The notes beneath the pieces are model-generated. The model did not search any database and was not told the origin of the DNA. It saw only the letters and a program-made list of their open reading frames with translations. The translations under genes and the position numbers were made by a program. DNA of 64,000 nt from Lachnospiraceae bacterium. Lineage in GTDB: Bacteria; Bacillota; Clostridia; Lachnospirales; Lachnospiraceae. The stretch is taken from NCBI GenBank assembly GCA_902363665.1, contig CABJAW010000017.1, forward strand, positions 1 to 64,000, written 5' to 3'. Shown piece after piece: positions 1 through 64,000 of this stretch (position 1 is its first letter; the number at the start of each line of letters is the position of its first letter).

Positions 1-107
1 TCTTTTTTAAACGAAGACTGTTTTATTCTTTTTTGTTTACCACATCCTTTTCACGATAAAAGCACACAAATCCATTAATTTGTAATAAGCTTAACTAAGT
101 GACATTG

Positions 108-243
108 GTTCAGAGCCAGGCAAAATTTCATAAAACAGGCGGAAAATGCTTGCATTTTTAAGCCTGTTTTTGAAATTTTATTTGGCGGATACGCCACACC
201 GACGAAATGCGTAGCATTTTGGAGGTTGGCTCTGAACAGTTAC
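108..243 (+). repeat. MITE copy 1 (left tip degraded)
   Basis: This is the same 142-bp element found at 11108, 21074 (inverted) and 61803. The interior matches the copy at 11108 base for base, and the right terminal repeat GGCTCTGAACAGTTAC is intact. The left tip has diverged for about 6 bases upstream of GTTCAGAGCC. No target duplication can be recognised here. The rest of positions 1-360 holds nothing I can recognise as coding. Confidence 0.85.
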
Positions 244-360
244 CATTTTTTATTTAGTCTCTCCCGCATTTTTCTTATTTTCACCAAAACAAAAAGTGGT
301 ATTTTAACCGAGTCGTGGATATCCGCCTTACTTCTCACCGAATATGCCTCTTCTATATTT

Positions 361-1344
361 TTATACATACCCATAGATCCCGCGCACCGATACTTCTCCC
401 GCGTAAACCTGTGTGATATTTCCGTCTTTCGTTTCTACGAGCAGCTCTCCCAGTGCATTGATGCCGCGGGAAAGTCCGCAGTATTCATGACCCGGCTCAA
501 GCACGCGCACTTTGCCGCCTGTCCCGGCAAGCAGTTCATTGTACTCTTCCATCAGAAGCGACAGATCCTGTGTCTGCAAAAATTTTTCATAATATTCTGC
601 AAAGTATTCCATGCAGCAGGCAATGAGTCCCGCACGGTCGGTCTGTTTTCCGGTCAATAATTTCAATGAAGCAGCCGTTTTTGACAGTTCTTCTGGAAAT
701 TCCATGACATTTGCGTTAATTCCCGTGCCGATCACAAGATAATTGATATAATCGACCTCACTGCTCATCTCTGTCAAGGTACCGCTCAGCTTCTGCCCGT
801 CGCAGACCACGTCATTCGGCCATTTGAGTTTCGCATCAACTTTGCAGAATTCCCGGCACGCCTTCGTCACCGCAAGTCCCATCACAAGTGTCACCATAGA
901 AGCGTGATCCGGGGCAATTTCCGGCTCTGGAAGCAGCAGGCTCATCGCGATCGCACTGCCGCGCGGTGTGATCCAGGTGCGCCCTCTCCGTCCCTTGCCG
1001 CCGCTTTGCTGCTCCGCAATAAAAAGTGCCTTCTGCGTCTCGCCGTTCTCCGCAAACCGTTTCGCCTCATTGTTGGTCGAATCAATTTCGTCGTAATAGA
1101 CGATTTTCCAGTCGGAAAGCTCCTTCGTCATACGGCTTTTTACCTCCTCCGCTGTGATAGAATCCGGATGTGACACCAGGCGGTACCCTTTTCGCGGTAC
1201 CGATTCGATCACATAGCCTTCCTCCTTCAGCTGATTGATTACCTTCCAGACGGCCGTGCGTGAAACCTGCAGTTCATCGCAGAGTTCCTGCCCAGATACA
1301 TACCCCGGAGCTTCTCGAAGTGCAGAAAGTATTTTGCTTTTCAT
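361..1344 (-). CDS. birA: Bifunctional biotin--[acetyl-CoA-carboxylase] ligase / biotin operon repressor
   Basis: BirA activates biotin with ATP, transfers it to the biotin carboxyl carrier protein, and can repress biotin genes. The N-terminal ~65 residues form a winged helix (LSALREAPGYVSGQELCDELQVSRTAVW region). The catalytic domain follows, with the biotinyl-AMP loop GKGRRGRTW and the KWPNDV motif, then a short SH3-like C-terminal domain. I chose the ATG at 1344 because a GAGAGGA ribosome site precedes it. The longer frame to 1425 runs into a repeat remnant. The length of about 327 residues is normal for the two-domain type. It stands alone, with no biotin biosynthesis genes beside it in the window. 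Confidence 0.93.
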   Translation of the reverse strand: MKSKILSALREAPGYVSGQELCDELQVSRTAVWKVINQLKEEGYVIESVPRKGYRLVSHPDSITAEEVKSRMTKELSDWKIVYYDEIDSTNNEAKRFAENGETQKALFIAEQQSGGKGRRGRTWITPRGSAIAMSLLLPEPEIAPDHASMVTLVMGLAVTKACREFCKVDAKLKWPNDVVCDGQKLSGTLTEMSSEVDYINYLVIGTGINANVMEFPEELSKTAASLKLLTGKQTDRAGLIACCMEYFAEYYEKFLQTQDLSLLMEEYNELLAGTGGKVRVLEPGHEYCGLSRGINALGELLVETKDGNITQVYAGEVSVRGIYGYV

Positions 1345-1393
1345 TGTTCTTCTATCCTCTCTGTTTCTGGCTCCGCTTCCGCCCATTTGATAC

Positions 1394-1425
1394 TCTTCAG
1401 AGCCAGGCAAAATTTTATAAAACAA
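1394..1425 (+). repeat. Truncated MITE left end
   Basis: CTTCAGAGCCAGGCAAAATT and the bases after it match the left end of the 142-bp MITE (see 11108) with a few changes. Similarity is lost after about 30 bases. This is a solo or decayed remnant directly upstream of birA. Confidence 0.6.
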
Positions 1426-1460
1426 CGGTAAAATATTTCAAACGTTTACAGTAAATTTCC

Positions 1461-1530
1461 TTTCAAACACCAGAACGTGTTTGAAAAATGTGCTCTGTCA
1501 ATTGCCAGAATGATTTTTTAAACACGCTCT
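1461..1530. repeat. Palindromic intergenic repeat (GTGTTTGAAA family)
   Basis: Two nested inverted repeats. TTTCAAACAC is separated by 6 bases from GTGTTTGAAA. The arm AGAACGTGTTT (1472) pairs with AAACACGCTCT (ending 1530) across a ~59-bp unit. Related GAGCGTGTTTGAAA arms occur near 9804, 13628 and 38144. Confidence 0.55.
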
Positions 1531-1571
1531 AACAGGCAGCTGAACGGATTAAAGCGTCCGCCTGACTGCCT

Positions 1572-1606
1572 GGATAAACAGGGAATCCTCCTGCAAGCGG
1601 ATTCTC
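1572..1606 (-). terminator. Possible terminator hairpin downstream of the argF operon
   Basis: GGAGAATCC and GGATTCCC pair on the minus strand just after the small membrane gene. The T-run is poor, so this is a weak candidate. Confidence 0.3.
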
Positions 1607-1615
1607 CTTGTGATA

Positions 1616-1882
1616 TTACAGGTTATAATAGATCAGGCTCCCCGCATATGCCAGCATCAGCACCGCACTTCCGATACTGAAAACCCATTTTTTCTTCATC
1701 AGTCCCAGCAGAAGCAAGGAGAGATGAAGCAGGACTGCAAGCGCCTGTATAAAATTAAGGAACCAGTGATTCTGCACCACATTCAGCAGAAAAAGCACAC
1801 ACAGAACATCCGTGATCGTTGCTGTCACAGCGCAGAAAATCCACAAAGCGCGGACGTCCTTCTCATTTATTTTTTTCTTCAT
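1616..1882 (-). CDS. Small three-helix membrane protein, unknown function
   Basis: An 88-residue protein with three predicted transmembrane segments, at about residues 13-34, 42-62 and 67-87. The first follows a charged MKKKINEKD start. I do not recognise a family. Its start overlaps the 3' end of argF by 20 bases in another frame, so it is probably co-transcribed and translationally coupled with it. No signal peptide cleavage site or catalytic motif is visible. Transport accessory or simple hypothetical are both possible. Confidence 0.6.
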
Positions 1883-2873
1883 GTTCCAGTCCCATGGTTG
1901 CCGCGATTACTGCCTTGATCGTATGCATACGGTTTTCTGCCTCATCGAACACAACAGACTGTTCTGACTCAAAGACTTCATCGGTCACTTCCATCGCATC
2001 GAGTCCGAATTTTTCGTAGATCTGTTTTCCGATCTTTGTATTCAGATCATGGAACGCCGGCAGGCAGTGCATGAAGATGGCACTCTTCTTTGCATAGCTC
2101 ATTGCCTTTGCATTGACCTGATATGGCAGCAGCACACGGATCCGTTCTGCCCATACTTCATCCGGCTCGCCCATCGATACCCATACATCCGTGTAAATTA
2201 CATCGGCATCCTTTGCGCCTTCTGCGACATCTTCTGTCAGGGTAATCGAACCGCCGCTTGCCTTTGCATATTCCTCACACTGTGCCACAAGCTCCTGTGA
2301 CGGGAAATATTCATGATTGGTGCAGGCAACGAAGTGAAGGCCAAGCTTTGCACACACAATCATCAGGGAATTACCCATGTTGTAACGTGCATCGCCGAAG
2401 TATACCAGCTTCTTTCCGGCAAGTGTTCCGAACTTTTCCCGGATCGTCAGCATATCTGCAAGCATCTGGGTAGGATGGTACTCGTTCGTCAGTCCATTCC
2501 ACACCGGAACGCCTGCATATTTTGCAAGCTCTTCCACAATCTCCTGCCCGAAGCCGCGGTACTCAATGCCATCATACATCCGTCCAAGCACCCGTGCCGT
2601 ATCGCGGATACTTTCTTTTTTTCCAATCTGAGATCCGGTCGGATCAAGGTAAGTTGTCTGCATGCCCAGATCATGCGCAGCCACCTCAAAAGAACATCTT
2701 GTCCGTGTGCTCGTCTTTTCAAAAATCAGTGCGATATTTTTTCCGGTACGCACCGGTTCCTGAATGCCTGCTTTTTTGTCCGCCTTGTATTTCGCAGCAA
2801 GATCAAGAAGGTAGGTGATCTCTTCCGGTGTGTAATCCTTCAGTGTCAGAAAATTTCTTCCTTTTAAATTCAT
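1863..2873 (-). CDS. argF: Ornithine carbamoyltransferase
   Basis: Condenses ornithine with carbamoyl phosphate to give citrulline in arginine synthesis, or runs in reverse in the arginine deiminase pathway. Visible motifs are the carbamoyl-phosphate loop STRTRCSFE (near residue 55), HPTQMLAD in the middle and the ornithine-loop Cys in MHCLPAFHD (near residue 270). The length of 336 residues is typical. The start at 2873 has a GGAG site eight bases upstream. No other arg or arc genes are adjacent, so anabolic versus catabolic use (argF versus arcB) cannot be settled here. It follows the SPFH gene by 38 bases. Confidence 0.95.
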
Positions 2874-2911
2874 AATGTACTCCTCTCCTTCGCCTGCTTT
2901 TCTTTTGTTTT

Positions 2912-3835
2912 TCAGTCTTTTGCTACCTCCGTGACCGCTTTCACGATGCCGGAAAGATTCTGCATATCTGACGGAATGATAATCTTTGTCGCTTTTCCGT
3001 CTGCCACTTTCGTCATTGCTTCAAAACTCTTCAGTGCGAGTACGGCCTGATCGGCACCCGCCTCGCGGATCAGACGGATACTCTCTGCGTTTGCCGTCTG
3101 TACCTTGCGGATTGCCTCTGCCTCACCTTCCGCCTCACGGATCATCTTTTCTTTCTCCGCCTCTGCTTTCAGGATCGCAGCCTGCTTTTCTGCCTCTGCA
3201 TCCAGAATCGCGGACTGTTTCTTTCCTTCTGCGACAAGGATCAGCGACTTTTTCTCACCCTCTGCTTTCAGGATTGCCTCTCGTCTTTCACGCTCCGCTT
3301 TCATCTGCTTTTCCATGGCATCTACGATCTGTGCCGGTGGAAGGATATTCTTCAGTTCGACACGGTTGACTTTGATGCCCCACGGGTCAGTTGCCACATC
3401 CAGAGAGGCGCGCATCTTTGTGTTAATCGTCTCACGGGAAGTCAGCGTCTGATCCAGCTCCATATCTCCGATGATATTTCGCAGTGTCGTTGCAGTCAGA
3501 TTCTCAATCGCCATGATCGGATTTTCTACGCCGTATGTGAACAGCTTCGGATCTGTGATCTGGAAAAATACAACCGTATCGATCTGCATCGTAACATTAT
3601 CCTTTGTGATCACCGGCTGCGGATCAAAATCGACAACCTGCTCCTTTAAGTTGACCCTTTTTGCGACACGATCCACAAACGGAGTCTTAAAATGCATTCC
3701 TACTTCCCATGTACCCTGATATCCGCCAAGACGCTCCACAATAAATGCCTGAGCCTGCGGTACGATCTTCACACAGGATGCAAGGATCAGAAGCAGCAGC
3801 GCTGCCAGGATTACAATCAGAATTATTCCTTCCAT
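2912..3835 (-). CDS. SPFH/band 7 domain membrane protein (stomatin/QmcA type)
   Basis: One N-terminal transmembrane helix (residues ~4-24) is followed by the band 7/SPFH domain ([16 protein letters not shown] to about residue 190). A long, charged Ala/Glu/Lys coiled coil (~180-260, with repeats of the KAEAEK type) precedes the C-terminal tail. These proteins form oligomeric membrane scaffolds and often control protease or membrane microdomain function. The gene overlaps the 3' end of the NfeD-like gene by 13 bases. SPFH-NfeD pairing is a classical operon, which supports a joint role in membrane organisation. Confidence 0.92.
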
Positions 3836-4278
3836 TCTTTTTCCTCCTTCACGATCAGCTTTACTCCGCTGATTTTTTCAATTACCACCCGGGCATCTTT
3901 TGTGATCTGCACCTGGTCGGATACTGCCCGCGCCGTCCAGTACTGGCCCTGCACCTGCACCTGGCCTGTTCCGGCCAGATTATTGATCGGCTCTGTGACT
4001 ACAGCCGTCTTTCCGAGCAGACTTTCCGCATTTGTGCGTATCCGGTCTTTGTTCAGCCATTTCGATGCAACCGGACGCATGGCAAACAGCAGGATCGCTG
4101 ACACCACGAAAAATCCAAGAATCTGGATCAGCAGATTTGCTCCGGCAAGTGCCAAAAGAAATGCTGCCAGCGCTCCGGCCGCAAACCAGATCGTAGTCAG
4201 TCCCAGCGTCACAGCCTCCGCTGCCAGCATCACCACCAGCAGAACCAGCCAGGCGACGGCCTGCATATCAAACTCCAT
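3823..4278 (-). CDS. NfeD-like membrane protein (short form)
   Basis: About 151 residues with two to three transmembrane segments in the first ~75 residues, then an OB-fold NfeD C-terminal domain (LLGKTAVVTEPINNLAGTGQVQVQGQYW). It lacks the serine protease domain of long NfeD proteins. I set the start at 4278 because an AAAGGGGG ribosome site lies about nine bases upstream; the longer frame to 4338 reads through the promoter. It is the first gene of a pair with the SPFH scaffold, which it probably binds at the membrane. Confidence 0.88.
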   Translation of the reverse strand: MEFDMQAVAWLVLLVVMLAAEAVTLGLTTIWFAAGALAAFLLALAGANLLIQILGFFVVSAILLFAMRPVASKWLNKDRIRTNAESLLGKTAVVTEPINNLAGTGQVQVQGQYWTARAVSDQVQITKDARVVIEKISGVKLIVKEEKEWKE

Positions 4279-4309
4279 ACAGTCGTGCCCCCTTTCTTTG
4301 CTTTTCTGT

Positions 4310-4338
4310 ATTCTACTATATTTTCCCGGCACAGGCAA
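4310..4338 (-). promoter_or_regulatory. SigA-type promoter for the nfeD-SPFH unit
   Basis: Reading the minus strand, -35 TTGCCT (4333-4338), a 17-base spacer and -10 TAGAAT (4310-4315) lie ~30 bases upstream of the NfeD start. Confidence 0.6.
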
Positions 4339-4404
4339 GCCCCGGAGACTGTTTTCTGTCCTCTGCCAAAAGCCGGGCCATTTTTTATAAAACAGGTATA
4401 AGCG

Positions 4405-4869
4405 CTATGCCTTACACACATCCACCCAGTTTGTACTGCCGGAAAACCGCTCCAGTTCTTCCATCGTCACTTCAATCGCACTGTTGCTGCTTCCGGCCGC
4501 CGGAAAGACCGTATCAAATTGTCTCAGCGACTCATCCAGATATATCTCCACTCCCGGCTTTACCGCAAACGGACACACACCTCCAACCGCATGGCCAACC
4601 AGCTCTACCGCCTGCTCCGGCGTCAGCATCCTGGCCTTCGTATGGAAAACTTCCTTATATTTATGGTTGTCCACTCTCCGGTCTCCGGCCGCCACGATCA
4701 GAATCGGATGATCTCCCATAAAAAAAGAAAGTGTTTTTGCAATCCGCGCCGGTTCGCATCCGACCGCCTGCGCCGCAAGCTCCACGGTCGCACTGGATAC
4801 CTCAAATTCCAGAATACGGTCCTGCACTCCCCATTGTTTCATGTATTCTCTGACTGCTTCAATCGCCAT
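4405..4869 (-). CDS. YbaK/EbsC family aminoacyl-tRNA deacylase
   Basis: A 154-residue single-domain protein of the YbaK/ProX editing family, which hydrolyses mischarged tRNA such as Cys- or Ala-tRNA(Pro). The family core is visible: the KTLSFFMGDHPILIVAAGDRRVD region with its conserved Lys, and GHAVGGVCPFAV, the GGxxPF-type signature. The start at 4869 has a GAGGAG site. It stands upstream of the nfeD promoter, so it is likely its own transcription unit. The exact substrate cannot be told from sequence. Confidence 0.88.
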   Translation of the reverse strand: MAIEAVREYMKQWGVQDRILEFEVSSATVELAAQAVGCEPARIAKTLSFFMGDHPILIVAAGDRRVDNHKYKEVFHTKARMLTPEQAVELVGHAVGGVCPFAVKPGVEIYLDESLRQFDTVFPAAGSSNSAIEVTMEELERFSGSTNWVDVCKA

Positions 4870-5026
4870 ACTGCTCCTCGCTTTCCCGCAGAAATTTCAA
4901 TTTTTCTCTGCTCCTCCCCTTGCTCTTTTCCGGAACATCTTTGAAAATGTTTTCTGCTGTCTTTTGTATATTCTTGCATAATTTTCTTTTTCATGCGTGT
5001 TTTTCGTATAATTATGCACACTCGTC

Positions 5027-5032
5027 ATTATA
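5027..5032 (-). promoter_or_regulatory. Extended -10 promoter element upstream of the deacylase gene
   Basis: TGGTATAAT on the minus strand is a perfect -10 with an upstream TG. No good -35 is seen. It implies a ~160-base leader before the start at 4869. Confidence 0.45.
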
Positions 5033-5112
5033 CCACAGATCATTCGATTCGCCCATGAAATTTTCACAAATTTTTCCATCTGAAATTTGTTATAGCTGCC
5101 GCCCGAAGTCAA

Positions 5113-5142
5113 AATTGCCGCTGTCTAATGACAGCGGCAATT
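5113..5142 (-). terminator. Terminator of the feo operon
   Basis: TTGCCGCTGTC and GACAGCGGCAA form an 11-bp perfect stem with a 4-base loop, followed on the minus strand by TTTT. It overlaps the stop codon of the Cys-rich gene. Confidence 0.8.
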
Positions 5143-5340
5143 TCCGTTTTTTCCGGACTGTGCGCAGCAGCCGCAGCAGTCCGGTTCTTTTTTCTTTTTT
5201 TCACTATGCAGTATTTTTTCTTTTTCCGCTGTGCAGCCCTGACAGCCACAGCAACTCCCTCTTCGCTTCCATATACTGCGCACAGCAAGTACAAACCATA
5301 CCGCAATCACAGCAAGGATCGCATAATCAAGCGGTTTCAT
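5125..5340 (-). CDS. FeoB-associated Cys-rich membrane protein
   Basis: A 71-residue protein with one N-terminal transmembrane helix (residues ~5-23) and a Lys-rich cytosolic tail. The tail carries two cysteine clusters, CCGCQGC (~30-36) and CCGCC ending in CRCH. This matches the small FeoB-associated proteins encoded after feoB in Bacillota, which are thought to help ferrous iron handling, with Cys residues as likely ligands. It is the last gene of the feoA-feoB unit and its stop codon lies inside the operon terminator. Confidence 0.85.
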   Translation of the reverse strand: MKPLDYAILAVIAVWFVLAVRSIWKRRGSCCGCQGCTAEKEKILHSEKKKKEPDCCGCCAQSGKNGNCRCH

Positions 5341-5405
5341 TTTCTGTTCCTCCGTCTGTCAATGCGCACATACGCAGACAGCCTGCTTTCCGCACGGCCA
5401 CTGCC

Positions 5406-7412
5406 CTATAAAAACAGCCCCAGGATGTGATATACCACAAACGACGCAAACCACGCGACACCACACTGCAAAAGCACTACCGCCAGCGCCCCTCTTCTTG
5501 AGTTCAATTCCCGTCTTGCTGCCGCGATCGCCGCTACGCACGGTGTATAGAGCAGCATGAAAACGAGTGCACTCGCAGCGGTCAGCGGTGTAAATACGCT
5601 TCCAAGCGCAGTCTGAAGCTGGCTGCTTGTCGTGCCGAGCAGCACACTCATCGTGCTGACAACTGCCTCCTTTGCGGTAAAACCGGTAATCAGCGCAGTA
5701 GAAACTCTCCAGTCTTCAAACCCAAGCGGCCCGAAGATCACAGCCACCCACCGGCCGATCATTGCCAGCAGGCTGTCCGCGCTGTCCGTCACGATATTCA
5801 GTCTCGTATCAAAGCTCTGCAGGAACCAGATGATCACGGTCGCCGCAAAAATAATCGTAAAGGCCTTTTGAATGAAGTCCTTTGCCTTTTCCCACATCAG
5901 CATGCCTACGCTCTTTGCAGACGGGAAACGATAATTCGGAAGTTCCATGACAAACGGAACCGGATTTCCGCGAAACGCCGTTTTTTCCAGAATCAGCGCA
6001 CAGAGGATTCCGACCAGGATTCCAAACACGTACAGCCCGATCATGATCAGTGGCTGATACTTCGGAAAGAAGGCTGCAGTAAAAACGGTATAAATCGGAA
6101 TCTTTGCCGAACAGCTGATAAACGGCACAAGAAAAATCGTCATTTTCCGGTCACGTTCCGAAGAAAGCGTCCGTGTTGCCATGATCGCCGGCACCGAGCA
6201 GCCAAATCCGATCAGCATTGGCACAAAACTCCGCCCGGAAAGACCGATCTTTCTGAGCAGTTTATCCATGACAAATGCCACGCGCGCCATGTATCCGGTA
6301 TCTTCCAGGATCGAGAGGAAGAAAAACAGCACCACGATGATCGGCAGAAAACTCAGCACACTTCCGACTCCGGCAAACACACCGTCAATAACCAGGCTTT
6401 TCACAACCGGATTGATGCCGTAACTGTCAAGTCCGGCCGCAACGGCATCGGTTACAGCTCCGATCCCGATTTCCATCAGATCGCTCAGTCGGCCGCCGAT
6501 CACATCGAAGGTCAGCCAGAACACCGTCAGCATGATTGCCAGGAAAAGCGGTATTGCCAGATATTTATTTGTCAGCACCGCATCAATCTTCAGGCTGCGA
6601 AGATGTTCTTTACTTTCGTGACATTTTACAACAGACTGTTCGCATACTTTTTCGATAAAATTATAACGCATATCTGCGAGAGCCGCGTTTCGATCCAGTC
6701 CCCGCTCTGTTTCCATCTCAATGATACTGTGCTCCATCAGCTCCAGCTCATTTTGGTTCAGCTTCAGCCGGCTGGTGATGTCCTCATCGCCTTCGATCAG
6801 CTTTGTCGCCGCAAAACGTGCCGAGATGCCTGCATTGTCCGCATGATCCTCGATCAGATGCGACACTGCATGAATGCAGCGGTGCACCGGTCCCGGGCCA
6901 CAGAAATCATATACCTTCGGTGTCTCCTTTTTGCGTGCCGTCTCAACGATCGCATGTGTCAGCTCGGAAATACCCTCATTTTTCGCTGCGCTGATCGGAA
7001 TGACCGGAATGCCGAGTGCCTCTGACATTTTTCGGATATCGATCGTTCCGCCGTTTCCACGCACCTCATCCATCATGTTGAGCGCCAGTACCATCGGTAC
7101 ACGCATCTCCATCAGCTGAAGTGTCAGGTACAGGTTGCGTTCGATGTTCGTTGCATCTACAATATTAATGATCCCATCCGGCTTCTCATTCAGGATAAAG
7201 TCTCTTGTGACAATCTCCTCACTTGTATACGGCCGGATAGAATAAATGCCCGGCAGATCGACAACCATACAGCCCTTTTCCGCACGCAGCTCGCCCATCT
7301 TCTGGTCTACGGTCACGCCCGGAAAATTTCCGACATGCTGATTGGAGCCGGTCAGTTGATTAAACAGCGTCGTCTTGCCACAGTTCTGATTTCCAACCAG
7401 TGCAAAAATCAT
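5406..7412 (-). CDS. feoB: Ferrous iron transport protein B
   Basis: A Fe(II) uptake permease fused to a G-protein domain, 668 residues. The G domain shows the P-loop GNQNCGKTTLFNQ, the DLPGIYS G3 motif and NMMD as G4 within the first 130 residues. A helical GDI-like spacer follows. The membrane part then carries the two Gate regions, including RVAFVMDKLLRKIGLSGRS and MLIGFGCSVPAIMATR. It overlaps feoA by four bases (ATGA), so translation is coupled. Expected inner-membrane location; probably iron regulated, though no clear Fur box could be identified by eye. Confidence 0.96.
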   Translation of the reverse strand: MIFALVGNQNCGKTTLFNQLTGSNQHVGNFPGVTVDQKMGELRAEKGCMVVDLPGIYSIRPYTSEEIVTRDFILNEKPDGIINIVDATNIERNLYLTLQLMEMRVPMVLALNMMDEVRGNGGTIDIRKMSEALGIPVIPISAAKNEGISELTHAIVETARKKETPKVYDFCGPGPVHRCIHAVSHLIEDHADNAGISARFAATKLIEGDEDITSRLKLNQNELELMEHSIIEMETERGLDRNAALADMRYNFIEKVCEQSVVKCHESKEHLRSLKIDAVLTNKYLAIPLFLAIMLTVFWLTFDVIGGRLSDLMEIGIGAVTDAVAAGLDSYGINPVVKSLVIDGVFAGVGSVLSFLPIIVVLFFFLSILEDTGYMARVAFVMDKLLRKIGLSGRSFVPMLIGFGCSVPAIMATRTLSSERDRKMTIFLVPFISCSAKIPIYTVFTAAFFPKYQPLIMIGLYVFGILVGILCALILEKTAFRGNPVPFVMELPNYRFPSAKSVGMLMWEKAKDFIQKAFTIIFAATVIIWFLQSFDTRLNIVTDSADSLLAMIGRWVAVIFGPLGFEDWRVSTALITGFTAKEAVVSTMSVLLGTTSSQLQTALGSVFTPLTAASALVFMLLYTPCVAAIAAARRELNSRRGALAVVLLQCGVAWFASFVVYHILGLFL

Positions 7413-7651
7413 CTTGCCGCCTCCTCATCCGCCGGTTCGACTTCAATTTCTTTTGCATCATCCACGCGGACCGTCAGTTCATATCCTCTGATGTGCAGCT
7501 CAATCGGATCTCCCATCGGTGCCACTTTGCGGATCATCACCTTTGTTCCCGGAATCAAACCCATGTCCAGCAGGCGGCACCGCAATGCACCCTCGCCGTT
7601 TACCTTCCGGATTACAGCGGTTTTTCCTATTTCCAGTTTATCCAATGTCAT
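7409..7651 (-). CDS. feoA: Ferrous iron transport protein A
   Basis: An 80-residue cytosolic SH3-like protein with the FeoA core: residues ~8-75, with LLDMGLIPGTKVMIRKVAPMGDPIEL. It stimulates FeoB. It is the first gene of the operon, with a strong promoter 52-80 bases upstream. The ATG at 7651 follows a purine-rich stretch with AAGGGGAC. Confidence 0.94.
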   Translation of the reverse strand: MTLDKLEIGKTAVIRKVNGEGALRCRLLDMGLIPGTKVMIRKVAPMGDPIELHIRGYELTVRVDDAKEIEVEPADEEAAR

Positions 7652-7702
7652 AAGTGTCCCCTTTTTACCTTTTTCTGTCTTTATCGACTTTTTTTCTCAT
7701 TA

Positions 7703-7731
7703 ATCCTACCATTTCACCAGATTCATGTCAA
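7703..7731 (-). promoter_or_regulatory. Promoter of the feo operon
   Basis: On the minus strand, perfect -35 TTGACA (7726-7731), a 17-base spacer and -10 TAGGAT (7703-7708). The rest of the 7652-8019 gap holds a bidirectional terminator, a 21-base dispersed repeat (7987) and no convincing gene. Confidence 0.7.
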
Positions 7732-7824
7732 CTGCGGATATACGGTAGAAAAGAATTAGACGGATAGCGTTTTATTTCCTGTAACCACGAACAATTCTGG
7801 AATTCTCCCGAAAGCACACCAACC

Positions 7825-7877
7825 AAAAAAACCTCTCAGGCATCTTTCAATTTTTGGAATGCCTGAGAGGTTTTTTT
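7825..7877. terminator. Bidirectional intrinsic terminator
   Basis: CCTCTCAGGCAT and ATGCCTGAGAGG form a 12-bp perfect stem around a 15-base loop. A-run and T-run flanks extend it in both directions. It isolates feo from the upstream tRNA-Leu. Confidence 0.85.
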
Positions 7878-7986
7878 CACACCCATCAATTATTTTTTAG
7901 GCGAACCGCTGCCCGGTTATGAAACCTCACAAGGAGGAACACGCACAGGTGAAAGAACTCCTTATGATACTGCAAACAGAGAAGCA

Positions 7987-8007
7987 GATTGCGAATGTCC
8001 GTTTTAC
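7987..8007 (+). repeat. Dispersed 21-22 base motif
   Basis: GATTGCGAATGTCCGTTTTAC is a member of a short intergenic repeat with consensus GATTGCGAATRTCCGYTTTRAC. Other members start at 13717, 14574, 16856, 23039, 38015 and 61980. Confidence 0.5.
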
Positions 8008-8019
8008 TATCTGCTTTGA

Positions 8020-8099
8020 TGCGGTCAGTGGGACTCGAACCCACACGGTCACCCACTGGCACCTAAAACCAGCGCGTCTGCCAATTCCGCCATGACCGC
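8020..8099 (-). tRNA. tRNA-Leu (anticodon UAG)
   Basis: The acceptor stem GCGGTCA/TGACCGC, T-arm GTGGGTTCGAGTCCCAC and anticodon stem CTGGT/GCCAG with loop TTTAGGT give anticodon TAG. The discriminator is A. The final CCA is not encoded. The variable arm is short for a class II tRNA but present. Confidence 0.93.
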
Positions 8100-8183
8100 A
8101 GATCCGCCGCATCACTGCGGCAGATTGATATCTATCATACAATATGATCCAAACGACTGTCAATCCTTTTGTGAGAGAAATTT

Positions 8184-8225
8184 TTACTGTTCAGAGCCTG
8201 TTTGAAGCTTGGCTCTAAACAGTAA
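8184..8225. repeat. Solo-end derivative of the MITE, acting as a hairpin
   Basis: TTACTGTTCAGAGCC and GGCTCTAAACAGTAA are the two MITE ends brought together around a 12-base spacer, so almost the whole interior is missing. It sits right after the reductase stop codon and can fold as a terminator-like stem. Confidence 0.65.
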
Positions 8226-8235
8226 ATCCACAGCC

Positions 8236-9786
8236 CTACTCCTGCAGATACGGCGTGGCCACTTTCTCCAGCGCTTCCGGATTCTGTTCCTTCCATGTCA
8301 CAAAGTCAAGACCACTTGCAGCCACTTCTTTACCGAGTGCCACGAAAAATGCCGGGATCTTTGCTTCACGGATCGTACCAAGTTCACGGCCCATGCACTC
8401 TTTTCCCTGCTCCTCTTTTCCATTCACGTAAAGCAGGAATGCACTCTGCATCGCGCCCTGCGTTTTCTTTGAAGCACCGCGCAGTCCGATCATTCCGGTC
8501 TGATGTGTTCCGCACGAGGACGGGCATCCGGAAATATGGATCTGCGGAAGTGCGCCATCCGGAATTCCCACTTCGCGCACCGCTTCTACGCAGGCTTTCA
8601 AAAGCGCCTGTGAGTCACGAAGACCGATCTGGCACACATTTGCCCCAATGCAGGCAACCGAAGTCTCAAACACCGTTTCTGCGCCTTTTGCCGTCACATC
8701 CAGAATCTTCTCCGCCTCTGCTCCGGTCAGATTGATAATGTAAGCCGTCTCGTCCGGCGCAAGATGCATCTCAGCTGCTTCCATCCCGGCAATCGCATCG
8801 CTGAGCGCACACAGCTGCTCCGGATCCGGCTGTCCTCCGATTGGATGCCAGAGCACCGTATAAAGTCCCGGCTGTTTCTGCGCGATCACACGACGCCCGG
8901 AAATACCGCTTCCATCGCCCTCTTTTTTCAGGACAGACGGTTTCACGTGAAGTGTAAGATCTTCTCCTGATGCTAATACTTCTGCCAGTTTTGCCTGATA
9001 AGCCGCCGCATACTGCTGCGCACCGCCCAAAATATCCTGCATATAACGCGTACGTGCTTTGCCGCGGTTCTCATAGCAGCCATACGCCCGGAACGTCAGC
9101 CACATTGCCTTAATATAGTAGAGAATCTGCTCCGGCTTTACTGCCTCTGCCACCTTTACGCCAAATCGCGGATTATTTCCAAGGCCGCCGGCACTGTAAA
9201 CATCAAAGGCTCCGTCTGCCCGCGCCACAAAACCAAGATCACGGTACGTCGCATGCGTAACATTTTTCGGGGAATCAGAAAAGCAGACCTTCAGTTTGCG
9301 CGGCATCTTCTCTGCCTGAATAAAATTCATCAGATACTCACCGGCTTCTTCTGCATACGGCAGTACATCAAAATATGCGTCCGGATCACTTCCGGTAAGC
9401 GGTGGGCACATAACGTTGCGTGGAAAATCTCCGCCGCCTCCCATCGTGACAATGCCTGCATCAAGCGCCGCTTCCATGATCTCACAGACTGCATTGCAGT
9501 CAAGATCATGCAGCTGGATCGTCTCGCACGTTGTAAAATGCACACGTTTTACCTGATACTTCCGGATCATTTCTGCCACAAATGCCAGCTTCTCCTTCGT
9601 CACACGGCCGGCCGTCATACGCAAACGCAACATACTCGCCTGTCCGCCGCGCTGTGCGTAGCTTCCGTACAGGCCTGAAAAGCCTTTGTATTCCGACTGT
9701 TTGAGCGTTCCGGCATAAAACGCTTCCGTCTGTCTGCGAAATTCCGGCATCTCTTTTTTCCATGACTGTGGATCGATTTTATTCAT
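8236..9786 (-). CDS. Siroheme/4Fe-4S sulfite or nitrite reductase (ferredoxin-type)
   Basis: A 516-residue protein with two ferrite-like and siroheme-binding repeats. The [4Fe-4S]-siroheme Cys residues are in CIGANVCQIG and HISGCPSSCGTH near the C-terminal third, the family pattern C-X5-C...C-X3-C. The start at 9786 is preceded by AAAGGAG; the frame to 9837 is not supported. It reduces sulfite to sulfide or nitrite to ammonia using ferredoxin-level electrons. No siroheme or sulfate-activation genes adjoin it, so substrate is undecided. Confidence 0.9.
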   Translation of the reverse strand: MNKIDPQSWKKEMPEFRRQTEAFYAGTLKQSEYKGFSGLYGSYAQRGGQASMLRLRMTAGRVTKEKLAFVAEMIRKYQVKRVHFTTCETIQLHDLDCNAVCEIMEAALDAGIVTMGGGGDFPRNVMCPPLTGSDPDAYFDVLPYAEEAGEYLMNFIQAEKMPRKLKVCFSDSPKNVTHATYRDLGFVARADGAFDVYSAGGLGNNPRFGVKVAEAVKPEQILYYIKAMWLTFRAYGCYENRGKARTRYMQDILGGAQQYAAAYQAKLAEVLASGEDLTLHVKPSVLKKEGDGSGISGRRVIAQKQPGLYTVLWHPIGGQPDPEQLCALSDAIAGMEAAEMHLAPDETAYIINLTGAEAEKILDVTAKGAETVFETSVACIGANVCQIGLRDSQALLKACVEAVREVGIPDGALPQIHISGCPSSCGTHQTGMIGLRGASKKTQGAMQSAFLLYVNGKEEQGKECMGRELGTIREAKIPAFFVALGKEVAASGLDFVTWKEQNPEALEKVATPYLQE

Positions 9787-9803
9787 CTTGTTTCTCCTTT
9801 TCT

Positions 9804-9822
9804 TAGAACGCGTTTGAAAAAT
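9804..9822 (+). repeat. GTGTTTGAAA-family half-site
   Basis: AGAACGCGTTTGAAAAATG matches the left arm of the palindrome at 1472-1490. No right arm is present. Confidence 0.4.
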
Positions 9823-9843
9823 GGCAGGTATTCGCAATTGATC

Positions 9844-9878
9844 GAAAAAAAGGTTCTGCAGACATCTGCAAAACCTCT
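9844..9878 (-). terminator. Terminator of the tRNA operon
   Basis: On the minus strand AGGTTTTGCAG and CTGCAGAACCT pair, followed by TTTTTTT. It lies about 20 bases past tRNA-Gln. Confidence 0.85.
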
Positions 9879-9897
9879 TATACGACGAATCGCCAAG

Positions 9898-9969
9898 CTG
9901 GGCTAGCCGGATTCGAACCGGCGAATGCAGGAGTCAAAGTCCTGTGCCTTACCGCTTGGCGATAGCCCA
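9898..9969 (-). tRNA. tRNA-Gln (anticodon UUG)
   Basis: The acceptor TGGGCTA/TAGCCCA and anticodon loop CTTTGAC between CAGGA and TCCTG give TTG. Discriminator G. Last gene of a five-tRNA operon. Confidence 0.95.
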
Positions 9970-9977
9970 TTAATAAA

Positions 9978-10052
9978 GGTGGATAAAGGGATTCGAACCC
10001 TTGGCCTCCAGAGCCACAATCTGGCGCGCTAACCAGCTGCGCTATACCCACC
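9978..10052 (-). tRNA. tRNA-His (anticodon GUG)
   Basis: The anticodon loop TTGTGGC between CCAGA and TCTGG gives GTG. The acceptor is GTGGGTA/TATCCAC with a C73 discriminator and an encoded G at -1, both His identity marks. Confidence 0.95.
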
Positions 10053-10097
10053 ATAATGGTTACCCATTATTTAATTTTCATTCCCCTTTCGGAGAAG

Positions 10098-10171
<74 letters not shown>

Positions 10172-10174
10172 GGA

Positions 10175-10245
10175 AGCAGGTGATGGGAATCGAACCCACG
10201 TATTCAGCTTGGAAGGCTGATGTTCTACCATTGAACCACACCTGC
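10175..10245 (-). tRNA. tRNA-Gly (anticodon UCC)
   Basis: The acceptor GCAGGTG/CACCTGC and anticodon loop CTTCCAA between TCAGC and GCTGA give TCC. Discriminator T. Only three bases separate it from tRNA-Arg. Confidence 0.95.
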
Positions 10246-10269
10246 ACATATGAGAAACTTGTTTAAAAC

Positions 10270-10344
10270 TCGGGGTGACAGGATTCGAACCTGCGACCTC
10301 CTGGTCCCAAACCAGGCGCTCTAGCCAAACTGAGCCACACCCCG
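10270..10344 (-). tRNA. tRNA-Pro (anticodon UGG)
   Basis: The acceptor CGGGGTG/CACCCCG and anticodon loop TTTGGGA between CCTGG and CCAGG give TGG. Discriminator A. First gene of the operon, 45 bases after the -10. Confidence 0.95.
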
Positions 10345-10388
10345 TTCTTAAGCTCTCTCGCGAACGCCTTTCGCTTGACGCAAGAAGA

Positions 10389-10417
10389 ATTATAGTATAA
10401 TGTCAGATAAATGTCAA
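10389..10417 (-). promoter_or_regulatory. Consensus promoter of the tRNA operon
   Basis: On the minus strand, TTGACA (10412-10417), a 17-base spacer and TATAAT (10389-10394) match the housekeeping consensus perfectly. This fits strong stable-RNA transcription. Confidence 0.85.
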
Positions 10418-10447
10418 CAACTTTTTTTCAATTTTTTTTATTTTTTT

Positions 10448-10497
10448 CAAAAAGCCGGAAAAACCACGGAAAATCAGGCTTTCCCGGCCTTTTACTT
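10448..10497 (-). terminator. Terminator after the nitroreductase gene
   Basis: On the minus strand GGCCGGGAAAGCC and the later TTTTTCCGGCTTTTT form a GC-rich stem followed by a T-rich run. It insulates the tRNA promoter. Confidence 0.65.
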
Positions 10498-10507
10498 CCC
10501 TGCGGAT

Positions 10508-11029
10508 TTATTTTACAATATAAATATAATTCTCTTTTCTCGGCTTTGCCTTCGGAAGTTCCCCATCACGGTACCCGAGAATGCAGTGACCGATACCAAT
10601 ATAATCGCCCTCGATGCTCCACTCTTTCAGCAGTGCTTGTCCCTCTTCGCTCTCAAAGACTTCCTTTGCGCGATGGATCCAGCAAGAATCTACGCCGATT
10701 GAATAAGCCGCATTCATCAGATTGCCCATCACAAGGCTTCCATCCTCCACATACGTACCACGGCTGCGGTCAGCCAGAACAACGATCACCGTCGGTGCTC
10801 CGTAAAATGGATCCGATGTCACGCCCATTACTGCCGCGTTCATTTTCGACAGCTTCGCGATCGTCTCCGGATCCTGCACCGCCACCATGATCGGGGACTG
10901 CATCCCCATTCCGGTCGGCGCGTATGTACCCGCCTCCAGGATCTGCTCCAGTTCAGAATCTTTGATCTGCTCCGAACGGTATTTCCGGACACTTCTGCGC
11001 TCTTTTAAACATTTCAGTACTTCATTCAT
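10508..11029 (-). CDS. Nitroreductase family protein
   Basis: A 173-residue FMN-binding nitroreductase-fold enzyme. It has the N-terminal FMN-phosphate motif RRSVRKY (residues 11-17), the APTGMGMQ segment, and a C-terminal IGIGHCILGY core followed by the KPRKENYI tail. These proteins reduce nitroaromatics, quinones or flavins with NAD(P)H. Start ATG at 11029 has GGAGGAG seven bases upstream. Physiological substrate is not predictable. Confidence 0.92.
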   Translation of the reverse strand: MNEVLKCLKERRSVRKYRSEQIKDSELEQILEAGTYAPTGMGMQSPIMVAVQDPETIAKLSKMNAAVMGVTSDPFYGAPTVIVVLADRSRGTYVEDGSLVMGNLMNAAYSIGVDSCWIHRAKEVFESEEGQALLKEWSIEGDYIGIGHCILGYRDGELPKAKPRKENYIYIVK

Positions 11030-11107
11030 GGCAATCTCCTCCTACATTTATTATCATACAGGCAAATAAAAATGTCCCTGTCCTGCCTGCAGCTTTCATT
11101 ATATTTT

Positions 11108-11249
11108 GTAACTGTTCAGAGCCAGGCAAAATTTCATAAAACAGGCGGAAAATGCTTGCATTTTTAAGCCTGTTTTTGAAATTTTATTTGGCGGATACGC
11201 CACACCGACGAAATGCGTAGCATTTTGGAGGTTGGCTCTGAACAGTTAC
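11108..11249 (+). mobile_element. 142-bp MITE copy 2 with 8-bp target duplication
   Basis: Ends are GTAACTGTTCAGAGCCA and its inverse TGGCTCTGAACAGTTAC. It is flanked by exact 8-bp repeats TATATTTT at 11100-11107 and 11250-11257. Interior palindromes are AAAACAGGC/GCCTGTTTT, AAAATGC/GCATTTT and GGCG/CGCC, so the whole element can fold. No ORF. The GTAA ends and 8-bp duplication fit the IS66 family as the likely trans-acting mobiliser (inference). Confidence 0.88.
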
Positions 11250-11331
11250 TATATTTTTATCATTGTAACAAAACACCAGAGTATTGACCAGCCCAAAATG
11301 CGTGAAATCTCTATTTTTCAGCTGTATCGCT

Positions 11332-12510
11332 TTAATAAATATGAAACCATTTTACTGCACATTTGATCACGCGATACTTTGGCGTCTCCAGCTCCCGCAC
11401 GGCTTCCTTCAGCTTTTCCCGAATCTGGATTCCCTGCGGACAGTGACGCTCACACTTTCCACAGCCAATACACTGTGATGCGCTCGTCGTATCCCTGCGC
11501 ATCGCGGTAGACTGCACATACTCCCACATGCCAGAGTGTTTTCCTTCTGCATAGCGCAGGTTATAACAGTGAAATGCCATCGGGATATCCACATGCTGCG
11601 GGCACGGCATGCAATATCCGCATCCGGTACATGGTACCTTCATCTTCTTCTGGATTTCCTCCCGTACCTGCGCGATCAGCGCCTGCTCCTGCTCTCTAAA
11701 TTGATTTGGCTCCGCCGTCTCTGCGATGCGGATATTTTCCTTTACCATATCTATGGAATTCATCCCGGAGAGCACACACGTCACCTGTGGCTGATCCCAT
11801 AGCCACCGAAGCGCCAATTCTGCCGGGGTATGAAACATATCGCTTTTTGCAATACATTCTCTGGCTCTCTGCGGCAGATGATTGACCAGCCTGCCGCCGC
11901 GAAGTGGTTCCATGATGATAACCGGGATTCCCTTTTCCCCCGCATATTCGAGTCCTTCTCTGCCCGCCTGAGCATGCTCATCCAGATAATTGTACTGGAT
12001 CTGGCAGAAATCCCAGTCGTATGCATCAAGCAGCGCCCGGAAATTTTCGGAATTGCCATGGTAGGAAAAACCGATATTCCGGATCACTCCACTCTTTTTT
12101 TTCTCTTCAATCCAGTCCCGGATCCCGATCTGCACGAGTTTCTCCCAGGTCCGGCAGTCGTTGAGCATATGCATCAGATAATAATCGATATAATCAGTCT
12201 GAAGCCGCTGCAGCTCCTCCTGAAACTTCTTTTCTGCGCCGGCTCTCGTCCTGATCAGATAATGCGGCAGTTTCGTTGCCAGATTGATCTCTTCCCGGCA
12301 GTGATTTTTTGCAAGGATCTTTCCGACGGCCTCCTCGTTTCCCGGATAAACATAAGCTGTATCAAGATAATTGATACCGTGCGAAATCCCATACATCAGC
12401 TCCTGTTCCGCCTTCTCCAGATCGATGGACGATCCGTTTTTGGTAAAACGCATGCAGCCGTACCCGAGGATTGAAAGCTGATTTCCTTTTTTATCTTTTC
12501 TGTACTGCAT
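11332..12510 (-). CDS. Aldo/keto reductase with C-terminal ferredoxin domain
   Basis: A 392-residue protein. Residues ~1-285 form the AKR barrel, with the catalytic Tyr in YLDTAYVYPGNE (D-x4-Y) and the Lys in ATKLPHY. Residues ~300-370 carry two ferredoxin-like motifs, CTGCGYCMPCPQHV and CIGCGKCERHCPQG. This AKR-2[4Fe-4S] type is frequent in gut Clostridia; it probably takes electrons from ferredoxin rather than only NADPH. Its natural substrate is unknown. Start has AAAGG upstream. Confidence 0.92.
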   Translation of the reverse strand: MQYRKDKKGNQLSILGYGCMRFTKNGSSIDLEKAEQELMYGISHGINYLDTAYVYPGNEEAVGKILAKNHCREEINLATKLPHYLIRTRAGAEKKFQEELQRLQTDYIDYYLMHMLNDCRTWEKLVQIGIRDWIEEKKKSGVIRNIGFSYHGNSENFRALLDAYDWDFCQIQYNYLDEHAQAGREGLEYAGEKGIPVIIMEPLRGGRLVNHLPQRARECIAKSDMFHTPAELALRWLWDQPQVTCVLSGMNSIDMVKENIRIAETAEPNQFREQEQALIAQVREEIQKKMKVPCTGCGYCMPCPQHVDIPMAFHCYNLRYAEGKHSGMWEYVQSTAMRRDTTSASQCIGCGKCERHCPQGIQIREKLKEAVRELETPKYRVIKCAVKWFHIY

Positions 12511-12564
12511 TGTACTGCCTTTCTGTCCTGACTTGATTTTGCAGCTCTTTTATGAATTTTTGTC

Positions 12565-12577
12565 CGGCTCTGAACAT
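12565..12577 (+). repeat. MITE right-end remnant
   Basis: CGGCTCTGAACAT matches the inner part of the right terminal repeat. Nothing else of the element remains. Confidence 0.4.
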
Positions 12578-13593
12578 TAGTATATCATCTCACGTGTGAT
12601 CGACTTCACATCATGCACACCGCACATCGCCATCGTATCTGCAAGCTCTGCACCGATCTTTTCGATGTAAAGTTTCACGCCTTCTTCTCCGCCGCCATAA
12701 ACTGCCGTCACAAACGGCCGGGCGATTCCTACCGCATCTGCTCCCATTGCAAGCGCCTTAAACACATCGACTCCGCTGCGGATGCCTCCGTCTACCAGCA
12801 CTTTTACGCCGCTTCCGTCCAATGCATCCACGATATCCATCAGCACCTCTGCTGTCGCCGGACACTGATCCAGCACACGGCCGCCGTGATTGCTCACAAC
12901 AATCGCAGAAGCACCTGCCTCTTTTGCTTTTAAAGCGCCGCGCACCGTCATGACTCCTTTCACAATAAACGGCACACCTGCCATCTGCGCGATCTCCCGC
13001 AGTTCTTCCACCGTCTTGCTTCCTGCCGGCGGAGTCAGATTTTTCAGAAATGGAAGACCTGCCGCGTCGATATCCATCGCAACCGCAAAACTTCCCGCTT
13101 CCTTGCAGAGAGCCATCTTTTCACGGATTGTCTCGATATTCCACGGTTTTACCGTTGGAATGCCTGCACCGCCCGCCTTTGCGATCGCTTTGGCGGCTCC
13201 CTCCATCACAGCCGGATTCGTACCATCTCCGGTGAATGCCGCAATTCCTGCCTCGCTGCACGCTCTCACCAGTACCTCATTGTATGTCATATCGTCATAT
13301 TTTTTTCCATAATGCAGCTGTACCGCACCTACCGGTCCTGCAAAAAACGGAAAACGAAATGTCTTTCCGAAAAGCTCCAGCGAGGTATCCACCGGTTTGT
13401 TTTCACAGATCGTATCCATATTGACACGAATCTCCTGCCATTTTTCGTAGTTGCGGATCGCCGTGTCTCCCACGCCTTTCGCACCCGGCCCCGGCATCTG
13501 ATTCTTGCATGCCCTTCCGTTGCACACCGGACAAACCTTGCAGTAAGCACCCATGCATGTTTTTGCTTCGTTTATAACTTCCTGATAGTTCAT
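12577..13593 (-). CDS. FMN-dependent alpha-hydroxy acid dehydrogenase/oxidase family protein
   Basis: A 338-residue TIM-barrel of the lactate oxidase/LldD family. The C-terminal half shows IVKGVMTVRGALKAKEAG, then SNHGGRVLD (the active-site His and substrate Arg) and LVDGGIRSGVDVFKALAMGADAVGIARP (FMN phosphate). An N-terminal segment with Cys residues (CMGAYCKVCPVCNGRACKNQ) is typical of the clostridial subfamily and may bind metal. The start at 13593 follows GAGGG; the frame to 13749 reads through repeats. The substrate could be lactate or another 2-hydroxy acid. Confidence 0.9.
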   Translation of the reverse strand: MNYQEVINEAKTCMGAYCKVCPVCNGRACKNQMPGPGAKGVGDTAIRNYEKWQEIRVNMDTICENKPVDTSLELFGKTFRFPFFAGPVGAVQLHYGKKYDDMTYNEVLVRACSEAGIAAFTGDGTNPAVMEGAAKAIAKAGGAGIPTVKPWNIETIREKMALCKEAGSFAVAMDIDAAGLPFLKNLTPPAGSKTVEELREIAQMAGVPFIVKGVMTVRGALKAKEAGASAIVVSNHGGRVLDQCPATAEVLMDIVDALDGSGVKVLVDGGIRSGVDVFKALAMGADAVGIARPFVTAVYGGGEEGVKLYIEKIGAELADTMAMCGVHDVKSITREMIY

Positions 13594-13627
13594 TATTTTC
13601 CCTCTTTTCTTCTTGCTTTGTTCATTA

Positions 13628-13648
13628 GAGCGTGTTTGAAACACGCTC
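13628..13648. repeat. Short perfect hairpin (GTGTTTGAAA family)
   Basis: GAGCGTGTT-TGA-AACACGCTC is a 9-bp perfect stem with a 3-base loop in the leader of the hydroxyacid oxidase gene. Confidence 0.5.
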
Positions 13649-13716
13649 CGACCAAACGAATCCTCTTCAGCTGCGTATTTCCAGCCGCAGTCTTTTCGAA
13701 GATCCGCTCCATCCGA

Positions 13717-13738
13717 ATCAAAGCAGATATCCGCAATC
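13717..13738 (-). repeat. Dispersed 21-22 base motif
   Basis: Minus-strand GATTGCGGATATCTGCTTTGAT, a two- to three-mismatch member of the family listed at 7987. Confidence 0.4.
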
Positions 13739-13756
13739 CGTTTTTGCAATCTGCAT

Positions 13757-14515
13757 TCAGATATTTCCGCGCAGCTTCGCTTTCGCTAGCGCAAAAATCT
13801 CCCTTACTACATAATGCACCTGCATGACATCATCTGACGGTGCAGGTACCCGTGCCACATGCTGATACCCCAGCTTCTCTGCCATAAGTCCTGCCCGGTA
13901 GACATGGAAATTGTTGGAGAGGACTCCAACCTTTTTGTCCTTGATATCCTGGATCTGACTGCAGAACTCCAGATTTTCTTTTGTACTTGTGGAACGATCC
14001 TCCAAAATCAGACGATCCCCATCCACACCCTTCTCTGTAAGATAACGGTACATCGCTTCCGCTTCCGTGATATCCTCCCCGGATCCCTGTCCGCCGGAAA
14101 GGAAAAAAATGGTATCCGGATTTTCCTCTGCATACGCTTTTGCACAGTCAAGCCGTTTTCTAAGGGCGCGTGACGGCACCGTTCCGCGCACATGTGCACC
14201 AAGTACAATCACATAGTCCAGATTCTGCGGTGCTTTTGCAGTCATCGCACCAATAATCCATGTGGTAGCTGCCCCGGCAGTTATAAAGCCCGTCACAAGC
14301 AGTGCCAGAATGATCCGGACTGCCCAGACCGTGATGCCTTGCGGATGCAGCGCACCATGGCGGATCAGCAGTCCGCAAAGAAGGAAGCCGATGCCTCCCG
14401 CCGCCCAAAACCAGGCAAAATCCACACCAAATCCTGCATATAAAACAATTACAACATAGTAGATCAGGCAAAGTGCCCCGAGTACGGCACAGCCCAATTC
14501 CAGTTTTTCCGCCAT
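13757..14515 (-). CDS. YdcF/ElyC-type membrane protein (DUF218)
   Basis: About 252 residues. Three to four transmembrane helices occupy residues ~5-110. A DUF218 domain follows, with VIVLGAHVRG (N-terminal beta strand and loop), the SRALRKRLDCA helix and FLSGGQGSGEDITEAEAMYRYL. Relatives (SanA, ElyC, YdcF) act on envelope or undecaprenyl-linked processes, but the reaction is not established. Start 14515 has an AGGAA site; the longer frame to 14593 reads into repeat sequence. Confidence 0.88.
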   Translation of the reverse strand: MAEKLELGCAVLGALCLIYYVVIVLYAGFGVDFAWFWAAGGIGFLLCGLLIRHGALHPQGITVWAVRIILALLVTGFITAGAATTWIIGAMTAKAPQNLDYVIVLGAHVRGTVPSRALRKRLDCAKAYAEENPDTIFFLSGGQGSGEDITEAEAMYRYLTEKGVDGDRLILEDRSTSTKENLEFCSQIQDIKDKKVGVLSNNFHVYRAGLMAEKLGYQHVARVPAPSDDVMQVHYVVREIFALAKAKLRGNI

Positions 14516-14536
14516 AATTATATTCCTTTCTTCCCA

Positions 14537-14566
14537 GTGCATCGTTTCGTAAATAACGATGTACCA
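14537..14566 (+). repeat. Fragment of the 165-bp inverted-repeat element
   Basis: GTGCATCGTTTCGTAAATAAC differs by one base from the inverse of the right end of the element at 20778-20942. Confidence 0.6.
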
Positions 14567-14573
14567 GATCCGT

Positions 14574-14595
14574 GTCAAAACAGGAATTCGCAATC
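14574..14595 (-). repeat. Dispersed 21-22 base motif
   Basis: Minus-strand GATTGCGAATTCCTGTTTTGAC, ending in TTGACA. It could serve as a -35 for the DUF218 gene, with a weak TATTTA 17 bases downstream. Confidence 0.5.
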
Positions 14596-14723
14596 CGCCC
14601 GCTGCTTGTTGCTCCGCGCAACCACGCAGGGGACTTGCTTGACTTGGTTAAAAAAAGCGGCTCACAGGTCACACCCCACTCACCGCTCTTTCCTGCGCTT
14701 TCACGCACAATATTCTGTTTTTC

Positions 14724-15224
14724 TTATCTTCCGCAGCAGTATTTGTACTTCTTGCCGCTTCCGCACGGACACGGATCGTTTCTGCCGACCTTTTTGCCCT
14801 TTACAACCGTATTCATCTTCTTTGCTTCCAGATACAGCTCTCTCTTTTTCTTTGCGTCAAAGATATTGTTCCATGCCGGAAGCTCATACAGCCAGTCTGC
14901 TCTTGCATCTACCATATTCTTGTACAGCAGCTCGTTGTCAAAATCAAGGCTTACTACTGTATCCTCGGTCATCTCCTCGATCGGATTCGGTTTCTTTAAG
15001 CTGTCATTGATGCCGTCCAGAAATCCTACCATCTTCATAAGCGGAATCTCATATTTTTCAGCCAGTTCTTTGACCGTACCGCTTACTGCCTCGTCCGGGT
15101 TTGCGAGCAGCTGCTCATAGATGCCCTTCTCGGTAAGAAAATAATCTGACCAGAATTTCTGAAGCTGTTTTTTATCTGTCTCCTGAGAGTACGCTACATC
15201 GCGCCAATCCTGTAATAATGCCAT
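14724..15224 (-). CDS. SEC-C metal-binding motif protein
   Basis: A 166-residue, mainly helical protein ending in a SEC-C zinc motif, [20 protein letters not shown] (last 20 residues, C-X-C-X8-CC). The same tail in SecA binds SecB or the ribosome. The remaining ~140 residues form a charged helical domain I do not recognise by name. Role is unknown; a chaperone or translation-linked accessory function is plausible. It has its own promoter at 15282-15310. Confidence 0.8.
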
Positions 15225-15281
15225 AATTCAATACCATCCTTTGTTTCATTTATCGTTCCATATTGGCTTAACACTTTTTCT

Positions 15282-15310
15282 ATTATATAACACTTTGCCG
15301 GATGTGGCAA
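15282..15310 (-). promoter_or_regulatory. Promoter of the SEC-C gene
   Basis: On the minus strand, TTGCCA (15305-15310), a 17-base spacer and perfect TATAAT (15282-15287), about 58 bases upstream of the start. Confidence 0.75.
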
Positions 15311-15339
15311 GAAAATAACGTTCTAAAATTATAACAAAA

Positions 15340-15496
15340 GCAGAAAAATGCCTGAGTCCGCGTGCAGACGTCAGACTCAGGCTATAAAGGGGAGGATAAG
15401 TATATTTTTCTCTTTTGTATCATCCCGGCAGCCGAATGGGGTCCGGCCGCCGGAGTATCAAAATCTCATAAGAAAATGTTTTCCTGTGAGATTAAT
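15340..15496 (-). other. Structured non-coding stretch with terminator-like end
   Basis: The 433-base gap between the divergent genes at 15224 and 15658 holds three stems: AATCTCA/TGAGATT (15466-15495), CCGGCGGCCG/CGGCTGCCGG (15433-15461) and GCCTGAGT/ACTCAGGC (15350-15383). Read on the minus strand the last stem is followed by ATTTTT, like an intrinsic terminator. No known riboswitch core was recognised. It may be a small RNA or leader. Confidence 0.35.
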
Positions 15497-15568
15497 GATA
15501 GTATTACCTAAAATCTGAAGTTTATACCGCTTTCTTAAATCTGTCCGAAAATGGCCGTTTTGTTTTCC

Positions 15569-15597
15569 TTGCGTTCCGAATCAGAAACAGATATACT
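15569..15597 (+). promoter_or_regulatory. Promoter of the D-cysteine desulfhydrase-like gene
   Basis: TTGCGT (15569-15574), a 17-base spacer and TATACT (15592-15597), about 60 bases upstream of the ATG at 15658. Confidence 0.65.
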
Positions 15598-15657
15598 ATT
15601 GAATAAAGCAGAACATGAATATTGACTTTGATCCCGACTGCTCAGAAAGGAGTTTTT

Positions 15658-16737
15658 ATGTCTTACACTATCAATGAAGCAAAAACACTTCTTCATTCAA
15701 AACCGCGTTGTGAGCTCGGTTTTTTCCCGACTCCTCTGCACCGTCTTGACCGGCTCTCAGAGGATCTTGGCATCGATCTTTACATGAAACGCGACGACTT
15801 AACAGGCCGCAGCCTCTTCGGCGGAAACAAAATCCGTAAACTGGAATATCTGATCGGTGATGCGCTTGCCAAAGGCGCGGAATATGTATTCACCTACGGT
15901 GCAACCCAATCCAACCACGCAATGCAGACGGCAACCGCCTGCCGCAAAGCGGGACTGAAGCCGATCCTTTATCTGACCGCCGTTGTCCCGGTCGATGAGA
16001 CCGATGTGCGCTCCAACCTCTTCCTCGATCAGGTGCTCGGCGCAGAAATCCACATCGTCCGCATGCTGGAGGGCGAGACCGAAGATGATGCCGATGAGCG
16101 CGCACTGCAGATGGCAGCTATCCGCCGTCAGGAGCTTGAAAAAGAAGGTCACGTCTGCTACGATGTCCCAATGGGCGGCGCAAACCGCGTGGGTTCAATC
16201 GGATTTGCTGACGGTTACCTGGAGCTTACGCAGCAGATGCAGGCTCTTGGAAAGAAAGCCGATTTCCTCTATCACGCAACCGGAACTGCCGGGACAATGG
16301 CAGGTCTTGCCGCAGGCCGTAAGCTGATCGGCAGCAGCAGCAGAATCGTTTCCGTCAATGTCAGCAAAAAGGATGATTCCTATCTGAAAAAAGCAGCAGA
16401 TCTCGCCAATCAGACGCTCGCATATCTTGGCGTCACGGATGTAAGCGTCGATCCTTCTGCGGATGTAGAGCGTGAGGGAGAATTTTATCAGCCGGGTTAC
16501 GAAATGCCGGGAAAAGAATCCACCGAGGCAATCAAATATCTGGCACAGCGTGAGGGGCTTTTCGTTGATCCGGTCTACTCCGGAAAGGCACTGGCCGCAC
16601 TGATCGCACACGTAAAGAGTGGAAAGATCCCGCAGGGAAGCTGCGTCGTATTCTGGCACACCGGAGGTGCTACCGCGCTGTTTGCGGAGCATGAGATCGT
16701 CGGCGATCTGTCAAATACGCTGATCTATGATCATTAA
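15658..16737 (+). CDS. D-cysteine desulfhydrase / ACC deaminase family PLP enzyme
   Basis: A 359-residue fold-type II PLP enzyme. The PLP Lys lies in GNKIRKLEYL (near residue 55), with TYGATQSNHAMQTATA following. The glycine-rich phosphate site is HATGTAGTMAGL and the C-terminal part carries VFWHTGGATALF. The family breaks down D-cysteine to pyruvate, H2S and ammonia, or acts on other D-amino acids or ACC. The start at 15658 follows AGAAAGGAG, so the 12-residue longer frame is rejected. It is one of few plus-strand genes and has its own promoter. Confidence 0.88.
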   Translation: MSYTINEAKTLLHSKPRCELGFFPTPLHRLDRLSEDLGIDLYMKRDDLTGRSLFGGNKIRKLEYLIGDALAKGAEYVFTYGATQSNHAMQTATACRKAGLKPILYLTAVVPVDETDVRSNLFLDQVLGAEIHIVRMLEGETEDDADERALQMAAIRRQELEKEGHVCYDVPMGGANRVGSIGFADGYLELTQQMQALGKKADFLYHATGTAGTMAGLAAGRKLIGSSSRIVSVNVSKKDDSYLKKAADLANQTLAYLGVTDVSVDPSADVEREGEFYQPGYEMPGKESTEAIKYLAQREGLFVDPVYSGKALAALIAHVKSGKIPQGSCVVFWHTGGATALFAEHEIVGDLSNTLIYDH

Positions 16738-16855
16738 ACGCAAGAATCTTTCCTTCAGGCATGCGCAGCACAGACGGTATCGCAGCTGCGCACGGAAAGC
16801 GTTAATCCCTGTCTGCATTCCAAAATATAAACTCAATGAAACAAGCAGCAAAATG

Positions 16856-16877
16856 GATTTTGAATATCCGTTTTGAC
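16856..16877 (+). repeat. Dispersed 21-22 base motif
   Basis: GATTTTGAATATCCGTTTTGAC, just upstream of the ribosome site of the M32 peptidase gene. Confidence 0.4.
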
Positions 16878-16898
16878 CAATGACGAAAGGAACCAGCC

Positions 16899-18401
16899 AT
16901 GAGTGAAACATTTAATAAATTCCAGTCTGTCTACCGCCGCATTCTTCGTTTTCAGAAGATCGGCGTGCTGGCAAGCTGGGATCTCTACACCGCCACCCCA
17001 AAGCTCGGATTTGATGACATGTCCGATACGATGACATTTGCTTCATCCGAAGCCTTCGCGCTTTCCAATTCCGATGAATTTTTTGGGCTCGTCGAAGCAT
17101 TAAACGAACCGGAGGAATTTGCACAGCTTACTACCGGTATGCAGTATACGATACAGAAATTAAAGACGGAGCTTGAAAAGAGCCGCCGCATCCCGCAGGC
17201 TTTCTTTGAAGAACTGGTCAGCCTGCAGAATCAGTCCATGAAAGCATGGACTGAGGCAAAGAGAGCGTCCGACTATACTCTGTTTGCACCGTATCTGGAA
17301 AAGCTGATTTCCATGATCACGCAGAAATGTGCTTACACCGATCCTGGAAAGGATACCTACGAAGTACTGCTCGATCAGTACGAAAAGGGAATGGATTCCG
17401 CCACCATTGACCGCGTTTTTGAAGAACTGAAAGAAGGACTTCTCCCGCTGCTTCACAAAATCCTCGCAGCGCCGCAACCGGACAGCACTGCTTTCGACGG
17501 ATTCTATGATATCCCGACACAGATGAAAGTGCAGGATCTGCTTTTGAACTACATCGGCTTTTCTCTTGATGCCGGTACCACTGCCGTAAGTGAGCATCCG
17601 TTTACAACCGGTTTTTCCAGAAACGATGTCCGCATCACGAACCATTACTATGAAAACAATGCGATTTCTTCCATGTTTTCTGCGATCCATGAGGGCGGAC
17701 ATGGCATCTTCGAACAAAACGTCGATCCGGCCCTCCAGAATACAGCAGCCGATGACTGCTGTTATATGGGTGTCCATGAAAGCCAGTCCCGTTTCTTTGA
17801 AAACATCCTGGGCCGCAGCAAAAATTTCTGGATTCCGATCTATGCCCAGATCCAGGAACTGCTCCCGGAATTTAAAAAGCACTCTCTTGACGAGTTCTGC
17901 CGTGAGATCAACCACGTACAGAACAGCATGATCCGCACGGAGGCCGATGAAGTCACCTACTGCCTGCATATCATTCTCCGCTATGAGATGGAACAGGCGA
18001 TCTTCCGCGATCACGTGCCGGTAAGTGAGCTTCCAGCCCTTTGGAATCAGAAAATGCAGGATTATCTGCAGATCACACCTTCCAATGATGCAGAGGGCAT
18101 CCTTCAGGATATGCACTGGTCCGATGGCTCATTCGGCTACTTCCCTTCTTACCTGCTTGGAAGCATCTACGACGGCATGTTCCTTGAAACGCTCGAACAG
18201 GATCTTGGAAACATTGATGAAATCCTCGCCTCCGGTCAGATCCACACGATCACAAAATGGCTGAATGAGAAGATTCACTGGTACGGCTCCCTGCGCGAGC
18301 CGAAAGAAGTGATTCGCACAGTCTGCGGTAAAGAGTTGAGTGCAAAGCCGTTGCTTGACTATTTTACAAAGAAATATACGGAAGTTTATCATCTGTCATA
18401 A
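16899..18401 (+). CDS. M32 family metallocarboxypeptidase (Taq type)
   Basis: A 500-residue zinc carboxypeptidase. The metal site HEGGH (in SAIHEGGHGIFEQN) lies near residue 265, with the downstream family motifs HESQSRFFEN (third zinc ligand Glu) and IRTEADEVTYCLHI. It removes C-terminal residues from peptides in the cytosol. Length matches the family. The ATG follows GAAAGGA. Likely transcribed with or behind the desulfhydrase-like gene, 161 bases upstream. Confidence 0.95.
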   Translation: MSETFNKFQSVYRRILRFQKIGVLASWDLYTATPKLGFDDMSDTMTFASSEAFALSNSDEFFGLVEALNEPEEFAQLTTGMQYTIQKLKTELEKSRRIPQAFFEELVSLQNQSMKAWTEAKRASDYTLFAPYLEKLISMITQKCAYTDPGKDTYEVLLDQYEKGMDSATIDRVFEELKEGLLPLLHKILAAPQPDSTAFDGFYDIPTQMKVQDLLLNYIGFSLDAGTTAVSEHPFTTGFSRNDVRITNHYYENNAISSMFSAIHEGGHGIFEQNVDPALQNTAADDCCYMGVHESQSRFFENILGRSKNFWIPIYAQIQELLPEFKKHSLDEFCREINHVQNSMIRTEADEVTYCLHIILRYEMEQAIFRDHVPVSELPALWNQKMQDYLQITPSNDAEGILQDMHWSDGSFGYFPSYLLGSIYDGMFLETLEQDLGNIDEILASGQIHTITKWLNEKIHWYGSLREPKEVIRTVCGKELSAKPLLDYFTKKYTEVYHLS

Positions 18402-18422
18402 ATGCCAAAATCGCACCACGGC

Positions 18423-18454
18423 AAAAGAGACGCGGCACACCACGTCTCTTTTTT
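18423..18454. terminator. Bidirectional terminator between convergent genes
   Basis: AAAAGAGACG and CGTCTCTTTTTT pair around a 10-base loop. It serves the M32 gene on the plus strand and ptsI on the minus strand. Confidence 0.88.
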
Positions 18455-18513
18455 ACACATTTTTTTGTATTTTCCTTACTCTGTGAATCCACAGCTGATA
18501 TCTGACCGCCTTC

Positions 18514-20130
18514 TCACAGGGCTACATTTCTCACTGCTTCCCGCACCGGCAGTACCATCGGCGGAGACACCGAAAGCTCATCGATTCCCATCCGTATAAA
18601 TTCTTCTGTCAGTGTCAGATCTGCTGCCAGTTCTCCGCAGATACCGACCCAGCATCCGCCACGATGTCCGTTTTCCACCGTCATGCGGATCAGGCGCAGC
18701 ACAGCCGGATGATGCGGGTCAAAAAAACGCTCCAGCTGCGGGTTCTGCCGGTCGACCGCCAGCGTATACTGGCTGAGGTCATTCGTCCCGATGCTGAAAA
18801 AATCCACCTCACGAGCCAGCTCATCGCTGATCAGCGCTGCAGCCGGCGTCTCAATCATGATTCCGGTCTCGATCTCCTCAAACGGGATCTGCTCCTGCCG
18901 CAGTTCTTCTTTCACTGCTTCGATCTGCCGTTTAATTTCCCGTACTTCTTCCACGGAAATGATCATCGGAAACATGACCGCGACTGTCCCATACACGCTC
19001 GCACGGTAGATCGCACGCAGCTGCGTCCGAAAAATTTCCTGCTGATCCAGGCAGATACGGATCGCCCGGTATCCCATCGCCGGATTTTCTTCTTTTTCCA
19101 GCCCCAGATAATCTGCCTGCTTGTCCGCACCGATATCCATCGTCCGGATGATGACCTTTTTGCCCTTCATCTTCTCTGCCACGGCACGATAGCTCTCAAA
19201 CTGTTCCTTCTCCGTTGGCAGGGAATTCTTCTCCAGATACAGAAATTCACTGCGGAACAGTCCAATTCCTTCTGCATCCTGAAACAGTGCATCCTCCGCA
19301 TCTGTCACATTTCCGATATTCGCATAAAGCCGGATTTTTTTTCCGTACTGTGTTACAGTCTCCTGTCCTTTGAGCTTCTGCAGCTCCAGCGCAGCCTTTT
19401 TCTCTTTTTTTTCATATCTCCGCATCCGCTCCAGAGTCGGAAGATCCGGATCAACGTACAAAATTCCGCTGCTGCCATCTACAATTGCAAGCCGGCCATT
19501 CCATTCCCTCTTTACCGGCATGGAAGTAAGCGCAGGTATATTCATCGTCCGCGCAAGGATCGCCGCATGAGAATTGACCGAGCCTTTCTCTGTCACAAAC
19601 GCGAGCACCTTTGCGCGATCCATCTGAACCGTCTCACTCGGCACCAGATCCGGTGCGACAACGATCATCGGCTCATCCCACGATACGTTTTCTGCCCCCT
19701 CGTCGGTCAGAATCCCCACCAGCCGCTGTGAAATATCACGGATATCTGCGGCACGCGCCCGAAAATATTCATCATCCATCGCCGCGAACATTTCCGCAAA
19801 GTGAATGCCCGCCTCATGTACTGCATATTCCGCATTTACCATCTGTACTTCAATCATACGACGGATATACGCATTGTAATCCGCATCCTCCATGAGAAGC
19901 GCGTGCACATCGAAAATCGCCGCATTTGTCTCGCCAACTTCCTCTTCTATCTTCCGCATCAGCTCCTTCAGTTGATCTCGTGCTGTGTTTCTGGCATCCT
20001 CATACCGTTTCCATTCCGCAGCCGAGTCACTAATCGCTCTTTTTTCAATCTGGCATTTTTCTTTTTCATAAAACCAGATTCGCCCGATCGCAATATTCGG
20101 CGAAACCGATTTTCCCCTGTACCGCTCCAT
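18514..20130 (-). CDS. ptsI: Phosphoenolpyruvate-protein phosphotransferase (enzyme I)
   Basis: Enzyme I of the sugar PTS takes phosphate from PEP and gives it to HPr. The N-terminal half has the phospho-His site GSVNSHAAILARTMNIPAL (near residue 190). The PEP-binding barrel shows FRSEFLYLE, MGYRAIRICL and GTNDLSQYTLAVDRQNP, with the active Cys in GICGELAAD. At 538 residues it ends at VREAVRNVAL, about 30 residues shorter than Bacillus enzyme I and missing the final helix. Start has AAGGAG. It follows ptsH by 14 bases. Confidence 0.95.
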   Translation of the reverse strand: MERYRGKSVSPNIAIGRIWFYEKEKCQIEKRAISDSAAEWKRYEDARNTARDQLKELMRKIEEEVGETNAAIFDVHALLMEDADYNAYIRRMIEVQMVNAEYAVHEAGIHFAEMFAAMDDEYFRARAADIRDISQRLVGILTDEGAENVSWDEPMIVVAPDLVPSETVQMDRAKVLAFVTEKGSVNSHAAILARTMNIPALTSMPVKREWNGRLAIVDGSSGILYVDPDLPTLERMRRYEKKEKKAALELQKLKGQETVTQYGKKIRLYANIGNVTDAEDALFQDAEGIGLFRSEFLYLEKNSLPTEKEQFESYRAVAEKMKGKKVIIRTMDIGADKQADYLGLEKEENPAMGYRAIRICLDQQEIFRTQLRAIYRASVYGTVAVMFPMIISVEEVREIKRQIEAVKEELRQEQIPFEEIETGIMIETPAAALISDELAREVDFFSIGTNDLSQYTLAVDRQNPQLERFFDPHHPAVLRLIRMTVENGHRGGCWVGICGELAADLTLTEEFIRMGIDELSVSPPMVLPVREAVRNVAL

Positions 20131-20144
20131 GTCAGAACTCCTTC

Positions 20145-20393
20145 TTACAAATTTCTGTAAAAAAATTCTCTCAGTACTTCCAGCACCTTCGGGTCATCTG
20201 CGGTCACAGTCACTTCGTCGCCTTTTTTTATACCGAGACGCATCAGTGACATTACTCCTGCTGCGTCCGCCGTCTGACCTTCTTTTCCAACCGTAACTGC
20301 GCAGTCTGTCTCTTTCACAAGCCTTGCAAGCTGCGCCGCCGGACGTGCATGAAGCCCCGCACCATCTGTAATCACATATTGAAACTCCGCCAT
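20145..20393 (-). CDS. ptsH: Phosphocarrier protein HPr
   Basis: An 82-residue HPr. The enzyme I-phosphorylated His lies in GLHARPAAQL (residue 15), and the regulatory Ser in GVMSLMRLGIKKGD (about residue 46), the HPr kinase site that drives catabolite repression in Bacillota. A GGAG site lies seven bases before the ATG. It is the first gene of the ptsH-ptsI unit. Confidence 0.95.
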   Translation of the reverse strand: MAEFQYVITDGAGLHARPAAQLARLVKETDCAVTVGKEGQTADAAGVMSLMRLGIKKGDEVTVTADDPKVLEVLREFFYRNL

Positions 20394-20469
20394 GCATTAA
20401 CTCCTTTTTCCAGCAGCCTGTTTTCCCCGCTGCTCTTTTTCCCTTTTATCATCTGCGAATTTCGGAATT

Positions 20470-20745
20470 TTATGCGTGACACACCTTATCCGCAAAATTT
20501 TCGCAGTATTTCTGATTGAGCCACTTCGTCATTTCCTCAATCCCATCCGCAGAATACTCAAAAAATCCGAATTCCTTCTGATCCTCCGGCGTTGCTTCCC
20601 AGCAATATGGCTCTGGATATACGCATGCTTTCATTTTTCCTTCATCCATCATCAGCATATAACGCATCTTCCCGTGTGAACCTGCAAAACGCTCTTTTCG
20701 GATCAGTTCCAGTGAAAATATCCCTTTCAGGGAGATTTCCTCCAT
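20470..20745 (-). CDS. Conserved small acidic protein, unknown function
   Basis: A 91-residue soluble protein (MEEISLKGIFSLELIRKERF start). It has a beta-rich N-terminal half, a PEPYCWEATPEDQK segment in the middle and a helical C-terminus. I recognise no family name. The start at 20745 is set by AGGAGGA; upstream lies a repeat element. It lies upstream of ptsH in the same direction, 76 bases away, and may share the transcript. Confidence 0.7.
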   Translation of the reverse strand: MEEISLKGIFSLELIRKERFAGSHGKMRYMLMMDEGKMKACVYPEPYCWEATPEDQKEFGFFEYSADGIEEMTKWLNQKYCENFADKVCHA

Positions 20746-20777
20746 GTTTCTTCCTCCTGTTCGTCTCCCCGACTGAC

Positions 20778-20942
20778 CTAGTACATCGTTATCGAAATAA
20801 CTATACCACTCACTTGTCTGCGAATCCGATTGCACAGATGAAAAAGCCTCAGCGTAGCCCGCTACGCCTGCGTTTTTTCATCTGCACACTCGAATCCGCA
20901 TCCAGCGCGATTGGTATAGTTATTTACGAAACGATGTACTAG
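20778..20942. repeat. 165-bp inverted-repeat element (second MITE-like family)
   Basis: The ends CTAGTACATCGTT...AATAACTATACCA and TGGTATAGTTATT...AACGATGTACTAG are ~31-bp imperfect inverted repeats. Inside, CAGATGAAAAA and TTTTTTCATCTG flank a GCGTAGC/GCTACGC stem, making a long hairpin. No ORF. A near-identical end fragment lies at 14537. Together with the 142-bp element it fills most of the 516-base gap 20746-21261, which holds no other gene. Confidence 0.7.
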
Positions 20943-21073
20943 CAAAGCAGCGCCTCGCAGTCCGTTCGGTCAATCCGGTTAACTTTCTATATAGTATTAG
21001 AATACCATACCAGACGCTTATGCTCAAGTATTTGTTGACATCCATTCAAAACTCTGCTATATACTATTTTAAT

Positions 21074-21215
21074 GTAACTGTTCAGAGCCAACCTCCAAAA
21101 TGCTACGCACTTCGTCGGTGTGGCGTATCCGCCAAATAAAATTTCAAAAACAGGCTTAAAAATGCAAGCATTTTCCGCCTGTTTTATGAAATTTTGCTTG
21201 GCTCTGAACAGTTAC
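21074..21215 (-). mobile_element. 142-bp MITE copy 3 (inverted orientation)
   Basis: Same length and ends as the copies at 11108 and 61803, in reverse orientation. One base differs from the 61803 copy. The flanking 8-mers ATTTTAAT and ATTTAATT are similar but not an exact duplication, so the site has drifted or shifted. Confidence 0.88.
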
Positions 21216-21261
21216 ATTTAATTTATTTTTACGCCGCCGCTGCGGCAGAATGGAGATTTCT

Positions 21262-21513
21262 ATGAAAAAGAAAATAATCCGTGTCTTTGCCCTGATCGGG
21301 GCGATCTTACTTGCCGGTATGTACCTTGTAGTCCTTTATCTCGGCCTGACCGCAAATCCAAGCACACAGAATGTACTGATGGCCGCCATCGGATGCACGA
21401 TCGTAATTCCGGTCCTGCTCTACGCAATGATGCTGATCGCACGTGTGCTGGACAACCGGCAGAATCCAGGTGAAAAAACAGAAAAGAAAGAGAAACAGAA
21501 ATGCAGGAAATAG
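21262..21513 (+). CDS. Small two-helix membrane protein, unknown function
   Basis: An 83-residue protein with transmembrane segments at about residues 6-26 and 36-58 and a Lys/Glu-rich cytosolic tail. The ATG at 21262 is preferred to the one at 21250 because GGAG lies six bases before it. No family recognised. It is isolated, with its own strong terminator. The MITE sits just upstream, so its promoter may lie in or next to the insertion. Confidence 0.6.
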   Translation: MKKKIIRVFALIGAILLAGMYLVVLYLGLTANPSTQNVLMAAIGCTIVIPVLLYAMMLIARVLDNRQNPGEKTEKKEKQKCRK

Positions 21514-21514
21514 C

Positions 21515-21557
21515 AAAAAGCAGGTGCGAACCCACTAAAAGTTCGCCCTGCTTTTTC
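21515..21557 (+). terminator. Intrinsic terminator
   Basis: AAAAAGCAGG...GCGAAC pairs with GTTCGCCCTGCTTTTT; a T-rich tail follows. Confidence 0.85.
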
Positions 21558-21688
21558 TTTTCTTATTTCTGTTCTTATCTCTTTTCTTTTGCTCTCTTAT
21601 TTCTTTTGACCGGTCAATCTTCCTGAAAAACCGGCCTGCCCAGCAGGAACTGCCTGTATTTACAAAGACGGAAACCGTGTAACCTGCT

Positions 21689-22972
21689 TTACTTCACATC
21701 TCTGTAGATGATATCCTCTCTGCCCGGTCCATTGGAGATCATTGTAATTGGGAAGCCGATGTGCTTCTCCACAAACTCAATGTATTTTCTGCAATTCTCC
21801 GGAAGATCCTCATACTTCTTGATACCGCGGATCTCACATTTCCATCCCGGAAGTGTCTCATAAACCGGTTTTGCCTTCTCAAGCAGTGCGGTTGTCGGGA
21901 AATCGGTCGTAACCTCTCCGTCGATCTCATAGCCTACGCATACCGGGATCTCATCGAGGTAGCCAAGTACGTCAAGTACCGTAAACGCCACATCAGTCGC
22001 ACCCTGCAGACGGCAGCCATATTTAGATGCTACACAGTCAAACCATCCCATACGTCTCGGACGGCCTGTGGTTGCTCCGAATTCTCCGCCATCTCCGCCG
22101 CGTCTTCTCAGCTCATCTGCCTCATCACCGAAGATCTCACTGACAAATGCGCCTGCTCCGACCGCACTGGAATATGCCTTGCTTACGGTAACAACACGCT
22201 TGATCTCATACGGCGGGATACCTGCTCCGATCGCACCATAACCAGCCAGTGTGGAAGAAGAGGTAACCATCGGATAAATGCCGTGATCCGGATCCTTCAG
22301 GGAACCAAGCTGTCCCTCAAGCAGTACGATCTTTCCTTCTTTTACTGCATTGTAAAGGAATGCTGCGGTATCTGCTACGAACGGTTTTACCATATCACGA
22401 TAGGTATGCAGCTCCTCAAGCAGTGCTTCCGGTGTCAGTGCCGGTTTGTGATACAGGTGCTCCAGAATCGGGTTCTTCAGATCGCAGATGCGCTGTACCT
22501 TGTCTGCCAGCAGTTCCTCATGGAACAGCTCGCTGACCTGGAAACCGATCTTTGAAAACTTATCAGCGTAGAACGGTGCAATACCGGACTTTGTAGAACC
22601 AAAGGACTTGCCTCCAAGACGCTCCTCCTCGCACTGATCAAACAGAATGTGATAAGACATTACGATCTGTGCACGGTCAGAAATCAGAAGCTTCGGCATC
22701 GGAACGCCGCGGTCTACAATTTCCTGTACTTCCTTTACAACAAGCGGGATATTCAGCGCAACGCCATTTCCGATTACATTTGTGATGTGGCTGTAAAATA
22801 CGCCGGACGGAAGCGTATGCAGTGCAAATTTTCCGTAATTGTTTACGATCGTATGACCCGCGTTTGCGCCGCCCTGAAAACGTACGACGATGTCTGCTTT
22901 CTCAGCAAGCATATCTGTAATCTTGCCTTTTCCTTCGTCTCCCCAGTTTGCTCCTACTACTGCCTGTACCAT
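21689..22972 (-). CDS. purA: Adenylosuccinate synthetase
   Basis: Joins IMP and aspartate using GTP, the first step from IMP to AMP. The 427-residue protein shows the GTP/IMP loop GANWGDEGKGKITD at the N-terminus with the catalytic Asp, GGANAGHT, and the C-terminal GRPRRMGWFD and ISNGPGREDII segments. Start at 22972 with AGGAGG eight bases upstream; the longer frame to 23059 reads through the leader. It has its own promoter and a ~200-nt structured leader, separate from purB although both act in AMP synthesis. Confidence 0.96.
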   Translation of the reverse strand: MVQAVVGANWGDEGKGKITDMLAEKADIVVRFQGGANAGHTIVNNYGKFALHTLPSGVFYSHITNVIGNGVALNIPLVVKEVQEIVDRGVPMPKLLISDRAQIVMSYHILFDQCEEERLGGKSFGSTKSGIAPFYADKFSKIGFQVSELFHEELLADKVQRICDLKNPILEHLYHKPALTPEALLEELHTYRDMVKPFVADTAAFLYNAVKEGKIVLLEGQLGSLKDPDHGIYPMVTSSSTLAGYGAIGAGIPPYEIKRVVTVSKAYSSAVGAGAFVSEIFGDEADELRRRGGDGGEFGATTGRPRRMGWFDCVASKYGCRLQGATDVAFTVLDVLGYLDEIPVCVGYEIDGEVTTDFPTTALLEKAKPVYETLPGWKCEIRGIKKYEDLPENCRKYIEFVEKHIGFPITMISNGPGREDIIYRDVK

Positions 22973-23038
22973 ATTTTTTCCTCCTGAACTTATCCCGTAA
23001 CTCCTGTGACAGAGCGTACCTGAAAAAGAATCCTGCCT

Positions 23039-23060
23039 GATTGCGGAATGCCCTTTCAAA
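23039..23060 (+). repeat. Dispersed 21-22 base motif
   Basis: GATTGCGGAATGCCCTTTCAAA, a diverged member of the family listed at 7987, inside the purA leader. Confidence 0.35.
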
Positions 23061-23096
23061 GGGGCTCTGCCTCTTACGGGTATCTGTCAACTATCA

Positions 23097-23178
23097 AGCG
23101 GATGCTTTATCCGCATCGCTGCGCAACAGTACACCAAAATGGATTCTGTTGCTGTTCTGGTAAGTTTTTACCCAACAG
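23097..23178 (-). promoter_or_regulatory. Structured purA leader
   Basis: Three stems in a row on the minus strand: CTGTT-GGTAA/TTACC-AACAG (23152-23178), GCAACAG/CTGTTGC (23123-23152) and GCGGAT/ATCCGC (23098-23114). No purine-riboswitch core is visible. A cis-regulatory role is possible. Confidence 0.4.
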
Positions 23179-23182
23179 TTTC

Positions 23183-23211
23183 AGTATACTACACTTTTTT
23201 TCATAAGTAAA
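23183..23211 (-). promoter_or_regulatory. Promoter of purA
   Basis: On the minus strand, TTTACT (23206-23211), a 17-base spacer and TATACT (23183-23188), about 210 bases upstream of the start. Confidence 0.6.
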
Positions 23212-23244
23212 ATTAATAATTGTTATATTGCTCATAAGGTAGAA

Positions 23245-24129
23245 TTATAATTTAAGCATCTCCAGAAACTTCGCTGATGCAGAGGTCGGCGGAAGCTTCT
23301 CATTTGTCACAAGCTCCATCTCACGTGCCGGCAGGCTGCTCTCAAACCGCAGTTCAAAGAGTGTCCCTGCCTCCAGATACGGCTGTGCAAAATCCCACAC
23401 CACGCAGGCAACGCCGAGGTTGCGCAGGGCAAACTGTACGATCATATCGCTGGTCGCCAGTTCGATCTCCGGATGGATCGCTGCGCCTCGTGCCATCAGA
23501 AAATCATCGACATACCGTCTCGTGCTGCTGTTTTTCTCCAGACAGACAACCGGAAGCTCGCGCAGGCTGCTCCATGGCAGTATTTCGCCTTTTAGCTTCC
23601 GAAAGCGCGTACCGGCCACAAACACATCCTGGATCTGACGCACCGCTATGGAGTGGAACCCTTTCCTGCGGCTCAGCGGTGTCGTGACAAGTCCGAAATC
23701 GATGCGCCCCTCGCTTAAATAATGCATCGTCTCCGGTGTCGGTCCGTTTGTGACATTTAAACGGATGCCCGGATATCGCTCATGAAAACGCTGCAGATAC
23801 GGGAGCAGATAAAACTGCAGCGTCATATCGCTCGCTCCGATCCGAATCTCTCCGGTCTCCATATTTATCATCTCAAGCACCTTGCGCTCTCCGGTCTCGA
23901 TCTCCTCATAGCCGCGCTTCACGTAATCAAAAAGGATCTCCCCGGCAGGCGTTAAATGTACGCCCTTTCCGTTCCGCACAAAAAGGTCGGTGCCAAGCGA
24001 CTTTGCCAGTGTGCGGAGGGCCTGACTGACCGCAGGCTGCGTGACAGAAAGTGCCTCCGCAGCCTGCGTGATGCTGCCGCATTTTGCGGCATAGTAAAAA
24101 AATTTGTAATATTCCAGACTGATATTCAT
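23245..24129 (-). CDS. LysR family transcriptional regulator
   Basis: A 294-residue regulator. Residues 1-60 are the winged helix-turn-helix (GSITQAAEALSVTQPAVSQALRTL), followed by the linker helix and a periplasmic-binding-like effector domain (about 90-290). It starts seven bases after the purB stop, so it belongs to the purF-purB transcript. The ligand is unknown; the position suggests a link to purine or amino-nitrogen control, but LysR regulators often act on divergent or distant genes. Confidence 0.93.
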   Translation of the reverse strand: MNISLEYYKFFYYAAKCGSITQAAEALSVTQPAVSQALRTLAKSLGTDLFVRNGKGVHLTPAGEILFDYVKRGYEEIETGERKVLEMINMETGEIRIGASDMTLQFYLLPYLQRFHERYPGIRLNVTNGPTPETMHYLSEGRIDFGLVTTPLSRRKGFHSIAVRQIQDVFVAGTRFRKLKGEILPWSSLRELPVVCLEKNSSTRRYVDDFLMARGAAIHPEIELATSDMIVQFALRNLGVACVVWDFAQPYLEAGTLFELRFESSLPAREMELVTNEKLPPTSASAKFLEMLKL

Positions 24130-24135
24130 CTCAGA

Positions 24136-25569
24136 TCAGACATTGATCTCTGCTTTTACGCCAAGCAGGTCTTTGTATTTTTCAAGAACCGGAGCAACCA
24201 CGGTATCCACGAACCGCTCTACCTGCTCCTTTGATCTTCCGACATAGCGGAGCGGCTGCATCGACTTCTGCAGATCCTCGAGGGAGAGGTTGAACGCCGG
24301 GTCGGCTGCGATCAGTTCCAGAAGGTTGTTGTCCTTTCCTTCTTCTTTGACGTTGCGTCCGGCCTCCATCGAAAGCTCACGGATCTTCTCATGCAGCTCC
24401 TGACGGTCACCGCCTGCCTTTACGGCATCCATCATGATATTCTCGGTCGCCATAAACGGAAGCTCTGCCATCATGTGCTTCTCGATGACTTTCGGATAAA
24501 CCTTCAGGCCATCGGTGACATTCAGGCACAGATCCAGAATTCCGTCGATTGCAAGGAATCCTTCCGGAACTGAGAGACGCTTGTTTGCAGAATCATCGAG
24601 CGTACGCTCAAACCACTGGCATGCGGATGTGATCGCCGGGTTTAAAGCGTCGCAGATCACGTAGCGGGAAAGGGATGCGATTCGCTCGCTGCGCATCGGA
24701 TTGCGCTTGTAAGCCATCGCAGAAGAGCCGATCTGTGTCTTTTCAAACGGCTCCTCGACTTCCTTGAGATGCTGCAGCAGACGGATATCATTTGACATCT
24801 TATGCGCACTTGCAGCAATGCCTGCAAGAACATTGAGCACACGGGTATCGGTCTTTCTGGAATAGGTCTGGCCAGACACTGCCACACATGCGGTAAAGCC
24901 CATTTTCTGCGCGATCATCGGATCAATCTTATCGATCGTCTCCTGATCTCCGTCAAACAGTTCCAAAAAGCTTGCCTGTGTACCAGTCGTTCCCTTGGAA
25001 CCAAGCAGCTTCATGCCGCCGAGCACATACTCCAGATCTTCCAGATCCATCAGGAACTCCTGTGCCCAAAGTGTTGCCCGTTTTCCTACCGTTGTCGGCT
25101 GTGCCGGCTGAAAATGAGTAAAAGCAAGCGTCGGCTGTGCTTCATATTTTTTCGCGAATGCGGACAGCTGCGCGATCACGTTGACCAGCTTCTTGCGAAC
25201 GATCTTCAGTGCCTCTGTCATCACGATGATATCGGTATTATCTCCCACGTAGCAGGAGGTCGCGCCGAGATGGATGATCGGTTTTGCCTTCGGACACTGC
25301 ACACCGTACGCATAAACGTGTGACATTACGTCATGGCGGACTACTTTCTCTCGCTCTTTTGCCACCTCATAATTGATGTCATCCTGATGTGCTTTCAGCT
25401 CCTCAATCTGCTCGTCCGTGATGTCCAGTCCCAGCTCTTTTTCCGTCTCTGCAAGTGCGATCCAGAGTCTTCTCCAGGTCTTAAATTTCATGTCCGGTGA
25501 AAAAACATACTGCATCTCTTTGCTTGCGTACCGCTCTGAAAGCGGGCTTACGTATCTGTCTGTACTCAT
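24136..25569 (-). CDS. purB: Adenylosuccinate lyase
   Basis: Cleaves SAICAR and adenylosuccinate with release of fumarate, so it serves both IMP and AMP synthesis. The 477-residue protein carries THFQPAQPTTVGKRA (catalytic His region) and the fumarase-superfamily signature GSSAMAYKRNPMRSERI. The length and the N-terminal RYASKEMQYVFS start match the clostridial long form. A strong AAGGAG site precedes the start at 25569. It follows purF by 45 bases. Confidence 0.95.
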   Translation of the reverse strand: MSTDRYVSPLSERYASKEMQYVFSPDMKFKTWRRLWIALAETEKELGLDITDEQIEELKAHQDDINYEVAKEREKVVRHDVMSHVYAYGVQCPKAKPIIHLGATSCYVGDNTDIIVMTEALKIVRKKLVNVIAQLSAFAKKYEAQPTLAFTHFQPAQPTTVGKRATLWAQEFLMDLEDLEYVLGGMKLLGSKGTTGTQASFLELFDGDQETIDKIDPMIAQKMGFTACVAVSGQTYSRKTDTRVLNVLAGIAASAHKMSNDIRLLQHLKEVEEPFEKTQIGSSAMAYKRNPMRSERIASLSRYVICDALNPAITSACQWFERTLDDSANKRLSVPEGFLAIDGILDLCLNVTDGLKVYPKVIEKHMMAELPFMATENIMMDAVKAGGDRQELHEKIRELSMEAGRNVKEEGKDNNLLELIAADPAFNLSLEDLQKSMQPLRYVGRSKEQVERFVDTVVAPVLEKYKDLLGVKAEINV

Positions 25570-25614
25570 TTGCTTTTCTCCTTTTCAGCGATTTCTCAGC
25601 AATGTTTCAGCGTT

Positions 25615-27078
25615 TTAGTGCTCATATTCTCCGCGGATATCTCCCCTGGGCGGCTCCAGCGGATACTCTCCGGTAAAACAGCCACGGCAGATCGGCAGGC
25701 CGTCGACCAGCTCCGAGAGCCGCTCCAGCCGCAGATACCCCAGAGAATCTGCTCCGATGATCTGACGGATCTCCTCGATCGTGCGGTTATGTGCGATCAG
25801 CTGCTCCCGCTCCGGCACATCCGTTCCAAAATAACACGGATGAAGGAATGGCGGCGAACTTACCCGCATGTGGACTTCCTTTGCCCCTGCCTCGCGCAGC
25901 ATATGGACGATCCGGTCGCTCGTCGTACCACGGACGATCGAGTCATCGATCATGATGACGCGCTTTCCTGCAACCGCCTCTTTTAGCACGTTTAATTTGA
26001 CCCGTACACTTGACTCCCGGCTGCTCTGCTTCGGCTTGATGAAGGTACGGCCGACATAACCATTCTTTACAAAGGCAGTGCCATATGGAATTCCAGACTG
26101 CAGGGAATAGCCAAGCGCAGCCGCATTTCCGGATTCCGGCACGCCTACTACAATATCTGCATCTACCGGCGAATCGATCGCAAGGAAACGCCCCGCCCGG
26201 ATCCGCGACTCATAGACACTGACCCCATCCATATAGCTGTCCGGTCTTCCAAAATAAATGTACTCAAAAATGCATCTTGCACTCTTTTTTGACCCGTCCG
26301 GCGGAAAGCACATACTCCGGTCGGACCGGATCCCCCTATCCGGTGTGATCGTCACGATCTCACCCGGCTCGATGTCCCGCACAAACTCTGCACCGATCGT
26401 ATCGAGCGCACACGTCTCCGATGTGATGATGTACGCATTCCCACGTTTTCCGATACAAAGCGGCTTAAAGCCAAACGGATCACGCGCACCGATCAGTTTT
26501 CGCGGCGACATGACAACGAGTGAATAGGCGCCTTTTAACTTTTTCATCGCCTCAGCGACAGCGCTCTCTACGTTTGCTGTGCGCACACGTGCTCTGGCAA
26601 TGTGGTATGCAATAACCTCAGAATCGATCGTCGTCTGGAAGATCGCTCCGTCATGTGCAAGCTCTTCCCGCAGTTCCGGCGCATTGATCAGGTTTCCGTT
26701 GTGTGCAAGGCCAAGTGTACCCTTGATGTAGTTGAGTACAAGCGGCTGTGCATTTTCGCGTGTGCTGCCTCCCGCAGTGGAATAACGCACATGGCCAACT
26801 CCAATATCCCCCTGAAGCTCTGACAGATTCTTATCGTCAAAAACTTCGTTGACCAATCCCATTCCCTTGTGAGACAGTACTCTGCCTTTCGGTCCGTTCG
26901 TGTCACTGACCGCAATACCGCAGCTCTCCTGACCTCGGTGCTGCAGTGCAAACAGGCCGTAATAGATTGTAGAAGCTACATTTTCCCCCGAAAAATCATA
27001 AATACCAAAGACTCCACATTCCTCTCTCAGATCATCCAAGATGTCTTTCTGTTCATGAATTTCGTTATTCATCCGCAT
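25615..27078 (-). CDS. purF: Amidophosphoribosyltransferase
   Basis: Catalyses the first committed step of purine synthesis, PRPP + Gln to phosphoribosylamine. It belongs to the N-terminal nucleophile family: a ~20-residue propeptide precedes the mature Cys in EECGVFGIYDF. The glutaminase part shows GHVRYSTAG. The PRPP motif VIMIDDSIVRGTT lies in the C-terminal half. CxxC-type iron-sulfur ligands are suggested by the PICRGCFTGEYP tail. Three close ATGs exist; 27078 has the best spacing from GGGAGG, while 27072 is also possible. Confidence 0.94.
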   Translation of the reverse strand: MRMNNEIHEQKDILDDLREECGVFGIYDFSGENVASTIYYGLFALQHRGQESCGIAVSDTNGPKGRVLSHKGMGLVNEVFDDKNLSELQGDIGVGHVRYSTAGGSTRENAQPLVLNYIKGTLGLAHNGNLINAPELREELAHDGAIFQTTIDSEVIAYHIARARVRTANVESAVAEAMKKLKGAYSLVVMSPRKLIGARDPFGFKPLCIGKRGNAYIITSETCALDTIGAEFVRDIEPGEIVTITPDRGIRSDRSMCFPPDGSKKSARCIFEYIYFGRPDSYMDGVSVYESRIRAGRFLAIDSPVDADIVVGVPESGNAAALGYSLQSGIPYGTAFVKNGYVGRTFIKPKQSSRESSVRVKLNVLKEAVAGKRVIMIDDSIVRGTTSDRIVHMLREAGAKEVHMRVSSPPFLHPCYFGTDVPEREQLIAHNRTIEEIRQIIGADSLGYLRLERLSELVDGLPICRGCFTGEYPLEPPRGDIRGEYEH

Positions 27079-27154
27079 TCGCATCCTCCCTTTTTTCACA
27101 CGCAATCCAGTATACATGATTCGAAATCATTGTGCAAGGTCAGATTTGTCTCCG

Positions 27155-27198
27155 CTTCCCTGGCAGTAAAACACTTGCGGTTCCGCTGCCAGGGAAAG
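27155..27198 (-). other. GC-rich hairpin upstream of purF / downstream of the TPR gene
   Basis: CTTTCCCTGGCAG and CTGCCAGGGAAG form a 12-bp stem on the minus strand past the TPR-like gene stop. There is no T-run, so termination is uncertain. Confidence 0.4.
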
Positions 27199-27207
27199 TG
27201 ATTCCAC

Positions 27208-28002
27208 TCAGATTTTTGACGATTTCCGGTACTGTTCTTTCCATTCTTCCAGCACCTGCCCGCGCGGCCGTTGCATCATCCGCTCCTTTTCTTCCTGATA
27301 TTCTTTCTGCATGCATACCTTTGCATTGTGCTCCTGGATCTTCTGTACCAGATACGGGTCGGCATCCAGTTCTTTTAACTTTTCCTGATACTCCTTCCCG
27401 GAAAGGAAAAGCGGAAGCGCACTGATATATTTTCGGAATGTTTCTTTTGTCTTCGTAAGGCGGTACGCCTCCAGAAAACATTCTGCAGCCTGCTCAAACC
27501 GGAACAGTCCCGCATACGCCACGCCCAGGTTATTCCAGATCGCACCGTAAAACTGTACACCGAGCTTGCCCGGACTTTGCCGTTTTAAAATCTGCTGGTA
27601 CTCCCAGACTGCGCGCGCATACATTTTTTCTTTGGCAAGGTAATCTCCGCGCATTTTCTGCTTCATATCCGCTGACTGCACTTCCAGCTTTGCCAGCTCC
27701 TCCTGATATTCCCGCATCTGCGTGTTCGTCAGATAACCGGCCTCCCGGAAAATCGGAAGGATAAAGAATCCGGCTCCATCTTTCTTTTCCAGCTGCTCAT
27801 AGAGCTGACGGTAGAGCTTTTTCAATCCGAGTTCATCCCGCAGCCAGTCCAGAAGCCGCTCATTCATCAGCGTCTCATCGATCAGACAGGCGTTGTTATA
27901 CAGATAAAAGCAGAGCTCTTCCAGCGAATAAATATTTGTGCGGATATTTTCAATATAGTATGGTTTCTTTGCCTGCGGAAGCAGACACAGATCGTAGCTC
28001 AT
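27208..28002 (-). CDS. TPR-like helical protein, unknown function
   Basis: A 264-residue soluble, helical protein. A TPR-like pair of helices is visible near residues 160-195 (AIWNNLGVAYAGLFRFEQAAECFLEAYRL). The C-terminal ~60 residues are very charged and probably coiled coil. I do not recognise the N-terminal domain (MSYDLCLLPQAKKPYYIENIRTNIY). It is the last gene of the operon nrdR - DUF5717-like - DUF5716-like - this gene, with a 25-base gap and an AGGAGG site. It is a likely partner of the two large proteins. Confidence 0.75.
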   Translation of the reverse strand: MSYDLCLLPQAKKPYYIENIRTNIYSLEELCFYLYNNACLIDETLMNERLLDWLRDELGLKKLYRQLYEQLEKKDGAGFFILPIFREAGYLTNTQMREYQEELAKLEVQSADMKQKMRGDYLAKEKMYARAVWEYQQILKRQSPGKLGVQFYGAIWNNLGVAYAGLFRFEQAAECFLEAYRLTKTKETFRKYISALPLFLSGKEYQEKLKELDADPYLVQKIQEHNAKVCMQKEYQEEKERMMQRPRGQVLEEWKEQYRKSSKI

Positions 28003-28027
28003 GTTTTTTCCTCCTGTTTGCTCCGGG

Positions 28028-29341
28028 TCAGAAATGGATTTCTCTTTTCCAGGTCAGTCCGGAGGTCCGGCAGAGTTCGCCGAATCCAAGGTCCTCGATC
28101 TCCACCACGCAGCAGTCGGCTGCTGTAAAGTAAACGGTCATCCGCAGACGTGTGGCACGGTTTGGGCGCTTCGGAAGCCCGCTCAGGCGCAGAATATGCA
28201 AAACCGGCTCTCCTCCCGTGATCGGGCGCGAGGTCAGGCGGAGCTCATTTTCACCATCCGGGATAAACTCACAGGTATGGTGTGCCTCGTACCAGTTGAT
28301 CCCGGCATTTACCAGCGGATAAAGCTCTTCTTTTCCGCGGATGCGCATTTCCATCGCCAGGTTGACCCGGATCATATCACGTCCCCCAAATAAAATTCCG
28401 CGGTCCGCGATCAGGCCGGAGCGCTCCATCGCCGCATAGCAGGCTCCTTTGGAATACAGATTTTTTCCCTGATATGCATGGCGCTTGAAGCACAGAAACT
28501 TAATCGACTGTACTGCCCAGCTCTTGTTAAAATAGGAACCGATCAGGTAACTAACAGACACTACCCTGCGTTCAAACAGCTTTTTGAGTAGCTCAAAAAA
28601 CAGCCGGTCCCGCTCCTCGTTCCATGCTTCATCATCCATTTCCCCACGCACGGACGCATCCATCTTCTGGCTGACAACCAGTTCCGCCCTCGCTACCGCC
28701 GGACGCGTCGAATGATCGATGTGAAGAATATACCCTAAAATCGTCTCATCCACACACTCGATCAGTGCGACGTCGTGATACCACAGTTCTTTTTTCTGAT
28801 TGACCGTATAATAATAAAAAGAAGAGAGATAATCCTGCATAAAGATCTGTTTCCGGTCAATCCCGAGCTTTTGCAGTGCGCCGGTCAGCACCGTGCTCCA
28901 GCGTTTCGTCAGGTCGCGCACCGTCACCATCACTTTCACTTCTGCATTCTGCGCAAGAAGCTTCAGAAAATTCATACACGTACGAATGTAGATTGCAAGC
29001 AGTTCCTCCGGCTCATAGACGATCTCCTGATCCTGCAGCTTTGTTCCATTTTCAATTTTTTCGTAAATGCCGAAGATGCGGAAGCGATCCACCGCTTCCT
29101 CCTCCGTCTGCACATCCGCATCCCACAGATGCCATTCTCCCGCTGCATCCATGCGAAGCCCCATCGGAAGCAGGTAATCGTCCTCTCCCGCAGTACGGCT
29201 CACCGTCAGCGGCTCCTTAACCGACTGATGGAAATACGTCATCTGCGCGTAGTCCCGGTTCAATTCCAGCCCCAGGATCAATTCATTTGATGCCTGTACC
29301 ATCTTTTCAAACACCATCCTGTATTTTCTAGTCTGCTGCAT
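28028..29341 (-). CDS. DUF5716-like protein with degenerate Hsp70/actin-type fold
   Basis: A 437-residue protein, probably of the Clostridia-restricted DUF5716 family (recalled, not searched). The pattern suggests an actin-like ATPase fold: a starting beta hairpin LILGLELNRDYAQMTYF (21-37), a lobe II-like stretch VKVMVTVRDL...LGIDRKQIFMQDYLSSFYYY (135-178), VALIECVDE (191-199) where phosphate loop 2 would be, and YLIGSYFNKSW (265-275) with GKNLYSKGACYAAM (292-305), like the adenosine motif and following helix of Hsp70. The Asp-x-Gly motifs are lost, so ATP hydrolysis is doubtful. Its ATG directly follows the stop of the 1197-aa gene (TAAATG). Confidence 0.75.
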   Translation of the reverse strand: MQQTRKYRMVFEKMVQASNELILGLELNRDYAQMTYFHQSVKEPLTVSRTAGEDDYLLPMGLRMDAAGEWHLWDADVQTEEEAVDRFRIFGIYEKIENGTKLQDQEIVYEPEELLAIYIRTCMNFLKLLAQNAEVKVMVTVRDLTKRWSTVLTGALQKLGIDRKQIFMQDYLSSFYYYTVNQKKELWYHDVALIECVDETILGYILHIDHSTRPAVARAELVVSQKMDASVRGEMDDEAWNEERDRLFFELLKKLFERRVVSVSYLIGSYFNKSWAVQSIKFLCFKRHAYQGKNLYSKGACYAAMERSGLIADRGILFGGRDMIRVNLAMEMRIRGKEELYPLVNAGINWYEAHHTCEFIPDGENELRLTSRPITGGEPVLHILRLSGLPKRPNRATRLRMTVYFTAADCCVVEIEDLGFGELCRTSGLTWKREIHF

Positions 29342-32300
29342 TTACTGCAGAGTAAACAATTCTTTTGTGACATAACCCATCTGCAGATAATTTTCCATCT
29401 CCTGTTCCAGCTGCTGCAGATCCTGTTCCTTTTGAGCACGGATCATGCGGTTGATCAGCTCGTACCCACTTCTGCCGTCTGTCCCTGCATCGGAAAGCTT
29501 CAGCACTCTCTGATCTGTGCGTTTGCGCTCCCCCTGACACTCCTCCTCGAGATAGCACTCGATCTCATCCGCGTAAAACAGCGTAAACTCCCGGACAAAA
29601 ACACCCTCGAAGCAGTTTTTCATCACCTCTTTGCGGTACGCGCCTTCCTTTCCCGCCTCACGGAAAAAGATTGTCACCGTGTGCGATGGGTCACAGACGT
29701 ATTCAACAAAGACATGACCCTCCATCTGATATGGCCGCAGCAACTCTTCATCAAAGCGCATCCAGAACGCAAACCGCATTCCTTTCGTGCTGAATTCTTC
29801 CAGCATCTCTGCCGCATAACCGCGCTGTTTCTTTGAGAGAGTCACCTGTGACGAATAATACTGCAGCAGCGCCAGACGGCAGACCTCTTCCTGCTCTGCC
29901 AGACGATTATTTTCCTTTAAGTAAGCGTAGTCCTTCTCCAGGTAATGGAAAATGCACTCGGCCGTAGCCATCCCTTTTACAAAATATTCATATGCCTTCA
30001 GGTTCAGATAGGCGCAGCAGATTTTTCTTCTGCCCATCTTTCTGGCATAAGCTTCAAAGACCGGTTCCGAACCCTGTGTACCGCTTCCCGTAAAGAGGAT
30101 CATCGTCATGATCTTCTCCTCAAGCAGCATGGTATCCAGCCCAAAGCTTCCGGCCGCCTCCCAGAGATGTTTCATTTCTTCTATGGAACCCTCATAGTAA
30201 AGCAGAAGGTAGCGCAGCAGTTTGTCATCGTACTTCCCGCTCTCAAAACAGAAATGGCACAGGTACAGAAGCATCGTATTTTCGGCAAATTCCAGTTCCA
30301 GTACCATCCGGCTGCAGATCCGTACAAGCTGCAGCAGCGGAATGCCCTCAAATCCATAGACATCCAGAAGAGAAAAAGCATCCTTGCACATCCCCTCTTC
30401 TGCCAGAAGTGTGATCAGCGCCGCTTTATCGACTTTCACATAATCCAGATAATCGATTCCTTCCAGAAAGCCAGGCAGTGATTCGTCCCTTAAATGTTCC
30501 GTATAATAATGCAGTACTGTCTGCCGCAGCTTTCCTCGGTAATCTGCTGAAAATTCCTGCTGTGCACAGCCCTTCACCAGAAACGGAAGCGTCTTCTGAT
30601 TGATCAGGCCCGCCTCCAGACTGATTGCACACACAAACAGGATCATTCCGGCATGTTCCGGAGATACGCACCACTCCAGCATTTCTTTGCTCTCAAACAG
30701 CTTTTTTCTGCTGCAGAACACATCCGCCGGGTAACGTACGCCATCCACATCCTCCACAACTACGATACTGTCCGGATCATAGATCGCAATACTGCATGCG
30801 CCGTCCGAAAATACGGCAGAATATTCCTCTGCCAGACGCTCCGAATGCACCGTCAGGCTGCGCAGCCTCGGAGAATCGGTCGTAAAGCGGTACGTAAACA
30901 GCAGCCTGGAAAGCTGTTCCGTCATATTTCGCGTCATATTTTCTTTGCGGATGAACGTACGGTAAAGCTCAGCCAGATCCTCCGTCATCCGCCCCATTTC
31001 CAGCTGGTCAACCGCAAATTTTTCCATCGCAGCGCGGTAAGTGCGGTACATCTGTGGATCTTTCTCCTGCCTTTTGGCAATCCGTCTGTAAATCGCCGCT
31101 CTTCTGCGGTAGTCAAGTGTCGTATCATAGGCAAAATACATGCGGATGATCTGCGGCATCCTGCAAAGATCCAGCTGCGGTGTGGACTCCATATAGTACT
31201 CATACAATCCGGTCAGACGAAGCTCCTGCGCCACGCCGCGTGCATACCACACAAATGCCTTCTCGTCACGCCGCTCTCCCTTCATCAGCTGCAGACAGAT
31301 CGCCCTTGTCATCTCAGGAGACGGTTCTTTTTCAAACGCAGCTTCCAGAATCTGAAAAAGCTGCGGCGAATATTTTCCGTAATGGGAAGCAAGCACCGCA
31401 AGATGACGGACCATTTCCACAGTCAGCACATCCTCTTTCGCCGCAAAACGCAGTACCTGCAGCTCAAACAGACTGATATGGCGCATCAGAAACGGATTTT
31501 CGAGCAGCGCCTGATATGCTTCATAATATAAAATCCTGCTGCGGCAGCCATATCGGAACTGTTCCGCGGCAGCCTCATACCTTGCCGCCCCATCCCGCAG
31601 CAGATTTTCCTGCAGATAAAATAAAATCCACTGCAGCTTCCAGTTTGTCTTATCCTTATAGAAAAGGGCCCGAATCTCTTCCTCCACCTGATCGACATAC
31701 GACGCTTCCTGATAGAAAAATGTCGTCAGATAGCGGTAAAAACCATAGCAGTCGGGTGTCTTAAAATGACTCTTCCGCGATTCCAGTGCTTCCAGCAGCC
31801 GCAGTGCGCGCTGGCGTTTTCCGGATGCAAAGTAAAGCTGCACCAGAAACAGATCCGCATACGGATCCTCCCCTCCTGCTCTGTGATAGCTGCCAATCAC
31901 ATTGATGGAACGCTCCGTCCACGTCTCCAGATCGATTTTTTTCAGACGGAACCGGATATACAGCTCCTCCAGCTTTTTCTGCAGATTATTGCGGACACGC
32001 CTCTGCTGCCGGTCCGGATGCCCTGCTTCCCGCGAAGCACACACGTCCACCGACAGTCTCTGATACGGCGTCTCAAATACGACCCTCGCATAATTTTTTC
32101 CACCATGCATCTTTTTCGGATCAATCACAAGCTTCAGATCAAAGGTACTTCCGATGAACTCATCTGCCGTAAGCGCCTTTTTTTCCGGCCTTACAAAAAG
32201 TGAATCGGACTCGACCGTGATCTTCTGGAAGCCCCAGCCACTTCGAATCAGCTGCACCGTTTCAGCGGAATCATCCGACAGTTCTTTTATCTCTATTTCT

Positions 32301-32935
32301 GTCCGGTCAAGGGACAGCTGCACCGTTTCCTTATAACCAAACCGGCAAAGAAATTCCTCCAGCGTCTGATAGCTGAAACCGGTCATGCCAAGCGCCTCAT
32401 ACCATGCGTATTTTTCCGGCTCTTTTTTCAGCGCTTCGCCAAACTCCGGGCGCAGGAAGTTGCGGTAAGCCTGCTGAAAATCCTCTTTTGCAAGTGCCGC
32501 CAGTGCGTCGCCTGCGCTTCCTTCCAAAGACAGGTCTTCTGTTTTTTCTTCCGGCTTCGTATCCAGATCCCGTTTTGAACTTTCTTCCGGAAGCGTCAGG
32601 ATATATGGTAAACGATATTCTCCAATGTCACTGCAGATTGTAAAAAAGCCCTGTTCCCTCCCGCCTTCCGGAAATCCGTTTCCATCCGCCTGATAGTGGA
32701 TCTCCGCACGGACTCCCTGAAATTCGATCGGTTCACACCTCATCCGTGGATTTGACGAATAGATAAATCCGCGGATTTTTCTTCCGTCGCGCCCGGCCAG
32801 CGCAAAAGTTCCCCTGACTGCCTTTCCAGGAGCAACTTTTACCTCCAGCTCTTCCGGCGCCATCAAAAGCTTCGGCGCTTCATATTCAAATTTTCCATTC
32901 AATAACTGTTCGATTCTTTTTTTCAATCTGACCAC
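29342..32935 (-). CDS. Very large DUF5717-like protein: beta-sandwich domains plus alpha-solenoid
   Basis: A protein of about 1197 residues with no signal peptide or membrane helix. Residues ~20-115 look like a beta-sandwich (VAPGKAVRGTFALAG, GEYRLPYILTL). A second one lies at ~203-302. Residues ~325-1080 are almost all helical, like a TPR/HEAT-type solenoid. The last ~110 residues return to mixed fold (HVFVEYVCDPSHTVTIFFRE). It resembles the DUF5717 family of Lachnospiraceae (recalled, not searched). The GTG at 32935 starts the frame, but AGGTGG sits better for a TTG at 32926. It begins four bases after nrdR. Function unknown; a scaffold role is inferred. Confidence 0.78.
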   Translation of the reverse strand: MVRLKKRIEQLLNGKFEYEAPKLLMAPEELEVKVAPGKAVRGTFALAGRDGRKIRGFIYSSNPRMRCEPIEFQGVRAEIHYQADGNGFPEGGREQGFFTICSDIGEYRLPYILTLPEESSKRDLDTKPEEKTEDLSLEGSAGDALAALAKEDFQQAYRNFLRPEFGEALKKEPEKYAWYEALGMTGFSYQTLEEFLCRFGYKETVQLSLDRTEIEIKELSDDSAETVQLIRSGWGFQKITVESDSLFVRPEKKALTADEFIGSTFDLKLVIDPKKMHGGKNYARVVFETPYQRLSVDVCASREAGHPDRQQRRVRNNLQKKLEELYIRFRLKKIDLETWTERSINVIGSYHRAGGEDPYADLFLVQLYFASGKRQRALRLLEALESRKSHFKTPDCYGFYRYLTTFFYQEASYVDQVEEEIRALFYKDKTNWKLQWILFYLQENLLRDGAARYEAAAEQFRYGCRSRILYYEAYQALLENPFLMRHISLFELQVLRFAAKEDVLTVEMVRHLAVLASHYGKYSPQLFQILEAAFEKEPSPEMTRAICLQLMKGERRDEKAFVWYARGVAQELRLTGLYEYYMESTPQLDLCRMPQIIRMYFAYDTTLDYRRRAAIYRRIAKRQEKDPQMYRTYRAAMEKFAVDQLEMGRMTEDLAELYRTFIRKENMTRNMTEQLSRLLFTYRFTTDSPRLRSLTVHSERLAEEYSAVFSDGACSIAIYDPDSIVVVEDVDGVRYPADVFCSRKKLFESKEMLEWCVSPEHAGMILFVCAISLEAGLINQKTLPFLVKGCAQQEFSADYRGKLRQTVLHYYTEHLRDESLPGFLEGIDYLDYVKVDKAALITLLAEEGMCKDAFSLLDVYGFEGIPLLQLVRICSRMVLELEFAENTMLLYLCHFCFESGKYDDKLLRYLLLYYEGSIEEMKHLWEAAGSFGLDTMLLEEKIMTMILFTGSGTQGSEPVFEAYARKMGRRKICCAYLNLKAYEYFVKGMATAECIFHYLEKDYAYLKENNRLAEQEEVCRLALLQYYSSQVTLSKKQRGYAAEMLEEFSTKGMRFAFWMRFDEELLRPYQMEGHVFVEYVCDPSHTVTIFFREAGKEGAYRKEVMKNCFEGVFVREFTLFYADEIECYLEEECQGERKRTDQRVLKLSDAGTDGRSGYELINRMIRAQKEQDLQQLEQEMENYLQMGYVTKELFTLQ

Positions 32936-32939
32936 CTGA

Positions 32940-33389
32940 TTAATTTAAAAATTTTTTTAATTCATCCATAAAAGTGTTGACATCCTTGAATTCGCGATAA
33001 ACCGACGCAAAGCGGACGTATGCCACAGCGTCCAGCTCCTTTAGTTTTTCCATCACGATCTCTCCGATCACCTTACTCTCCAGTTCCTTTTCTTCACGGT
33101 TAAAAATTTCCCGCTCCACCTCATCGAGCATCTCCCTGATCTTCTGGATCGGCGTTGGCCGCTTATAGCAGGCACGCATCACACCATCCTCGATCTTTCT
33201 CCTGTCATACTGCTCTCTCGTCCGGTCTTTTTTTATCACAACAAGTGGAATCGTCTCCACTTTTTCATAGGTAGTAAACCGTCTGCCGCACGCGTCACAC
33301 AGACGGCGTCTGCGGATGGAACTGTTGTCATCAGCCGGTCTGGAATCCACCACTCTTGTATCATCCTGATTGCAAAACGGACATTTCAT
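32940..33389 (-). CDS. nrdR: Transcriptional repressor NrdR
   Basis: A 149-residue repressor of ribonucleotide reductase genes. The N-terminal zinc ribbon has MKCPFCNQD and [16 protein letters not shown]. An ATP-cone follows ([28 protein letters not shown]), through which ATP/dATP controls DNA binding. It is the first gene of a four-gene unit with three proteins of unknown function. It has a strong promoter at 33419-33447 and a GGAGG site. Confidence 0.96.
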
Positions 33390-33418
33390 CGGTTTTCCTC
33401 CTCATTCTTCTATCATTG

Positions 33419-33447
33419 AGTATAACCAAAACACGAAATACTGTCAA
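33419..33447 (-). promoter_or_regulatory. Promoter of the nrdR-DUF5717-DUF5716 operon
   Basis: On the minus strand, perfect -35 TTGACA (33442-33447), a 17-base spacer and -10 TATACT (33419-33424), 30 bases before the ATG. No obvious NrdR-box pair was identified. Confidence 0.78.
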
Positions 33448-33511
33448 TCAGGAAAAGCACCATGCCCTCTGCAATCATATATTATATAGAAAGAATGCAC
33501 TGGAGATCCTT

Positions 33512-33826
33512 ATGGGGGAAAAAGAATGCTGCCGTCCAGGCTGCTGTCCGGATCCGCATCCGCATCCCGTCCGGCTGTGCGCCCTGCGTCAGAAGGAAGT
33601 CATCAACATGCGCACCTGCCGTTCCATGGGCTGTATCAGCGACCTGGAAATCGACTGCTGTACCGGCTGTATCCTTGCCCTGGTCGTCCCCGGTCCCGGT
33701 CGGCTGTGCTGGTTTCTCGGACGGGATTTTGAATTTTTCATTCCATGGCGGTGTGTCATACAGATCGGTGCTGATATTATCCTGGTCGATGTGGAAGAGG
33801 AAAAGTGCAAAAAAAGATGTGGATGA
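33512..33826 (+). CDS. YlmC/YmxH family sporulation protein (PRC-barrel)
   Basis: A 104-residue protein. The family core starts at VRLCALRQKEVINMRTCRSMG and continues with DLEIDCCTGCILALVVPGPGRLCWFLGRD and IGADIILVDVEEE, a PRC-barrel fold. Relatives are linked to sporulation in Bacillota. The start at 33512 follows GGAGATCC and adds a short extension rich in Cys, His and Pro (MGEKECCRPGCCPDPHPHP) that the usual family lacks. It converges with sigG and ends inside their shared terminator. Confidence 0.82.
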   Translation: MGEKECCRPGCCPDPHPHPVRLCALRQKEVINMRTCRSMGCISDLEIDCCTGCILALVVPGPGRLCWFLGRDFEFFIPWRCVIQIGADIILVDVEEEKCKKRCG

Positions 33827-33859
33827 ACCGTGTCCTTTCCGGTTCATCCACATCTTTTT
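33811..33859. terminator. Bidirectional terminator between ylmC-like gene and sigG
   Basis: AAAAAGATGTGGATGAACC and GGTTCATCCACATCTTTTT form a 19-bp perfect stem. It includes the stop codons of both converging genes. Confidence 0.9.
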
Positions 33860-34638
33860 CACGTCCGCAGATAATTTTTCATGCTTTTGAGCGCATTCTT
33901 TTCCAGACGGCTCACCTGCGCCTGCGAGATTCCAATTTCACAGGCCACCTCCATCTGGGTCTTTCCCTCGTAAAACCGAAGTTCGATAATGTGGCGCTCC
34001 CGGTCGTCAAGCCGCTTCATCGCTTCTGCGAGGGAAATGGATTCCACCCAGTTCTCTTCCCGGTTTTTCCGGTCACTGATCTGATCCATCACGTACAGCG
34101 TATCCCCGCCCTCCGTATAGACAGGGTCATACAGGCTGACCGGGCTCTGGATCGCATCCATCGCATACGTAATCTCTTCTTTCGAAATCCCGATCTCTGT
34201 CGCGATCTCCTCAATCGTCGGCTCCTTCAAATGCACTCTTGTATAATTTTCTTTTGCATAGATTGCCTTGTATGCGGTATCCCGCAGGGAGCGGCTGACA
34301 CGGATCGAATTATTATCCCGCAGATACCGTCTGATCTCCCCGATGATCATCGGTACCGCATACGTCGAAAACTTCACTTGCAGTCCCGTATCAAAATTAT
34401 CTACCGCCTTCATCAGCCCGATACAGCCAATCTGAAACAGATCATCTGCGTTTTCGCTGCTGCCTGAAAAACGCTTGATCACACTGAGCACAAGCCTTAA
34501 GTTTCCTTTTATATACAGTTCTCTCGCCTTTTCGTCTCCTGCCTTAATCCGTTCAAACAGGAAGTCCTTCTCCTCTGCCGTCAGAACCGGAAGCTTCGAA
34601 GTATTGACCCCGCATATTTCCACTTTATTAAGCGCCAT
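33859..34638 (-). CDS. sigG: RNA polymerase sporulation sigma factor SigG
   Basis: A 259-residue late forespore sigma factor. The conserved N-terminus is NKVEICGVNTSKLPVL. Region 2 has LYIKGNLRLVLSVIKRFSG, DDLFQIGCIGLMKAVDNFD and FSTYAVPMIIGEIRRYLRD. The region 4 helix-turn-helix is MEVACEIGISQAQVSRLEK. The start at 34638 follows CAGGAGGA with eight-base spacing. It sits directly downstream of sigE, as in most spore formers. No confident SigF/SigG promoter could be read in the 140-base gap. Confidence 0.95.
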   Translation of the reverse strand: MALNKVEICGVNTSKLPVLTAEEKDFLFERIKAGDEKARELYIKGNLRLVLSVIKRFSGSSENADDLFQIGCIGLMKAVDNFDTGLQVKFSTYAVPMIIGEIRRYLRDNNSIRVSRSLRDTAYKAIYAKENYTRVHLKEPTIEEIATEIGISKEEITYAMDAIQSPVSLYDPVYTEGGDTLYVMDQISDRKNREENWVESISLAEAMKRLDDRERHIIELRFYEGKTQMEVACEIGISQAQVSRLEKNALKSMKNYLRT

Positions 34639-34778
34639 GTGAATCATCCTCCTGGAATTTGATCTGGGCAAAGCAGATATTCTAGGTCCGCTTCGCTGCT
34701 CAATTAAATGATTCACATTTTCATGGCCGCCTATGCATCCGCCGAAAAAATTTCAGAAAGTTTTCGGCCTTGACAGTT

Positions 34779-35522
34779 CTACTGCACCCTCACTTCCATC
34801 TCGCGGCGCAGTCTTCTTATAATCCGCTTCTCCAGACGGGAAATGTAAGACTGTGAAATTCCAAGAAGATCCGCCACTTCTTTCTGCGTTTTTTCTTCTC
34901 CATCCCTTGTATTGATTCCAAAACGCAGCTGTACGATTGTCTGCTCCCGTCTCGAAAGCTTTTTGATCGCCCCCTGCAGCACCTGATATTCTGCCTCCGT
35001 CTCCATATCACGGTAAATCACGTCCTCATCTGTCCCAAGAATATCGGAGAGCAGCAGTTCATTTCCGTCCCAGTCCACATTGAGCGGCTCATCGATCGAT
35101 ACCTCCAGCTTTGTCTTACTGTTGCGGCGCAGGTACATCAGAATCTCGTTCTCGATACAGCGCGACGCGTACGTTGCGAGTTTGATCTTTTTTTCTGGAT
35201 TGAAGGTATTGATCGCCTTGATCAGCCCGATCGTTCCAATGGAGATCAGATCCTCCACTCCGACTCCGGTATTGTCAAATTTTTTCGCTATGTACACGAC
35301 CAGCCGCAGATTCCGTTCGATCAGCTGGCTTCTCGCTTTTGCATCTCCCTCTTTTCCGAGCATTGCAAGCAGCTCCTGCTCCTGCCCGGCCGTAAGCGGC
35401 GGCGGAAGCACCTCCGTCCCGCCAATATAATGCACCTCGTTTGTCCGATGAAACAGCATATCTCCAAATCCCGCGGCCATCTTCAGCTGAAAACGCTGCG
35501 GCACTGCAACTCTCACTATCAT
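34779..35522 (-). CDS. sigE: RNA polymerase sporulation sigma factor SigE (pro-sigma-E)
   Basis: A 247-residue mother-cell sigma factor. The N-terminal ~30 residues are an amphipathic pro-sequence. Processing by SpoIIGA is expected just before the conserved [12 protein letters not shown]. Region 2 ([42 protein letters not shown]) and region 4 ([19 protein letters not shown]) match SigE closely. It follows spoIIGA by 77 bases and is likely co-transcribed from the Spo0A-type promoter at 36411-36443. Confidence 0.96.
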
Positions 35523-35599
35523 ATAATCCCCTCCTGCCTGTACGGATCTCCGTTTTCACGTTCTCACGCAGCGAAACATCACGAGCCTCCCTGCTGCGT

Positions 35600-36379
35600 T
35601 CACACATATGTTTCTCCGGCATGCTGCGGATGCAGGATGATCCGGTATCTTCCGTCCCCGCTCAGCTCATTCCCGCTGATCGCAAGGATCGGCCCCCGGA
35701 TGATGACCGTACCCTCTGCAGTCACGACCTGCATTTCATCCGCCCGAAATGCACGCATCCATCCTTTTTTCCGCCCGATCGAACGATACGGAATCAGGTA
35801 AAACCCTCTGCGCGTCTCCCATCCGTCCGGCAGAAGCCTCCCTGCCGCTTCCTGATCCAGGATGCTGACCGGACTTTTGCCAAGCGGTTCCTGCAGACTG
35901 TTTCCCGTATCTACGATTCCTTTTACCGTCATGCTTTCGCTCTCCCATGTAATTTTTACTTCCGCTTCCCGCCTCTGGCAAAGCCTGCGTTCCCTCTGTT
36001 TTTTCCCTGCAAAATGCAGAAGAAAAAATGCAGCGCAGCTCCCCGCCGCAGCCGGAACACCCGTCAGTTCCACAACTGCCTGTACCACGCCGCCAAAGCA
36101 GAATGTCACAAACAGAAGTATCGCAAGATCCCGTGGTATCTCCCGCCATTTTTTTCCTGCAAGCGCTGCGCTTCCTGCCATCAGCGAACCAGAAAATGCC
36201 AGCGCCCGGCTTCCGGCGCAGAGAAAAAGTGTCATCATCCCAGCACCGATCAGGCTTCCTGCCCCCAGTCGGCGACAAGTCAGATGTTTCCCTGCTGTTT
36301 TTGATGCAAGCAGAAGCAAAAGCCCCTGCGTAATTACCTGTTCCAGAAAAAACTGATCTATGTAGAATTCATAATACAA
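35600..36379 (-). CDS. spoIIGA: Sigma-E processing peptidase SpoIIGA
   Basis: A membrane aspartic protease that cleaves pro-sigma-E after a signal from the forespore. From the preferred start it has 259 residues: five hydrophobic helices in the first ~125, then a soluble domain with the active Asp in GIVDTGNSLQEPL (about residue 157) and a final GDGRYRIILHP. I choose a TTG at 36379, giving YYEFYIDQFFLE, because this is the conserved family N-terminus and a GGGGTG site precedes it. The ATG at 36409 would add ten odd residues (MPCCSRGGCS). Confidence 0.92.
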   Translation of the reverse strand: MYYEFYIDQFFLEQVITQGLLLLLASKTAGKHLTCRRLGAGSLIGAGMMTLFLCAGSRALAFSGSLMAGSAALAGKKWREIPRDLAILLFVTFCFGGVVQAVVELTGVPAAAGSCAAFFLLHFAGKKQRERRLCQRREAEVKITWESESMTVKGIVDTGNSLQEPLGKSPVSILDQEAAGRLLPDGWETRRGFYLIPYRSIGRKKGWMRAFRADEMQVVTAEGTVIIRGPILAISGNELSGDGRYRIILHPQHAGETYV

Positions 36380-36410
36380 AGAACACCCCCCGCGGCTGCA
36401 GCATGGCATT

Positions 36411-36443
36411 AGTATACTCCGCGAGTGGTGCTCATTTTGTCAA
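36411..36443 (-). promoter_or_regulatory. spoIIG-type promoter with long spacer
   Basis: On the minus strand, TTGACA (36438-36443), a 21-base spacer and TATACT (36411-36416). The over-long spacer is the hallmark of Spo0A-activated spoIIG in Bacillus (22 bases). Confidence 0.7.
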
Positions 36444-36487
36444 AAACAGGAAGCAAATCAAAAGATTTGATCTGCAAAATGCGACAA
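36437..36487. promoter_or_regulatory. Spo0A box-like sites upstream of spoIIGA
   Basis: TTGTCAAA (36437-36444, plus strand) overlaps the -35. TTGTCGCA (36480-36487, minus strand) lies about 43 bases further up. Each matches TTGTCGAA at 7 of 8 bases. Between them is a dyad ATCAAA-AGA-TTTGAT (36458-36472). Confidence 0.5.
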
Positions 36488-36557
36488 GATATGTAATTGA
36501 CTCAGTTAGATTACACAATTTCAAACGACAGCAAAATGGAAGGACAACATCCGTTGT

Positions 36558-37874
36558 TCACTCCACTCTGTCTAAACGTACCAGCTTTACCCCGTGTGCC
36601 GGGATATCCGCCGTCAGCGCCTGATCCTGTGTGCCTTCTTTTTCTCCACTCCACAGATCGGTCACCTCATACGTTCCCTCCAGACCAAGCTTTGAAAAGC
36701 TGACGGAAAAATCATCCGGCCAGCCCACGATATTGAACATGGCTACATACTGTCCGCCCTGTTCTCCTTCCGACTGCCATACGATCAGATCACCGGTGCG
36801 CAGTATCTGGTGCGCCCCGTGGCTGTGCTTTGTCAGGCCAAGCACCGCATCGTTTGTCAGAAGGCTCATGGTCCACTCGTCCGCATCCGTCAGCTCACAA
36901 CCGAGCATCAGCGGAGAACGGAATATACACCACAGAGAAAACAGTGTCCGCTGCTCCTCCTTCGACAGTCTCGTCTGACGCTCACCGAGCCCATGTTCAC
37001 AGCCACGGAGCGAAAGATGGCCGATCGGGATCATATCACAGTCCGGATAACAGCCCTCTGATACGTACGGACTCCACGTATTGCAGCGTGTGAACATTTC
37101 CATGATATTCTCCCAGGAATCCCACAGATCATTTGTGATCCGCCACATATTTGCATTTTTCCGCAGGTGATCCGCCTGCTCAATCATCGCCGGTCCCGGA
37201 GAAAGGCTCAGCACGATCTCCCGTCCGCTTTTGTCGATCGCATTTCGAAGCAGTTCAATCTCATCGCCGCCGTAGGAGATCACCGATTCATCGCCCGGCT
37301 GCACGTATTTCACGCAGATATCGTCAACTTTGATAAAATCAACGCCCCAGGACGCATACAGCTCAATAATCGAATCATAATAAGCCTGCGCACCAGGCCT
37401 TGCCGCATCCACGCCGTACATATCGGTATTCCAGCAGCACACCGATGACGGATGCGCCACCTGACGTGCCGTATAATCCGTCCCTTTGACCGGTGTATTC
37501 TGGAAAACGGCCTGGCGCGGAATCCCGCGCATGATGTGGATTCCGAATTTCAGCCCCTTGCTGTGGATATAGTCTGCAATTGGTCCAAACCCCTTTCCGC
37601 CTGCGGCAGACGGAAAACGGTTCACTGCCGGAAGCAGACGTCCGTACTCATCCATGCAAAGATCCGCAAATGCATGATAATGGCTGCTGTCCGCTGTCGG
37701 CTCATACCACTGGATGTCACAGACAATATATTCCCATCCGTGTGCCTTTAAATGCTCCGCCACAAAATCGGCGTTTTGCATCAATTCCTTTTCTGTTACG
37801 GAAGCTCCATAACAGTCCCAGCTGTTCCAGCCCATCGGCGGATACGGAGCACATGTATTTTTATTTGTATTCAT
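36558..37874 (-). CDS. Alpha-galactosidase, glycoside hydrolase family 27
   Basis: A 438-residue intracellular enzyme (no signal peptide) that releases terminal alpha-galactose from raffinose-family sugars or galactomannan. The GH27 start PPMGWNSWDCYGA is clear. The likely nucleophile is in GVDFIKVDDI (near residue 190), the acid/base Asp in WRITNDLWDSW (near residue 255). A C-terminal beta-sandwich with VAMFNIVGWPDDFSVSF follows. Start has AAAGGGG. It is a single gene with a perfect promoter, with no sugar transporter beside it. It looks inserted between the sporulation locus and the ECF gene. Confidence 0.93.
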   Translation of the reverse strand: MNTNKNTCAPYPPMGWNSWDCYGASVTEKELMQNADFVAEHLKAHGWEYIVCDIQWYEPTADSSHYHAFADLCMDEYGRLLPAVNRFPSAAGGKGFGPIADYIHSKGLKFGIHIMRGIPRQAVFQNTPVKGTDYTARQVAHPSSVCCWNTDMYGVDAARPGAQAYYDSIIELYASWGVDFIKVDDICVKYVQPGDESVISYGGDEIELLRNAIDKSGREIVLSLSPGPAMIEQADHLRKNANMWRITNDLWDSWENIMEMFTRCNTWSPYVSEGCYPDCDMIPIGHLSLRGCEHGLGERQTRLSKEEQRTLFSLWCIFRSPLMLGCELTDADEWTMSLLTNDAVLGLTKHSHGAHQILRTGDLIVWQSEGEQGGQYVAMFNIVGWPDDFSVSFSKLGLEGTYEVTDLWSGEKEGTQDQALTADIPAHGVKLVRLDRVE

Positions 37875-37990
37875 TCCTGACCCCTTTCCATTTGTGCCTT
37901 TTTCGCTTTCTATTTTTTGTATTTCGAATGCAGAAGCTGCTCTTTCCCGTTACTCTTTTTGCCAGGAAAGTTCGCCTCAGCCTGAATCCT

Positions 37991-38019
37991 ATTATATCTG
38001 ATGCAAATCCCCATGTCAA
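37991..38019 (-). promoter_or_regulatory. Consensus promoter of the alpha-galactosidase gene
   Basis: On the minus strand, TTGACA (38014-38019), a 17-base spacer and TATAAT (37991-37996), both perfect. The -35 lies in a dispersed repeat copy. No CcpA-type cre site was recognised. Confidence 0.85.
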
Positions 38020-38036
38020 AGCGGATATTCGCAATC
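38015..38036 (-). repeat. Dispersed 21-22 base motif
   Basis: Minus-strand GATTGCGAATATCCGCTTTGAC, the best match to the consensus; its 3' end provides the -35 of the neighbouring promoter. Confidence 0.55.
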
Positions 38037-38110
38037 GAAACAGGCAAATTCCCTCTTCTGTTTTTCGGATCATAAACAATGCCACCGAAAACTTTTTATG
38101 CGCATAAAGT

Positions 38111-38199
38111 CAAAAACAGACCCTGTTTCTGTCACTTCCCTCCGGAGCGTGTTGGAAGAACACTCCGTGCAGATACCAAAAACGGGGTCTGTCTTTTGA
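38111..38199 (-). terminator. Branched terminator after the ECF S component gene
   Basis: On the minus strand CAAAAGACAGACCCCGTTTTT pairs with GAAACAGGGTCTGTTTTTG. An inner arm GGAGTGTT/AACACGCTCC (38144-38166) belongs to the GTGTTTGAAA repeat family. The 328-base gap 37875-38202 contains only this, the promoter and the dispersed motif. Confidence 0.7.
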
Positions 38200-38202
38200 T
38201 TT

Positions 38203-38781
38203 TTATGCGTTGTGCAGCAGATTTGATTTTTTCAGCGCCGGGCGAAGTGCCAGATAAACGGCAGTCGCAACGATCACGGATGTCACCGCATTGATGGATG
38301 TTGCTGTGATATTCCATGCAAGTGTCACCTCAGCAGCTGCCTTTCCAAGAATTACTCTCTTGTAGAAGTATCCGAACAGCGGGTCAAAGATCACATTGAA
38401 GCCAAGTCCGCAGACGGATGCGATAACTGTCCATTTTGCTGCCTTTTTTGTATCGTTTGTCTCGTCAATCTTTCCAATCTTATGTGCCACCAGTCCGGTG
38501 ATCAGTCCGATACAGAACTTCAGGATAAAGGTCTTCGGGGCATACACCACATAAACCGGATCCAGCAGATCACCGATTGTCATGCCGACCGCTCCGCCGA
38601 TACCGCCCCAGACGCCTCCAAGGATCAGTGCACCCAGTACACAGACTGCATTTCCAAGATGGATCGAGGTTGCATCTCCTCCCGGGAGCGGGATCTTGAT
38701 CTGCAGAAATGTAAATACGACATAGGACAATGCCGCAAACATACCTGTCATAACTACTTTTTGCATATTTTTCTTTTCCAT
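38203..38781 (-). CDS. ECF transporter S component (DUF1393/ECF-ribofla_trS type)
   Basis: A 192-residue membrane protein with about six helices, the substrate-binding subunit of an energy-coupling-factor vitamin transporter. The family pattern is visible: GGDATSIHLGNAVCVLGALILGGVWGG, GMTIGDLLDPVYVVYAPKTF and KFCIGLITGLVAHKIG. Its EcfA/EcfT partners are not in the window, so it uses a shared module. Substrate is not certain (vitamin or precursor). The start at 38781 follows GAGGAGGAA. The longer frame to 38949 is upstream leader. Confidence 0.88.
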   Translation of the reverse strand: MEKKNMQKVVMTGMFAALSYVVFTFLQIKIPLPGGDATSIHLGNAVCVLGALILGGVWGGIGGAVGMTIGDLLDPVYVVYAPKTFILKFCIGLITGLVAHKIGKIDETNDTKKAAKWTVIASVCGLGFNVIFDPLFGYFYKRVILGKAAAEVTLAWNITATSINAVTSVIVATAVYLALRPALKKSNLLHNA

Positions 38782-38899
38782 AGCTATTCCTCCTCTGTTA
38801 TTTCCTGACTGAGTATACTCTGCTGACCTTATTTTTAACAGTATCAGTTTGGTATTATTTAACCGAGCCAGGCAGCGAGTAACTGCTTCGCAGCTTATC

Positions 38900-38931
38900 A
38901 TGGTCAGAAAGGTCAGAAAGGTCAGATAAAG
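38900..38931 (+). repeat. Short tandem repeat (GGTCAGAAA x3)
   Basis: Three adjacent 9-10-base units, TGGTCAGAAA GGTCAGAAA GGTCAGATAAA, in the leader region between ftsZ and the ECF gene. Confidence 0.5.
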
Positions 38932-38934
38932 GAT

Positions 38935-38996
38935 TAAAAAATGGAGCACATGCTATTCTTTCCTTTTTGGAGGAAATTCAAAACATGTGCTCCATC
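38935..38996 (-). terminator. Terminator of ftsZ
   Basis: ATGGAGCACATG and CATGTGCTCCAT form a 12-bp perfect stem around a ~31-base loop, followed on the minus strand by TTTTTT. Confidence 0.85.
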
Positions 38997-39017
38997 GGTT
39001 TCCCTTTTGATTTTTTG

Positions 39018-40196
39018 TCAGCTTCTTCTTAAGAAATCCGGAATCTGGATATCCTTCTCCTGGACTTTGCTTGACGGTGTCCGCGTCGTGTTGAGCTGCG
39101 GCGCCACACGCTGTGTGGTCGGTGCGGAAACGCTGCTGCGTGACGGTACACTCTGAAAGGTGGACGAGCCTGCCGGCTTCTCCTTTCTGATAAAGCTGTA
39201 CTCCTGCGTGGAAGTGCTTCTTCTCGGTCTCTCCTGCTTCGCGTTTACATCCTCAAGGCCGGTCGCAATGACGGTGATACTTGCTTCATCTGCATATGTA
39301 TCATCATACATCGCACCAAAGATGATGTTCGCATTGTCGCCTGCCATCTCCTGTACGTAGCTTGCCGCGTCGTTTGCATCCATAAGAGAGATATCTCCGG
39401 AAATATTGATGATGACGTGGGATGCGCCCTCAATGGTCGTCTCAAGCAGCGGGCTGGCAACAGCCTGCTTTACTGCCTCCAGTGCCTTGTCGTCACCCTT
39501 GGCCTGTCCGATACCGATATGTGCGATACCCTTGTCCTTCATAACGGTCTGAACATCTGCAAAGTCGAGGTTGATCAGTGCCGGCAGGTTGATCAGGTCG
39601 GTAATACCCTGAACTGCCTGCTGCAGTACCTCGTCTGCCTTCTTCAATGCCTCCGGCATTGTGGTCCGACGGTCTACGATCTCAAGCAGCTTGTCGTTCG
39701 GAATTACAATCAGCGTATCCACATTCTCTTTGAGACGCTCGATTCCTGCAAGCGCATTGTTCATACGGGTACGTGCCTCAAAACGGAACGGCTTTGTGAC
39801 AACGCCAACCGTGAGGATACCCATCTCTTTTGCGATTCCGGCTACAACCGGAGCACCGCCGGTACCGGTACCGCCGCCCATACCGCAGGTAACGAATACC
39901 ATATCTGCACCCTGGATCGCCTGACGGATCTCCTCTGCGCTCTCCTCAGCTGCCTGCTGGCCAACCTCCGGCTTCGCGCCTGCGCCAAGTCCTTTTGTTA
40001 CTTTCTCACCGATCTGGATTGTGGTCGGTGCCTTGCACATCAGAAGTGCCTGCTTATCGGTATTGACTCCGATAAACTCCACTCCTGCAATTGTATCTTC
40101 AACCATTCGATTTACAGCATTATTTCCGGCTCCGCCGACTCCGATGACAATAATCTTTGCAGCAGATTCCGTCTCATTTGACATAATCTCTAACAC
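39018..40196 (-). CDS. ftsZ: Cell division protein FtsZ
   Basis: The tubulin-like GTPase that forms the division ring. The N-terminal GTP fold has [17 protein letters not shown], the tubulin signature [12 protein letters not shown] and [16 protein letters not shown] variable linker (about residues 310-380) ends in the conserved C-terminal peptide [11 protein letters not shown] place the start at a GTG (40196; [10 protein letters not shown]), seven bases after GGAGG; the frame extends to 40262 without a ribosome site. It has its own promoter and terminator at the end of the dcw cluster. Confidence 0.97.
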
Positions 40197-40370
40197 TGTG
40201 TTTCCTCCTTTTTGTAGCAGGTCTCCCTCTGCACCAGATGCCCTGCACTGTTTTCTTTTCATCCAGTTCCTTTATAATCAGACGGCCTGCCGGCTCTGTC
40301 TTATCTCTGTCTGGAGCAGAATTCTACGGCATAATCACATACTATCCCCACTATGACCGTACTAACTCTT

Positions 40371-40399
40371 ATAATATAGTTATTCTCAAAATTAATCAA
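40371..40399 (-). promoter_or_regulatory. Promoter of ftsZ
   Basis: On the minus strand, TTGATT (40394-40399), a 17-base spacer and TATTAT (40371-40376). It gives a ~170-base leader. Confidence 0.6.
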
Positions 40400-40442
40400 G
40401 TACCATTTTCAAAAAATATCGCAAACTTTCCGGTCCTGATCC

Positions 40443-41531
40443 TTAATTTGACAGTTCTCCTGTCTTTCCGTCAAACACGTTCATATAGGCGTCAACCACA
40501 TCTCCGTTTTCATTGACCGTACATCCTGATACCGGATTTCCATTTGCATCCACAACAGTTCCGTTTTCCACATGTACGTTGTAAACGAGGTTTCCTGAAG
40601 AATCAAAGACCATCGCGATCACTGTGGACGAACTGCTCTCATCCGCCTGCGGGTCATCACCTGATCCGTCTGAAGAATCGCCTGTTCCATCACCTGCAGT
40701 GTCCTCTGCGCCAGTATCTGTGCCATCCGCGGTGCTTCCTGATGCGTCTGCAGCGTCACCGCTTCCGTCACCTGCTTCCGTCTGCAGCTGAGTTTCTGTC
40801 TCAGTCTCCTCCGACGGCGTAAATGTCGTAAGATCGCTCTTTCCGGTAAAGCTCTCCAGATGAAGTGTACCATGCTCATCTCCCATTTTATTCAGGATCG
40901 CGCTCAGGTTCGCGATCTTTTCCTCAAGATATTCATCCTGTCCAAGCAGTGCCTCCACACCTCCGACAAATACGGTAATGTCACCGTTATCACCAAAGCG
41001 GATTTCCTTTGCCTGCAGATCCTGGTAACTCAGCAGCTGGGTGATACTCAAAATCGTGCGCAGCTGTGCGCTGCTCTGCATTGGGAGTTTCTGGTACAGA
41101 ACCGGATCATCGACCTCCACACCGGTGATGACCGGATAATTCGAATCCTCCTTATCGGAAAGCTCCAGGACAATCCCATCTGCATCAAAATAGATGTATT
41201 CACCTTTGTCCAGATAAGCCACCGGTTCTTTTTCCGTCACCTGTACCTCGATCTCCATCGGCGATTTCATTGATACTTTCAGTGATTTCAGAAACGGCAA
41301 TGTATCCGGCACTGCACCGTTCCGATATTTCCACTGCAGATACAGGGTATTTTTATGCAGAATATTATTCAGCATCCCTTCCTTGATCTCCTCTTCTGTA
41401 TGGCGTGTAACGCCGTATACGGTAACTGTTTTCGCCTGAAACAGGAATACGACTGCCAGTACTGCCAGAAGCAGTAGCAGCAGCACGCCTCCCTTGATCA
41501 GCCGTCTTTTCCTTCGTGCTCTTCTGTTCAT
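40443..41531 (-). CDS. ftsQ: Cell division protein FtsQ/DivIB with acidic linker and C-terminal repeat module
   Basis: A 362-residue bitopic divisome protein. A basic cytosolic tail (MNRRARRKRRLIKGG) and a transmembrane helix (16-34) precede the POTRA/FtsQ domain (VTVYGVTRHTEEEIKEGML...) to about residue 235. A Ser/Thr/Asp/Gly-rich linker (~240-300) follows. The last ~50 residues (310-358, DSSGNLVYNVHVENG...NENGDVVDA) are an extra module also found at the end of the PBP at 48760. Typical FtsQ/DivIB lacks this. It follows murA by about 115 bases. Confidence 0.9.
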   Translation of the reverse strand: MNRRARRKRRLIKGGVLLLLLLAVLAVVFLFQAKTVTVYGVTRHTEEEIKEGMLNNILHKNTLYLQWKYRNGAVPDTLPFLKSLKVSMKSPMEIEVQVTEKEPVAYLDKGEYIYFDADGIVLELSDKEDSNYPVITGVEVDDPVLYQKLPMQSSAQLRTILSITQLLSYQDLQAKEIRFGDNGDITVFVGGVEALLGQDEYLEEKIANLSAILNKMGDEHGTLHLESFTGKSDLTTFTPSEETETETQLQTEAGDGSGDAADASGSTADGTDTGAEDTAGDGTGDSSDGSGDDPQADESSSSTVIAMVFDSSGNLVYNVHVENGTVVDANGNPVSGCTVNENGDVVDAYMNVFDGKTGELSN

Positions 41532-41646
41532 CTACATTCTCCGTTTCTTGCCATCTTTCCTGCCCGCCGGTATCTTCGCAGAACCAGGCTGCCATTCCAC
41601 CGGCCATATCTGCTTTCAGGCCGGATACCATTTTCCTCCCCGGCCG

Positions 41647-42960
41647 CTATCTTTCTTCCCACACCTGCGCCCCAAGCATCCGCAGATCCCGCGCGAGATC
41701 CTCATATCCACGCTCTACGTATTCCATTCCTGTGATCGTCGAAACGCCATCCGCCTGCAGTGCAGCAAGTGCAAGTGCCGCCCCTCCCCGCAGATCCGGT
41801 GCTTTTACTGTATTGCTGCAAAGCTTACATCCTGTTACTCTGGCACAGCTTCCGTCTATCTCGATCTGTGCACCCATCCGCACAAGCTGCCCGGCCGTCC
41901 GAAACCGGTTTTCAAAAACATTCTCCTTTATCACACCTGCACCATCCGCGCCTGCAAGCACTGCCATGAGCGGTGACTGCAGATCCGTCGGAAAACCGGG
42001 ATACGGAGCAGTCTCAACGAACGCAGGCGCATGTGCGCGATGCGGCATGGAAAACAGCAGTTTTTGTTCTTCCTGGTAAATATCTCCTCCCATTTTTTCA
42101 AGCAGATATAACAGTGCATCCAGCTCCTGCGGAAAATTTCGGATCATCACCGTCCCGCGCGACGCCGCTGCCGCCAGAAGATATGTTCCTGTCACAATGC
42201 GGTCCGCCTTCATCCGGTAACGCACCGGTCCAGGCACCGTCCCGCCTTTGATCCTGATCAGATCTTTTTCTCTCTTTATTTTTGCCCCGCGCAGATTTAA
42301 AAACTCACACAGCTGGTCAATCTCCGGCTCCCTCGCTGCCTGCTCCACAATCGTTTCTCCCGGAAGCATCACAGCCGCAAGAATGATATTTTCCGTCGCT
42401 CCGACACTTGGAAAACGCAGCCGGATATGTGCTCCGTGCATGTGTGTCCCGTCTGCCGTAAGCATCCCGGTCTGTGCGCTTACCTGCGTTTCTCTCTGAT
42501 CCTGGTTTGGGTTCTCTTTCCAGCTGCCTTCATTCTCCTCTTCAATCACTGCACCAAGCTGACGCAGAGATTCCAGATGCAGGTCGATCGGCCGCATGCC
42601 GATCGCACAGCCTCCTGGCTGCGGAAGGACAGCTTTTTTTATTTTACCAAGAAGTGCGCCTAAAAACAAGACGGAAGAACGGATTCTTACCGCCTCCTCT
42701 TTTTCAATTACAAACTCCCGCACAGAGGAAGCGTCCACACTCACGACATCTCCCTCCCGCCAGACGGTGCAGCCCAGCTTTTTCATGATCTGCAGCGTAT
42801 CCTTTACGTCTCCGATCACCGGACAGTTTTCAAGTACAACAGGGCCCTCTCCGAGCAGTGACGCTGCCAGAATCGGCAACACACCATTTTTGGAGCCCTG
42901 GATGCAGATTTCTCCTTTAAGCGGTATGCCTCCCTTAATTTTCAGACTTTTCAAGCTCAT
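41647..42960 (-). CDS. murA: UDP-N-acetylglucosamine 1-carboxyvinyltransferase
   Basis: Transfers enolpyruvate from PEP to UDP-GlcNAc, the first committed step of peptidoglycan synthesis. The 437-residue protein has the GSKNGVLPILAASLLG N-terminus, the catalytic Cys in PQPGGCAIGMRPIDLHL (near residue 118) and RKADRIVTGTYLLAAAA-like and PYPGFPTDLQSP motifs. GGGGG abuts the ATG at 42960, so a TTG at 42954 (six-base spacing) may be the true start. Its place inside the dcw cluster, where murG or murB often lie, is notable; the insertase loop around residues 145-170 is unusually Gln/Asn/Glu rich. Confidence 0.94.
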   Translation of the reverse strand: MSLKSLKIKGGIPLKGEICIQGSKNGVLPILAASLLGEGPVVLENCPVIGDVKDTLQIMKKLGCTVWREGDVVSVDASSVREFVIEKEEAVRIRSSVLFLGALLGKIKKAVLPQPGGCAIGMRPIDLHLESLRQLGAVIEEENEGSWKENPNQDQRETQVSAQTGMLTADGTHMHGAHIRLRFPSVGATENIILAAVMLPGETIVEQAAREPEIDQLCEFLNLRGAKIKREKDLIRIKGGTVPGPVRYRMKADRIVTGTYLLAAAASRGTVMIRNFPQELDALLYLLEKMGGDIYQEEQKLLFSMPHRAHAPAFVETAPYPGFPTDLQSPLMAVLAGADGAGVIKENVFENRFRTAGQLVRMGAQIEIDGSCARVTGCKLCSNTVKAPDLRGGAALALAALQADGVSTITGMEYVERGYEDLARDLRMLGAQVWEER

Positions 42961-43076
42961 CCCCCGGCTTTAACGTTTTTCGGCAGCCTGTGCCTTAAAA
43001 CTTCACCCTATGAGATATTCTATGCAGCTTCCTCTGCTTTGTTTCAAAAATCCTGCTGTACTCCCGAAATCTTTTT

Positions 43077-44168
43077 CTATATCTTTTCGCTGTACCGGCT
43101 TACCGAGAGTGCCAGCCCAAGCTCTGCCAGAAGAAAGAGCACGGAAGTTCCTCCGTAGCTGATAAACGGAAGGGTGATCCCGGTATTCGGAATCGTATTC
43201 GTCACAACCGCAATATTCAGCACCACCTGAATCGCGATGTGTCCCAGAATTCCGGCTGCAGTAAGCGCACCAAGCAAATCCGCCGCATGCGTTGCAATCA
43301 CCATCAGCCGCCATAAAAGCAGCGCAAACAATATCATCACAAGCCATGCGCCGACCAGCCCAAGCTCCTCGCAGATCACGGAAAAGATCATATCATTCTG
43401 TGCCTCCGGAACAAAACCCAGCTTCTGAAGTCCGTTTCCAAGCCCACGCCCGAACAGTCCCCCAGAACCGATCGCATACAATCCCTGCATTGTCTGATAC
43501 CCTTTTTCGTACTCTTCCGGATGGCGCCAGATTGCAAGGCGCTCCAGACGATAAGATTCCATGCTCAGAAAAATGCCAAGAAAACCGCTGCCCGCAAGGA
43601 CAATCCACACAAACGGAAGGTATCTTGGACTGGATACAAAAATCATCAGCACTGCGATCCCGAGAATGATGACCGCCGTGCTTAGATTGTTCGTCCCGAC
43701 AAGGCCGACGATCGGCAGCACCAGAAGAATGACCACCGCGCCCAGATATCCACTCTTTTTTTTCTGAAGACGGCAGACAACGGAAGCCAGCAGCAAAATG
43801 ACGGCCGGTTTTGCAAACTCAGATGGCTGAAATGACAGCGGACCAAGAGAAAGCCAGCGCTTTGACCCGTTATACGTATCACCAAACAGAAGTACCGCAC
43901 CGGAAAGCACCAGGGACAGCAGATAGCCCGGAACGGCAAAACGCGTCAGGCGGTGATAATCCATGCGGCTCACCGCATACAGCACGATGACTCCGAGCGC
44001 CATCGCAAAAAACTGTTTTTTAAAATAATAGGCAGTGTCGCCGTGAAAACGAACCTGCCCATTATATGTACTCGCACTGTAAAGAACCACCAGGCCAAGG
44101 CCTGTCAGAACAAGGATCATCAGGAGAAGGATTCCGTCTATCCTGTCGGTTCTCTGCCGCAAAAGCAA
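43077..44168 (-). CDS. ftsW: SEDS peptidoglycan glycosyltransferase FtsW (or SpoVE)
   Basis: A 363-residue protein with about ten transmembrane helices that polymerises lipid II at the septum together with a class B PBP. Family motifs include VVLYSAST near the N-terminus, GSKRWLSLGPLSFQPSEFAKPAVILL and the C-terminal NTIPNTGITLPFISYGGTS. The start appears to be a TTG (44168, or 44162 two codons on) after GGGAG. It lies between murD and murA, the position of spoVE in Bacillus, so a sporulation role cannot be excluded. Confidence 0.92.
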   Translation of the reverse strand: MLLRQRTDRIDGILLLMILVLTGLGLVVLYSASTYNGQVRFHGDTAYYFKKQFFAMALGVIVLYAVSRMDYHRLTRFAVPGYLLSLVLSGAVLLFGDTYNGSKRWLSLGPLSFQPSEFAKPAVILLLASVVCRLQKKKSGYLGAVVILLVLPIVGLVGTNNLSTAVIILGIAVLMIFVSSPRYLPFVWIVLAGSGFLGIFLSMESYRLERLAIWRHPEEYEKGYQTMQGLYAIGSGGLFGRGLGNGLQKLGFVPEAQNDMIFSVICEELGLVGAWLVMILFALLLWRLMVIATHAADLLGALTAAGILGHIAIQVVLNIAVVTNTIPNTGITLPFISYGGTSVLFLLAELGLALSVSRYSEKI

Positions 44169-44196
44169 TCACTCCCATTATCATTTTAAAATCTTT

Positions 44197-45552
44197 TTAC
44201 AGCTTGCGGACCAGTTCCTTGAAGATCTGTCCTCTCACCTCATAATTCGGGAACATACCCCAGCTTGCGCAGGCAGGAGAAAGAAGCACTGCATCTCCGC
44301 TCACCGCGTGATCCGCGCAGAACTGTACTGCCTCTTCCAGGCTCTCTGCAAATACGATATCCGTAAAGCCAAGCTTTCTTGCTGTCTCTGCAATTTTTTC
44401 TCTCGTCTGTCCGATCAGCACCAGATATTTTACCTTCCCGTCAAATGCCTGGATCCATTCCTCATACGAAGAACCCTTGTCGTATCCGCCTCCGATCAGA
44501 AGCGTCGGCCGGTCCATAGCCTGAATGCCCTTGATCGCAGCATCCGGATTCGTGCCTTTGGAATCATTGTAATAAACGACGCCGTTTTTCTCTGTAACAT
44601 ATTCAATCCGGTGCTCCACCGCCTTGAATTCCTTCACTACCTTACGGATAACCTCCACCGGAACACCGTATGCCAGTGCCATCGCCGAAGCGGCCATCAC
44701 ATTTTCGTGATTGTGGCGGCCCGGAAGATTCAGCTCATCCGTCCGGCAGATTTCCGTCACTTCTGCCCCATCGCTGTAACAGATCATCTTTCCATCCAGA
44801 TACATTCCCTTTTCCAGTTTATGCAGGCTGCTGAAATAAATAACCTTTGTTTTTAATGTCTCGCCGAATTTCCGCAGGATCTCATCCTCGTAGTTCAGCA
44901 CACACGTATCGTCCGCCGTCTGGTTTTCTGTGATCAGCTCCTTGACACGGATATATTCTTCCATCGTATGATGGCGGTTCAGATGGTCCGGTGTGATATT
45001 TAAGATTGTGCTCACCTTCGGTGCAAATTTTTCAATCGTCTCAAGCTGGAAGCTGCTGATCTCTGCAACCGTCACCGCCTCGTCCGTCATTTTCGGGGCT
45101 GCATCCGTATAAGGATTTCCGATGTTTCCGACTATGTACACTTCCTTTTTCCAAGCCTGCATGATCGCGCCAAGCAGGCTTGTCGTCGTTGTCTTTCCGT
45201 TCGTACCGGTCACTGCGAGTACATCGCCCTTTCCGCACTCATAAGCCAGCTCGACCTCTCCCCAGATCCTGATGCCTTTTTCCTTCATCAAAAGCACTTC
45301 CGGCAGATCACACGGAACACCCGGACTCATCACAACAAGATCCAGCGTATCCATCACAGACTCCGGAAGCGTGCCAAGCACGATCTCCAGTGCCGCATCA
45401 GCGGCAAACTGTACCCTCAGCTCATCCGCATTTTTTTCCTGGTTGCCATCGTACAGAACAACGGACGCTCCTTTTTGCAAAAGCAGTCCCGCTGCTCCGA
45501 TCCCACTCTTTCCGGTGCCAAATACCAGAACCTTTTTTTTACTCAATTCCAT
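44197..45552 (-). CDS. murD: UDP-N-acetylmuramoylalanine--D-glutamate ligase
   Basis: Adds D-Glu to UDP-MurNAc-L-Ala with ATP. The 451-residue Mur ligase has a Rossmann N-terminus (VLVFGTGKSGIGAAGLL), the ATP loop GTNGKTTTTSLLGA near residue 115, NITPDHLNRH, and the C-terminal domain with NDSKGTNPDAAIKGI. Start 45552 follows AGAGGAG; the frame to 45609 overlaps mraY and is rejected. Confidence 0.95.
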   Translation of the reverse strand: MELSKKKVLVFGTGKSGIGAAGLLLQKGASVVLYDGNQEKNADELRVQFAADAALEIVLGTLPESVMDTLDLVVMSPGVPCDLPEVLLMKEKGIRIWGEVELAYECGKGDVLAVTGTNGKTTTTSLLGAIMQAWKKEVYIVGNIGNPYTDAAPKMTDEAVTVAEISSFQLETIEKFAPKVSTILNITPDHLNRHHTMEEYIRVKELITENQTADDTCVLNYEDEILRKFGETLKTKVIYFSSLHKLEKGMYLDGKMICYSDGAEVTEICRTDELNLPGRHNHENVMAASAMALAYGVPVEVIRKVVKEFKAVEHRIEYVTEKNGVVYYNDSKGTNPDAAIKGIQAMDRPTLLIGGGYDKGSSYEEWIQAFDGKVKYLVLIGQTREKIAETARKLGFTDIVFAESLEEAVQFCADHAVSGDAVLLSPACASWGMFPNYEVRGQIFKELVRKL

Positions 45553-45592
45553 AAAAAACTCCTCTTTTCTATGCTGTAATTTTTCATCCTGC

Positions 45593-46564
45593 TCAGGCAA
45601 TTCCGACAAGTGCGATCACACACAGGAATGCGGTCACAACCGTAAACACCGTCACGACACGTGTCTCAGACCATCCGCACAGTTCAAAATGATGATGAAT
45701 CGGCGCCATTTTAAAGAAACGCTTTCCTCCGGTCTTTTTAAAATAAGTCACCTGGATCATAACAGAAAGAATCTCCACCCAGTAAATAAGGCCGACAATC
45801 AGGATAAACATCGGCATCTTCATCGCATAGGCTGCTCCGGCCACAAATCCACCGAGTGCCAGAGATCCGGTATCTCCCATAAACACTTTTGCCGGATATA
45901 CATTGAACAGCAGAAATCCGAGCAGTGCACCAGTCACAGCTGCCGTCAGCGGTTCGATTCCGCTCTTTAACGTGATCGACGCCACCGTGAAGAATACGGC
46001 AACCATCGTCGTGACGCCAGTCGCCAGTCCGTCCAGTCCGTCCGTAAAATTCACACCATTTACTGTACCAATGATCGCCGGAAACGCAATGACTGCGGAT
46101 GCGATCTTGATCGTCTGTCCGCTTAGTACCTTTCCTCCGGAAAACGGAATCAGGATCTCAAGACTCGTCGGATCCATGATCCACAGGTACGCGACAAACA
46201 CAGCCGTCACAATGATCTGCCCAAGCATCTTCTGCTTCGGGTAAAGTCCGTCTGAGCGCCGCAGCACTACCTTCAGATAGTCATCCAGAAATCCGATGAT
46301 GCCAAATCCAAGAATCAGAAACAGCACCGGAACAATCTTCGGATAGCTTCCAATGAAAAACAGCGACGTCACCGTCAGGCTGATCAGAATGATCAATCCG
46401 CCCATCGTCGGCGTCCCTGCTTTTTTCAGATGCGATTTTACGCCCTCTTCACGTTCTGTCTGTCCTACCTTCAGCCGCTGCAGAAACGGGATTACAAACG
46501 GACTGAGCGCTACGCTGATCGCAAACGCCAGAAACAGCGGGATCAACACGTTCTTATCAATCAT
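45593..46564 (-). CDS. mraY: Phospho-N-acetylmuramoyl-pentapeptide-transferase
   Basis: Makes lipid I by moving phospho-MurNAc-pentapeptide onto undecaprenyl phosphate. The 323-residue protein has about ten helices, with the motifs HLKKAGTPTMGG (near 45), FLDDYLKV (catalytic DD, near 95), NFTDGLDGLATG (near 175) and MAPIHHHFE near the end. Follows spoVD by 81 bases. Confidence 0.96.
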   Translation of the reverse strand: MIDKNVLIPLFLAFAISVALSPFVIPFLQRLKVGQTEREEGVKSHLKKAGTPTMGGLIILISLTVTSLFFIGSYPKIVPVLFLILGFGIIGFLDDYLKVVLRRSDGLYPKQKMLGQIIVTAVFVAYLWIMDPTSLEILIPFSGGKVLSGQTIKIASAVIAFPAIIGTVNGVNFTDGLDGLATGVTTMVAVFFTVASITLKSGIEPLTAAVTGALLGFLLFNVYPAKVFMGDTGSLALGGFVAGAAYAMKMPMFILIVGLIYWVEILSVMIQVTYFKKTGGKRFFKMAPIHHHFELCGWSETRVVTVFTVVTAFLCVIALVGIA

Positions 46565-46645
46565 CTCTTACACCTCTTTATCTCTTTTCTTATTTTGTAT
46601 CTCCTTAATTCTATAACGTTTTGGCAGGGATGTACAGCAAAAATA

Positions 46646-48418
46646 TCAGGAATTTGCCAAAAAAGTCCCGATTTCGGTTTCTGCCGCCGCCTTTTCCAGC
46701 CCGAGATACGGCAGGATATTCTCAAAAATTTCCTTTACAACCGGCGCTGCAATCGTTCCGCCGTAATACACCCCCTGCGGTTTGTTGATCACGCACAGCG
46801 CAAGCACCTGTGGATCATCCGCCGGTGCAAATCCGATAAAGGACGAGATATACTGATTGGCACTGCGCGGCAGCGTCTCCGAGGTCGCCGTCTTCCCGCC
46901 GATTCGGTACCCTTCGATATATGCGTTTTTCCCGCCGCCTCCGTCTACGACCTGCTCCAGAAGATAACGTATTGTCTGTGAAGTTTTCTCCGACAGGATC
47001 TGTTTTCCTGTTTCATGCGTATAGACAGTCCGCAGCGTTCCGTCCCGTTCGCCCGCCTCAAGCGCCAGATGCGGCGTAATCCTCGTCCCGCCATTTATGA
47101 TCGAGCTGACAGTTGCCGCCAACTGCAGCGGTGTGATCTGAAAAGACTGTCCGAATGAGATCGTCGCCAATTCCACCTGTCCGACATTTTCCTCCCGGTG
47201 CATGATCGTCGCAGCTTCTCCCGGCAGATCGACGCCCGTCTTTTCATTCAGACCAAACTGACGGAAATATGAGAAATACCGCTCTGCACCAAGCCGCAGG
47301 CCTATCTCGATAAACACCGGATTACAGGAATTCTGCGTCGCCTGTACAAACGTCTCGGCTCCGTGCCCGCCGACTTTATGGCAACGGATTCTCCGATCCT
47401 CCACGATCTTAAAACCAGGGCACGAAAAGGTATCCTGCAGTGTGACAACCCCTGCCTCCAGCCCGGCCGCAGCTGTAATAATTTTAAATGTGGATCCTGG
47501 TTCATACGTATCATTCAGGCAGCCATTTCTCCACATCCTGTTTAAGGCATTCTGCAGCGAATCAGAGTCACCGTCCGTTGTCTTTTCCTGCAGTACACCG
47601 GTCAGTTCATATGGATTGTTCAGGTCAAATTCCGGAACATTCGTCATCGCGTAGAGCTCGCCGTTTTTCGGATTCAGGATGATGACCGAAACACTCTCCG
47701 CCTGCTTCTGATCCATCACTTTGTCAGCTGCCTGCTCTGCAAATTTCTGGATATTGGCATCAAGGCTGATTTTCAGATCCAGCCCTTCTTCCGGTTCCAG
47801 CCGGCTCTCCCCGGTGTTCTCCAGCTCTACGCCGCGTGCATCGGTCAGGGTAAGGATCTTACCCGGCATTCCCTCCAGTACCCTGTCATATTCCACCTCA
47901 AGTCCGATGATCCCCTGATTGTCTCCTCCCGTAAAGCCAAGCACCTTGGATGCCATGCTTCCGAACGGATAATACCGTCTGTAATCCTCGTCAACCTTCA
48001 CTCCCGCCAGATCATATTCCCGGATCCTGTCACCAGCCTCTTTTTCTACATTTTTCGCAATCCGCTCGATTGAGCTTACTTTTTCCACCCGTTTCCGCAC
48101 CGCAGTCTCATCAAGCTTCAATTCTTTCGTCAGCACCTTGATCACCTGCTCCGGATCTCTGATCTGACTGTGAATCACCGAGATCGTACACACCGTGCGG
48201 TTGTCTGCCAGCACGACCCCGTTTCGATCCAGAATCCGTCCGCGCTGTGCCTTGATCGTGCGCTCCCGCTCATGTAGATCCTGCGCAAGCGATGCATAAT
48301 ATTCTGAATCTCCAATCATCAGCTTTGTCAGGCGGACTCCGAGAAGCGCCAGAACCAGTATCATTCCAAAAAAAGTAATTACGATCTTTCTGCGATGATA
48401 AGATTTTGCCCGCTCCAT
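46646..48418 (-). CDS. Class B penicillin-binding protein, SpoVD type (no PASTA)
   Basis: A 590-residue transpeptidase. Transmembrane helix 11-30; PBP dimer domain (RTIKAQRGRILDRNG start) to ~210; transpeptidase with active Ser in PGSTFKIIT (S309), SCN at 364-366, and KTA (509-511) in place of the usual KTG. It ends without PASTA repeats. It stands second after another class B PBP, the pbpB-spoVD order of Bacillus, and is preceded by a terminator and a separate SigE-like -10, which supports a sporulation role. Start 48418 follows GGGGGTG. Confidence 0.88.
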   Translation of the reverse strand: MERAKSYHRRKIVITFFGMILVLALLGVRLTKLMIGDSEYYASLAQDLHERERTIKAQRGRILDRNGVVLADNRTVCTISVIHSQIRDPEQVIKVLTKELKLDETAVRKRVEKVSSIERIAKNVEKEAGDRIREYDLAGVKVDEDYRRYYPFGSMASKVLGFTGGDNQGIIGLEVEYDRVLEGMPGKILTLTDARGVELENTGESRLEPEEGLDLKISLDANIQKFAEQAADKVMDQKQAESVSVIILNPKNGELYAMTNVPEFDLNNPYELTGVLQEKTTDGDSDSLQNALNRMWRNGCLNDTYEPGSTFKIITAAAGLEAGVVTLQDTFSCPGFKIVEDRRIRCHKVGGHGAETFVQATQNSCNPVFIEIGLRLGAERYFSYFRQFGLNEKTGVDLPGEAATIMHREENVGQVELATISFGQSFQITPLQLAATVSSIINGGTRITPHLALEAGERDGTLRTVYTHETGKQILSEKTSQTIRYLLEQVVDGGGGKNAYIEGYRIGGKTATSETLPRSANQYISSFIGFAPADDPQVLALCVINKPQGVYYGGTIAAPVVKEIFENILPYLGLEKAAAETEIGTFLANS

Positions 48419-48544
48419 TTTTTCACCCCCTCTGATTATTTCCAGTTTTTCTTCTGCCGAACCGTGCAAACAAAAAAGATGTAATATCTGCTCTAATCCT
48501 GCCGCCTCCCGCAGTACCTTCCCCCATACTTTAATTTTCGCTAT

Positions 48545-48552
48545 AGTATATG
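48545..48552 (-). promoter_or_regulatory. SigE-like -10 element upstream of the SpoVD-type PBP
   Basis: CATATACT on the minus strand matches the sigma-E -10 pattern CATAnAnT except at one position. No housekeeping -35 exists at 17 bases and the expected SigE -35 is weak. The 341-base gap 48419-48759 contains only this element and the terminator at 48651. Confidence 0.4.
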
Positions 48553-48650
48553 TCCATCCCCTTCTCTTTAAGCATTTTTATTTCCGGATAAAAACACGTC
48601 TGCCAAGTTCTCTAACTAATCATTTGACTTCCCGTGTGTTTCACCTAAAT

Positions 48651-48684
48651 AAAAAACATCATGGATCTCCATGATGTTTTTTAT
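48651..48684 (-). terminator. Terminator after the FtsI-like PBP
   Basis: AAAACATCATGGA and TCCATGATGTTTT form a 13-bp perfect stem with a 2-base loop and flanking A and T runs. Confidence 0.88.
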
Positions 48685-48759
48685 TTTGCCGTTTTTCATC
48701 TGATAAAATAAATTTGAGCACAGCCTGCGGCGGACTGTCTTTTCTTTTTGCAGCAATTT

Positions 48760-51048
48760 TTATTGCGCAGTTCCGGCAGAACTGTCATCTCCAAGCGCGG
48801 TGCCATCCCATACAGTAGAGCTGTCAGAGGCATCGTCCGTTGCAGCAGGCGGTGTCGCCATGTCCGGATTGTCCGCTTTCGTCTCATTATCGACAATCGC
48901 AGCAGCCCCGGTGATCGTAAAGACATCGTTGCCAACCGCATCGATCACGTGATTTTCCTCATTGATGTAAACACCATCGATCACATTGCCGTCTCCGTCG
49001 ACGATCTTACCATCCTGAATCCGCGCATCGGTATGATAATTGCCGTTTGAATCAATCGCGTCAAAGGTCTGCACTGCATTTTCCCCGAGATCATCCCGCG
49101 TCAGTCCAAGGGATGCCAGAAGTTCATCTGAAACTTCCTCAGTCGGATAGATTTTCATATATGGAAGCACCTCCGTTGCAATTTTACGGAATACTTCCTG
49201 TGCATACGTACTGTGTGCCTGGTCAGATACGTTCGGTTCATCGATGACAACGTAAATGACAACCTGCGGATCATCGATCGGCACTGCTCCGATAAAGGAA
49301 ACCAGATACTTTCCAGCCGCACGTGTACCGGTCGTGTAGTCGATCTTCTCGGCTGTACCGGTCTTTCCTCCGATCCGATAACCCGGCACCTGTGCCTTTG
49401 TACCGGTACCTTCCTCTACAGTCAGTTCCAGGTAACTGCGGATCAGCTCGGAAACATTCGAAGAGACCGTCTGCTTTAACAGAAGCCCGGAATTGTTCTG
49501 GATCACTTTTCCATTCTCATCAAGTACGCGCTCCATCACATGCGGCTGATAATAATTGCCTCCGTTAATGACAGAACAGAAAGCTGCAATCTCCTGGATC
49601 ATCGTACAGGTAAAACCCTGTCCGAATGTACAGGTCGCAAGCTCTACTTCATTCATCCGCTCCTGTGTATAGACCGAACCGCCTGCCTCGTTCGGTAGAT
49701 CAATTCCGGTCAGATGCCCGAAGTTGAACAATGACTGGTACTCAATGTATTTCGAGACTCCCATTGCCGCACCGATCTGCATCAGTCCGTCATTGCAGGA
49801 GTTCTTCAGTACATCTCCAAGTGACTCTTCCCCGTGTGCTCCCGGCCATACATCGCAGCGGATGTAAGTATCTGTGACCTGTTCTCCACCGTCGCAGTAA
49901 AAGCTGCTGTTCTCTGTGATTGCACCACTTTCCAGCGCTGCGGCGATCGTCATCGGTTTGAACGTAGAACCCGGTTCGATACCATCTGTCACGCAGTAGT
50001 TTTTCCACAGGGTGTTCAGTGCATCCACATATTCCTCATCGCTCATATCTTTCTGTTCTGACTTCGTATACCAGTCATCCAGATTCTGTGGCGTATTCAG
50101 ATCATAGCTGTGGTTTGTCGCCATCGCAAGAATTGAGCCGCTGTCCGGATCCATCGCAATAACACCGATATCCTTCGCACCGTGTTTGGCTGTACCGTTG
50201 TCCTCATCGGTCCCGTATTCGTCATCAAATTCCTGAATATACTTTTCTACAATCTGCTGAATATTCAGATCCAGCGTCGTCTTGATCGTATAGCCATTCT
50301 GCGGCACGATCGTCTTTTTCTGATACTCCTGATTTTCATTGAGGTATCCGAAGACTCTTCCGTTTGTCCCTTTCAGCAGACTGTCGTAATAGGACTCAAT
50401 TCCGCTGATGCCGTCCCCGATATCATTGGAAAACCCAACTACCGTACTTGCCACACTGCCAAGTGGATACTGCCGCTGATACTTCTCCTCAAAATAAATG
50501 CCTTGCACATTCTGAAGCTCTTTTCGCTCTGCCTGTGTAAGGTCACGGTCTTCATCCAGTGATACGTATGCATCATACGCATCTTTCTGTTCCTGTGTGA
50601 TATTTTCTTTCAGTACCTGATACTGGCTGTCCTTTGTCTTTTCCCCTGTGATCCTGTCCCGGATCTCATCACGGTCCAGATCAAATACTTCATTTAAGGC
50701 TTTGACCGTAGGCTCCAGGAAATTTTTTGCATCCTGATTAATCGCACTGCAGTCCAATACCAGATTATATTTTTTCTCGCTGTACGCGATCACCCGGCCA
50801 TTCGTATCCTGAATCTCGCCTCTGCGGCTTACCAGAGTCCTGCTGTCATAATTCTCCTGTGACAGCACCTGCTTTGCGTATTTTTTTCCGCTTTTTACGT
50901 TGATATACGCGATCCGCAACAGCAAAATAATGAGCAGAAAAAGAATCAATGCAAAAATAAGCAACAGCTTTTTCTGCATGGCCATCGTAAATTTCCGCGG
51001 TTTTTTTGTGCGTTTTTTATTTGTTCTGTTTGTCGCTGAGTTTGCCAA
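48760..51048 (-). CDS. Class B penicillin-binding protein (FtsI/PbpB-like) with unusual C-terminus
   Basis: A 762-residue septal transpeptidase. Lys/Arg-rich cytosolic tail, transmembrane helix ~28-47, PBP dimer domain with RRGEIQDTNGRVIA, and transpeptidase with active Ser in EPGSTFKPM (S361), SCN 417-419 and KTG 562-564. PASTA domains expected for PbpB are missing. Residues 666-714 form a Gly/Asn/Asp-rich module homologous to the end of FtsQ, then an acidic Ala/Ser/Thr tail. The start is a TTG (51048) after AGGTG, coupled to ftsL. Confidence 0.9.
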   Translation of the reverse strand: MANSATNRTNKKRTKKPRKFTMAMQKKLLLIFALILFLLIILLLRIAYINVKSGKKYAKQVLSQENYDSRTLVSRRGEIQDTNGRVIAYSEKKYNLVLDCSAINQDAKNFLEPTVKALNEVFDLDRDEIRDRITGEKTKDSQYQVLKENITQEQKDAYDAYVSLDEDRDLTQAERKELQNVQGIYFEEKYQRQYPLGSVASTVVGFSNDIGDGISGIESYYDSLLKGTNGRVFGYLNENQEYQKKTIVPQNGYTIKTTLDLNIQQIVEKYIQEFDDEYGTDEDNGTAKHGAKDIGVIAMDPDSGSILAMATNHSYDLNTPQNLDDWYTKSEQKDMSDEEYVDALNTLWKNYCVTDGIEPGSTFKPMTIAAALESGAITENSSFYCDGGEQVTDTYIRCDVWPGAHGEESLGDVLKNSCNDGLMQIGAAMGVSKYIEYQSLFNFGHLTGIDLPNEAGGSVYTQERMNEVELATCTFGQGFTCTMIQEIAAFCSVINGGNYYQPHVMERVLDENGKVIQNNSGLLLKQTVSSNVSELIRSYLELTVEEGTGTKAQVPGYRIGGKTGTAEKIDYTTGTRAAGKYLVSFIGAVPIDDPQVVIYVVIDEPNVSDQAHSTYAQEVFRKIATEVLPYMKIYPTEEVSDELLASLGLTRDDLGENAVQTFDAIDSNGNYHTDARIQDGKIVDGDGNVIDGVYINEENHVIDAVGNDVFTITGAAAIVDNETKADNPDMATPPAATDDASDSSTVWDGTALGDDSSAGTAQ

Positions 51049-51056
51049 CTAATCAC

Positions 51057-51563
51057 CTACTCTTCGGGCACGTCCGAATACTGTCTGACATAGTCGTTGT
51101 CCTGCAGTTCATATTCTACGATCTGACTTCCGGCTGCATAAGTCATTCCATATTCGTTCATCGCAATGTCCTTGATATGCTCCATATCAACACCTGCCAT
51201 GATCTGATTATAATTGGAATCATTTTCAAGCTTTGCCTGATCCAGCTGTGTTTCAAGGGCAGTCACCTGTTTCTGAAGTCTTGTCCCCTTCGCCTGCAGC
51301 TGCAGATAATTCACACAGGTAAGCACAGTCACTACTGCTGCTGCCGTCAGAAACAGCACATAGCCCACACTCATCTGCAGCGCCCGTTCTCTGTTCTGCT
51401 TCGTCTCTGCACTGACCTGCGGAGCAGGACGCTTCTGTACTTTCTCCGGAACAGGATCCAGTCTGCGCACTGCCGTTCCGTCTACGTACGCATGCACCCT
51501 TCCGTACTCTTCCTTTTTGTACTGGCCGTGCACTGCACTGCCTTTTTTTGTCGTTCCTGCCAT
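51057..51563 (-). CDS. FtsL-like septum protein
   Basis: A 168-residue bitopic protein. A charged cytosolic region (~1-65) precedes one transmembrane helix (~66-84, VGYVLFLTAAAVVTVLTCV) and a short coiled coil (GTRLQKQVTALETQLDQAK). Such proteins link FtsQ/DivIB and the FtsI-FtsW pair. Sequence conservation is low in this family; the call rests on topology and position between rsmH and the PBP. Confidence 0.85.
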   Translation of the reverse strand: MAGTTKKGSAVHGQYKKEEYGRVHAYVDGTAVRRLDPVPEKVQKRPAPQVSAETKQNRERALQMSVGYVLFLTAAAVVTVLTCVNYLQLQAKGTRLQKQVTALETQLDQAKLENDSNYNQIMAGVDMEHIKDIAMNEYGMTYAAGSQIVEYELQDNDYVRQYSDVPEE

Positions 51564-51581
51564 TTTCTGCTCTCCCGCTTC

Positions 51582-52523
51582 CTATTGTATTTCACGTTCG
51601 AATACACGAAGTTTCGAACTCTTTGCCCTGCTGTTCTCTTCCAGTTCTTCCTGTGAAGGTATCACAGGCTTGCGTGTAATTACTTTTCCTTTTGATTTCT
51701 TTCCGCATACGCATACAGGAAATTCTTTGGGGCAGGTACATGGGTTTTCGCATTCCCGGAATTTGTTCTTTACAATGCGGTCCTCCAGTGAATGGAATGT
51801 GATCACGCAGATCCGCCCTCCATCATTCAAAAGATCGATCATATCCCCCAGAGAATTCTCCAACACGTCCAGTTCCCTGTTTACCTCTATTCGAATTGCC
51901 TGAAACGTCCTTTTGGCCGGGTGTCCTCCAACTGCCCGCACTTTTGCAGGTATTGCCGCTTTTATAACATGAATTAACTCCCCAGTCGTTTCCAATGCTT
52001 TCTGATTTCTCGCACTTACAATATGCTTTGCGATATTTTTTGCAAATTTTTCTTCTCCGTAATCACGGATGATATGATACAGCTCCATTTCACTGTATTC
52101 ATTTACAACTTCTTTCGCTGACAGTGTCTGCCGCTGATCCATTCGCATGTCCAGCGGAGCATCTTCTCTGTAAGTAAAGCCGCGGCTTGCCTCGTCAAGC
52201 TGATAGGAGGAGACCCCCAGATCCAAAATGACTCCATCAACAGATGTGATTCCAAGTCTGCCAAGTTCTCTTTTCATATTGCAGTAATTACTGCGTACGA
52301 TCGTCACCCGGTCCTTGAATCGCTCCAAGCGCCCCGTAGCTGCCTCGATTGCTGCTTCATCCTGATCAATTCCGATCAATCTTCCTTTATCTGAAAGGTG
52401 AGTGCAAATCTCATAGGAATGACCGCCTCCACCGAGTGTCCCATCTACATAAATTCCATCTGGTTTTATCTGCAAAGCGTCAATGCTTTCCTCCAAAAGT
52501 ACAGATTTGTGTCTGAATTCCAT
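51582..52523 (-). CDS. rsmH: 16S rRNA (cytosine(1402)-N(4))-methyltransferase
   Basis: A 313-residue SAM-dependent methyltransferase modifying C1402 in the ribosomal P site. SAM motif [19 protein letters not shown] near residue 25, [29 protein letters not shown] in the middle, and [17 protein letters not shown] near 245. Near the end, a four-Cys segment ([17 protein letters not shown]) is likely metal binding. It follows mraZ in the dcw operon; GGGGAGG precedes its ATG. Confidence 0.96.
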
Positions 52524-52538
52524 ACAAGCCTCCCCAGG

Positions 52539-52970
52539 TTATATGCCTAAACCTAAATCCGTCATTTGTTCGGCGATATCATCCATATCATCATAAGCAT
52601 TGTTGTCCGTCCAATTTGCTTTTGACCAGATCTCGACCCGATTCAGGTTTCCTGAAAGCACCACATCTTTTTCAAGCTGTGCAAACTCCCTCAGTGTCTG
52701 CGGCAGAAGAATTCTCCCCTGCTTATCCAACTCGCATTCCGTGGCACCCGCTACAAAGAAACGCGTGAATTTTCTGGCGCTCTTCTGAGTAAGCGGCAGA
52801 GTACGCAGCTTCTGTTCAAAGAGTTCCCATTCGTTCATAGGAAACACAAACAGGCATCCATCCAATCCCTTGGTCACAACAAACTCATTTCCGAGCTGTT
52901 CGCGAAACTTTGCGGGGATAATCAGTCTGCCTTTGGTGTCGATCGTATGATTGTACTCTCCCATAAACAT
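52539..52970 (-). CDS. mraZ: Transcriptional regulator MraZ
   Basis: A 143-residue AbrB-fold, DNA-binding repressor of the dcw operon. It has two tandem MraZ repeats: [21 protein letters not shown] (start) and [22 protein letters not shown] (second half). Three ATGs lie close together; 52970 (MFMGEY) gives the standard length and acceptable spacing from AAGGTG, with 52973 as alternative. It lies directly downstream of a four-site GTGG array that is its probable operator. Confidence 0.96.
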
Positions 52971-53053
52971 CATGATGCACCTTCTTCTGGCTGCTATCTG
53001 GTGTCCCTCTCGCTGTATGGCCTTTTGAAAAGAAGCTTCCCTCCATGTTCTTT

Positions 53054-53087
53054 CCACCAGACCCCACAACTCACCACTTTCTACCAC
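53054..53087 (-). promoter_or_regulatory. MraZ operator (four GTGG boxes, exact 10-bp period)
   Basis: Minus-strand GTGG at 53087-53084, 53077-53074, 53067-53064 and 53057-53054. Position, just after the -10, fits autorepression. MraZ of E. coli binds similar direct repeats. Confidence 0.8.
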
Positions 53088-53097
53088 TTGCTTATTA

Positions 53098-53126
53098 ATA
53101 ATAGCTTAATTTATAGAAAAAAACAA
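53098..53126 (-). promoter_or_regulatory. Promoter of the mraZ/dcw operon
   Basis: On the minus strand, TTGTTT (53121-53126), a 17-base spacer and TATTAT (53098-53103), ending 11 bases before the first GTGG box. Confidence 0.65.
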
Positions 53127-53165
53127 GTCCTATTTCAGAATAGTATTCAATTTTTTCCGATATGT

Positions 53166-53212
53166 GTTAAAAAAGAAAATGCAGAAAAGGTTTTTCCTCT
53201 TCTGCACTATTT
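53166..53212 (-). terminator. Terminator between the Spo0E-like gene and mraZ
   Basis: TGCAGAAGAGG and CCTTTTCTGCA pair around AAAAA, followed on the minus strand by TTTTCTTTTTT. Confidence 0.85.
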
Positions 53213-53213
53213 T

Positions 53214-53360
53214 TTATGCCAATTCCATATACTGTTCGATCAGTCGATCCAGAAGCAGGCTCTGCGCATATACCTTCGCATCGCTTCCCTGCGCAACCAA
53301 GAGGTTGAGTTTTTTGCGTTCTTCTTCAATCCTGCATTTCAAAAGTTCTTTCTGGCTCAT
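53214..53360 (-). CDS. Spo0E-like sporulation regulatory protein (micro-ORF)
   Basis: A 48-residue protein, MSQKELLKCRIEEERKKLN... then QSLLLDRLIEQYMELA. The shape is the Spo0E family: two short antiparallel helices with the signature S-x-x-LDxLIxxY at the end. Spo0E-type proteins dephosphorylate Spo0A~P and so hold back sporulation. The usual SQELD motif here reads SLLLD, so phosphatase activity is not certain. An AAAGGA site precedes the ATG, lgt lies 41 bases upstream in the same direction and a terminator follows. Confidence 0.75.
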   Translation of the reverse strand: MSQKELLKCRIEEERKKLNLLVAQGSDAKVYAQSLLLDRLIEQYMELA

Positions 53361-53400
53361 TTTCCTTTGTCCCTCTCTTCTGCTCTGTTGTGATTCACAT

Positions 53401-54297
53401 TCAGGATTTCAGATGATCCATCCTCCATTTATTTATAATAAGGAAAAACAGTGCTGTCACCGCCAGTACCCCTGAAAGCAGCTGGGAGACCGGAATCTGT
53501 GTTCCCGGCAGCAACAGTTGATCCGTCCGAAGTCCCTCGATCCAGAAACGTCCGATTCCATACAGCAGCAGATAATTTAGAAATACCATTCCGTCATACT
53601 TTCGCTTTACCCGAAATGTCAGAAACAGCAGGATCAGCAATACACCGATATTCCACATCGACTCATACAGAAAGGTGGGATGTACCTGTATATATTCTGT
53701 ACCGCCAATCCTCTTTACTTTTTCCCACATTTCGGCTGTAATCTCACCGGAACGCACATCAGATACCGGAAGCTGCATTGCAAACAGATTGTCTGTATAG
53801 CCGCCAAATGCTTCCCTGTTAAAAAAATTCCCCCACCGTCCCAGCGCCTGTCCCCAGACAAGCCCAAGGATGGCAGTGTCCGCCGTTTTTAAAAACTTTA
53901 TCTTTCGTATTTTACAGAACAACGCAGTCGTAACCGCACCGCCGATCACTCCGCCGTAAATCGCCAGTCCGCCTTCCCGGATATTGATGATCTCCCCAAG
54001 ATGGCTGCTGTAATAATTCCAGGAAAACGCCACATAATAAATGCGGGCACAGACTACCGAAACGACAATCGCAATCATTCCCAGATCAAAATAATCGTCA
54101 CCCCTCTGCCCTGTGCGGTCCGCGACCTTCATCACAAGCAGAAGCCCCGTCACCATCGCCGCTGCCAGCACAATCCCGTAACACGCGATCTCCAGGCTTC
54201 CGACAGAAAAGGCTTTCGCCACATGATCCAGCACAATGCCAAGGTGCGGGAAGCGGATCGTCCCGTTTTCAGCTGTCACAACGTGAATCAGTCCCAT
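53401..54297 (-). CDS. lgt: Prolipoprotein diacylglyceryl transferase
   Basis: A 298-residue integral membrane enzyme with about seven helices that attaches diacylglycerol to the lipobox Cys of prolipoproteins. Signatures: IREGGLAIYGGVIGG and the Lgt motif GRWGNFFNREAFGG (around residue 155). HPTFLYESMWN follows at ~205. It probably forms a unit with the Spo0E-like gene downstream. Start has GGGAGA. Confidence 0.95.
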   Translation of the reverse strand: MGLIHVVTAENGTIRFPHLGIVLDHVAKAFSVGSLEIACYGIVLAAAMVTGLLLVMKVADRTGQRGDDYFDLGMIAIVVSVVCARIYYVAFSWNYYSSHLGEIINIREGGLAIYGGVIGGAVTTALFCKIRKIKFLKTADTAILGLVWGQALGRWGNFFNREAFGGYTDNLFAMQLPVSDVRSGEITAEMWEKVKRIGGTEYIQVHPTFLYESMWNIGVLLILLFLTFRVKRKYDGMVFLNYLLLYGIGRFWIEGLRTDQLLLPGTQIPVSQLLSGVLAVTALFFLIINKWRMDHLKS

Positions 54298-54328
54298 AGA
54301 TCATTCTCCCGGCATCTTACTTATTTTT

Positions 54329-55426
54329 TCAGACATTAAAACGGAACAGAATCACATCGCCGTCCTGCACGACGTAATCCTTGCCTTCAAGCCTGACAAG
54401 CCCTTTCTCCTTCGCTGCAGAATAAGCTCCGCAGTCCAGAAGATCCTGATAGTTTACTACCTCAGCACGGATGAAACCACGTTCAAAATCAGAGTGGATC
54501 TTACCGGCTGCCTGTGGTGCCTTTGTTCCCCTGCGGATCGTCCACGCACGTGTCTCAGTCTCTCCTGCAGTCAGGTAACTTAAAAGCCCGAGCAGGCTGT
54601 AGCTCGCCTTTATCAGTTTTTCCAGACCGGACTCTTTTAATCCAAGGTCCTCAAGGAACATCTGTTTCTCATCATCCTCGAGTTCAGAAATTTCCTCCTC
54701 AATCTGTGCACAGATCACAAATACCTCACTGTTTGTTTCTTTTGCGTACTCTCTTACGCGGGCTACGTGCTCATTGGAAGCACCGTCATCAGCCAGATCC
54801 TCTTCTCCAACGTTTGCCGCAAAAATAACCGGCTTTGCCGTCAGCAGGTTGTACTCTGCCAGCCATGCCAGTTCTTCCTCGTCCTCTGTTTTGTAAGTGA
54901 TTGCCAGTTTTCCATCCTCAAGGTGTGCCTTCAGTGCCTGCAAAAGATCCAGTTCCTTTGCAAGCTTCTTGTCATTTCTGGCTCCGCGTACGGTCTTTGC
55001 AATACGGCGCTCCAGAATCTCCAGATCGGAGAAGATCAGCTCCAGGTTAATCGTTTCGATATCACGGATCGGATCCACGCTGCCGTCTACATGAATGACA
55101 TTTGAATCCTCAAAGCAGCGTACCACGTGAACGATTGCATCCACCTCACGGATGTTTGCCAGAAACTGGTTTCCAAGTCCTTCTCCCTTTGATGCACCCT
55201 TTACCAGACCTGCAATATCCACAAATTCGATGACTGCCGGTGTGATCTTTGCCGAATGGTACAGATCTCCAAGCAGCTTCAGCCTCTCGTCCGGCACCGG
55301 AACGACTCCGACATTCGGATCGATCGTACAGAACGGATAGTTCGCCGATTCTGCGCCTGCTTTCGTTAAAGAATTAAATAAGGTACTTTTTCCGACATTC
55401 GGCAATCCTACGATTCCAAGTTTCAT
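54329..55426 (-). CDS. ychF: Redox-regulated ribosome-binding ATPase YchF
   Basis: A 365-residue Obg-related P-loop protein. G1 is GLPNVGKSTLFN; DIAGLVKGASKGEGLGNQFL is the G3/switch region. The G4 motif reads ANVGEED instead of NKxD, the change that gives YchF ATP rather than GTP preference. A C-terminal TGS domain ends in RLEGKDYVVQDGDVILFRFNV. Full length; start has an AGAAGC/AACATG context with a weak ribosome site. Confidence 0.96.
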   Translation of the reverse strand: MKLGIVGLPNVGKSTLFNSLTKAGAESANYPFCTIDPNVGVVPVPDERLKLLGDLYHSAKITPAVIEFVDIAGLVKGASKGEGLGNQFLANIREVDAIVHVVRCFEDSNVIHVDGSVDPIRDIETINLELIFSDLEILERRIAKTVRGARNDKKLAKELDLLQALKAHLEDGKLAITYKTEDEEELAWLAEYNLLTAKPVIFAANVGEEDLADDGASNEHVARVREYAKETNSEVFVICAQIEEEISELEDDEKQMFLEDLGLKESGLEKLIKASYSLLGLLSYLTAGETETRAWTIRRGTKAPQAAGKIHSDFERGFIRAEVVNYQDLLDCGAYSAAKEKGLVRLEGKDYVVQDGDVILFRFNV

Positions 55427-55562
55427 GTTTGCTTCTCTCCATTTCTGCGTCTATTCTCTCGCGCTTTCGCACTTTTCTTTTGTTCTTTACGGTTTTTCAA
55501 CCTTTTTTCCAAACACGTCACAGTTTAGCACATAAACTGACATTTCACAATACTTTCCATCA

Positions 55563-55582
55563 GAAACCTGTCGACAGGTTTC
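55563..55582. other. Perfect 20-bp palindrome
   Basis: GAAACCTGTC-GACAGGTTTC between rpe and ychF. It could be a hairpin or protein-binding site. There is no T-run, so it is not a clear terminator. Confidence 0.4.
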
Positions 55583-55599
55583 GCAAGCCCCTGAGCGTT

Positions 55600-56334
55600 T
55601 TACCACGTATAGCTGTTCATTACCTGCAGAAGGCGCGTCACATTTTCTGCACGGTCGCCCCTGAAGACACCGGAACCGGCCACGATCACATCTGCGCCCG
55701 CTTCCAGAACTGTATGGATCGTCGCATCATTGATACCGCCATCCACCTCAATTCTGAGCGGAAGGTCAAGTGCCTGTGTTTTTTTTCGCAGCACACGGAT
55801 CTTTTCTGTCATCTGCGGAATATATTTCTGCCCGCCGAATCCCGGGTTTACCGTCATGATCAGTACCATGTCCAGATCCTCCAGCACATAATCCAGAACA
55901 GAGAGCGGCGTAGAGGGGTTCAGGGCGACTGCTGCTTTCATTCCCCGGTCTTTGATCGTCTGTATCACCCGATGCAGATGGCGCGTCGCCTCGGCATGGA
56001 CCGTGATCCCGTCTGCACCGCATGCGGCAAACTCATCAATATAGCGCTCCGGCTGCTCGATCATCAGATGCACGTCAAAAAAGCACTCGCGTCCCTTTCG
56101 GATCGATGAGATAACCGGCATGCCAAATGAGATGCTCGGCACAAACATGCCATCCATCACATCAATATGCAGATATTTTGCCCCTGCAGAAGTGACTGCG
56201 TCAATCTCTTCGCCAAGCCGGCCAAAATCTGCCGCAAGAATCGATGGTGCGAGAATGTTTTCCCTTGGCAACGTCACTTCTTCTTTCCTTTTGTTCTCCA
56301 TTCCTTGTTCTGTTCCTTTTCCTGCGTAATTCAT
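55600..56334 (-). CDS. rpe: Ribulose-phosphate 3-epimerase
   Basis: Interconverts ribulose-5-P and xylulose-5-P. A TIM barrel with LAPSILAADFGRL at the start, HIDVMDGMFVPSISFG (metal His/Asp), VHLMIEQPERYI, and VNPGFGGQKYI near residue 165 and EVDGGINDATI near 195. The barrel begins ~28 residues into the frame: GGGGAG before 56334 supports a start with an N-terminal Lys/Glu-rich extension that typical Rpe (~217 residues) lacks. It follows rsgA, as commonly seen in Bacillota. Confidence 0.92.
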   Translation of the reverse strand: MNYAGKGTEQGMENKRKEEVTLPRENILAPSILAADFGRLGEEIDAVTSAGAKYLHIDVMDGMFVPSISFGMPVISSIRKGRECFFDVHLMIEQPERYIDEFAACGADGITVHAEATRHLHRVIQTIKDRGMKAAVALNPSTPLSVLDYVLEDLDMVLIMTVNPGFGGQKYIPQMTEKIRVLRKKTQALDLPLRIEVDGGINDATIHTVLEAGADVIVAGSGVFRGDRAENVTRLLQVMNSYTW

Positions 56335-56508
56335 AGCAACTCCCCACATACGTACCATTCAAAACCGGAAAATTTTGCAGAATCTTTCTGAAATACCTGC
56401 TTTTCCTTTTCTCTGACGGATACATTTATTTTTATAGTCAATACAGTTATTCTGAGTCCACTTTCATAAGGCAAAGCAAACAGCTGTAATCCGCTGTGCT
56501 TTGTTTTG

Positions 56509-57390
56509 TCAATATTTTCTGGCATGCCGCAGTTCTTCTGCGAGCAGTGTGTAGTTCTCGTAGCGTGACCGGCTGATCTCGCCCTTGTCCAGCGCCTCTT
56601 TTACGGCACAATCCGGCTCGCTCAAATGCAGGCAGCCCTGAAATCTGCAGTACGGCTCATATCTGACAAATTCCGGAAAATACCGCCACAGCTCCTCATA
56701 GGCGATGCCCTGTAGATACAGGGAACTGAATCCGGGCGTATCCAGAAAGTATGTGTCTTTTCGCAGACAGATCAGCTCTGTATGACGTGTCGTATGACGC
56801 CCCCGCTCGATCTTCCGGCTCACTTCCCCGACTTCCATCTGAACATGCGGCTGCAGAAGATTGGTCAGAGAGGATTTTCCAACACCGGAAGGACCGGCAA
56901 CAACGGTCGTTTTTCCATTCAGCAGTGACTGAATCTTTTCAATCCCTTCTTTTTTCGCCACCGAGAGTATGTGTACCTCGCATCCGCTGCCACGGTATGT
57001 CTCTTCCAGCTGCGCAAGCTCCTGCTCCGTGCTCAGGTCTGCCTTGTTGAAACAGATCACTACCGGAATGTGCTGCTGCTCCATCGATATCAGGAAACGA
57101 TCCAGCAGATTCAGATTCGGTTTCGGGCTTGCCGCCGCAAAAATAACGAGTGCCTGATCCACATTTGCCACTGCCGGGCGGATCAGCACATTCTGCCGCG
57201 GCAGGATCGCATCCACGTTTCCTGCCGGCTTTTCCCCGTCCTGCACTACCGACATCTCCACATTGTCCCCCGGAAGCGGCTTGATCTTCTCTTTTCGGAA
57301 GATTCCCTTTGCCCGGCATTCATATACCTCGCCGTCCTCCGCCTGCACGTAGTAGAAACCTCCGATTCCTCTTATGATTTTTCCTTTCAT
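56509..57390 (-). CDS. rsgA: Small ribosomal subunit biogenesis GTPase RsgA
   Basis: A 293-residue circularly permuted GTPase for 30S maturation. OB domain ~1-70; G4 NKADL before G1 (VVAGPSGVGKSSLTNLL, near 165) and G3 (DTPGF), the permuted order; zinc finger near the C-terminus with CRFQGCLHLSEPDCAVKEAL. The start at 57390 follows GGGGG; the frame extends to 57411. It sits in the classic prpC-prkC-rsgA-rpe order. Confidence 0.96.
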   Translation of the reverse strand: MKGKIIRGIGGFYYVQAEDGEVYECRAKGIFRKEKIKPLPGDNVEMSVVQDGEKPAGNVDAILPRQNVLIRPAVANVDQALVIFAAASPKPNLNLLDRFLISMEQQHIPVVICFNKADLSTEQELAQLEETYRGSGCEVHILSVAKKEGIEKIQSLLNGKTTVVAGPSGVGKSSLTNLLQPHVQMEVGEVSRKIERGRHTTRHTELICLRKDTYFLDTPGFSSLYLQGIAYEELWRYFPEFVRYEPYCRFQGCLHLSEPDCAVKEALDKGEISRSRYENYTLLAEELRHARKY

Positions 57391-57522
57391 GCAACCCCCG
57401 TTCTCTGTCATTTTGAATCTTTATGCATCATCCATGCTTTCATTCTTCAATAGTGCACTTCCACCAGTCTGGTCCGCATAAGACCTGCTCATTTCCTGTT
57501 TCTTTTTGTTGTCCGTGTACAG

Positions 57523-59934
57523 TCACCGGGCCTGGCTAAATTTAATCCCTGCATATTCGATCTGGTTTGTCACATTTCCATTGTCATCAAGCAGATACAC
57601 GTATGCTGTGCCGGTTGAAACACCTGATGCCCCCTGCACCTGCAGATGATACGGGAAGGTCGTAGTTCCCTCAAAGATCGTTGCCTCTCCTACTCCATCC
57701 TGTATCAGCGTAATCCTTACCTGCTGGCCATTGTAACCCTGCGGTGTCTCCAGACTTGCGTCACATTTCCAGACTCCGTCAGAACCGTTCGTCACAGAAA
57801 TCGCATCATCCTGTGTATCAGATGGAGCCGGTCCGTTGCTGATGACCAGTGTGACCGTCGTTCCGCGTGGTACCTGCTCGTCGCTTCCGACGCTCTGACT
57901 GATGACCATGCCCTGTGCCACTGTATCGCTATATTCATACTGATAGTCCGGTTCCAGATCCAGCATCTTGAGCGCTTTTGTCGCCTGCTCCTCTGTGTAA
58001 CCGACTACACTCCACAAGGTCACATAATCAGCCGGATCCTGCGACGGTTCTGCGCCCTGACTGATGTAAAGTGTCACCGTATCACCCGGCTTCAGTGTTG
58101 TACCTGCTTCCGGCGAAGTCGAAATTACATGACCTGCGTCGATCGTATCACTGTACTGCGACTCATCCAGACTGCACTGCAGCCCTTTTGTCAGCAGGAA
58201 TGCCTGAGCCATACTCTTCTCATAATTCTTCAGATCGTCAAGCACAATGTTCTCATCTTCCTGAACAGTCTGATATGTTACGGTATCTCCCTTTGAAACA
58301 AGTTCCCCCTGCGCCGGCGTCTGAGAACATACCTGTCCGGCACTGTACTGTGTGGAAGACGTCGTTCCGGAGGAAACGCCCTTTAAGCCGAAGCTGTCCA
58401 GCATTCTCTGCGCATCCGCCTCAGAAAGTCCGGTGATCTGCGGCACCGTCACCTGCTGTGCGGCTTTGGCAACTGCTTCCGTCTGCGCCTCAGTACTATC
58501 TTCTGTCTCTTTTCTTACCACGCTCTCCGTCTGTGTCTGTGTTTTTTTTGTCTTCGCTGATTTTCGGCCAAAATTCAAAATGCCGAATGCATTCGCAAGA
58601 AGCGCTAAAAATACACAGCCAATCACAACTGCTACAATGATCCCACCGATCGTAACTACTTTTTCCAGCTTCGGATTCAGACCGGCATCACTGTCCCGGT
58701 CTTTTTCCCGCAGATTTTTCAACAGATCCTTATCCTGAAGATGGAACGATTCGTCCTCAATCTTGTAATCCTGCGGATTATCATACGCATCATAGTATGG
58801 ATCGTAGTTATTTTCCTCATACGCCTCATCATAATCCTGGTTCCATCTGCTGCTATCATAGTTTCCAGGATGGTTCGGCTGAACTTCCTGATAGCCGCTC
58901 TTGTGATAATAACTTCCAGGCTGATACGCACGGCTGCGCTGGTTCTGCGGCGCATTTTCTTTCGCATGAAGTCCTGCCGCCGCCCCAAGCTCCATATTTT
59001 CATCGTAGACTGGCATCGCCCGCTGCTCTGCGTTGATCTGTTCGAGATCATTTTTGGACATGATGATTGTCTGTGAGGTATTGTCCATTACCCGCTGCTC
59101 CACAAAATCACCGTCCGGATTGACAAGTGACTCCCGCAGGTCGCGGATCACCTCGGTCATATTTGCATACCGGCGGTCCGGACTCTTCTGTGTACATTTC
59201 AGTACGATCTCATTCGTGCTGCGCGGAATCTCCGGCACCTCTTCCTTCGGTCCGTGCAGTTCCTCCTGCAGATGTTTGATCGCCACTGCGACAGCCGTAT
59301 CACCGTCAAACGGCACATGTCCGGTCAGCATCTCGTACATCGTGATGCCCAGAGAATAAATATCGCTCTTCTCATCACTGTAGCCACCGCGCGACTGCTC
59401 CGGCGAACTGTAATGAACCGATCCCATCACGCTGGAATTGATCGTATTGGACGAAGAGGCACGTGCGATACCGAAATCCGCCACCTTTACCTTTCCATCC
59501 GTCGATATGATGATATTCTGCGGCTTGATATCACGATGGATAATTCCATTGTTGTGCGCCGCCTCCAGGCCTGCCGAAATCTGGAGCGCAATGCTTGTCG
59601 CCTCCCGTACCGACAGACGGCCCTTATTTTTAATGTACTCTTTGAGCGTGATCCCCTCGACCAGCTCCATCACAATATAGTAAATCCCGGCCTCTTCCCC
59701 GACATCATAGATGTTTACGATATTGGCGTGCGCAAGGCCTGCTGCAGACTGCGCCTCGACCCGGAATTTTGAGATGAACTGTTTGTCATCCCGGAATTCC
59801 TTTTTCATCACTTTTACCGCTACAAAACGATTCAGCTTGTGATCCTTCGCCTTATAAACATCCGCCATGCCGCCAGAGCCGATCTTGGATATTATTTCGT
59901 ATCTGTTCTGTATAAACATTCCGACTTTCAGCAT
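57523..59934 (-). CDS. prkC: PASTA domain Ser/Thr protein kinase
   Basis: An 803-residue membrane kinase that senses muropeptides or lipid II and controls growth, division and spore germination. Kinase domain ~12-270 with GSGGMADVY, K41, HRDIKPQN (D135) and DFG. Juxtamembrane region ~280-425 is rich in Asn/Tyr/Gln/Asp. Transmembrane helix ~426-450. Outside are at least three PASTA repeats (~488-700) and a C-terminal beta domain. It is paired with the PP2C phosphatase upstream (13-base gap). Confidence 0.95.
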   Translation of the reverse strand: MLKVGMFIQNRYEIISKIGSGGMADVYKAKDHKLNRFVAVKVMKKEFRDDKQFISKFRVEAQSAAGLAHANIVNIYDVGEEAGIYYIVMELVEGITLKEYIKNKGRLSVREATSIALQISAGLEAAHNNGIIHRDIKPQNIIISTDGKVKVADFGIARASSSNTINSSVMGSVHYSSPEQSRGGYSDEKSDIYSLGITMYEMLTGHVPFDGDTAVAVAIKHLQEELHGPKEEVPEIPRSTNEIVLKCTQKSPDRRYANMTEVIRDLRESLVNPDGDFVEQRVMDNTSQTIIMSKNDLEQINAEQRAMPVYDENMELGAAAGLHAKENAPQNQRSRAYQPGSYYHKSGYQEVQPNHPGNYDSSRWNQDYDEAYEENNYDPYYDAYDNPQDYKIEDESFHLQDKDLLKNLREKDRDSDAGLNPKLEKVVTIGGIIVAVVIGCVFLALLANAFGILNFGRKSAKTKKTQTQTESVVRKETEDSTEAQTEAVAKAAQQVTVPQITGLSEADAQRMLDSFGLKGVSSGTTSSTQYSAGQVCSQTPAQGELVSKGDTVTYQTVQEDENIVLDDLKNYEKSMAQAFLLTKGLQCSLDESQYSDTIDAGHVISTSPEAGTTLKPGDTVTLYISQGAEPSQDPADYVTLWSVVGYTEEQATKALKMLDLEPDYQYEYSDTVAQGMVISQSVGSDEQVPRGTTVTLVISNGPAPSDTQDDAISVTNGSDGVWKCDASLETPQGYNGQQVRITLIQDGVGEATIFEGTTTFPYHLQVQGASGVSTGTAYVYLLDDNGNVTNQIEYAGIKFSQAR

Positions 59935-59946
59935 ATTTTATCCTCA

Positions 59947-60669
59947 CTATTCAATCTCAGCCAGCACTACGGAAATATTGTCTTTGCCGCCATTTTTGTT
60001 TGCCGTATCGACAAGCGCACCGGCCGCCTCCTCGATCGAGCTGTTTTTCCTGACAATTTCCAGAATTTCTTCGTCCTCTACCATGTTGGTCAGTCCGTCG
60101 GAACAGAGCAAAATCTTATCTCCATGCTCCAGTTTTACATCAAAAAAATCCACGCGCACCGGCACCCGAACACCGATCGCGCGGGTAATCACATTTCGGT
60201 CCGGATAATTTTTTGCATCTTTTCGCTGCAGTTCTCCGATCCGTATCATTTCTTCCACAAGGGAATGGTCATGCGTGATCTGCTCGATCCCGTCATCAAT
60301 CAGGTATAACCTGCTGTCCCCGACATTTGCCACATACAGATATTCATCCTGTACCGTCGCAGCCACCAGCGTCGTTCCCATTCCTTCCAGTTCTTTTTCA
60401 CTTTCTGCTTTCTCCAGCACCTGCTCGTTTGCATGATGGATCGCCATGCTCAGAAGCGGCACCGGCCGGTCCTCTTCCGACTCTTTTATGTATGCAAGCA
60501 TCTCCTGCACCGTGTAGCGTGACGCAAGATCACCGGCATTGTGTCCGCCCATTCCGTCTGCAACGATTAACAGATTTTTCAGGTTGCCCACTGGCTGATC
60601 CGAAGCATAGACATAATCCTGGTTCATGGAGCGTTTTTTTCCAATATCTGTTATACTGTACGCTTTCAT
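59947..60669 (-). CDS. PP2C-type protein phosphatase (Stp/PrpC)
   Basis: A 240-residue metal-dependent Ser/Thr phosphatase that reverses the action of the neighbouring PASTA kinase. PPM motifs: the SMNQDYVYAS segment, VADGMGGHNAGD (metal Asp), ANVGDSRLYLI, LLCSDGLTNMV and KDNISVVLAEIE (final metal Asp). Its start overlaps the rlmN stop by four bases (ATGA), so translation is coupled. Confidence 0.95.
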   Translation of the reverse strand: MKAYSITDIGKKRSMNQDYVYASDQPVGNLKNLLIVADGMGGHNAGDLASRYTVQEMLAYIKESEEDRPVPLLSMAIHHANEQVLEKAESEKELEGMGTTLVAATVQDEYLYVANVGDSRLYLIDDGIEQITHDHSLVEEMIRIGELQRKDAKNYPDRNVITRAIGVRVPVRVDFFDVKLEHGDKILLCSDGLTNMVEDEEILEIVRKNSSIEEAAGALVDTANKNGGKDNISVVLAEIE

Positions 60670-61751
60670 TCCTGAGCGTCCCTTCCTTTCGCGTCTATGT
60701 AGCTTTTCCTGAGCTGACCGCAGGCTCCGCCGATATCGCGGCCCATCTCTCTTCTAATAGTAACATTAATATGATTTTTTTCAAGTTTATTTTTGAATGC
60801 TTCAATGACCTCACGATACGGCTGCACAAAGCTCCGCTCCTTAATCGGATTGACCGGGATCAGATTCACATGACAGTTGATATCACCGATCAGTGTAGCC
60901 AGGTCGCGCGCGTCCTTATCACTGTCATTCACACCGCCGACCAGGCTGTACTCAAATGTGATCCTTCTCCCGGTCTGTTCGAAATAGTAGCGGCAGGCAT
61001 CCAGTACATCATGAATTTCGTATTTAAACGCGATCGGCATCAACTCTTTCCGTTTTTCCTGGCTGGACGCATGCAGAGACAGCGCCAGCGTGATCTGAAG
61101 CTTCTCATCGGCGAGCCTTCTCATATTTTCCACGATTCCGCACGTTGAGACGGTCACGTTTCGCTGGCTGATATGCAGCCCGTGCTCATCAGTGAGCAGC
61201 TTCAGAAACTGCAGTAGATTGTCGTAATTGTCGAGTGGCTCTCCCGTTCCCATCAGCACAAGGTTGGAGACGCGCTCCCCCGAGATCTTCTGGATCTCAT
61301 AAATCTGTTCAAGCATCTCGGACGGCCGCAGCTGCCTTGTCAGACCACCGAGCGTCGAGGCGCAGAAACGGCAGCCCATCCGGCAGCCGACCTGCGACGA
61401 AATACACACGGAATTGCCATGATGATACCGCATCAGCACACTCTCGATCACATTTCCGTCTTCCAGCCCGAACAGGTATTTCTCTGTCCCGTCGATTCCG
61501 GAGATCAGCCGATCCTCCAGTGTCAGTACCGTGTAATCATACTGCTCCTTCAGTTTTTCCCGGAAGCTTTTCGGAAGATTCGTCATCTCCTCAAAACTTC
61601 CGGCCAGTTTTTCATGCATCCACTGATACAGCTGCTTTGCGCGAAACGGCTTCTCTCCAAGCGCAGCCATCTCCTGCTGCAGCTGTTCGTAGTCCATTGA
61701 CCGGATGTCTTTCCTCTTCTGTGTGCGCTGTGTCACTTCTCTTTCTTCCAT
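60666..61751 (-). CDS. rlmN: Dual-specificity RNA methyltransferase RlmN
   Basis: A 361-residue radical SAM enzyme methylating C2 of A2503 in 23S rRNA and A37 in some tRNAs. The cluster motif is CRMGCRFCAS (C-X3-C-X2-C, near residue 118), with GTGEPLDNYDNLL in the middle and the resolving Cys in the RREMGRDIGGACGQL tail. The start at 61751 follows AAGGAG. It begins the rlmN-prpC-prkC unit. Confidence 0.96.
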   Translation of the reverse strand: MEEREVTQRTQKRKDIRSMDYEQLQQEMAALGEKPFRAKQLYQWMHEKLAGSFEEMTNLPKSFREKLKEQYDYTVLTLEDRLISGIDGTEKYLFGLEDGNVIESVLMRYHHGNSVCISSQVGCRMGCRFCASTLGGLTRQLRPSEMLEQIYEIQKISGERVSNLVLMGTGEPLDNYDNLLQFLKLLTDEHGLHISQRNVTVSTCGIVENMRRLADEKLQITLALSLHASSQEKRKELMPIAFKYEIHDVLDACRYYFEQTGRRITFEYSLVGGVNDSDKDARDLATLIGDINCHVNLIPVNPIKERSFVQPYREVIEAFKNKLEKNHINVTIRREMGRDIGGACGQLRKSYIDAKGRDAQE

Positions 61752-61802
61752 GGCACTCCTTTTTTATTCTGTCTGCTTTCGAAATCTTTTTGTTCTTGAT
61801 TT

Positions 61803-61944
61803 GTAACTGTTCAGAGCCAAGCAAAATTTCATAAAACAGGCGGAAAATGCTTGCATTTTTAAGCCTGTTTTTGAAATTTTATTTGGCGGATACGCCACAC
61901 CGACGAAATGCGTAGCATTTTGGAGGTTGGCTCTGAACAGTTAC
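61803..61944 (+). mobile_element. 142-bp MITE copy 4 with 8-bp target duplication
   Basis: The ends are identical to copy 2 (11108) and one interior base differs. The exact duplication CTTGATTT lies at 61795-61802 and 61945-61952. The insertion is in the gap between rsmB and rlmN, 52 bases from the rlmN start, so it must have split or moved the rlmN promoter region. Confidence 0.9.
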
Positions 61945-61979
61945 CTTGATTTTTTATGAAAAAGGGGGTTCTGAACCCT

Positions 61980-62000
61980 GTAAAGCGGGCATTCGCAATC
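61980..62000 (-). repeat. Dispersed 21-22 base motif
   Basis: Minus-strand GATTGCGAATGCCCGCTTTAC, just after the rsmB stop codon. Confidence 0.5.
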
Positions 62001-62029
62001 GCTTCGCGACCTGCGTTCATATTCCGGGC

Positions 62030-63397
62030 TTACTCTTCCTCTTTCAGCCGTCTCAGCCTTGCAATAAAGAAACCGTCCGACTCATGCACGCCAGGCAGCA
62101 GTTGAATGTAGCCCCCGGCCGTCGTCTTTCCTTTCAGTTCTTCGCAGATATACGGATCAATACTTTCCAGGCGGAACGGATAGTTTTCCAAAAACCATTT
62201 CAGATTATACTGGTTCTCATCGGCTCCGATCGTACACGTGCTGTAGATCAGCACTCCGTTTGGCCGCACATATTCCTGCACTACAGAAAGAATTCTTCGC
62301 TGCAGGCGGATAATATCCTGCTGCCTCTTTTCTGACATCTTATATTTAATGTCCTGCTTCTTTCCAATCACGCCAAGACCGGAACAGGGTACGTCCGCAA
62401 GCACGATATCTGCTTTTTTTACCGATTCCGGATCACGCACTGTCGCATCCCAGACCGCGGCGCGGATATTGATCGCTTCCGTACGCTCGATGTTCTCCTG
62501 CATCAGTGCCACCTTCCGCTCAGAAACATCACGGGCTTCCACGTAGCCGCTTCCCATCAGCTTCTCCGCGATGTGAAGGCTTTTTCCACCCGGAGCCGCA
62601 CAGACATCGATACAGTAGTCTCCCCAGTTTGGCGCAGCTACCTCTGCCACCAGCATGGAACTGATATCCTGCACCGTAATCCAGCCTTTCTTAAACGCGG
62701 AAAGCGCTCCGATGTAATTATAATCGGAGAGAACCAGTGCATAATCGAGGTATGGATGCTCCCGCACGGAAGCCCCGTCTTTTTTCAGTTCCTCAATGAT
62801 CTCCTCTTTTGATGCTTTCTGCAGGTCACAGCGCACGACTGTCCCCTTTTTCATATGGGTATCACGGCAGATCTTCTCCGTCGTCTCATATCCGAACTGC
62901 TGCATCCATTTATCAAGCATCCAGATTGGGAAGGAATACCGCACGGAAAGATAATGCAGCGGATCAAGGTTTTCATCCGGATATTTTACCTGGCTCAAGC
63001 GGCGTGCCGTGTTGCGCAGTACTCCATTGACAAAGCCCTTCAGATTGTAAAAACCTCTCCGCTGTGCAATTTTCACCGCCTCGTTGCATACTGCCGAATC
63101 CGGTACGCTGTCCATGTATTTCAGCTGATAGACTGACATCCGCAGGAGATTCCGGATCAGCGGTTTCATATTGTAGACCGGCACATTCGAAAACTGTTCG
63201 ATAATATAATCCAGCTGGATCATATGCTCCAGTGTTCCCTCTACAACTCTTGAAATAAATGCACGATCCCGCTTTTCCAGATACTGGTATTTCTCCAGCA
63301 CCTCCCGCAGTACGATATGGCTGTACGCTTCCTCCTCTGTGATCTCCATCAGGATGCCAAGTGCAATCTCCCTGATATTTACCTGTTTAGTCATCAT
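62030..63397 (-). CDS. rsmB: 16S rRNA (cytosine(967)-C(5))-methyltransferase RsmB
   Basis: A 455-residue Fmu-type enzyme. The N-terminal NusB-like domain (~1-140) is followed by the methyltransferase: SAM motif CIDVCAAPGGKSLHIAE near 268, the PCSGLGVIGKK catalytic Cys near 345, and YSTCTIGADENQ with the second Cys near 395. It starts inside the end of the peptidase gene (11-base overlap), hence coupled. Confidence 0.95.
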   Translation of the reverse strand: MMTKQVNIREIALGILMEITEEEAYSHIVLREVLEKYQYLEKRDRAFISRVVEGTLEHMIQLDYIIEQFSNVPVYNMKPLIRNLLRMSVYQLKYMDSVPDSAVCNEAVKIAQRRGFYNLKGFVNGVLRNTARRLSQVKYPDENLDPLHYLSVRYSFPIWMLDKWMQQFGYETTEKICRDTHMKKGTVVRCDLQKASKEEIIEELKKDGASVREHPYLDYALVLSDYNYIGALSAFKKGWITVQDISSMLVAEVAAPNWGDYCIDVCAAPGGKSLHIAEKLMGSGYVEARDVSERKVALMQENIERTEAINIRAAVWDATVRDPESVKKADIVLADVPCSGLGVIGKKQDIKYKMSEKRQQDIIRLQRRILSVVQEYVRPNGVLIYSTCTIGADENQYNLKWFLENYPFRLESIDPYICEELKGKTTAGGYIQLLPGVHESDGFFIARLRRLKEEE

Positions 63398-64000
63398 CTC
63401 GTCTTCTTCCTCCTGACAGAATGATCAGCCGCAGCAGCTGTAAAACAGATGCCGCAAGGCTCGCCACATACGTAAGTGCCGCTGCTTTTAACACCTTTCT
63501 TCCTCCGGACAGCTCCGTATCACTGAGCATATGGCTTGATTCCAGAATCTTCAATGCGCGCGAAGATGCATTGAACTCTACCGGCAGTGTGACGAGCTGA
63601 AACAGTACCGCAAGAGAAAACAGGATAATTCCGGCCGTAACCAGAGGACGGATGGATAAAATCAGTCCGGCGATAAACACCGGCCATGACAGTGAAGAAC
63701 CAAAATTAGCCGCCGGTACCAGTGTGCTGCGCAGCACAAGCGGGCCATATTTTTCTTTGTCCTGAATCGCATGACCGCATTCATGCGCCGCAACGCAGAC
63801 TGCCGCGATGGAATTTGATCCGTACGTACTGTCCGAAAGCCGCAGGGTCTTTGTTCTCGGATCATAATGGTCCGTCAGCTGCCCACTGATCCGCTGGATC
63901 GAGACGTCATAAATCCCGGCGCTGTGCAGTACCCGTTCAGCAGCTGCAGCGCCCGTCAGTCCAGACATGCTGCGGATCTTTGCATAATGGTTAAATGTAC
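63387..64000 (-). CDS. Zinc metallopeptidase, YugP type (5' end outside window)
   Basis: The visible part has over 200 residues; the frame stays open to the window edge with ...FNHYAKIRS before MSGLTGAAAAERVL, so the first ~30-40 residues (a membrane helix in relatives) are missing. Zinc site HECGH lies in CVAAHECGHAIQDKE. Three hydrophobic helices follow, with VTLPVEFNASSRALKIL between the last two. A membrane-bound peptidase of unknown substrate. Coupled to rsmB. Confidence 0.88.
   Translation of the reverse strand, partial: TFNHYAKIRSMSGLTGAAAAERVLHSAGIYDVSIQRISGQLTDHYDPRTKTLRLSDSTYGSNSIAAVCVAAHECGHAIQDKEKYGPLVLRSTLVPAANFGSSLSWPVFIAGLILSIRPLVTAGIILFSLAVLFQLVTLPVEFNASSRALKILESSHMLSDTELSGGRKVLKAAALTYVASLAASVLQLLRLIILSGGRRRDDD

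What the first reader, a model, noticed from the sequence alone, without database searches (positions are those of the whole stretch)
27208..32935. nrdR-linked operon of unknown function: giant beta/alpha-solenoid protein, degenerate Hsp70/actin-like protein and TPR protein
Three genes follow nrdR with gaps of 4, 0 and 25 bases and share one strong promoter. The middle protein keeps features of an Hsp70/actin fold (lobe II-like region 135-178, GKNLYSKGACYAAM at 292-305) but has lost the Asp-Gly phosphate motifs. A pseudo-ATPase paired with a 1197-residue scaffold and a TPR protein looks like a dedicated complex, perhaps a chaperone-like or stress/division-linked machine of Lachnospiraceae. Assignment to DUF5716/DUF5717 is from memory.
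Basis: partly seen in the sequence, partly recalled or inferred. Interest (0 to 1): 0.75.

Follow-up and report, generated by a model that had tools for sequence, protein, structure and literature searches.

The report
Dead Hsp70 with its giant scaffold
Nearly every sampled member of a major gut-bacterial family carries a three-gene unit built round a chaperone (Hsp70) that has lost its ATP engine, and relatives suggest that it is the stripped-down remainder of a larger machine with three live Hsp70s and their own exchange factor.

Summary

The trio is nrdR-linked only in the window's clade (33 of 80 loci). It is a near-universal single-copy core of the family: DUF5716 in 197 of 200 genomes, 4 of 299 across the phylum.

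New: other families of the order carry a longer colinear operon: beta protein, solenoid, Hsp70-A, GrpE-domain protein, pseudo-Hsp70, Hsp70-B, Hsp70-C-vWA, TPR and sometimes a coiled-coil membrane protein. In all 31 such loci examined the same Hsp70 is the dead one. The window's operon is that machine minus the live Hsp70s and the GrpE protein; DUF5716 nests inside the dead lineage (AU p 0.012, quick tree).

Best guess: a non-cycling, scaffolded peptide-holding platform, or a co-chaperone of DnaK. Client unknown. Seven literature searches found no description.

The parts
33419..33447 (-). sigma-70-like promoter upstream of nrdR and, in this clade, of the whole operon
   Evidence: TTGACA-17-TATACT, 11 of 12; consensus match only
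32940..33389 (-). nrdR (149 aa), a clade-specific neighbour, not part of the conserved unit
   Evidence: PF22811 and PF03477; just upstream in 33 of 80 loci
29342..32935 (-). DUF5717 scaffold, 1197 aa; fusion of two proteins that are often separate in relatives
   Evidence: PF18984 + PF18983; adjacent to DUF5716 in 79 of 80 loci
32038..32935 (-). part of DUF5717 (about residues 1-300) matching the separate 'BetaN' protein of relatives
   Evidence: L088 BetaN matches PF18984 positions 4-289; outgroup BetaN HMM hits 76 of 80 loci; boundary approximate
29342..32037 (-). part of DUF5717 (about residues 300-1197) matching the separate 'solenoid' protein of relatives; weak TPR similarity
   Evidence: L088 Solen matches PF18984 301-874 and PF18983; HMM hits 79 of 80 loci; TPR_19 in 5 of 28 members, best E 0.0015
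28028..29341 (-). DUF5716, pseudo-Hsp70, 437 aa; the likely start at 29302 gives 424 aa
   Evidence: PF18980; model and fold search
28400..29290 (-). dead nucleotide-binding domain (about residues 18-314)
29252..29272 (-). degenerate phosphate-1 loop GLELNRD (Hsp70: GIDLGTT)
   Evidence: alignment to DnaK
28730..28771 (-). lost phosphate-2 loop VALIECVDETILGY (Hsp70: MVYDLGGGTFDVSI)
   Evidence: alignment to DnaK
28529..28555 (-). adenosine loop VSYLIGSYF (Hsp70: VILVGGSTR), first Gly kept in 14 of 14 DUF5716 rows
28427..28468 (-). GKNLYSKGACYAAM, counterpart of Hsp70 NPDExVAxGAA
   Evidence: strongly conserved in the family
28031..28396 (-). beta substrate-binding domain (about residues 316-437); no helical lid follows
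   Evidence: DSSP on the model; full-length DnaK/Sse1 alignments run to residue 436-437; SGLPKRPNRATRLRMTVYF aligns to DnaK DGIAPAPRGVPQIEVTFDI (L001 protein)
27208..28002 (-). TPR protein, 264 aa, short relative of the ~385 aa TPR protein of the long operon
   Evidence: TPR_2; an HMM from the single outgroup protein L089 hits it in 78 of 80 loci, E 2.5e-19 to 1.7e-4

Best explanation
The three genes encode the reduced, ATP-independent core of a dedicated Hsp70 machine. Shown by sequence, synteny and a structure model: DUF5716 is an Hsp70 with a degraded nucleotide-binding site and a conserved beta substrate-binding domain. DUF5717 is the fused scaffold and the TPR protein its constant neighbour. 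In sister families the same genes stand in the same order with three intact Hsp70s (one with a vWA domain) and a protein with a GrpE exchange-factor domain; these four are missing from the compact operon. Inferred: they were lost on the way to Lachnospiraceae. DUF5717 and the TPR protein hold the pseudo-Hsp70 in one fixed conformation, so that its beta domain works as a permanent peptide or client holder (as Ssz1 is thought to in the yeast ribosome-associated complex; recalled). In lineages with the fourth gene, a coiled-coil protein with two membrane helices tethers the assembly to the membrane. With the cycling Hsp70s gone, the exchange factor was superfluous and went too. Client and process are unknown; near-universal single-copy retention argues for a basic cell function.
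Against: No direct evidence for complex formation, peptide binding or membrane location. The window protein itself scores no PF00012 hit and the DUF5716 family profile finds nothing in the PDB by sequence; the link rests on structure and on intermediates, and three of the seven outgroup pseudo-Hsp70s scanned have no PF00012 hit either. TM-scores of full-length matches are modest (0.3-0.5). The trees are quick searches (the larger careful one did not finish) with long branches and skewed composition, so 'reduction, not expansion' is probable, not proven. The absence of A, C and the GrpE protein was tested in the held loci; whole genomes were searched for Hsp70s in only a few compact-operon genomes. 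The membrane protein is absent from the five genomes of L001-L050 loci searched (G001-G005), so tethering cannot apply there. DUF5717 was not modelled (one search failed; tool off).
Confidence: 0.5

Rival explanations
1. DUF5716 works as a co-chaperone or nucleotide-exchange factor of the housekeeping DnaK, like Hsp110/Sse1: the lost Hsp70s A-C were replaced by DnaK, which the scaffold recruits to one client.
Against: Hsp110 needs bound ATP to act (recalled); here Lys70 and Asp201 are gone and Thr199 mostly. Fold similarity alone cannot tell Hsp110 from DnaK (Z tied).
Confidence: 0.25
2. Structural exaptation: the trio no longer chaperones anything and serves as a building block (for example of an envelope or cytoskeleton-like assembly); the beta domain is only an interaction surface.
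For: P1, P2 and the inter-domain linker are degraded (DnaK ILLLDV aligns to FGGRDM); some lineages have a two-TM coiled-coil partner.
Against: The beta domain keeps many invariant residues (NWYE, H.CE, RP, ED.G), as a binding cleft would, though a fixed interface would too.
Confidence: 0.2
3. The compact operon is ancestral and the live Hsp70s and GrpE protein were inserted in other families (expansion rather than reduction).
For: Compact forms are also widespread: 35 of the 92 positive genomes of the order sample by score (sorted by score, most loci not inspected).
Against: DUF5716 nests within the pseudo-Hsp70s of long operons (with L088: SH-aLRT 97 and 98; with L093: 98 and 83; p-AU 0.012). 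Outgroup pseudo copies are less degraded (P1 Asp 14 of 14, P2 Asp 13 of 14). Four insertions in one fixed order would be needed.
Confidence: 0.1

Closest known systems
DnaK/DnaJ/GrpE (canonical Hsp70 machine)
   Same: Hsp70 fold with NBD and SBD-beta; the long operon has live Hsp70s and a GrpE domain
   Different: No J-domain protein among the operon proteins scanned; three live plus one dead Hsp70; own scaffolds; in the window the live parts are absent
Ssz1 in the ribosome-associated complex and other inactive Hsp70s (yeast; mechanism recalled)
   Different: Ssz1 pairs with a J-protein (Zuo1; recalled); here the constant neighbours are DUF5717 and TPR proteins and the ATP site is more degraded
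Hsp110/Sse1
   Different: Sse1 binds ATP and has a long insertion and lid (recalled); DUF5716 has neither motif set nor lid
GAP1-N2 GTPase-centred systems with HSP70 + GrpE (+ DnaJ/TPR/FNIII), Kaur et al. 2020, PMC7159879 (passages read; author name recalled)
   Same: Bacterial operons joining an Hsp70, sometimes a second Hsp70, GrpE and TPR proteins
   Different: No GTPase family among the operon proteins scanned; single-copy in nearly all sampled family members; a separate cluster of that look (L111: FNIII protein with weak TPR match plus two Hsp70s) coexists in Lachnospiraceae bacterium 10-1
DnaK duplication survey, PMC11019930 (passages read)
   Same: Bacterial Hsp70 paralogs, one with an operon-linked exchange factor
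   Different: The words 'Clostridia' and 'Lachnospir' do not occur in its main text; this operon is not in the passages seen

Membership tests
DUF5716 (PF18980) / DUF5717 (PF18984, PF18983) | score above the curated cut-off | tested here: met
   324 bits vs 34.7; 774 vs 25; 282 vs 25
Hsp70 fold (superfamily) | actin-like two-lobed NBD | tested here: met
Hsp70 fold (superfamily) | beta-sandwich substrate-binding domain after the NBD | tested here: met
   alignment to DnaK/Sse1 continues to residue 436-437; strands E341 to E436
functional Hsp70 chaperone (PF00012) | Pfam HSP70 score above cut-off | tested here: not met
   window protein: no PF00012 hit at E <= 1; outgroup pseudo copies: 4 of 7 above cut-off (L089, L091, L096, L097), 3 without a hit (L088, L092, L093)
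functional Hsp70 chaperone (PF00012) | catalytic residues Lys70, Glu171, Thr199, Asp201, P2 DLGGGT | tested here: not met
   14 DUF5716 rows: no Lys70, no Glu171, no Asp201; Thr at 199 in 3; Asp at 194 in 4, Glu in 6
functional Hsp70 chaperone (PF00012) | helical lid (SBD-alpha) | tested here: not met
   the protein ends with strand E430-436
functional Hsp70 chaperone (PF00012) | ATP-dependent peptide binding | not testable with these tools
   biochemistry needed
GAP1-N2 GTPase-centred systems | GTPase and GAP1 genes | tested here: not met
   no GTPase family among the window, L088 and L089 operon proteins scanned with Pfam; GAP1 was not searched by name
RAC/Ssz1 type | J-protein partner | tested here: not met
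   no DnaJ domain among the operon proteins scanned; an unlinked partner is not excluded
anti-phage defence system | PADLOC model match | tested here: not met
   three window proteins 0 hits; in relatives weak matches only: live Hsp70s B and C to one candidate model (3.9e-11, 2e-7), GrpE protein to ZorA (0.0014), membrane protein to DruC (0.0052)
nrdR operon | conserved linkage to nrdR | tested here: not met
   33 of 80 loci, all in L001-L050

The most novel reading that the evidence does not exclude
Bacteria of the order Lachnospirales own a dedicated scaffolded 'multi-Hsp70' machine in which three cycling Hsp70s and a built-in GrpE work round one obligately dead Hsp70. In Lachnospiraceae the whole ATPase engine was deleted while the dead subunit, its giant scaffold and TPR partner became a fixed, single-copy, near-universal complex that does the machine's essential job without nucleotide cycling.
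Probability: 0.4. Interest if true: 0.85.

Novelty: new variant of a known kind. Interest (0 to 1): 0.76.

Why it matters
It gives two 'domains of unknown function' found in nearly every sampled Lachnospiraceae genome an origin and a testable role, and one of them a fold, and it reveals a nine-gene Hsp70 operon. It poses a sharp question: what does the dead subunit do that made it worth keeping when every ATPase round it was lost? That makes the division of labour between pseudo-Hsp70s and live Hsp70s testable in bacteria, with natural before-and-after versions of the same machine.

Tried and rejected
Rejected: nrdR function link (clade-specific neighbour); defence system (no plasmid match; no viral match, but that scan used patterns of the window protein only and reaches close relatives only); FtsA/MreB-type actin (the 50 best PDB matches listed are Hsp70-family entries, apart from one chain of the ciliary C1 apparatus, 7sqc_Z0, whose identity the listing does not give; other families further down are not excluded); equating the Hsp70 clusters of other genomes (L111-L115) with this operon: their best scores against its Hsp70 HMMs are 127-306, against about 840-1630 for the operon's own full-length Hsp70s.

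Literature: seven searches gave no description; the one paper with the word DUF5716 (PMC8115291, listing only) looks unrelated by its title and was not opened. DUF5717 by sequence against the PDB: only immunoglobulin matches, best E 0.25.

Limits of the counts: the genome tool names no group; 'family', 'order', 'class' and 'phylum' mean the groups of G007, the genome of Lachnospiraceae bacterium 10-1 (L058), and Lachnospiraceae and Lachnospirales are my reading. One search compares 105 genomes and one search compares 62 (of 81) whose places I copied from the printed, truncated lists. Searches are slightly different samples (completeness filter only in 34). The order table uses 33 loci that I picked by hand from the hits, 13 first (two proved compact: L099, L100) and 20 later; HMM seeds came from L088, L089 and L092, with single seeds for TPR and Hsp70-C (L089) and the membrane protein (L088). 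The protein search scored only the 7997 best candidates and lists 120 of 180; I did not check that list for compact DUF5716 proteins. Trees used subsets: 14 outgroup loci, 11 DnaK-like rows, 12 DUF5716 rows of the 80 loci plus L099 and L100; for I dropped three DUF5716 rows (L041, L099, L100) and five HspB rows and added five pseudo rows before the test. The catalytic-site table left out one 499-aa DnaK-like row. HspC rows were cut to 520 residues for the trees.
Full report
WHAT IS THERE. On the - strand, NrdR (32940-33389) is followed by a 1197-aa ORF (29342-32935), a 437-aa ORF (28028-29341) and a 264-aa ORF (27208-28002), with gaps of 4, 0 and 25 bases. The best promoter-like site of the region lies before nrdR. 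Pfam gives DUF5717 (both halves), DUF5716_C and one TPR repeat over its cut-off; NCBIfam gives nothing. Upstream lie SpoIIGA and two sigma-70 family factors; downstream a glutamine amidotransferase/phosphoribosyltransferase (PurF by its domains) and an adenylosuccinate lyase (PurB) (the names SigE, SigG, PurF and PurB are recalled). Twenty-four of 27 relatives aligned start at the 437-aa protein's Met14, so the real start is probably 29302.

THE ACTIVE SITE. In an alignment of 79 Hsp70-like rows the DnaK residues Lys70, Glu171, Thr199 and Asp201 and the DLGGGT loop are constant in DnaK and in the live operon Hsp70s A, B and C (gaps aside). In the outgroup pseudo-Hsp70s Lys70 is Leu/Ile/Val (14 of 14), Asp201 is Arg (14 of 14) and Glu171 is kept in 1 of 14, while Asp8 is kept in 14 and the P2 Asp in 13 of 14. 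In DUF5716 the decay goes further: Asp8 is Asp in 10, Glu in 3, Gln in 1 of 14; the P2 Asp is Asp in 4 and Glu in 6; Lys70, Glu171 and Asp201 occur in none; Thr199 in 3. The window has Glu at Asp8 (GLELN).

DISTRIBUTION. DUF5716 is found in 197 of 200 genomes sampled from the family of G007 (Lachnospiraceae bacterium 10-1), one match each. It is found in 4 of 299 genomes across the phylum and 92 of 196 of the order. DUF5717_N: 196 of 200, 93 of 196 in the order, 14 of 293 in the class, 13 over the cut-off. Two family genomes, G034 and G087, lack both; G093 has DUF5717 but no DUF5716 match; G512 and G538, in the second sample only, lack DUF5717. In the order sample 90 genomes have both, 2 only DUF5716, 3 only DUF5717 and 101 neither. 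The two genes are adjacent in 102 of 105 genomes compared (in 3 they are on different contigs). In 80 loci from public records DUF5717-DUF5716 is adjacent in 79, DUF5716-TPR in 78 and NrdR just upstream in 33, all of these in L001-L050; the 80 are the closest of at least 584 relatives, so they lean towards the window's clade. No plasmid match.

A FOURTH PARTNER. In 29 of the 80 loci, all among L051-L080, the TPR gene is followed at once by a ~395-aa protein with two (in L080 three) hydrophobic stretches flanked by long charged segments; in one of the 29 (L054) it is cut by the contig end. It is found in 81 of 200 family genomes; in 61 of the 62 whose places I compared it lies 0.7-1.25 kb behind the DUF5716 match on the same strand, in the other (G088) on another contig. 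It was not found in G001-G005, five genomes of loci in the window's half of the sample. It ends the operon in L088, L093, L099 and L120; weaker matches (E 1e-17 to 1e-27) away from the operon occur in G556, G567, G571 and G573.

THE LONG OPERON. Second-tier DUF5716 hits in the order led to loci of other families. L089 lies in Defluviitalea phaphyphila: its pseudo-Hsp70 is identical to a protein of that species on a contig of the same length; NCBI places the species in Defluviitaleaceae, Lachnospirales. Across 31 loci (L088-L098, L119-L138) the gene order, as far as each locus reaches, is: BetaN, solenoid (fused in some), Hsp70-A, coiled-coil protein, pseudo-Hsp70, Hsp70-B, Hsp70-C with a C-terminal vWA domain, TPR, and at times the membrane protein. 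Twenty-one loci show the run from solenoid to TPR; the rest are cut by locus ends or have other genes inserted, and in several (for example L133, L134) the block is broken up. Hsp70-A is found in 27, B in 29 and C in 24 of 31; a P2 motif pattern is present in 26, 29 and 23 of these (exceptions: a 302-aa piece in L128 and the split gene of L088), and absent in 31 of 31 pseudo-Hsp70s and in the two compact loci L099 and L100. The coiled-coil protein ends in a GrpE domain above the Pfam cut-off in 11 of 11 tested. In L088 BetaN matches positions 4-289 of the DUF5717_N profile and the solenoid protein the rest and DUF5717_C, so DUF5717 is their fusion.

ONE FAMILY. HMMs built from the outgroup proteins find pseudo-Hsp70 in 80, solenoid in 79, BetaN in 76, TPR in 78 and the membrane protein in 29 of the 80 compact loci, and Hsp70-A, Hsp70-C and the GrpE protein in none. 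The Hsp70-B HMM hits only the DUF5716 protein itself (57 loci, best E 2.6e-15). Profile comparison DUF5716 versus pseudo-Hsp70: probability 99.9, E 1.5e-31 over 413 columns. L088's pseudo-Hsp70 scores 250 bits with DUF5716_C although its operon has Hsp70s A and B with intact motifs. In the listed part of a large protein search, relatives of the pseudo-Hsp70 profile run to E 4e-99 and the next hits, DnaK-like, stand at 2e-21 (120 of 180 listed, 7997 candidates scored).

POLARITY. With DnaK in the tree, live A and C (unresolved against DnaK), then B, then pseudo-Hsp70, then DUF5716 follow one another (quick search; the careful one did not finish). In a 39-row tree DUF5716 sits inside the pseudo-Hsp70s next to L088 (SH-aLRT 98) and then L093 (83); holding the pseudo rows together is rejected at p-AU 0.012. 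The live Hsp70-B of L088 and L093 also group together (99). Long branches and odd composition are flagged by the program. I read this as reduction of the long operon on the way to Lachnospiraceae.

MECHANISM. Shown: fold (model), degraded site, conserved company, absence of the engine and exchange-factor genes from the compact loci. Inferred: the scaffold holds the pseudo-Hsp70 in a fixed state and its beta domain presents or holds a client. Loss of the GrpE domain together with the cycling Hsp70s is what one expects if nucleotide cycling was given up. The rival that DUF5716 now serves DnaK remains open (a strong Hsp70 match in all 19 genomes searched), as does a purely structural role. I found nothing that points to division, stress or sporulation beyond neighbouring genes, and tested none of these.

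WHAT IS KNOWN. The seven literature searches found no account. Closest is a GTPase-centred class of conflict systems with Hsp70 and GrpE (PMC7159879, passages); the passages name GTPases, which the operon proteins scanned here do not show.

The recount changed some details (terminator sites, start-codon count, membrane-gene linkage, full residue counts at the ATP site), none that moved the odds.

Noticed in passing
L111:2154-9144 (G007, Lachnospiraceae bacterium 10-1) and L113: A separate pair of live Hsp70s (570 and 727 aa) beside a 1021-aa FNIII protein with a weak TPR match; it resembles the Hsp70 theme of GAP1-N2 systems and scores low against the DUF5716 operon's Hsp70s.
   Followed up: partly
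L112:1325-13804 (G855): Three live Hsp70s (532, 530, 496 aa) behind a run of repeated paralogs that look like TerD-type proteins (from recall): another multi-Hsp70 cluster in Clostridia.
   Followed up: no
L088:4205-11353: In the long-operon lineage nearest to Lachnospiraceae, Hsp70-C and the TPR gene are each split over two ORFs and the GrpE-domain protein is short (279 aa): possibly an operon in decay, or assembly errors.
   Followed up: no
window 33575-33799 +: PRC-barrel domain on the opposite strand between nrdR and the sigma-factor genes (PF05239 E 2.3e-8).
   Followed up: partly
window 33859-36409 -: SpoIIGA and two sigma-70 family factors, the SpoIIGA-SigE-SigG order of endospore formers (recalled), upstream of nrdR.
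   Followed up: no
L100:6387-11186 (G178): Compact operon whose scaffold ORF is only 853 aa, with no BetaN match in the locus: the beta part may be dispensable or lie elsewhere.
   Followed up: no
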